Virus record (IMG/VR): IMGVR_UViG_3300042197_000323
Location: 1-23,604 of that record
Source of the DNA: a virus
Length of the DNA: 23,604 nt
Reading direction: 5' to 3' (one strand)
Below, piece after piece: positions 1 through 23,604 of the stretch. Each line of letters starts with the position of its first letter. Within the stretch, counting starts at the first letter, position 1. The notes under the pieces were generated by a model, which was given only the letters and a program-made list of their open reading frames with translations, did no database searches and was not told where the DNA came from. The position numbers and the translations under genes were made by a program.

Positions 1-1223
1 GTAGTTTGAGGTTGAAATGATCTAGTTTCTTTTACATCTTTTTTCGTGAGAATAAAAGTATCTTTATTGCCAGTGTCTTCTACATCAAAACCATAACCGT
101 TTTGACCAGCAAAGCGTTGTACCATTTTACTATACAAACTGCTTCTTGTAGTATCTTGTGATCCAAAAGGTCCTGTGTTTGGTTTAAACGCACTGAATAT
201 TATTCTCGGAGGTTTGTTTTTAGCAACCCACTGCTTGACATGATTTATAACAGCACCAAATATTTTATTTTGTGAACCTTCTCCAGTAACGCTTATACGA
301 CCGCCTCTAGTAAAACTAATGTAAACATCGGCAGGAAAAATACGTTTGTATGTAAGTTCTATATAAGCATCATCTATTTTTGTAGCAAACACCTGAACGT
401 TTCTAGAATTTAGCTCTAATACCCAATTAGCCTCGGTATCAAATGTCTCTCTTACAGTCTTAATACCACCTTCGTGTGTTACAAGATAAGGAAAGAATTT
501 TACATTGGGATATTCTTTAGCAAGAGCATTAAACATTTTGATGTTGCTCATGCTGTCGTCGTACAATCTTACTCTACCGTATTTCCCAGTGTCGAGATAT
601 TTGCGTATCCATATTGCTTTGGTTTCAGCAGGATTGCCAGGTAGATTGCCGGCTCTATGCACATGAACACGACTCATGTCAATGCCCAAATCTCTAAATG
701 TGTTTAAGAAAGTTTCTTTATCGTCAAAGTCTGCTCGAGCAGTAAGCATGATTACTTTGCTATCACCGGCGTTACGAAGTATTGCTTTTAGTTTAGCAAT
801 CATTGGTGCAATAGGTTCGCTTTCACGTCTAAACTTTTCTGCGTTTTTAAATTCACCGAAATCGAATTGTTCACCGGGTTGTAGTTTATAATTGTTAAAT
901 TCTTGGTTAGTTAAACTTTTAACTACCTTACCATCCTTTACAACTTTAATTTTCGTAGTGGTTCTCATCAGTGTTTCGTCTATGTCAAATATAGTTAGAC
1001 CTAATCCTTCTGCTTCGTTAACACGCTTGCCTCTTTTGCCATAAGCACCGCCTGCATACCACTCGCACCATCCATTTGGAGAAATATTGCCTGCTACTGC
1101 TGAACATTTGTTTGGGTCACGCCACATGGTGCAGTTAATACATTTCTCACCGTTCTTAGGACGAGGAATATATCCTGCTTGTTCCTTTGTGCCTTTACCT
1201 TCAAACAAATCATAAATCTTCAT
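1..1223 (-). CDS. HAD-superfamily phosphatase with N-terminal HiPIP-like cysteine motif (3' partial)
   Basis: At least 407 residues are visible and the reading frame is still open at the left edge, so the C-terminus is missing. Residues 28-53 carry Cys28, Cys31, Cys40 and Cys53 (C-x2-C-x8-C-x12-C), ending in GNISPNGWCEWY. This resembles the cluster-binding end of high-potential iron-sulfur proteins (G..I...GWC..W), although the middle spacing is shorter than in classical HiPIPs. HAD motifs follow: motif I FDIDETL (Asp80, Asp82), motif II Thr161 in MLTAR, motif III Lys202, and motif IV YDDS (Asp222-Asp223). The acid-phosphatase/polynucleotide-phosphatase type of HAD is therefore complete, and phosphatase activity is a family inference. 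About 170 further residues after motif IV are not recognised. The start is ATG at 1223, sharing ATGA with the stop of the upstream gene. The substrate is unknown. Confidence 0.75.
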   Translation of the reverse strand, partial: MKIYDLFEGKGTKEQAGYIPRPKNGEKCINCTMWRDPNKCSAVAGNISPNGWCEWYAGGAYGKRGKRVNEAEGLGLTIFDIDETLMRTTTKIKVVKDGKVVKSLTNQEFNNYKLQPGEQFDFGEFKNAEKFRRESEPIAPMIAKLKAILRNAGDSKVIMLTARADFDDKETFLNTFRDLGIDMSRVHVHRAGNLPGNPAETKAIWIRKYLDTGKYGRVRLYDDSMSNIKMFNALAKEYPNVKFFPYLVTHEGGIKTVRETFDTEANWVLELNSRNVQVFATKIDDAYIELTYKRIFPADVYISFTRGGRISVTGEGSQNKIFGAVINHVKQWVAKNKPPRIIFSAFKPNTGPFGSQDTTRSSLYSKMVQRFAGQNGYGFDVEDTGNKDTFILTKKDVKETRSFQPQT

Positions 1224-1435
1224 TTAAGATCGTCCTTGTATTCTTCAATATAATAGCACATCGGCGTAGAACTGAAAAATTCAAAATATTCGTTTTCCTT
1301 ATCATATCCTGATATTTTTGTTGGAGAAAGTTTTTTAAATTTTTTTACATGTACGGAATACTCTTTACTATTATGTGTTACATAAAGATAATAGTGTGGA
1401 AACCAACTCCTCCAAATTCTTTTTAACGCCTTCAT
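1220..1435 (-). CDS. hypothetical protein, 71 aa
   Basis: I do not recognise this small basic and aromatic-rich protein. It starts with a Lys/Arg/Trp cluster (MKALKRIWRSW), has several Tyr and Phe residues, and an acidic end. There is no signal peptide or metal motif. It is supported as a gene by its context: its start overlaps the stop of the preceding gene in an ATGA, and its own stop overlaps the start of the HAD gene in the same way, which points to translational coupling in one operon. Confidence 0.6.
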   Translation of the reverse strand: MKALKRIWRSWFPHYYLYVTHNSKEYSVHVKKFKKLSPTKISGYDKENEYFEFFSSTPMCYYIEEYKDDLK

Positions 1436-1647
1436 TTCTTTTTACGTCCTCTTAGTTGAACAGGACCTGTCATATGAGGCAAACTAAACCAAAGTTTAAA
1501 CCACTCTGGGTCTCCTGGTTTTATACCCAGTTCTCTTTCTTTTCGTCTTTTTTCTGTGCCAGTAATAGAAATGTTCTCAGGTACATATTCTTTGTAGCCT
1601 GTGAATTCATTTATTCCTGCTAGTTTTTTTAGTTCGTCTATATTCAT
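1432..1647 (-). CDS. conserved small T4-like phage protein, 71 aa
   Basis: A short charged protein with a middle segment ITGTEKRRKERELGIKPGD followed by PEWFKLWFSLPHMTG and a basic tail (RGRKKK). I recall similar small proteins beside head and nucleotidyltransferase genes in marine T4-like phages; the function is unknown. The N-terminus, MNIDELKKLAGINEF, is an amphipathic stretch ending in Ile-Asn-Glu, comparable with prohead-protease-cleaved capsid targeting leaders (inference; see findings). It starts 9 bases after the nucleotidyltransferase stop with only a weak ribosome binding site, and overlaps the next gene by 4 bases. Confidence 0.65.
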   Translation of the reverse strand: MNIDELKKLAGINEFTGYKEYVPENISITGTEKRRKERELGIKPGDPEWFKLWFSLPHMTGPVQLRGRKKK

Positions 1648-1656
1648 CTCAGAATT

Positions 1657-2256
1657 TCAATCTTTCGTTGTAGTTTCACTTATGCCCATGCCTCTACGCA
1701 CAGCATCGTACATGGTTTGTGCTAATTTTTTGTCCGGAACTCCTTGAGCAAATGCTTGTAAGTTGCCACTTGCTGCTGCTGCTCTCATCTTTGAAGCACT
1801 CATTCCTTCAGCACCTTCTGCATCCGGATCTCTTTCTCCAGCACTAATTACCCGAATTGAATTGAATTTAAAAGGAACCTTGCCCGTTTTATCTGGTTGT
1901 CCGTTGTAAGTATCAAACAGTTTTTGAAAACCTTCTACTCTATCAGAACCAGCTACAAATATAATGTCGGTATAACCTTGTGACTGTAACAATTCAAGTG
2001 CTTGAATTGCAGTTCTTACAGATTCATGTCCTACATTAACGTTTGAAAAAAATTGTTTAGCAAATTTTAGTTTAGTTGGAAAATCTAATGGATCTGTTTT
2101 TGGATGCTGAGTTTGACTTAAAAAAAGATAATGATCACCGTTGATTCTTGTTAACTTATCTACTAACTTGGCATGACCTATCGTAGGAGGGTTTAGTCTG
2201 CCAAATGCAAGAACTGCTGTTTTTTGAGTTTGTTCTAACAGTTCTCTAAGAAGCAT
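1657..2256 (-). CDS. nucleotidyltransferase, cytidylyltransferase-like fold
   Basis: This 199-residue protein has the nucleotidylyltransferase signature FGRLNPPTIGH at residues 18-28 (TxGH variant of HxGH), a GSD at 103-105, and a C-terminal SASKMR at 153-158 matching the ISxxxxR-type phosphate-binding motif. Such enzymes (NMN adenylyltransferase and cytidylyltransferase families) transfer AMP or CMP onto a phosphorylated substrate with release of pyrophosphate. The actual substrate cannot be told here. Related proteins are common in marine T4-like phages (recall). The first eight residues (MLLRELLE) precede the fold and look like a short leader. The start ATG at 2256 overlaps the upstream stop as TAATG. 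A HAD phosphatase lies two genes downstream, so the two could act on one metabolite, but that is speculation. Confidence 0.85.
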   Translation of the reverse strand: MLLRELLEQTQKTAVLAFGRLNPPTIGHAKLVDKLTRINGDHYLFLSQTQHPKTDPLDFPTKLKFAKQFFSNVNVGHESVRTAIQALELLQSQGYTDIIFVAGSDRVEGFQKLFDTYNGQPDKTGKVPFKFNSIRVISAGERDPDAEGAEGMSASKMRAAAASGNLQAFAQGVPDKKLAQTMYDAVRRGMGISETTTKD

Positions 2257-2582
2257 TAGTATGCTCCTTTTTTAATGTTAGCCATTTCCTCTGAATAAAG
2301 TTTTTGTATTAAGGCACGCTGTTCACTATCGTCTAATAATTCTTCGGGACGTCTAGAAATCTTAAATTTTCTACAATATTGTTCTGTTGCTTTTTGTATC
2401 ATAGGCATGAACAATTTACTATTGATAGGTTTATTTGATTCTTTTAGCCCTTTAAGTTTCATAATAACAGGAAAGAATTCTTTCCTATAAAACATAGGAT
2501 CATTTCTCATAAAGATAGAAATATCGTCCACTACATCAAACGGTAATTTATCATCTAATTGTTCTAAGTCATCTATTCTCAT
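2256..2582 (-). CDS. conserved hypothetical phage protein, 108 aa
   Basis: The frame is open further upstream (to 2657), but I place the start at the ATG at 2582. It sits just behind the stop of the preceding gene, with a GGTGA ribosome binding site overlapping that stop, and the extra N-terminal 25 residues would lie wholly inside the upstream gene in another frame. The product begins MRIDDLEQLDDKLPFDVVDD, is mostly helical and charged, and contains MRNDPMFYRKEFFPV. I recall similar proteins beside head-gene neighbours in T4-like cyanophages and pelagiphages but cannot assign a role. No catalytic motif is visible. Confidence 0.7.
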   Translation of the reverse strand: MRIDDLEQLDDKLPFDVVDDISIFMRNDPMFYRKEFFPVIMKLKGLKESNKPINSKLFMPMIQKATEQYCRKFKISRRPEELLDDSEQRALIQKLYSEEMANIKKGAY

Positions 2583-2586
2583 TACA

Positions 2587-3147
2587 TCACCAGTTGCGAC
2601 AGGACCAAAAGCGAGCCTTATGACGAGGCCCCGGATTATCACAATTGTGTCTAGCACGGAAACTTCTACGACGAGCAGGATTTGATTTTTTAATTTTCAT
2701 ATTTGGGTCGCCAAAGTTTACTTTAACTATATTTCCAGTTGGCTTTTTTACATATACTTTAAACTTTTTAACATCGCCACGCATAGGTTTGCCGAGCGGA
2801 ACTTTACGTCCTTGATATTCTGCTTCGTCTAATGCGTCATCTTCATTAAACCACATAACACCATAGGTTTCAAAGAATTCATCACCGTCATAGGTTTCTT
2901 CTTCCATTGCTTGCTCGTCTGTAGAAATTTCTATGTCAAAATCCTCGTAGCCCTCATCAAACAAATAATTGCTCAATCGATTAGCGAATTCGTCAGATTC
3001 TTCGTTAGTAAGTTGTCTAGACAATGGTATATGAAAAATTGTTGTTTCTTTTTCAGATTCGTAAACTTCGTTGTTTGGAAAAATGCTTTCGTCTAATTTT
3101 TGAGCAAGATCTTGTTTTTCCATTATTACTCTAACAAAATGTTCCAT
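2587..3147 (-). CDS. conserved T4-like phage protein with Cys-containing C-terminal tail, probably virion-associated
   Basis: A 186-residue protein. The first two thirds are strongly acidic (many Glu and Asp, about residues 20-105). The end is basic: residues from about 150 carry KKSNPARRRSFRARHNCDN, then ARFWSCRNW at the very end. This RARHNC...WSC ending is one I recall in marine T4-like phage proteins annotated as structural; the two Cys and one His could bind a metal. The start ATG at 3147 has a good AAGGAT site 5 bases upstream. The N-terminus (MEHFVRVIMEK) has Ile-Met-Glu at positions 8-10, resembling a T4 capsid targeting leader. Function is not known. Confidence 0.7.
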   Translation of the reverse strand: MEHFVRVIMEKQDLAQKLDESIFPNNEVYESEKETTIFHIPLSRQLTNEESDEFANRLSNYLFDEGYEDFDIEISTDEQAMEEETYDGDEFFETYGVMWFNEDDALDEAEYQGRKVPLGKPMRGDVKKFKVYVKKPTGNIVKVNFGDPNMKIKKSNPARRRSFRARHNCDNPGPRHKARFWSCRNW

Positions 3148-3156
3148 ACTATATCC

Positions 3157-3498
3157 TTAATGATTTAAAACAATAGATGTTACAGTGCCATCTGAAAATA
3201 CTAGATATGCTCTAATCCAGACGTAATTACCTGTAAAGTTTGCTATTTTACTGTTTGTTTCTTGTGTAGCAGTATATTGATGCACAACAAACCAATCACT
3301 GTCTAGAGGATTGATTTCTAATGTTGCTTCAATATAGATTGTACCAGTTAACCCTATAAAAGTGTATTGTACTGTATGCAATCCGTCAGAACGACCGTAA
3401 TAACCGTCGCCCTTGTATTTCAATCCAGTAACTACTTGTTCTGAACTGTCGCCAACATGCGTTGTTGAATTTAAAATTATTTCACTGTTCGATGCCAT
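3157..3498 (-). CDS. small beta-rich protein, likely virion (fibre or baseplate) component
   Basis: The 113-residue product starting MASNSEIILNS is rich in Thr, Ser, Tyr and Val and alternates hydrophobic residues, as expected for a beta-sandwich. It includes GTIYIEATLEINPLDSDWF and ends with TGNYVWIRAYLVFSDG. I recall this type among cyanophage and pelagiphage structural proteins, but the exact role is unknown. The frame also has ATG-ATG at 3519 and 3516, but the only SD-like sequence (AAAGG) touches that ATG directly, so I prefer the ATG at 3498. A late-promoter-like GATAAATA ends 5 bases upstream of 3498. It overlaps the end of the preceding gene by 17 bases. Confidence 0.65.
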   Translation of the reverse strand: MASNSEIILNSTTHVGDSSEQVVTGLKYKGDGYYGRSDGLHTVQYTFIGLTGTIYIEATLEINPLDSDWFVVHQYTATQETNSKIANFTGNYVWIRAYLVFSDGTVTSIVLNH

Positions 3499-4186
3499 AA
3501 TTATATTTATCAACATCATCCTTTGAAATTAATTTCTCTATTCTTTTTATGTTGTCGATAAATGAAATTTCTAATAACATAAGCGTTTTATGGTCTTTTA
3601 CATAAAAATAATTACCAGCAGTCCAATACTGTTCTTTGATATTAGCAAGTGCAGTTTTTCCTATTTTGCATTTTTGTGAATTATTTTCTAACCAGTGCGA
3701 TAGATTAACACTAACTTTATGTTTTAAATATACTTTATATTGATATTCTGGTGTTTTGTTTGTTAGTATAATGTTAGGAATATTTGTTAAAATAGACTTA
3801 TTAGTTTCGGTAGGCTCCCACCATTCTATAAGATTTATATTACGTTTTATTACATTCAACCATGATAATTCGTTTGATGCTACTGAAATTGTATTGTTTT
3901 CTGTTCTTATTATATAGGAGTTAAAGTCTTGGGTTTGTAAATATGATAGAAAAAGTTTAGCATACAGAAATTCTTCAGTTGATATTGTTTCTTCGTAGCG
4001 GTAAATATTTCTTAATAAAGGTTTTCCTGCAAGATACAAGTTGTCCAATCTTTGAATTTCTTTAAGTGCATGCGCCCATTTATTTCTATTCCAAGTTTTA
4101 GTAAATATTGTAGCTAGTTTATTATAAAAAACTATTTTATACAGATATTTGTCGTATATAAGTTTTTTTGTTTCAAATGTTTTCAT
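3482..4186 (-). CDS. conserved T4-like phage hypothetical protein, 234 aa
   Basis: A basic, aromatic-rich protein of 234 residues from the ATG at 4186 (a GTG at 4204 would add six residues; neither has a clear SD). It begins MKTFETKKLIYDKYLYKIVF, has a central IEWWEPTE, and ends with a segment containing KVYLKHKVSV, YFYVKDHKTLMLLEI and a Lys-rich helix. I recall proteins of this layout (KVYLK... then Y.YV.D.KTL) as uncharacterised in pelagiphages and T4-like cyanophages. No enzyme motif, signal peptide or membrane segment is visible. The start overlaps the end of clpA by 14 bases, so the two are probably translated from one message. Confidence 0.7.
   Translation of the reverse strand: MKTFETKKLIYDKYLYKIVFYNKLATIFTKTWNRNKWAHALKEIQRLDNLYLAGKPLLRNIYRYEETISTEEFLYAKLFLSYLQTQDFNSYIIRTENNTISVASNELSWLNVIKRNINLIEWWEPTETNKSILTNIPNIILTNKTPEYQYKVYLKHKVSVNLSHWLENNSQKCKIGKTALANIKEQYWTAGNYFYVKDHKTLMLLEISFIDNIKRIEKLISKDDVDKYNYGIEQ
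3504..3511 (-). promoter_or_regulatory. candidate T4-type late promoter (GATAAATA)
   Basis: An exact match to the NATAAATA late-promoter box lies on the minus strand inside the end of the upstream gene. If the usual T4 spacing applies, transcription would begin almost at the ATG at 3498, giving a leaderless or nearly leaderless mRNA. This makes the site less certain than the other late promoters here. Confidence 0.4.
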
Positions 4187-6416
4187 GAATTTTATCGGTT
4201 TCACAATCTAACACAATTGAGTTATTTCTATAATCAATTATTACGCTACCGCCATTTTTTAACTGGCCAAACAACATTTCTCTACTTAATGGACGCTTAA
4301 TGTCTTTGTCTATTACTCTTTGTAGAGGGCGAGCACCCATCTTAGGATCAAAGCCTTTTTCGACTAGATAATCGATTGCATCGTCTGTTACTGTAATTGC
4401 AATGTCTTTATCTAATACAAGATTTTTGAGTTCTAATAGGAATTTACCTACAATTTTAATCATAACTTCTTTGCTAAGTTTAGCAAATGTAATAGTTGCA
4501 TCTAATCTGTTTCTAAATTCTGGAGCAAAGAATCTTTTAAATTCGCTATTGTCATAATCCTTATCAAAAGAATCTCCAAATCCTATGTTATTTTTTTCTG
4601 ATTCTCTTGCACCTAAATTGGTGGTTAAAATTAGTATACAATTTCTTGCATCAGCTTCTTTGCCATTAGATCCAGTAACTTTTCCGTTGTCCATTATTTG
4701 CAATAGAATTTGCGACACATCAGGATGTGCTTTTTCAATTTCGTCGAGTAACAATACACAATTGGGGTTTTCTTGCAATCTTGTAATAAGTAATCCGCCA
4801 TTGTCTTCAAACCCTACATAACCAGGAGGAGAACCTATCAATTTAGATACAGAATGTTTTTCCATAAATTCACTCATATCAAAACGTACAAGCTTTACTC
4901 CTAAGTGTTTTGCTAATTGTTTAGCAGTTTCAGTTTTACCAGTGCCTGTCGGCCCCATGAATACAAAACTTCCTACTGGCTTGTCATCTGGTTTTAGTCC
5001 TGCTTGACTTACAAGAATTTTATCAACAATAGACTCTATAGCTTCGTCTTGTCCATAAACATTGTGTTTTAGCTGACGTTCTAAATTAGCTAGATTGTCA
5101 CTTTCTTTTTGTTCTACTACTTCTTTGGGTAGATTTACAATTTTACTCAATTCAAATTGTATCTGTTCTTCGCCCACAATCTTGTTATCTGTTTGATCTT
5201 TTACCTTGAATCTACTACAAGCTAGATCGATTAAGTCGATTGCTTTGTCTGGTAATTTTTTATCAGATTGATATTTCACTGTTAATTTTACTGCGGCTTC
5301 GATTGCTTCTTCTGTAATTGTAGTATTATGAAACTTTTCGTAATATTTTTTAATGCCTTTTAGTATATCTTTGGTATTTTCCGCAGACGGTTCTGTGATA
5401 GTTACTCGTTGAAATCTACGCATCAATGCACGATCTTTTTCGAAATACTTTCTATATTCTTCCCATGTAGTAGATGCTATAACTTTAATATCACCTTTGC
5501 TCAGTGCAGGTTTAAGCATGTTTGCAAGATCGTTTGCACTGTTCTGTCCCCCTGCTCCTGCACCTGAAATCATATGTGCTTCGTCAATAAACAGAATAGT
5601 CTTACCTAGTTTTACTAATCCTTGTAAAACCAACTTGAATCTTTCTTCAAAGTCACCTCTATATTTTGATCCTGCTAGCATAGATCCAATATCAAGATTT
5701 AATACTTGATAGTCTTCTAGAAAACTAGGAACAATTTTTTTAACGATATTGTATGCAAGACCTTCTGCTATTGCAGTTTTCCCCACTCCCGGATCACCTA
5801 CCAATAGAACGTTATTTTTATTTCTTCGACCTAGTGCAAGTGCAAGAGTTTCTAGTTCTTCGCTTCTACCAATAATAGGATCTATTTTGTTTTTCTTTAC
5901 TTCTTCATTTAAATTAGTAGTAAAAGAACGCAGGGCTTTTTTAACATCATTAGAAATTTCTTCTGTTTCTACTTCTTCGTCGTCTAGTTCATTTTTAACA
6001 AAACCTGCAAACTTTTCTTTATCAATGTTGCCTTTTTGCAAATAATAAAAAGCAATGCTTTTTCTCTCATTAAGCATACTAATTAATACATCACTTAATT
6101 GAATATGATTTCTTCCGTTAAACAGAACCTGTGTAAATGCTCTATTAAGAACTCTTTCAACTGTTTGTGTTTTTTTAGGTTTATATTTTTCTAAATCAGT
6201 TCTAATATCGTTGCAATTATTTTTCAAATGATGTTCGATATTACTTTTTATGTAATCGACCTTTGCACCAAACATTGTAAGTAAATTAACAAAGTTTTCT
6301 TCACATAACATTGCAAACAACAAATGCTCTAGTGTTACATATTCATGTTGTAATTTACGTGAATCATTAACTGCTTTGTCAAAGACAAGTTGTAGTTCGT
6401 CGCTGGGTTCTATCAT
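4173..6416 (-). CDS. clpA: ClpA-like AAA+ unfoldase
   Basis: This 747-residue two-ring HSP100 protein has a Clp_N region (about 1-140). D1 has Walker A GDPGVGKT (207-214), pore loop KYRG (251-254) and Walker B ILFIDEAH (274-281). D2 has Walker A GPTGTGKT (488-495), pore loop GYVG (532-535), Walker B LLLDEIEKAH and sensor-2 GARPLQR (694-700). There is no coiled-coil M-domain between D1 and D2, so it is of the ClpA kind and not ClpB, and the length fits E. coli ClpA. At 611-613 it has an Ile-Gly-Phe loop where ClpA carries IGL and ClpX IGF, the hook that docks on ClpP. No ClpP gene is in the window, so it could work with the host peptidase or alone as a remodeller. The start ATG at 6416 lies 3 bases after dnaJ, with AAGGAAT as ribosome site. 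Confidence 0.95.
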   Translation of the reverse strand: MIEPSDELQLVFDKAVNDSRKLQHEYVTLEHLLFAMLCEENFVNLLTMFGAKVDYIKSNIEHHLKNNCNDIRTDLEKYKPKKTQTVERVLNRAFTQVLFNGRNHIQLSDVLISMLNERKSIAFYYLQKGNIDKEKFAGFVKNELDDEEVETEEISNDVKKALRSFTTNLNEEVKKNKIDPIIGRSEELETLALALGRRNKNNVLLVGDPGVGKTAIAEGLAYNIVKKIVPSFLEDYQVLNLDIGSMLAGSKYRGDFEERFKLVLQGLVKLGKTILFIDEAHMISGAGAGGQNSANDLANMLKPALSKGDIKVIASTTWEEYRKYFEKDRALMRRFQRVTITEPSAENTKDILKGIKKYYEKFHNTTITEEAIEAAVKLTVKYQSDKKLPDKAIDLIDLACSRFKVKDQTDNKIVGEEQIQFELSKIVNLPKEVVEQKESDNLANLERQLKHNVYGQDEAIESIVDKILVSQAGLKPDDKPVGSFVFMGPTGTGKTETAKQLAKHLGVKLVRFDMSEFMEKHSVSKLIGSPPGYVGFEDNGGLLITRLQENPNCVLLLDEIEKAHPDVSQILLQIMDNGKVTGSNGKEADARNCILILTTNLGARESEKNNIGFGDSFDKDYDNSEFKRFFAPEFRNRLDATITFAKLSKEVMIKIVGKFLLELKNLVLDKDIAITVTDDAIDYLVEKGFDPKMGARPLQRVIDKDIKRPLSREMLFGQLKNGGSVIIDYRNNSIVLDCETDKIHENI

Positions 6417-6419
6417 ATT

Positions 6420-7235
6420 TTATTCCTTGATAAGATTTTTTATTTCTGTTAATTTTGCAATTATAAGTTTGTCATCTATAACTGGTATTTCAGTTTCTAC
6501 CTGTACATAAACATTGCCTTTTTTTCTTGTATGTAGATCCGGTATACCGTATCCTGCTATACTAAAAATTGTTCCTGGTTTTGTTCCTTTAGGTATTGTA
6601 AGTTTAATGGTTTTATCATCTAACGTATTGACAAATATAACACACCCTAGCAATAAGTCAAATACATTTACCAGTTCTTTAGTTGCAAGATTGTTACCGT
6701 CGCGTGTCCAACCTTTATTGTAGATAATTTTTAATCGTACAATTAGATCGCCTCTTGGATAATTTTTATTTGAATCATCTCCCAGTCCTTCATAGCGAAT
6801 TGTATCTCCGTCACGTGCTCCAGCAGGTATATCTATATTAACAGTTTCTACCTTGCCATTGCTTACATGATATTGTAATATTAAGGTTTTACCTGTTAAT
6901 ATGTCCTTTAATTCTACATTTGCTGCTAAATTAATATCTCTGTTTTTAGGTCTACGGTTCATACCGAAATTTAAATTGAAAAAATCATCGAAAGGATTTC
7001 CAAACGGATTTTGTCTAAAATTAGCACTGTTAAAATGAAATTGCGGTTGCGGATTGTCGTATTCCGCTCGTTTATTACCGTCACTTAATGTTTCGTATGC
7101 TTCGTTTATTTGTTTAAAAACTTCTGGGTCACCGCCCCTGTCGGGATGGTGAGTTTTTGCTTTATCACGATACGCTTTTCTTATTTCATCTGATGTTGCG
7201 TTTCTGTTAACGCCTAAAATTGAGTAATAGTCCAT
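6420..7235 (-). CDS. dnaJ: DnaJ-like co-chaperone (type II, no zinc fingers)
   Basis: Residues 1-65 are a J-domain (MDYYSILGVNRNATSDEIRK) with the HPD triad at residues 30-32, which stimulates DnaK ATPase. A Gly/Phe/Asn-rich linker (about 68-95) follows, then a C-terminal substrate-binding region with GDTIRYEGLGDD and GTIFSIAGYGIPD typical of DnaJ CTDs. The CxxCxGxG zinc repeats of full DnaJ are absent, so it is like CbpA/type II. At 271 residues it is a little shorter than CbpA. Acting on host DnaK is the expected role, since no DnaK is seen here. The gene sits directly before clpA, which suggests a chaperone pair. The SD before the ATG at 7235 is weak. Confidence 0.93.
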   Translation of the reverse strand: MDYYSILGVNRNATSDEIRKAYRDKAKTHHPDRGGDPEVFKQINEAYETLSDGNKRAEYDNPQPQFHFNSANFRQNPFGNPFDDFFNLNFGMNRRPKNRDINLAANVELKDILTGKTLILQYHVSNGKVETVNIDIPAGARDGDTIRYEGLGDDSNKNYPRGDLIVRLKIIYNKGWTRDGNNLATKELVNVFDLLLGCVIFVNTLDDKTIKLTIPKGTKPGTIFSIAGYGIPDLHTRKKGNVYVQVETEIPVIDDKLIIAKLTEIKNLIKE

Positions 7236-7278
7236 ACTTTTACTTATCGCATGAACTATTACTGATTTTTAAGAATGA

Positions 7279-7656
7279 TTATTCGTCGTCGTTAGACTTG
7301 CTTTTGCTCCATGCTTGTGCTCCAAAGAATGCAGCAACCAAGCCAGCAATAGCAACAAAATATGTAGGTGCAATATCACCGATAATTCTTGCTGCATCAT
7401 CGACATCAAAGAATGATGTAATCAATATTAACACAGGATATAACAACATACCCAATAGTGCAAACCAAGCCATTGCACGAATTTGATCTTCTTTTTTGTC
7501 TTCGTTTTCGCGAAGAGATTGTTTATGTTTAAAATCTGCAATTTCTTTTGCCATTGCCATTTCTTCATCTGTTATAACGCCATCGCCGTCGGCATCTAAG
7601 TGTTCGAATTCAGAACCGACTTCGAGTGTTTTTGGTTTTCTTGGTGCTCTTGCCAT
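7279..7656 (-). CDS. EF-hand protein with two transmembrane helices, holin candidate
   Basis: The 125-residue product has a complete EF-hand loop at residues 21-32 (DADGDGVITDEE; ligands Asp21, Asp23, Asp25, Thr29, Glu32). A charged helix follows, then two hydrophobic helices at about 62-82 and 97-115, and an acidic tail. Calcium binding is a strong family expectation. It comes last in a run of endolysin, inner spanin and outer spanin genes, and it is the only membrane protein there of holin-like size, so I infer a holin or lysis regulator; no direct holin similarity is claimed. The ribosome site GAGAGGG is good. An ACTAAATA box upstream (7687-7694) may be a variant late promoter. Confidence 0.75.
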   Translation of the reverse strand: MARAPRKPKTLEVGSEFEHLDADGDGVITDEEMAMAKEIADFKHKQSLRENEDKKEDQIRAMAWFALLGMLLYPVLILITSFFDVDDAARIIGDIAPTYFVAIAGLVAAFFGAQAWSKSKSNDDE

Positions 7657-7686
7657 CTTTTGCCCTCTCTATTAACAAGTATAAAA

Positions 7687-7694
7687 TATTTAGT
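7687..7694 (-). promoter_or_regulatory. possible variant late promoter (ACTAAATA)
   Basis: This minus-strand box differs by one base from NATAAATA and overlaps the stop codon of the outer spanin gene. It lies 31 bases ahead of the EF-hand gene start. The same box precedes the gene starting at 17399. It could also be chance in AT-rich DNA. Confidence 0.25.
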
Positions 7695-8133
7695 TAAACA
7701 ATCCTAATACGCCTCCTGAGGATTGTGGTTGTGTTACTGTAGTTTGTTGTGCATCCTCCAAAGCTTTTTCTGCTGCTTTGTAATAATTTTCATATGCAAT
7801 TATAATTTGTTGCTGTTGTTGAACTAGTGCTCGAATGTCACTTATGTTCAATCCTAGATTTTCATAACCTTCTCCTGTAAGGACAAACATTGCAAGTGGA
7901 CCCTTGCCTCGCAACTCTGTTAATCTAGTTTCCAAATTAGCTTCGTTAATTATTACCCATTCTACAGGACGTAAGGTAAGTTCATCTACAGGGGGTAAGT
8001 TAAGTGCAGGCTTTTCTAGTGGTTTACTGGTTATTTGTATCGGTTGGGGCATTGGTTGACTGCACCCCGCCAGTAGCAGGACCAGGCCAAAGCCAAGGAC
8101 ACTCTTTGTTAAACTCTTCGCCATTTTTTGCAT
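7690..8133 (-). CDS. outer-membrane spanin (Rz1-like lipoprotein)
   Basis: A 147-residue lipoprotein precursor. A basic N-terminus is followed by a hydrophobic stretch and the lipobox LLAGC with Cys24 as the lipidation site. After it comes a proline-rich region (QPMPQPIQ, KPLEKPALNLPP), then a helical part with a run of glutamines near residue 105. An outer-membrane lipoprotein whose 5' end overlaps the preceding Rz-like gene in another frame by 110 bases is the hallmark of an o-spanin. It should join the inner spanin across the periplasm to fuse the two membranes at lysis. It is longer than lambda Rz1. A CGGAG site lies upstream of the ATG at 8133; an in-frame ATG at 8124 is possible. Confidence 0.8.
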   Translation of the reverse strand: MQKMAKSLTKSVLGFGLVLLLAGCSQPMPQPIQITSKPLEKPALNLPPVDELTLRPVEWVIINEANLETRLTELRGKGPLAMFVLTGEGYENLGLNISDIRALVQQQQQIIIAYENYYKAAEKALEDAQQTTVTQPQSSGGVLGLFN

Positions 8134-8515
8134 TTAATTCTGTCTCCGTTAAAGGTGCTCCAGACAAGATTTCAAAACATCTTCCTGCATTAAATGTTCC
8201 TCTATTTACTGCTCTTTGAATACTATCTGGCTTTTCTGCTGCAATTAATCCTAAATCCATATCTGCTAGTTTTGCAGATAATCTATTGTTTTGTCGGCGT
8301 ATTTCTGCATATGCTTCATTTATCTTAGTTAGCTCTTGCTGTGCAGCAGCATAGTCTGCCTCCATTTGTTTGATTGCAGCCTCGTTGGTCTGGACTGCAA
8401 TCTCTAGTTTAGCATTGTTTTCGACTAAGATTGTCATACGCTTTTGGGTATCAGTATAATACCAATATCCCAAGCCCCCCATGGCAATGATAATCATAAT
8501 CAAAAATTTTGACAT
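8024..8515 (-). CDS. inner-membrane spanin (Rz-like)
   Basis: The 163-residue product has one N-terminal membrane anchor (about residues 3-20, FLIMIIIAMGGLGYWYY) and a long coiled coil (about 25-88, rich in Glu, Gln, Lys and Ala). A C-terminal part carries two cysteines (Cys113, Cys139) flanking FEILSGAPLTE, the pattern seen in Rz-type proteins. The tail is Thr/Asn/Gln-rich. It is the i-spanin partner of the overlapping lipoprotein. The start ATG at 8515 shares TAATG with the endolysin stop, so the lysis genes are translationally coupled. Confidence 0.82.
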   Translation of the reverse strand: MSKFLIMIIIAMGGLGYWYYTDTQKRMTILVENNAKLEIAVQTNEAAIKQMEADYAAAQQELTKINEAYAEIRRQNNRLSAKLADMDLGLIAAEKPDSIQRAVNRGTFNAGRCFEILSGAPLTETELNAKNGEEFNKECPWLWPGPATGGVQSTNAPTDTNNQ

Positions 8516-9381
8516 TACGCGATACCCATCTTTGCTAATGTTTTAGGCCCTACGACTCCATCGGCTGTTAATCCATTTTTAGTTTGCCATGCTTTTACTG
8601 CTTTTTCTGTTCCCGGTCCAAAATCACCATCTTCTTTTAGACCTAAAACTTTTTGCATTTTTTTAACCATGTCACCCTTACTACCTACTTTTAGTGTTGT
8701 AGTTGCGGATGCAGTTTCTGTTACAATTGCTTTAACATCAACCTTACCACCAAAAACTTCCATTGCTTTCTTGTAGCGGGCCTGACGATCGGCAAGACCA
8801 ATGTCTCCACCGTTGATAATCTTTGTCATTTTGACAACATCACCAGTATCAGCAACTTCATTGAGCTTCTTTGCATTCCAGAACCAGCAAGCAGACTCGA
8901 TGGCTCCTTTTTCTGTTGCAACATAATCCGCAGCTTGTTCTGCAGTCATATTAACAGTTTTGCCAAATGCAGTATAATTTTCCCTCCCAGTAAGTTGCTT
9001 TAGACCACGACCACGGAATCTCCAGCCATCGCCTTCTTTTACGTTGCCCATTTTTGAACTACGGAACTCATCCATGTAAACATAGTTTGCAATCTTCTCA
9101 GGATTCTTTGCATACTCAGCAGCATTACGCTTTCCTGGTCCAAAATAACGACCAAATATTTTTAGCAGTGTTTCTTCTCTATAATTTAGGTTTTCTTCTA
9201 GCGTCATAAAGTTGCCGCTTTCGTGAGCGCATTGTGCGATAAAACCAGCAACTCTTGCTTCAGTTGTAATATTGTATTTTGGTAAGATATCAACCAATGC
9301 ATTATACCATTCATCTACTTTTTTGTTTCCTGGTATAAGTGCTGCAAGTTGTTCTTTTGTAAATTTAAATTTAAAACTCAT
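8515..9381 (-). CDS. endolysin, GH19 lysozyme/chitinase-like with C-terminal peptidoglycan-binding domain
   Basis: The 288-residue enzyme has an N-terminal GH19-type domain (about 1-212). AQCAHESGNF carries the likely catalytic Glu54, LEENLNYRE has the second acidic pair (Glu62/63), and RFRGRGLKQLTGRENY lies at 121-136. A linker rich in Thr and Ala follows. Residues 229-288 form a PG_binding_1 domain (LKVGSKGDMVKKMQKVLGL, then DGVVGPKTLAKMG). It should cleave peptidoglycan glycan strands. There is no signal peptide, so release needs a holin. The ATG at 9381 has an AGAGGAAAAC ribosome site and overlaps the small Cys-rich gene by 11 bases. Confidence 0.92.
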   Translation of the reverse strand: MSFKFKFTKEQLAALIPGNKKVDEWYNALVDILPKYNITTEARVAGFIAQCAHESGNFMTLEENLNYREETLLKIFGRYFGPGKRNAAEYAKNPEKIANYVYMDEFRSSKMGNVKEGDGWRFRGRGLKQLTGRENYTAFGKTVNMTAEQAADYVATEKGAIESACWFWNAKKLNEVADTGDVVKMTKIINGGDIGLADRQARYKKAMEVFGGKVDVKAIVTETASATTTLKVGSKGDMVKKMQKVLGLKEDGDFGPGTEKAVKAWQTKNGLTADGVVGPKTLAKMGIA

Positions 9382-9547
9382 TCTTGTTTTCCTCTATATC
9401 TATGCAGTTGCCACATCTGCAATGCTCGCATATTTTTGTTGTTATTGGTGGCTCATCGTAATTTTGTAAATCTTCATATTCTGGACGACCACAATGACCG
9501 GGTCTTCCGCAATTTTCGCAATAGTTTCGTTTATATACTATTTCCAT
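9371..9547 (-). CDS. small cysteine-rich (zinc-ribbon-like) protein, 58 aa
   Basis: This short gene fills the gap before the endolysin. Its product has CENCGRPGHC at residues 10-19 and CEHCRCGNC at 40-48, giving seven cysteines and two nearby histidines. Two CxxC knuckles about 27 residues apart suggest a zinc ribbon. It starts at ATG 9547 in a TAATG overlap with the previous stop and ends inside the endolysin start region, so it is coupled on both sides. Its position could mean a lysis-timing or regulatory role, but I do not recognise it. Confidence 0.7.
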   Translation of the reverse strand: MEIVYKRNYCENCGRPGHCGRPEYEDLQNYDEPPITTKICEHCRCGNCIDIEENKNEF

Positions 9548-10266
9548 TATGTATTAATACGTTCTACTACTAGGGTTTTACCTTTATTTTCAAATGTTAA
9601 TTTATTTCCATATTTTGTAATATTGTAATCGCCTATGTATTTTGAAAGAAAAATGATTTCAGCAAAATCGTAAGGATTAAAACTTTCATTAATAGATTGA
9701 ATAGTTTCTGTTGTATTTCCAAAATCTATAAATTTAAAATATAACGGATTAGCATATGCTTTTTTTAAACACAATACATCGTCCCACATGTCTACTGATT
9801 CGATAAAACTTTTATTAAAGAAATTTTTGTAATTGTCTAAGTTTGATTCGTTAACTTTTGTAGCATAATCTGTAGAATCCAATGGCAACATCTCAGTTAG
9901 AGAATCATTAGTTAGCGGATAACTTTTCCAATTTTTGTAATATCTAAATCTAAACGATTCTACCTGTGCAAGATTTTTTATTCCGTCGATTATTTCTAAT
10001 ATTTGGTTAGGTGCGTCTTTGTTTCTCTCTAATTCTACAAAAATTTTATAAGTACCATCGCTTTGTTCACCCGGTGTTACATCTGCATCTAATACAAATT
10101 CATAGCCTCTTTCAACAAAATTCATTAAATCATCTGCAGATTCTTTAGTTTTAGCACTAAAGCTTAATGTTATAATTTCTTCGTCACTTCCCATTTTACT
10201 TTTATAACTATCAATTTCAAACACATGATAAACTAAATCATGCAAATCACCCTGTTTTAATGTCAT
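9547..10266 (-). CDS. conserved T4-like phage protein, probably structural, 239 aa
   Basis: The N-terminal part (MTLKQGDLHDLVYHVFEIDSYKS) and a later FVLDADVTPGEQSDGTYKIFVE are features I recall in marine T4-like phage proteins described as virion-associated. The remainder alternates acidic and aromatic residues. There is no signal, membrane segment or enzyme motif. It overlaps the previous gene by 4 bases (ATGA), so the pair forms a unit driven by the late promoter at 10800-10807, in keeping with a virion or late role. Function is otherwise unknown. Confidence 0.7.
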   Translation of the reverse strand: MTLKQGDLHDLVYHVFEIDSYKSKMGSDEEIITLSFSAKTKESADDLMNFVERGYEFVLDADVTPGEQSDGTYKIFVELERNKDAPNQILEIIDGIKNLAQVESFRFRYYKNWKSYPLTNDSLTEMLPLDSTDYATKVNESNLDNYKNFFNKSFIESVDMWDDVLCLKKAYANPLYFKFIDFGNTTETIQSINESFNPYDFAEIIFLSKYIGDYNITKYGNKLTFENKGKTLVVERINT

Positions 10267-10775
10267 AGAGTAGGTTCTCCTGTGTCTTGAGATAGTACGT
10301 CAGCAGGTTGTGATTGTGCAGGCGGTGTTATTTCTTTGGCAGGCTGTACAGTTTCTATTTCCATATATCCGCTATAGATGTCTGCTATAAGTGTTTTCGG
10401 CATTTGAATTTGCACTATCCAAATACGTTCTAAATCTAACTTTCCCTTTTTTGTTCCAGGTCTAATGTCGTCGGGATCTCTAATTTTTCTTGGTTGTATT
10501 AAACTAGATCTAATATATTTTACTTTACAATCGTAATCTAGTAAACGTTTCCCTCCCATAGGATCAGGCATTTTATTGTAAGGCCACATGAAGGAACAAG
10601 TAACCCAATGACGACTTATTTTAGGACCGTCTGCCAATTCTCCATCTTGCCAGTTTGCATAAACATAAATGTCCAATTGATCTAATACTCGTTCAAAGTC
10701 TTTTAAGACAGTAAAACTAGTATTAGAATCATATATATTTTCTATGTTTTTAATTATATCTAAAATGTCGTGCAT
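10263..10775 (-). CDS. conserved T4-like phage protein, probably structural, 170 aa
   Basis: The start is ATG at 10775, with GGTGA 5 bases upstream; an in-frame TTG further up is less likely. The product begins MHDILDIIKNIENIY and contains WVTCSFMWPYNKMPDPMGG and RKIRDPDDIRPGTKKGKLD. It ends with a Pro/Gln/Ala-rich tail. I recall this combination (FMWPY..MPDP.GG, then PDD..PGTK) in T4-like cyanophage and pelagiphage proteins near virion genes; the role is not established. It is the first gene behind a late promoter and leads the lysis region. Confidence 0.7.
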   Translation of the reverse strand: MHDILDIIKNIENIYDSNTSFTVLKDFERVLDQLDIYVYANWQDGELADGPKISRHWVTCSFMWPYNKMPDPMGGKRLLDYDCKVKYIRSSLIQPRKIRDPDDIRPGTKKGKLDLERIWIVQIQMPKTLIADIYSGYMEIETVQPAKEITPPAQSQPADVLSQDTGEPTL

Positions 10776-10799
10776 TGTTTTCACCAAGTTTATTGTAAT

Positions 10800-10807
10800 T
10801 ATTTATC
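10800..10807 (-). promoter_or_regulatory. T4-type late promoter (GATAAATA)
   Basis: The exact NATAAATA box lies in the divergent intergenic region, 25 bases ahead of the ATG at 10775, with a ribosome site GGTGA between. By T4 spacing transcription should start about 6 bases past the box. It should drive the two probable virion genes and then the lysis cassette. Confidence 0.7.
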
Positions 10808-10850
10808 GTTATAGAAAAGTAAACAACTGTTTTTTTATTTACTGCTCAAA

Positions 10851-10858
10851 TATAAATA
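10851..10858 (+). promoter_or_regulatory. T4-type late promoter for phoH (TATAAATA)
   Basis: The box is a perfect TATAAATA, the canonical T4 late sequence, and is the only good one on the plus strand placed ahead of a plus-strand gene. The predicted start falls near 10864, exactly where a strong hairpin begins, so the phoH message would carry a structured 5' end. Confidence 0.7.
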
Positions 10859-10863
10859 TGATG

Positions 10864-10898
10864 TAGGGTCAATTTCCCCTACGGGAATAATGACCCTA
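10864..10898 (+). promoter_or_regulatory. hairpin in the phoH 5' leader
   Basis: TAGGGTCA (10864-10871) pairs with TGACCCTA (10891-10898), and an inner TTCCC/GGGAA stem closes a CTAC loop. The stems are separated by a small internal loop. It sits between the late promoter and the ribosome site AAAGGAGG (10914-10921). An mRNA-stabilising 5' stem-loop or a protein-binding site is possible. It lacks a direct U-tract, so a terminator is less likely. Confidence 0.6.
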
Positions 10899-10926
10899 TA
10901 TTTTAGATAACCCAAAGGAGGTCTTA

Positions 10927-11658
10927 ATGGGTCTGAAAAGAGCTTCACGCAAGCGTAATTATCAAACTAACTATCAATATAATAACAATATTATAGAGAT
11001 TGACCAATACCAAAAAAAGAAATCAGTTCAGATACTTCCTAGAAATAAAAATCAAGAAACATATTTGTTAGAGTTGTTGGATTCGAGGAAAGATATAGTC
11101 TTCGGAATAGGTCCTGCAGGAACTGGAAAAACACTTTTAGCCGTCCAAGTTGCTGTTAAACAATTCAAGGAAGGGTCAATTGATAAAATCATAGTTACCC
11201 GCCCTGCTGTTTCTGTCGACGAAGATCTGGGATTTTTGCCCGGTACACTTGAGCAAAAAATGGCACCGTGGACTCGACCTATATTTGATGTTTTGAGAGA
11301 ATATTTTAATGCAAGAGACATCGAAGAGATGATAGAGGAAGGTATTATAGAAATTGCACCACTTGCATATATGCGAGGACGAACATTCAAAAATGCCTTT
11401 ATACTAGCCGACGAAATGCAAAATGCTACACCTAATCAAATGAAAATGTTACTTACAAGAATTGGTGAAGGTAGTAAAATGGCAGTAACAGGTGATTTAT
11501 TACAAGCAGATCGATTAAAAGACAATGGGTTAATAGATTTTATTCAGCAGTTAGAAAATGCTGAAACTTCTAGACTTAGTGTCGTTCGGTTTCACCAAAA
11601 AGATATCGAACGCCATGAAGCAGTAAAAGAAGTTCTTAGGATCTATGGTGATGAATAA
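10927..11658 (+). CDS. phoH: PhoH-like ATPase
   Basis: The 243-residue protein has a basic N-terminus, Walker A GPAGTGKT (62-69), the PhoH signature VTRPAVSVDEDLGFLPG, Walker B with ADEMQNATPNQ (Asp162-Glu163), and VTGD (187-190). It covers the PhoH ATPase/helicase-like domain without the PIN domain found in PhoH2. Phage PhoH proteins are widespread in marine phages; their role is unsettled (RNA metabolism or phosphate-stress links are suggested). The ATG at 10927 has an excellent SD, AAAGGAGG, 5 bases upstream. It is the only plus-strand gene in the window, has its own late promoter, and ends at a shared terminator facing thyX. Confidence 0.95.
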   Translation: MGLKRASRKRNYQTNYQYNNNIIEIDQYQKKKSVQILPRNKNQETYLLELLDSRKDIVFGIGPAGTGKTLLAVQVAVKQFKEGSIDKIIVTRPAVSVDEDLGFLPGTLEQKMAPWTRPIFDVLREYFNARDIEEMIEEGIIEIAPLAYMRGRTFKNAFILADEMQNATPNQMKMLLTRIGEGSKMAVTGDLLQADRLKDNGLIDFIQQLENAETSRLSVVRFHQKDIERHEAVKEVLRIYGDE

Positions 11659-11661
11659 AAC

Positions 11662-11683
11662 TGTGCCGTAGAGATACGGCACA
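11662..11683. terminator. bidirectional rho-independent terminator between phoH and thyX
   Basis: A 9-bp perfect stem, TGTGCCGTA/TACGGCACA, closes a GAGA (GNRA) tetraloop. On the plus strand it is followed by AATTTTATATTTTT, and on the minus strand by GTTTTATT. It lies 3 bases from each stop codon of two convergent genes, the ideal place for a two-way terminator. Confidence 0.9.
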
Positions 11684-11686
11684 ATT

Positions 11687-12406
11687 TTATATTTTTGTTA
11701 ATAAAGGAAACACTTTAGCAATTATTTCTGCACAAGCAAGTGCAACTTCTATGTGCTCTTTCTGTGTACCATTTGCGCTGCGTAGCTGTAGATAATGAAT
11801 CCAACTACGTAAACTTCCTTTCATGTACAATTTGGAAATAGTATTTCCTTCAGGTAAAACACATCTTGCTTGTTCTTTTGCAATACCAACACCTTCACTT
11901 ATTGCCCATTCGTAAGTTTCTTTAGCTAGATCGATAACTGCTTGTTGTCGCTTTGCCCATTCTTTTTGAAGTTCCGGGTTATTAACTTCAACACTATTTT
12001 GACGATTTTTTAGGTCTTGTAATCGTGCTTCTCTCAAAACAAATGTATTGTTTAATTCGTTAGGATTGGCGTATCGCTGGCTGAATTCTTGGAATGAAAA
12101 GGATCTATGCCGTAACATTTGACGAGCAATATCTCTAGTAGTTTCAATTTCTAAAGTTACATCTACCATTTCTAGCGGAGACCAATGACTGTTTTTTATA
12201 AGGTACTGTATTAAGCGTTCACTGGTTTCTTCATTCATTTGGTTGGCAGGATTTGAAACTCTTGCACAAAATGCAACCAAATCTTGCAAAGTGTCAAACT
12301 GCGGTAGTTTATCTTCTTTATCTGGGTTGAGTGTTAAAAATTCTTCTTGTGCTTGTTTTACAAAGTCGTCATCGACTTCAGTATAACTAATTATTCTTGC
12401 CTTCAA
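11687..12406 (-). CDS. thyX: flavin-dependent thymidylate synthase ThyX
   Basis: The ThyX signature RHRSFSFQEFS (RHRx7S) and following QRY are present, after EIETTRDIARQMLRHR. ThyX methylates dUMP to dTMP using FAD, NADPH and methylene-tetrahydrofolate. The product is 239 residues from a TTG at 12406, which is preceded at 6 bases by TAAGGAG and gives the usual opening M-K-A-R-I-I-S-Y. Another in-frame TTG at 12412 abuts the SD and is less likely. The C-terminal YLQLRSANGTQKE fits the substrate-binding region. It supplies thymidylate for phage replication and ends at the shared terminator with phoH. Confidence 0.95.
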   Translation of the reverse strand: MKARIISYTEVDDDFVKQAQEEFLTLNPDKEDKLPQFDTLQDLVAFCARVSNPANQMNEETSERLIQYLIKNSHWSPLEMVDVTLEIETTRDIARQMLRHRSFSFQEFSQRYANPNELNNTFVLREARLQDLKNRQNSVEVNNPELQKEWAKRQQAVIDLAKETYEWAISEGVGIAKEQARCVLPEGNTISKLYMKGSLRSWIHYLQLRSANGTQKEHIEVALACAEIIAKVFPLLTKI

Positions 12407-12416
12407 CGTCAACTCC

Positions 12417-12716
12417 TTAGTTTGTTGATTTTGCTTTTGTCTTTTTTATAATATTTTTTTCTTCTACAATACGCACAATGTTTGGCATATGTACAATCTG
12501 ATAGTGAAGATTTAATTGAATTTCGTGTTCTTTTAGAATTTCTGAAATATTCAAGCATACAGTGTCAATGTCGACGATGGGATCTTCGATTTTAGTGACA
12601 ACTAAAACAAATTGTCCATTTTTTTCAAGTTCCTTTTTTATTGCTTCTAAATATTCTGGGGTCCATTTTTAAAAAGTACCAATTATCTGTGTTGTAGGTT
12701 TTGTCCAATCAAACAT
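12417..12716 (-). pseudogene. cytidylyltransferase-like reading frame interrupted by an ochre codon
   Basis: The frame from ATG 12716 to the TAA at 12417 has 99 sense positions broken only by one TAA (12669-12671) at codon 16. It has a very strong SD, AAAGGAGATAAAA. The start reads MFDWTKPTTQIIGTF, then after the stop KWTPEYLEAIKKELEKNGQ. I recall phage nucleotidyltransferases opening with FDW.KPT.QM.GR(F/W)QPWH.GH...L...A..K.GQ, so the stop stands where Gln (CAA) would be, and the HxGH site is replaced by TPEY. The rest (VPNI-like HMPNIVRI near the end) also fits. So it is a decayed or recoded relative. No convincing restart codon follows the stop early in frame. The TAA is one base from CAA. 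Confidence 0.6.
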
Positions 12717-12749
12717 TTTTATCTCCTTTACTTATTAATTATGGTCATT

Positions 12750-13664
12750 TTATAGTCGAGCAAGTCTAATTAGAGTTGCTGCAAGATTTATTTCCGGATC
12801 AATCACAAGAGAATGATCTACCAATCCCTGTTTTATTACTAATATTGCAGATTCTTGTTTCTCGTCGTTGCCAAACAGATCAATATTATTGTATAACCAC
12901 CTGTAAATTTCTTCCATCTCGTCTGGCAGTGCTTGACTACAGATAAGTTTCCTTGCCTCGTTAATCTTGCCTTCTTTAAATAACTCTACCATGGCTATTC
13001 TATAATCGCTTGTGTCTGTGTCGGCTTCTTTGCTAACTAACGTTCCGGTGTGCGAGTTAAGCTGGATCTCTCCAATGCATTTGCGTAAATCCGGATAAAA
13101 CGCTTTTACAAAGCTGTCCAACACATCTAAATCAAACGCAATTTCTTCAGCAAACAGTATTTCGGCAAGTCGAGCAGTGTATTCTGTTAAATCTATTTTT
13201 TCAAAACGCAAGTGTTGGCATCTGCTATGTATAGCAGGCATAATTTTGTTAGGATAATTACAAGTTAAAATAAAGCGTACACTTTCACTGTAATCCTCCA
13301 TCAAATTACGAAGTGCAGGTTGTACCGAATTAATATTCATATAGTCTGCTTCGTCTATTAATACAATCTTAAAATCGCTAAACGGCATTGTTTGACAAAA
13401 CATAATCAGTTTGTCGACCCACTCAATCTTACGTGCTTCTTTACTACCGTTAGCAAACATCACGTCAGAATTTGCAACGCCTAGTTGATTGATAAGAATT
13501 TTAGCAATAGTAGTTTTACCTACACCTGCCGATCCACTCAACAATAGATGAGGAATAGAACCATCCTTAATCCATTGGTTAATCAAATCTCTATGTGTTT
13601 GATCCTTAAACACATATCCGTCTAGTGTCTTTGGTCGATACTTTTCAATCCATAACTGCTGCAT
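12750..13664 (-). CDS. 44: sliding-clamp loader large subunit (T4 gp44-like)
   Basis: The 304-residue AAA+ ATPase has the RFC/gp44 opening LWIEKYRPKTLDGYVF, Walker A GSAGVGKT (44-51), Walker B LIDEAD (Asp104-Asp107), and the SRC motif at 147-149 with its arginine finger. The end is a collar-like helical domain (about 230-304). With a gp62 partner it loads the gp45 clamp for the phage polymerase; neither partner is in the window. Length matches T4 gp44. The start lies within the end of the small upstream gene (20-base overlap). No alternative assignment seems plausible except a generic replication factor C subunit. Confidence 0.95.
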   Translation of the reverse strand: MQQLWIEKYRPKTLDGYVFKDQTHRDLINQWIKDGSIPHLLLSGSAGVGKTTIAKILINQLGVANSDVMFANGSKEARKIEWVDKLIMFCQTMPFSDFKIVLIDEADYMNINSVQPALRNLMEDYSESVRFILTCNYPNKIMPAIHSRCQHLRFEKIDLTEYTARLAEILFAEEIAFDLDVLDSFVKAFYPDLRKCIGEIQLNSHTGTLVSKEADTDTSDYRIAMVELFKEGKINEARKLICSQALPDEMEEIYRWLYNNIDLFGNDEKQESAILVIKQGLVDHSLVIDPEINLAATLIRLARL

Positions 13665-13824
13665 CTCTTGCCTTTACGTGGTTTTTAATAAAATTTACAG
13701 GAACAGAGGGATTCAACTCAATCAATTCTTGCTCTGTATATGTATCGGGTTGACGAATCCCATACCGCTTAAATTGATCAAATGCCCACTCTTCAAATTG
13801 CTGACGATTTTTAAATTTGCTCAT
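13645..13824 (-). CDS. small hypothetical protein, 59 aa
   Basis: A short helical, charged protein beginning MSKFKNRQQFEEWAFDQFKR and containing YTEQELIELNPSVPVNF. It fills the gap between the MazG-like gene and the clamp loader, overlapping the first by 14 bases and the second by 20 bases, a packing typical of this operon. A GGAG lies 12 bases before the ATG. I do not recognise the family. Coding status rests on position, the open frame and sensible composition. Confidence 0.6.
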   Translation of the reverse strand: MSKFKNRQQFEEWAFDQFKRYGIRQPDTYTEQELIELNPSVPVNFIKNHVKARDAAVMD

Positions 13825-14095
13825 TTATTAAATTGCTCCATTTGCTAAGTTTAATACGCTTTTCATTTACTCTAATGCCTAATTCACTATTAGTTAATAG
13901 ATTGTGTTCTACTAACAATTCAATCATACACAGCACATCGCCTGCTTCTTCTACAAGTTTGTCGTGCCATTCTGCTTCGATCTCTTGCTTGTTGGAATAT
14001 TTTCTTATAATTTTCATGCAGACTTGTGTGAGTTCGCCACACTCTTCAGCAGTGATTGCTACAAGTTGTTGTAAATCATTTAATGGTGTGGTCAT
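13811..14095 (-). CDS. MazG-like nucleotide pyrophosphohydrolase (short form)
   Basis: The 94-residue all-alpha protein has the ExxE...ExxD metal-binding pattern: EECGE at 17-21 and EEAGD at 49-53. This is the MazG/HisE-like fold that hydrolyses NTPs to NMPs and pyrophosphate with Mg2+. In phages such enzymes may clear dUTP or damaged nucleotides, or adjust alarmone levels; the substrate cannot be told. It begins 1 base after the stop of the tiny membrane peptide gene. A second MazG-family gene is at 16191-16598, of a different subtype. Confidence 0.82.
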   Translation of the reverse strand: MTTPLNDLQQLVAITAEECGELTQVCMKIIRKYSNKQEIEAEWHDKLVEEAGDVLCMIELLVEHNLLTNSELGIRVNEKRIKLSKWSNLINEQI

Positions 14096-14096
14096 T

Positions 14097-14183
14097 TCAA
14101 TAAATTAAACTTGCCAAGTATGGAATGCCTACAATCCAAAAAATTACTATAAATAAACTTAAAGTTAAACCTTTAAACATCAT
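14097..14183 (-). CDS. 28-residue single-helix membrane peptide coupled to cytochrome c
   Basis: The reading frame MMFKGLTLSLFIVIFWIVGI (20 residues), then PYLASLIY, is almost wholly hydrophobic with one Lys near the start, so it is a single transmembrane helix. Its ATG overlaps the cytochrome c stop as ATGA, with TAGGTG as ribosome site 7 bases upstream inside the end of the cytochrome gene. The stop is 1 base before the MazG-like start. Tiny hydrophobic subunits accompany many respiratory complexes, so a link to the cytochrome is tempting, but this is inference from position. It was found by reading the gap; its length is too short for similarity to decide. Confidence 0.5.
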   Translation of the reverse strand: MMFKGLTLSLFIVIFWIVGIPYLASLIY

Positions 14184-14548
14184 TGAACACCTATAGATTT
14201 AAGATAAGCGATAAGATTAGCACGGGTTTCTGCGTCTTTTTCTTTATATTGCATTTTCGTGCCTTTCACCATCTTTTTAGGATCAGTCAACCAAACATCC
14301 ATTAGTTCTTCTGTCCATACGGGATTTGCACTAGCCCATTCTGCAAAACCTTTTGAATACTTAAATTCTGTAGCAGCCGTACCTCTACCAAAAATGTTAT
14401 AGAGATTAGGCCCTGTGCCATTCTTTCCACCTTCTTCAACGGTATGGCAAACAGCACATTTTTTATATTGTTTTTCGCCTTGAGCAGCATCACCTTCTGC
14501 ATAGGCAACAGAAGTAGTAAGTAATAGAGCAGCAATAAAGTTTTTCAT
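14180..14548 (-). CDS. periplasmic class I cytochrome c
   Basis: The 122-residue precursor has a signal peptide (MKNFIAALLLTTSVAYA, cleavage after Ala17), the haem attachment motif CAVCH at 31-35 and GTGPNLYNIFGR, as in cytochrome c2/c-552 types. The likely axial ligand is Met99 in KGTKMQY. The final ANLIAYLKSIG helix is typical. It would be exported by Sec and matured by the host Ccm system, then carry electrons between a bc1-type complex and oxidase. All key residues are intact, so it should be functional. TAGGAG precedes the ATG at 14548. A phage-carried cytochrome c is unusual; the sequence looks alphaproteobacterial, suggesting acquisition from the host line. Confidence 0.93.
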   Translation of the reverse strand: MKNFIAALLLTTSVAYAEGDAAQGEKQYKKCAVCHTVEEGGKNGTGPNLYNIFGRGTAATEFKYSKGFAEWASANPVWTEELMDVWLTDPKKMVKGTKMQYKEKDAETRANLIAYLKSIGVQ

Positions 14549-14564
14549 GTCGTTCTCCTATAAA

Positions 14565-14741
14565 TTATGACCATTTTAATACAAAGAATGTAGCATCTTT
14601 GTTATTCTTAAATTTTACAAAAGTTAACTGTTCTATGGTCCAAATATCACCTACAGGACCATAACGATTGTACAACCACTCAACGGCTGCTAGTCTATAA
14701 TTAACTTCTAATCCTATGTGATCAAGATCAACAACTGTCAT
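14565..14741 (-). CDS. small hypothetical protein, 58 aa
   Basis: This short gene fills the gap between the exonuclease and cytochrome c. The product begins MTVVDLDHIGLEVNYRLAAV, contains EWLYNRYGPVGDIWT and ends TFFVLKWS. It looks like a compact soluble alpha/beta protein with no metal or membrane signature. The start shares ATGA with the exonuclease stop, and the stop lies just before the cytochrome c ribosome site. I think I recall similar short proteins in marine phages but cannot name one. Confidence 0.65.
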   Translation of the reverse strand: MTVVDLDHIGLEVNYRLAAVEWLYNRYGPVGDIWTIEQLTFVKFKNNKDATFFVLKWS

Positions 14742-15274
14742 TTTGTAAACCCAAAATGTTTAAACATAATTTGTACTGATTTTGCTTGGAAGTAAGCATC
14801 AGCAAGTGCGTTGTGCAAATCAGTTTGCATACTTTTTCGTGGATCAACTGGCATACGTTTAGTAATTGTTCTGCTATCACTAATTTGCCAAAACTGCCAC
14901 GGAATAGGCTTACCTACCATTCTATACATATTTTCTAAAATAGTTATATCGAATCCATAGCCTTGGCCCCATATTTCTTCAACGCCTACGACCCAACGGT
15001 TCAGTTGAGTAAGTGCTTCTTCTACAGTAATAGCACCGGTCTGGTCAAATGCCTCTTCCATAATAGCAGGATCTTGTTTACCCCACCATTCAATAGTGGA
15101 ATCTGAAGCAGTTCTACCTAACCTGTCTTGGTCGTCTACAAGAATTTTAAGATAAAGATCTGAGTGAGGTTGATCGTCTGTGAACGGATTAAATTTAACT
15201 GCTCCAAGACTGAGGACCGTTGCAGTGGGGTACACATCAAGTGTTTCCAAGTCTATCATACCATGGTTTGCCAT
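14738..15274 (-). CDS. DEDDh 3'-5' exonuclease (DUF5051/Rv2179c-like)
   Basis: The 178-residue product opens MANHGMIDLETL, giving Asp8 and Glu10 of exonuclease motif I. GYGFDITILE supplies Asp109, and HNALADA gives His154 and Asp159, so the DEDDh set is complete. It matches the phage 3'-5' exonuclease group in which IDLETL...P.A.VLSLGAV is conserved. It should degrade DNA or RNA 3' ends with two metals. I start it at ATG 15274, which overlaps the stop of the membrane gene as TAATG; the longer open frame to 15346 would run inside that gene in another frame. Confidence 0.88.
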   Translation of the reverse strand: MANHGMIDLETLDVYPTATVLSLGAVKFNPFTDDQPHSDLYLKILVDDQDRLGRTASDSTIEWWGKQDPAIMEEAFDQTGAITVEEALTQLNRWVVGVEEIWGQGYGFDITILENMYRMVGKPIPWQFWQISDSRTITKRMPVDPRKSMQTDLHNALADAYFQAKSVQIMFKHFGFTK

Positions 15275-15459
15275 TATTTGTTCTTTCTGTTTTCTTGTCC
15301 AATGCCTGAAAGTATAAGGAATACATACAGCAAAGGCCAAGCCCATCCTGCAAGATATCCTGTAATATGTAAAATCATTAGTGTAATACCAGTAGCACCC
15401 GTTGTGCCTATACCGCTTGTTTTTAATCCAACGATAACTTGCGGATCAGGAAACTTCAT
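15274..15459 (-). CDS. small membrane protein, 61 aa
   Basis: After about 15 polar residues (MKFPDPQVIVGLKTSG) the protein is hydrophobic from about residue 20 to 55, enough for two short helices separated near GYLAGWAWP, and ends with a charged NRKNK. The ATG at 15459 has a perfect GAGGAG ribosome site 7 bases away; an upstream TTG in frame lies before this site and is unlikely. That ribosome site is inside a predicted pseudoknot or hairpin (next entry), so translation may be controlled. I do not recognise the family. It lies between the BI-1-like gene and the exonuclease. Confidence 0.7.
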   Translation of the reverse strand: MKFPDPQVIVGLKTSGIGTTGATGITLMILHITGYLAGWAWPLLYVFLILSGIGQENRKNK

Positions 15460-15514
15460 AAAAAAACTCCTCGATAACAAGTTGACTTTAACATGCTTTT
15501 AGCGAGGAGTCAAC
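15460..15514 (-). promoter_or_regulatory. candidate RNA pseudoknot or SD-masking element ahead of the membrane gene
   Basis: On the minus strand GTTGACT (15514-15508) can pair with AGTCAAC (15487-15481), and CTCCTCG (15509-15503) with CGAGGAG (15473-15467). The order a-b-a'-b' with two shared bases makes the helices an H-type pseudoknot or mutually exclusive alternatives. The second helix hides the GAGGAG ribosome site and is followed by seven U residues, so it could also act as a terminator. TTGACT...TAAAGT with 17-base spacing is a weaker sigma-70-like alternative reading. It matches no riboswitch class I can name. Confidence 0.5.
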
Positions 15515-15519
15515 GATTA

Positions 15520-16194
15520 TTATTCTCTATTGCCAAGAAGACTTAGCAACATTTGGAATAGGTTGATGAAGTTAAGATACAAATTAAGTGCAGTTGTAAT
15601 AGCAAATTTTGCAGTTTCTTCTGCTGTCATTCTACCGCTAACAAACATGCTTTTAGCCATTTGCGTATCATATGCCGTCAAACCTGTAAAAATAACTACA
15701 CCTATAACACTAACGGCAAATGCAATAGCACTAGATTGTAAAAAAATATTTACTATAGCAGCAACAATAATACCTATCAATCCTATAATAAGGAAACTAC
15801 CCCAGTTGCTGATGTCTTTTTTGGTTGTATAACCATATAAACTTGCCGCAGCAAAAACTGAAGAAGTAATAAAGAACACTTGGGCGATACTTGATGCAGT
15901 GTATGCAGCAAAGATAGTGCTAAGACTTACCCCCATTACAGCAGTAAATGCAAAGTAAAATGTTCTAACAGTAGAAAAACTCCAGTTAGGATTATACAGA
16001 AAAATCATACCAAGTGGAGCAAATACAAACAGCCACATAAGCGGACCCATTGCTGCCATAGCACCACTAGCATATGTTAGATACGCTACTACACCACTAA
16101 AGGCCAATCCTGCGGCTGTATAGTTGTATAGAGCAAGCATAAAAGTTCTCAGTGCTTCGTCATAGTAAGCACCGGTCATTGCACGAGTATTCAT
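15520..16194 (-). CDS. Bax inhibitor-1/YccA family membrane protein
   Basis: The 224-residue protein is a seven-helix membrane protein with the BI-1/YccA pattern: an N-terminal NTRAMTGAYYDEALRTFML, a conserved NYTAAGLAFSG first helix, NPNWS between helices, and near the end FTGLTAYDTQMAK followed by ALNLYLNFINLFQMLLSLLG. E. coli YccA of this family inhibits the FtsH protease; other members act as pH-sensitive calcium leak channels. Either use would help a phage. The N-terminus resembles alphaproteobacterial members. AAGGAGGGTGATCT gives a strong ribosome site, and the start overlaps mazG as ATGA. Confidence 0.9.
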   Translation of the reverse strand: MNTRAMTGAYYDEALRTFMLALYNYTAAGLAFSGVVAYLTYASGAMAAMGPLMWLFVFAPLGMIFLYNPNWSFSTVRTFYFAFTAVMGVSLSTIFAAYTASSIAQVFFITSSVFAAASLYGYTTKKDISNWGSFLIIGLIGIIVAAIVNIFLQSSAIAFAVSVIGVVIFTGLTAYDTQMAKSMFVSGRMTAEETAKFAITTALNLYLNFINLFQMLLSLLGNRE

Positions 16195-16598
16195 AGATCA
16201 CCCTCCTTACGGTTCTCGCTATAATAAACATCAAAGTGTCCACCAGGATATCTTGATTCCAGTTTGCGAACATTTTCTTCGATTACTTCGCTAGGATTAA
16301 CACCAATTGCTCTACAAGCATTAGCAAAATACCAAGCAATATCTCCCAGTTCACGTTTAATATGGAACAGGGTTTCGTCATTAAGTGGTTTACCTTGGAA
16401 CACACACTTTTTGACTATTTCGCTAAATTCTCCACCTTCGGATGCAATTCCAATTGCTCCTGTCATTAGTAGAGAAATGTTGCAGACTTGATTAAGTTCT
16501 CTAAGTCTACCAATCATTACTTCAAGATCATTACTAGGTTCACTAGTAACACCTTCTACAAATTGTTTATATTTGTTAATATCTACTATGTCTGTCAC
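16191..16598 (-). CDS. mazG: MazG-family nucleotide pyrophosphohydrolase
   Basis: The 135-residue protein has EGGEFSE (Glu54, Glu57) and RELGDIAWY (Glu83, Asp86), the ExxE...ExxD Mg2+ site of MazG, followed by a NPSEVIEENVRKLESRYPGG ending I know from T4-like phage MazG proteins. It removes pyrophosphate from nucleoside triphosphates; a role in host (p)ppGpp control has been suggested for phage forms but is disputed. The start is a GTG at 16598 with AGAGG 5 bases ahead. It lies 9 bases downstream of the co-chaperonin and overlaps the BI-1-like gene by 4 bases. Confidence 0.88.
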   Translation of the reverse strand: MTDIVDINKYKQFVEGVTSEPSNDLEVMIGRLRELNQVCNISLLMTGAIGIASEGGEFSEIVKKCVFQGKPLNDETLFHIKRELGDIAWYFANACRAIGVNPSEVIEENVRKLESRYPGGHFDVYYSENRKEGDL

Positions 16599-16607
16599 GT
16601 TATCCTC

Positions 16608-17009
16608 TTATGCAAATGCGTTAGCAGTAATTTTGTTAGGAGCAAAATCTGCAACGCTGGATTTACCAATTATAACGTCGTCAGGTTTAGTATTGCTCCA
16701 CCCCAGTATACTTTCAGTTTCAATCATACGCAACTCTTTTTCTTCACTACCGTCATCCATGTTAACACTTCTTGTCCAACGACCGTGTTCGATAAGAATC
16801 CAATCTCCTACACTGTACGGATCTTTATTATCGGGTCCTTTAGCATAAACCTGTCCCCATCGAGGATAAATTCCTCTAACGTTTCCGTCGTCGTTTGTTA
16901 TAATTAACCCTGCTCGAGTTTTTTGTTCGCCAAAATACATATTTTCTATAATTACCCTATTGCCTATAGGATGCAGTGTTCCAGCGATAGTATTAATATT
17001 TAACGCCAT
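16608..17009 (-). CDS. GroES-like co-chaperonin (T4 gp31 analogue)
   Basis: The 133-residue product has a GroES-type beta-barrel pattern: LHPIGNRVIIENMYFGEQK, then a loop with TRAGLIITNDDG where the GroEL-binding GIVL-type tripeptide sits (about residues 34-37). WGQVYAKGP and VGDWILIEHGRWT correspond to the barrel strands, and a final ILGW matches the last strand. A roughly 30-residue tail (NTKPDDVIIGKSS...) exceeds GroES. In T4, gp31 replaces GroES so host GroEL can fold the major capsid protein; the same role is inferred. GGTGA serves as ribosome site. No GroEL gene is in the window. Confidence 0.8.
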   Translation of the reverse strand: MALNINTIAGTLHPIGNRVIIENMYFGEQKTRAGLIITNDDGNVRGIYPRWGQVYAKGPDNKDPYSVGDWILIEHGRWTRSVNMDDGSEEKELRMIETESILGWSNTKPDDVIIGKSSVADFAPNKITANAFA

Positions 17010-17012
17010 AAA

Positions 17013-17399
17013 TCACCTTTTTCTATTTGTTTTTTTAGTAACAAAATTGCCTTCGTTGTCTTCTTCCCAATCGTTGTCTTCCGATAGTAATTTTTTTTCT
17101 TCTTCGGTTAGTTCGATTTCAGAAATTTTTTCAGATAACACAAGGTCTTCTTTTTTAATTGTCTTAAAACCGCCAGTTTCGTCTTTTACGCCTTTGCTGT
17201 TTTTTTCGTAATATTCCTTTACAATGTCTTCTCGCTTTTTTACGATTTTTCCACCGGGTCCTAACTCGTCGCCTCGAGCATTTACTTTGGCATTACCGAT
17301 AGCAGGTACAAGTTCATTCTTTTTCCTCAACAGATCGATATCTACAATTTTACCTCTCATAGAACGATGTTGTTTTTTAACTACGTTTCCTTTAGACAT
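17013..17399 (-). CDS. conserved T4-like phage protein, basic/acidic, 128 aa
   Basis: The N-terminal half is basic (MSKGNVVKKQHRSMRGKIVD) with VNARGDELGPGGKIVKKRED; the C-terminal half is very acidic and ends in a basic tail. I recall the MRGK.VD...VNARGD.LG.GG.I..RED pattern as a small conserved protein in T4-like cyanophages and pelagiphages, possibly virion-associated. It has no enzyme motif and is probably partly disordered. TAGGAG is the ribosome site, and an ACTAAATA box 23 bases before the ATG may be a late promoter. Confidence 0.72.
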   Translation of the reverse strand: MSKGNVVKKQHRSMRGKIVDIDLLRKKNELVPAIGNAKVNARGDELGPGGKIVKKREDIVKEYYEKNSKGVKDETGGFKTIKKEDLVLSEKISEIELTEEEKKLLSEDNDWEEDNEGNFVTKKTNRKR

Positions 17400-17421
17400 A
17401 TTAATCTCCTATATTTGTGAA

Positions 17422-17429
17422 TATTTAGT
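17422..17429 (-). promoter_or_regulatory. possible variant late promoter (ACTAAATA)
   Basis: This minus-strand box has one mismatch to NATAAATA. Its distance to the ATG at 17399 (23 bases) matches the geometry of the exact late promoters at 18803 and 22352, and a ribosome site lies between. It overlaps the stop of the polymerase-fragment gene. Confidence 0.35.
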
Positions 17430-17958
17430 CTCGTAAAAATTCACGCCAGTCTAAATTGTATTTTAGACTATCAATTTTATGAACTCCAATCAAATACAGC
17501 ACGTATGATGCTACACTCGATCCGCGACCTACGCCCCACACAATATTATTCTCACGCATAAAGCTTACAAGATAGATCATATATCTTAATAGATCGAGCA
17601 TTCCTCTTTCTTTGTAAGCAAAGAATTCTTCTTTAACTCTATCATATTCACTATCTTTACTGCATCTATCTAAAAGCCAGCCCCATAACATTTTGTCTGT
17701 TATGTTCTTATATTTGTCTGGCATAAACCATTCGCTTTGACACACACCGTCAAACGTTTTTTGATCTACATCAATAGGAATATATTTTTGCAGTTTTAGA
17801 AGACCTTGCTCTTCCATTGCAGCGTTGAAACGATCTACATCATCCGAAGGATCACAGAGGACTACATGGCATTTTTCTATGTTGCCACTATAGATCAAGT
17901 TGATAAGATCACGATTAGTAAATCTAGGAACACCTAGTTCATCTGTTTTCAAGAGCAT
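17425..17958 (-). CDS. C-family DNA polymerase (DnaE/PolC) fragment-like protein, no catalytic aspartates
   Basis: The last 40 of 177 residues read as the entry to a DNA polymerase III alpha palm: NNIVWGVGRGSSVASYVLYL (138-157), then IGVHKIDSLKYNLDWREFL, matching the DnaE pattern GRGS..GS.VAY.L.IT.IDPL.Y.L.FERFL. In DnaE the catalytic P-D-(F/I)-D-x-D-F block follows at once, but this gene ends at WREFLRD. So the catalytic aspartates are absent and polymerase activity is not expected. The first 135 residues resemble the region before the palm only loosely. I recall similar stand-alone fragments in marine T4-like phages. It may be a DNA-binding or interaction module. Confidence 0.75.
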   Translation of the reverse strand: MLLKTDELGVPRFTNRDLINLIYSGNIEKCHVVLCDPSDDVDRFNAAMEEQGLLKLQKYIPIDVDQKTFDGVCQSEWFMPDKYKNITDKMLWGWLLDRCSKDSEYDRVKEEFFAYKERGMLDLLRYMIYLVSFMRENNIVWGVGRGSSVASYVLYLIGVHKIDSLKYNLDWREFLRD

Positions 17959-17966
17959 AGCCTATA

Positions 17967-18203
17967 TTAATTGACGTTTATTAAATTGTCAAGATCATTG
18001 TTGCTGTTTTGTTCTTTAAATTTTTGAACAGCTAAGAATCTTCTATGTTTTAATTCTTCTTTGTACATATCTAATGTCATAGATATTTGATTTTTTAAAT
18101 CAAGATTGTAAGTTTGAAAATATTTTCGTTGAAGATTAGAAATTTTATCTTCTACTTGAGCGTCTGACAACGATTGTAAATCAGTAATCAACGGATGAAA
18201 CAT
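17967..18203 (-). CDS. conserved small phage protein, 78 aa
   Basis: A helical, charged protein beginning MFHPLITDLQSLSDAQVEDK, with LQRKYFQTYNLDLKNQIS and a final NNDLDNLINVN. It has a predicted coiled coil over about residues 20-65. I recall proteins with the same start and D.LI.VN ending in T4-like cyanophages and pelagiphages, of unknown function. The start shares TAATG with the preceding fibre-related gene; the stop is 8 bases before the polymerase-fragment start. Confidence 0.75.
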   Translation of the reverse strand: MFHPLITDLQSLSDAQVEDKISNLQRKYFQTYNLDLKNQISMTLDMYKEELKHRRFLAVQKFKEQNSNNDLDNLINVN

Positions 18204-18784
18204 TAACTAAATTGTCCTAAGTATATACCATACACAGTTGTGCCACCGTTATATGTCCAAAATTCTACTATGATTGGATTTGTTGAACTGTCTACAGTAA
18301 AAGTCCCAGGCCAACCTGCTGCCTTTTTTAATGTACCGCCGCCTTCTATAGTCCATAAAACTGTCTTAGCAGTGTCATTACCGAACAATTCTATCCTCAT
18401 CTTGGCATATCTGTTTGTAGTAGCAGTATCAGGCCAGTCACTTAAATTTAAAGTAGCACTGGGAGTACTTATTGCTAAATTAAGTCTTATAGTTTGATAG
18501 TTGCCGTTTAGATAGCTTACGTTTTGTCCCGCTATAATTGTGCCTGCATTGTGATATTGTTCGGTGCAGTATTGGAAATTAGCATCTGCAATGTTAGTTC
18601 CATTAAAGTCATTAGATTCATTTAATTTTGCAGTGTTTGTTTGCAATTGTGTAATTTCACTTGCTGCGGTAGCAAAATTAGTTTTGATAATAGAAAAATT
18701 ATCTCTAAATCCCTGTGTATCATTATCTATACCTGCTACTGGATACGCAGCGTCGATTGTTTCACTTACTATTTGGCTTGTCAT
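18203..18784 (-). CDS. tail fibre/neck-type structural protein, 193 aa
   Basis: The N-terminal 45 residues (DNDTQGFRDNFSIIKTNFAT, then a heptad-like EITQLQTN) match the phage fibre motif D..G.R..F..I..NF..A..EI..L, which also opens the gene at 22367-23077. The rest is Thr/Asn/Gly-rich and beta-like, ending in WTYNGGTTVYGIYLGQF. So it is likely a trimeric fibre or fibre-associated protein on the virion. A late promoter (18803-18810) and AGAGG ribosome site precede the ATG at 18784. The exact part of the virion is unknown. Confidence 0.72.
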   Translation of the reverse strand: MTSQIVSETIDAAYPVAGIDNDTQGFRDNFSIIKTNFATAASEITQLQTNTAKLNESNDFNGTNIADANFQYCTEQYHNAGTIIAGQNVSYLNGNYQTIRLNLAISTPSATLNLSDWPDTATTNRYAKMRIELFGNDTAKTVLWTIEGGGTLKKAAGWPGTFTVDSSTNPIIVEFWTYNGGTTVYGIYLGQFS

Positions 18785-18802
18785 TTATCTACCTCTTTAG
18801 TA

Positions 18803-18810
18803 TATTTATT
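18803..18810 (-). promoter_or_regulatory. T4-type late promoter (AATAAATA)
   Basis: An exact NATAAATA box lies between the large fibre gene and the next structural gene, 19 bases from the ATG at 18784 with a ribosome site between. It overlaps a TCTAAATA copy (18807-18814), making a doubled box. Confidence 0.65.
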
Positions 18811-18814
18811 TAGA

Positions 18815-21800
18815 TTAAACGTTGAATTGATAATTTGCGAATAGAATATATTGCTCTTCTAAATTATTGCCTGTTCGCTGAACAATATATCTATCTATGT
18901 CCAGTTCTATGTTTCTCATATTAAATCCGCTATTTTTTATGTTTAACAGGATTTCATTTGCAGCGCCGGGTTTACAATAACATACGGGAATAGCAGTTTG
19001 ATAATTAAGTTCTTGAAAGCCTGATTGTGGTGTTCTCATCCATAGCGGTAAATAATTTCTTTCAGATTTACCTATAGCTTTAATGTTACCCCTCATATGA
19101 TCTATACTAGAAATATATCTTGTTTGATCCTTAGTATCACTTACTTTTACAGCATTGCTATCTGCTTTTATAGTATTTGTAATAGGTCTAATTCTATAAG
19201 GTTCGCTGTCGGTTAATTGCAATTGGAAAGTAATTTCACCATTGTTTCTTATGTCTATTATAAAATCGTCGTTGTCTGTATTTACTTGTACAAAATTAGA
19301 TCTAGTTTCAACAATTAAAAAGTCTTTATTTGGATAAACAAACTTTACAATTTCTCTTCCATATACAGGTATTTGAGGTACACCTAGTCCTGTTCTAGTT
19401 TTGTCATCTACGCCTGCATATTGAATACTATCTACTGTAATTTTATTACCTGTAGTTATTTTAAATTGTTTTCTTGTTTTTCCCTTACTTGTCATTGCAG
19501 GATCGATAACATCTGCATAGATTACTTCGTAAACTATTTCATTGCTACCGGGTTGTTTTGCTAATGCTATTTTGAAATCACCAAATAGATATTTTTTTCG
19601 TTTGTGATTTTTGGCTGCTGCTGCTACAAAATTTTCAACATTTTTTGCTTCTATACCGGCATATACCAACAATTCTAATGTTTTTTGTAATCCAAATCTA
19701 GGATCATCTTGTCTATATATGTTATTAGGTGTAAAAATTTCAGGATTTGAGATAAAATTTTTGTATAGATCTCGTTGACTTTGTTTTAGCATTGGACGGG
19801 CTACTATATCTGTATACAGCGTATCGTCTAAATCTTCTACGTCTAACGTAAATTCTCTAGTGATTGCACTGTAATTGAATCTATCTCTTGCTTCGATAAC
19901 AAATTTATATCTTCTATCAAATAGTGTATCCCCAGGATTTTTCCCATCCCACGTTATTGTTCTGTTATCAAATGTAGTTAACCCTTTACTAGAAGCATTT
20001 GCAAATTGATTTGCTACCCCTATTATTTCACCACTGTAATTTAAACGCATACCGAATGGCAATTGTCCACTTTTTATTGCATACAACATTCTAGTATCTG
20101 GTACTGTAGTTTCTGCCTCTACTCTTAACACACTTGTAAAGTTTGCATTTATTTTTCCAAGATATGGGTCAGTTAACCATTTAATTGTTGAGTCTATTTC
20201 ACCTATGATTTGTAGTTCAAATGTCTTTGCTTTGCTAGGAATATCAACTTCGTCAGTGCTAGTAACTGCAATATTTTTAGTAAAGAAGTCATTTTTGAAT
20301 AATGCTATACCGATATTTCTACCTTGCAATAATTGTCTAGAAAGATTTACATCTAAGCCTAGTCTGTCTTCGTTGTCGCGTATTAGTATTACAGTTAATT
20401 CCGAGCTGTCGGTTGATTCTCTAAAAAAGCCAAGAACATTTGATTTTATTCTACTAATTGCAGTGCTGGGAATTCTTATTCTCCACCTAGTAGGTTCTAT
20501 TACTTCAATATAAGAAACTCCTCCGTATGTTTCTTGCAATGCTTGACGTGTAGCAGTTAGTCTGTCGTTTAACGATAAATCAGACAATGTTGCCGCAACT
20601 AAATTCCATTTTGCTGATTCAAAATCAATTTGAACATTGCCAAGCCCGTCAGTTACAATTTCATTGTTAATATCATATTGTGGTTGTACATTATGAGGAA
20701 CTGTGCAGATATAAATTTGATCATCACCGCCTGATTCACTTGTGTACACAGCATAATCTCCTATAAAGTAATTTTCAAATTCAATAATATTTCTAGGAGA
20801 TTTTTTAGGTAATATAGGGTTAAATGCAGGTTCAGTTTGTCTTATTTCATATTCTATATATGGAACAACACTGGTTATTTTATAAACTTCTGATGTAGAA
20901 AACCGAAGTTCTCTGCCTTGGCATTTGTTTTTGTTTTGTTCTGATAGTGTATTTACAAAAATATGATCATCGCCCATTGAAGCAGTTTTAGAAAGATTTA
21001 AGCTAACAGAAGGCGCTATAGTGTCAGATACAGTTATCACGTCATAGTTTGGATTGCTGTTACTAGTTCCGATTACTCTATATGGTCTGCCGTATAAAAT
21101 AATATCTGTATTAAGTAATTCTCGTAGATCTTCAACACCGTCTAGTGTACTAGTTCGATCTATTTTAAAAATTTTAAAACTAGTTGCACCTAATAAAACG
21201 TCTTCATAAAAATTAGCAAATATAGTTAAACTTTCTAGGTCGCCTGTATAACGTGTTGCTCTAATTGTAAACTTGTAATTTTGAGTAATTGCAGGTTGAT
21301 ATGGCACACGGCCATACAATTCTCCGTTAGTACTATCAAGTGCTAGACCGGGCGGCAGTTCACTTACTGAACCGTCATCGTTAATATTATCAAGAGTATA
21401 TACAATCTGCCCTAGGAGAGTATTGCTTTCTAATACATCTAGATAAACTGTAACATAATTGTTAGCACGTTTAAATCCTAGATTTCTAGGAGTAATCCAC
21501 ACAGGAGTTCTTACATAAGTATTGTCTGCTGTAAAAACACCAGTACTTACTTGCATAATTGTATTATCTACTCTTAAAAAATCGTCGCCTACTACATATA
21601 TTTTAAACTGTCTACGAACAAAAGTCTCACCATCGGTAACTGTTACAGCAAACGGATAATATCTGTTTAGTTTTCTTAAACTTTGTGTAGGTATAGAATA
21701 ATCAAAGGTCACTGTATCGTAGAAATAACTGCCATAACCGTTACTGGATAACACACTATAATCTAGAGGAAAATCTCCATATGGCATGGTATCATAGCCG

Positions 21801-22333
21801 CCACCGCTAAATCTCTTGTCTAAACTAAGTAATGGTTCCACAACCCCCGTTAGTCTACCATCTTCGGTTAATGTAACTCCGGGTGGCAAATTACCATCGC
21901 CGTCTGCAATAAAATATCTTAATTCATCACCCGCGGGTAGGTCGTTATCTGTTGCCAACAATTGAAAATCGATTATTTCATTATCTAGTATAAAATATTG
22001 GTTGTTATTTCCTATAGGTAACAAGCCACTAGGTGTTTGCCATACTGGTGCATCCGGTCCTGTCACAACAATTTTTAAGGTTCTATCATCAAAATTACCT
22101 AACCAGTGGGCTCTTAAAACAAAAGTGAACACTGTGTCGGTTGCAACCTCATAAGGTGCGCCTACAATTTTAGTACCTTCAATTCTCGTGCCCGTTGGTA
22201 GGTTACCGCTGATTAATTCTATTTCTATACCATTAAGCCCATTTGCAACAGGCAGTGCTAATTCGCTAGAAAACCTTTCTATTTGTGTGATTAATAGAAA
22301 GTCGTTAGCAATATTCCATAATGGTATTGTCAT
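18815..22333 (-). CDS. large virion protein with Ig-like (He_PIG-type) repeats, putative adhesin/fibre
   Basis: The 1172-residue protein has four copies of the putative-Ig core pattern LP.G..L...G.(I/L).G: about 43-60 (GNLPTGTRIEGTKIVG), 147-164 (GNLPPGVTLTEDGRLTG), 324-343 (SELPPGLALDSTNGELYG) and 756-773 (GQLPFGMRLNYSGEIIG). Each is followed by FT(F/I).(A/V)RA-like strands as in cadherin/Ig-like adhesion domains. The rest is beta-rich with no catalytic motif or signal peptide. It probably lies on the tail or fibre and binds the host surface; I recall large repeat proteins of this kind in cyanophages. A late promoter and AAAGGATC ribosome site precede the ATG at 22333. Confidence 0.75.
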   Translation of the reverse strand: MTIPLWNIANDFLLITQIERFSSELALPVANGLNGIEIELISGNLPTGTRIEGTKIVGAPYEVATDTVFTFVLRAHWLGNFDDRTLKIVVTGPDAPVWQTPSGLLPIGNNNQYFILDNEIIDFQLLATDNDLPAGDELRYFIADGDGNLPPGVTLTEDGRLTGVVEPLLSLDKRFSGGGYDTMPYGDFPLDYSVLSSNGYGSYFYDTVTFDYSIPTQSLRKLNRYYPFAVTVTDGETFVRRQFKIYVVGDDFLRVDNTIMQVSTGVFTADNTYVRTPVWITPRNLGFKRANNYVTVYLDVLESNTLLGQIVYTLDNINDDGSVSELPPGLALDSTNGELYGRVPYQPAITQNYKFTIRATRYTGDLESLTIFANFYEDVLLGATSFKIFKIDRTSTLDGVEDLRELLNTDIILYGRPYRVIGTSNSNPNYDVITVSDTIAPSVSLNLSKTASMGDDHIFVNTLSEQNKNKCQGRELRFSTSEVYKITSVVPYIEYEIRQTEPAFNPILPKKSPRNIIEFENYFIGDYAVYTSESGGDDQIYICTVPHNVQPQYDINNEIVTDGLGNVQIDFESAKWNLVAATLSDLSLNDRLTATRQALQETYGGVSYIEVIEPTRWRIRIPSTAISRIKSNVLGFFRESTDSSELTVILIRDNEDRLGLDVNLSRQLLQGRNIGIALFKNDFFTKNIAVTSTDEVDIPSKAKTFELQIIGEIDSTIKWLTDPYLGKINANFTSVLRVEAETTVPDTRMLYAIKSGQLPFGMRLNYSGEIIGVANQFANASSKGLTTFDNRTITWDGKNPGDTLFDRRYKFVIEARDRFNYSAITREFTLDVEDLDDTLYTDIVARPMLKQSQRDLYKNFISNPEIFTPNNIYRQDDPRFGLQKTLELLVYAGIEAKNVENFVAAAAKNHKRKKYLFGDFKIALAKQPGSNEIVYEVIYADVIDPAMTSKGKTRKQFKITTGNKITVDSIQYAGVDDKTRTGLGVPQIPVYGREIVKFVYPNKDFLIVETRSNFVQVNTDNDDFIIDIRNNGEITFQLQLTDSEPYRIRPITNTIKADSNAVKVSDTKDQTRYISSIDHMRGNIKAIGKSERNYLPLWMRTPQSGFQELNYQTAIPVCYCKPGAANEILLNIKNSGFNMRNIELDIDRYIVQRTGNNLEEQYILFANYQFNV

Positions 22334-22351
22334 AAATGCGATCCTTTTTAA

Positions 22352-22359
22352 TATTTATC
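22352..22359 (-). promoter_or_regulatory. T4-type late promoter (GATAAATA)
   Basis: An exact NATAAATA box is 19 bases ahead of the large adhesin ATG, with AAAGGAT between. Its geometry is identical to that of the site at 18803-18810. Confidence 0.7.
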
Positions 22360-22366
22360 GCAATTA

Positions 22367-23077
22367 TTAAGAGAGAGTCCCGCCGTCTATTGTTCTTAAT
22401 TCTGGAGATAAAATTGTACCGAAATCTACATCAGCAGACGATATTACCCATTCGAAGATGTTGTTAATGTTTGCATCAATAGTTCCAAAATCAAAATTTG
22501 TATCAAAATACTGATTTATATCTCGAATGTCGATTCCGTACACTAAGCCTGTTAAATTACCATTAAAGGATCCAATTATACTAGCTGCATCTAATGTGCC
22601 GACATTTGTAATGTTTCTTGTAAGAGCGTCTAGATTACCGCCCAGTTGTGGAGTAGTATCTGTTACTAATTCACTTGCAGTATTATTAATTGTCAGTGTG
22701 CTTCCTACTAAACTTGTAGAAATTCCTACACCGCCAAAAATGTTTAAGTTGTCTGTTTCTGTGAGTATTTTACTACCACCGTCTGTGGTAATTAATAGAG
22801 TTTTCAATCCGCCATTTGCAGCAACAACAATTGTGTCTGTTGTAGGTGTTAGAGTAATATCAGTACCTGCAACTAGTTTTTTAAATTGTAAATCATAATT
22901 TACTTTATTAGCAAATATTCCTACGCCAGTGGCGCCTATGTTCGACGCAGTAGTTTGCTCGTCATCTCTAAGATCTAACTCTTCAAAGTTTTGATTTACG
23001 ATAATAAACGCTTCACGCAGATCGTCTCCGGTGCCATCGTTTGCTACATTTCCTACATTAATAAGTTGTATTGCCAT
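22367..23077 (-). CDS. tail fibre-type structural protein, 236 aa
   Basis: The product starts MAIQLINVGNVANDGTGDDL followed by REAFIIVNQNFEELD, the common phage fibre N-terminal motif (G.G..LR.AF..(I/V)N.NF.EL). It continues with Thr/Asn/Gly-rich beta repeats such as GGVGISTSLVGSTLTINN and QLGGNLDALTRNITNVGTLD, typical of trimeric fibre shafts. The last 20 residues contain SPELRTIDGGTL. It is likely a fibre or fibre connector. ACGGAG before the ATG at 23077 is the ribosome site; the preceding gene ends 11 bases upstream. Confidence 0.75.
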   Translation of the reverse strand: MAIQLINVGNVANDGTGDDLREAFIIVNQNFEELDLRDDEQTTASNIGATGVGIFANKVNYDLQFKKLVAGTDITLTPTTDTIVVAANGGLKTLLITTDGGSKILTETDNLNIFGGVGISTSLVGSTLTINNTASELVTDTTPQLGGNLDALTRNITNVGTLDAASIIGSFNGNLTGLVYGIDIRDINQYFDTNFDFGTIDANINNIFEWVISSADVDFGTILSPELRTIDGGTLS

Positions 23078-23088
23078 TTTTATCTCCG

Positions 23089-23604
23089 TTATAATGCTGC
23101 GACGGCTGTTTGAAAATCTGTATAGGTCACACTAGATGCTACAATAGATTTCAGTTCTGCTATACTTATGTATCCCGGAATAGTTTTGTTTATAGCATCA
23201 ACAAGTACAGTAGAATCGTCTGCAAAGACAGAACCTACAATATCTGTATATTGAGGTGTTGATTCTATGTAATTTTGCACGTCATTTAGTGTAACAAATG
23301 CCGTGTCATTTGTAAATTCTGATAAACTACTGGGACCCCCAAAGATTGCAGCATAAGAAATAAATCCAGTGCTAGAATCAAACACTATAGAACCTGTGTC
23401 GTCTTTTAAATCACCTATAAAACTTTGAGCGTATATTTCAAAAAATCTAGCATTTGCTCGACCCACTCTGCCGCTTGCATCTGCTGTAGGATAAAGTTCA
23501 TTAGCCATTTCAATGTTATTAACAGATATATTACCAAGTCCACTTGTAGTAGTAACTAATTCTAATGCTGTGCCAGCACTGTTGACTTTAACAAAAGCAT
23601 TTGC
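23089..23604 (-). CDS. structural/fibre-type protein (5' partial)
   Basis: The frame is open to the right edge of the window. The ATG at 23508 has no ribosome site and the frame continues upstream for 32 codons without a stop (…FVKVNSAGTALELVTTTSGL…), so that ATG is probably internal and the true start lies beyond the window. Visible parts include YPTADASGRVGRANARFFEI and AQSFIGDLK followed by beta-rich sequence, as seen in phage fibre proteins where G.ALELVTT and (L/V)G....RF..IYA.SF.G motifs recur. It ends in SVTYTDFQTAVAAL. Role: probably fibre shaft or tip. Confidence 0.72.
   Translation of the reverse strand, partial: ANAFVKVNSAGTALELVTTTSGLGNISVNNIEMANELYPTADASGRVGRANARFFEIYAQSFIGDLKDDTGSIVFDSSTGFISYAAIFGGPSSLSEFTNDTAFVTLNDVQNYIESTPQYTDIVGSVFADDSTVLVDAINKTIPGYISIAELKSIVASSVTYTDFQTAVAAL

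Follow-up and report, generated by a model that had tools for sequence, protein, structure and literature searches.

A complete gene for a class I cytochrome c, followed on the same strand by a 28-codon frame for a putative membrane peptide that begins inside its stop codon, was found in phage DNA in the window, by which we mean the whole 23,604-nt stretch of IMG/VR record IMGVR_UViG_3300042197_000323 analyzed here (Table 1). The cytochrome derives from a cellular gene and has been retained by selection. In the reading that we favor, to which as a whole we assign a probability of roughly 0.6, the phage cytochrome would feed electrons to the host oxidase, the peptide would be its partner in the membrane, and respiration would be sustained.

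Table 1. Features of the window and of two related viral contigs (L135, L136), with strand and basis of assignment.
Feature	Position	Strand	Basis
Class I cytochrome c, 122 aa	14180-14548	minus	Pfam, PDB and Foldseek matches
Putative N-terminal secretion signal, codons 1-17, AYA end then EGD	14498..14548	minus	Sequence inspection
CAVCH haem attachment motif, codons 31-35	14444..14458	minus	Sequence
Axial Met99 within KKMVKGTKM	14252..14254	minus	Sequence
Strong Shine-Dalgarno AGGAGA of the cytochrome gene	14554-14559	minus	Sequence
28-aa single-span hydrophobic membrane peptide	14097-14183	minus	Sequence; TM17 profile, 14.8 bits
ATGA overlap of cytochrome stop and peptide start	14180..14183	minus	Sequence
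Weak Shine-Dalgarno-like AGGTG for the peptide, within cytochrome codons	14188..14192	minus	Sequence
MazG-like NTP pyrophosphohydrolase, next gene of the operon	13811..14095	minus	phrog_4856, E 2e-16; 94% identical in L126
59-aa gene, in block common to L126	13645..13824	minus	93% identical in L126
T4-type clamp loader; first 48 codons close the L126-common block	12750..13664	minus	phrog_168, E 5e-77
Phage exonuclease, upstream flank	14738..15346	minus	phrog_255, E 4e-44
Phage endolysin	8515..9381	minus	phrog_181, E 1e-72
DUF1127 + c1 pair, example locus	L135:8015-8448		
TctA / SufE / serine hydroxymethyltransferase region	L136:1161-2699, 10293-11779		

The initial annotation had described a complete cytochrome c with a signal peptide, a CAVCH motif and an axial Met99, and both the features and their positions were confirmed, the signal by inspection: the N-terminus, MKNFIAALLLTTSVAYA, is followed by EGD and, read by eye, appears to be of the secretion type. 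A single haem motif is present (C31-A-V-C34-H35). Pfam PF00034 (Cytochrom_C) matched the protein at 43 bits against a curated cut-off of 21.3, the closest NCBIfam model was cytochrome c-550 CycA (55 bits, far under the cut-off of that model), and the top PDB match was a mitochondrial-type cytochrome c (E 1.5e-23). A medium-quality AlphaFold model (pLDDT 72, pTM 0.69) was searched with Foldseek, with 2yk3 as the best match (E 3.4e-6) and class I cytochromes c as all of the top matches; respiratory cytochromes c, Paracoccus c552 and c550 among them, are fold and PDB relatives. The predicted protein is assigned to class I cytochrome c by all sequence and fold features tested. It resembles the soluble class I cytochromes c (c2, c550, c552) known from alphaproteobacteria and mitochondria in its CxxCH motif, its axial Met in GTKM, its lysine face, size, putative secretion signal and fold, and differs from those of cells in being phage-encoded, in falling in a clade of its own, in having KGTKM in place of PGTKM, and in a stretch around W71 and WTxELMD that the phage proteins conserve. 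In mitochondrial cytochrome c the lysine face (Lys72, 73, 79) docks complex III (bc1) and the oxidase; K91, K92 and K98 of the phage protein are the equivalents of these three residues.

Relatives of the window cytochrome were detected by IMG/VR scans in at least 54 IMG/VR contigs, whereas neither tblastn against 50,697 isolated or deposited phage records (INPHARED) nor PHROGs yielded a match to it, which rules it out as a known gene of isolated phages; the view that such genes are rarely seen in phages thus holds for those two collections but not for IMG/VR. Residues C31, C34, H35, K91, K92, K95, T97, K98 and M99 were invariant in 15 viral relatives, the invariant core also including W71, W78 and ELMD, and pairwise dN/dS among the viral genes was 0.05-0.20. 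The viral cytochromes are under purifying selection. Two trees were built, the first from 16 non-redundant viral and 45 bacterial sequences, the second from 23 and 55, respectively. Placed against alphaproteobacterial cytochromes in this way, as had been suggested, all viral sequences fell in a single clade (bootstrap 100; support 100/95 in the first tree and 100/94 in the second) that adjoins the alphaproteobacterial ones. The nearest cellular sequence found (L140) has 57% identity to the window cytochrome, and the nearest named cells in a scan of ~85,000 species genomes with strict patterns were alphaproteobacteria. The viral clade is thus old within phages, with the reservation that the strict scan may have missed a more distant viral origin. 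The Pfam, PDB and fold matches, invariant residues, dN/dS values and trees all point to an intact gene of alphaproteobacterial type, and it very probably encodes a working cytochrome c, as first proposed. The hosts are probably alphaproteobacteria as well, judging from what the cytochrome is related to and from the subunit IV and DUF1127 genes that accompany it in other phages (see below). Two contigs (L386:5001-5408 and L387:5001-5408) encode a variant of the viral cytochrome c in which ~20 residues (TSVADDNSAFPALSVLGGSGAYN) are inserted after NRGVG.

The genes around the cytochrome are those of a phage. Encoded in the window are an endolysin and two candidates for Rz-like spanins, virion structural proteins, PhoH, an exonuclease, a piece of a DNA polymerase and a T4-type clamp loader, the last nearest, at 49%, to that of jumbo phages of the PA5oct group. 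A block comprising the cytochrome, the peptide, the MazG-like gene, the 59-aa gene and 48 clamp-loader codons recurs at 92-96% protein identity in L126, a T4-type phage contig with major head, portal and SbcC genes, and the remaining window proteins have no match there; because an otherwise different T4-type phage shares the block alone, the block seems to be mobile between different phages. A run of 154 bases covering the end of the cytochrome gene, the peptide and the start of the MazG-like gene (window 14030-14190, approximate) differs between the two contigs by at most one mismatch, against ~6% for the block as a whole (p 0.014). In L126 itself (14778-14934), the clamp loader breaks after 48 codons and joins a gp47-type gene via GGTGTTCAATGATGTTTAA, the same 19 bases as at the cytochrome/peptide junction of the window (14168-14192), which is a sign of recombination or misassembly.

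Misassembly of host DNA into a phage contig had been raised at the outset as an explanation for the cytochrome gene itself, as had its restriction to a single contig, and neither was found. The contig of one near relative (L011) does terminate inside the cytochrome gene, but the explanation is refuted by the present data and is given practically no credence: at least 54 viral contigs carry the gene, the clade is exclusively viral, and the neighbors are phage genes, with the cytochrome gene adjoining clamp loader, SbcC, portal and major head genes in L126, following a late sigma factor in L132, and lying between hsp20 and DNA polymerase in other phages. At least two independent contigs place the cytochrome gene in genuine phage DNA.

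The peptide frame translates to MMFKGLTLSLFIVIFWIVGIPYLASLIY and its start lies within the cytochrome stop codon (CAATGATG), as the initial annotation had read it; an AGGTG at -9 to -5 relative to the start would be the ribosome site that had been assigned to this tiny hydrophobic product, albeit a weak one. The peptide stop is 1 base ahead of the MazG-like gene and, given this gap and the start in the preceding stop, cytochrome, peptide and MazG-like gene appear to form one translationally coupled run. The suggestion that the pair forms a membrane-tethered carrier found no support as such, since the cytochrome signal appears to be of the cleavable type and the peptide would be a separate protein. 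Conservation of the peptide was compared in one close relative, L126, where 28 of 29 codons are identical to those of the window and a single change converts F to S; the frame does persist behind a second phage cytochrome, but this identity is weak evidence because the DNA there has hardly changed.

A second comparison was made with TM17, a family of small phage membrane proteins defined in this analysis, whose profile was picked after its likeness to the peptide had been noticed. The score of 14.8 bits was equaled by 1 in 20,000 shuffles of the peptide's own letters, and among 1,187 natural small hydrophobic frames higher scores were obtained by the peptide's own relative and by one likely TM17 member. 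The peptide has the TM17 transmembrane core K/R-G/D-L..F..I.F.I.G.P.L and stops after the membrane span, and the N-terminal CTT and C-terminal YC...PC motifs of the family are absent from it. Because the YC...PC tail is absent and the profile was chosen afterwards, the peptide is called a possible minimal relative of TM17 rather than a member; the similarity, over a short match, provides independent support for conservation of the peptide. No match to the peptide was obtained in a Pfam search, PF07835 (aa3 oxidase subunit IV) included.

Two other views of the peptide were weighed against these data. The 28-codon frame could be an untranslated accident of AT-rich, T-rich sequence, being short, lying in T-rich DNA that favors hydrophobic codons, and having as its sole close relative a nearly identical DNA in which the one difference changes the amino acid; its exact fit between two genes, with ATGA coupling at one end and the 1-base gap at the other, and a TM17 profile score above those of 19,999 of the 20,000 shuffles make such an accident quite improbable. 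The peptide could also be real and unrelated to a cytochrome that works as a carrier, with a part in lysis timing or superinfection or as a translation coupler to the MazG-like gene. The MazG-like start, 1 base past the peptide stop, is without a clear Shine-Dalgarno sequence, as would suit a coupler; the genes downstream of cytochrome c differ among phages, some encoding soluble proteins (c14, phasin-like); and the near-identical 154-nt stretch crosses gene edges and could thus reflect DNA exchange, not protein constraint. An endolysin and two Rz-like spanin candidates are already present elsewhere in the window, however, and the peptide resembles TM17, a family found directly 3' of cytochrome c in other phages, so that we hold an unrelated peptide to be unlikely, if deserving of some weight. 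That the peptide acts with a respiratory complex is possible, at a little under even odds.

In other phages, cytochrome c lies in a recurring group of genes, often between hsp20 and a gp43-type DNA polymerase. Upstream of it are DUF1127 and the ~59-aa c1, then a membrane protein of the DoxX type, whose place is taken by an alternative oxidase (AOX; PF01786, E 3e-77) in L015 and L042; downstream are small membrane proteins. Counted over 23 non-redundant viral loci (within 3 kb or less, same strand), c1 was present at 13, DUF1127 at 11, DoxX at 8, mem11 at 4, and AOX, TM17 and a COX4-like gene at 2 each, TM17 and COX4-like going together. A membrane-protein gene overlaps or touches the cytochrome stop in five lineages (the window, L008, L013/L016, L019 and L030). 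TM17 occupies the position of the window peptide, directly 3' of cytochrome c, in L349, and sits just behind cytochrome c in further phages; a cellular homologue of TM17 was rejected, with 2 marginal matches in 289 alphaproteobacterial genomes and none in the PDB. The mem11 family gave no credible match against the PDB and is present in OM43 phage Melnitz, where the surrounding 18 kb contains no further gene of the cassette.

Twelve of 13 members of the COX4-like family (c16) match PF07835, aa3 oxidase subunit IV (best E 1.3e-5); a member scored in detail reached 20.4 bits against a cut-off of 22, and the c16 profile gave a weak PDB match to Rhodobacter subunit IV (E 0.9). PF07835 itself was found in 13/17 alphaproteobacterial genomes versus 1/14 control genomes (Caulobacter). 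At least 117 viral contigs encode c16 (L166-L245, e.g. L133:9719-10003), often adjoining mem11, TM17 or DoxX, and at least 90 IMG/VR viral contigs encode AOX (L246-L325, e.g. L042:7394-7999). The viral AOX is of the PF01786, NERMHL type, not the plastid type, and a deposited phage, C48C1 (OQ984149, Kyanoviridae), has an AOX gene annotated as hypothetical. A nearby cytochrome c was absent at 73 of 80 viral COX4-like loci and at 78 of 80 viral AOX loci; cytochrome c was therefore rejected as a general partner of viral AOX (2/80 loci), and the parts of the cassette are mixed and matched rather than obligate partners. DoxX, AOX, COX4-like and DUF1127 genes were not found in the 23.6-kb window, nor were DoxX, subunit-IV-like and DUF1127 genes in contigs L126-L132. 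DUF1127 proteins are regulators in alphaproteobacteria; in many phages the small-gene pair of DUF1127 and c1 (GYSRAAAELARNGYHEEAKKCM) stands ahead of cytochrome c, AOX or the subunit-IV-like gene. In L136, a viral contig of 300 kb, cytochrome c and DoxX occur together with genes for a TctA tricarboxylate transporter, SufE and serine hydroxymethyltransferase.

In the favored reading, the phage would produce a periplasmic class I cytochrome c of its own, for which the host would provide export through its secretion system and haem through its cytochrome maturation system, and this protein would carry electrons from the host bc1 complex to an aa3-type (possibly cbb3-type) cytochrome c oxidase. 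Oxygen respiration, the proton gradient and the supply of ATP would thereby be kept up while host protein synthesis is off. The co-translated peptide would be a single-span inner-membrane protein, acting most likely at that electron-transfer step, and is likened to the small accessory subunits of oxidases: subunit IV of the aa3 oxidase (PF07835) is a small single-span subunit, and the window peptide would work like it, the PF07835 likeness itself belonging to c16, a cassette member in relatives. A role at the oxidase is supported by the invariant lysine face, the respiratory PDB and fold relatives, and the cassette with its COX4-like and AOX genes. The idea in the initial annotation that the pair bears on an oxidase thus gains real but indirect support, in that AOX (L015, L042), DoxX and COX4-like genes lie beside the cytochrome in relatives.

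Class I cytochromes c also donate electrons to cytochrome c peroxidases, and the phage protein could be protective rather than energetic, passing electrons to a host peroxidase or scavenging reactive oxygen. Several of the Foldseek matches are cytochrome c peroxidase complexes, and related phages carry AOX, which limits over-reduction; no peroxidase gene was seen beside the cytochrome, however, and the COX4-like neighbor in relatives indicates a terminal oxidase, so that a protective role seems rather improbable. We regard a broader proposal as tentative: many phages of aerobic alphaproteobacteria would carry a modular cassette for respiratory takeover that re-tunes the host aa3 oxidase, which their own cytochrome c, subunit-IV-like protein and small peptides would enter, with AOX substituting for the DoxX-type gene in some phages and the window cytochrome and 28-aa peptide as the smallest form of the cassette.

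Cyanophages carry genes of photosynthetic electron transport (plastocyanin, PTOX and others) that are thought to sustain electron flow and ATP in the infected cell. The genes described here likewise give phages their own versions of the electron carriers and terminal oxidases of the host, and differ in that they concern respiration rather than photosynthesis, that the probable hosts are non-photosynthetic, and that the oxidase of the relatives is of the AOX type (NERMHL motif). Takeover of photosynthetic electron flow by cyanophages is textbook knowledge, whereas energy supply in phages of respiring bacteria is an open question and virus-borne respiratory genes have so far been mostly isolated annotations. 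Those reported include cbb3 oxidase subunits, ccoP, cydAB, norB and soxCD (PMC3474794, PMC12713726, PMC8115048, PMC8190135). These genes, too, place components of respiratory electron transport on viral genomes; a stand-alone class I cytochrome c coupled to a membrane peptide is not among them, and for most no conserved cassette was listed. No phage class I cytochrome c, AOX or oxidase subunit IV was found in the literature searched, which covered work other than subscription papers and preprints, and in that literature the set of phage respiratory-chain genes has not been described before. The occurrence of such genes in many uncultivated phages suggests that phages adjust host respiration during multiplication. 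Since a conserved viral cytochrome c clade is tied to oxidase-type partners, supply or re-tuning of the terminal step can be directly tested.

Several other genes of the window were recorded. A full-length ClpA gene lies beside a DnaJ-like gene (4173-6416 and 6420-7235), and relatives of this ClpA occur in PA5oct-type, Atu_ph07 and Acinetobacter phages. Positions 15520-16194 encode a membrane protein of the Bax1-I/YccA type (PF01027, E 1e-52), for which no PHROG family was found and phage matches were distant and unannotated only; YccA modulates the FtsH protease. A stand-alone DNA polymerase piece of 177 aa (17425-17958, phrog_11127) suggests that the DNA polymerase of this phage may be split, and positions 16608-17009 encode a GroES-like or head-morphogenesis co-chaperonin.
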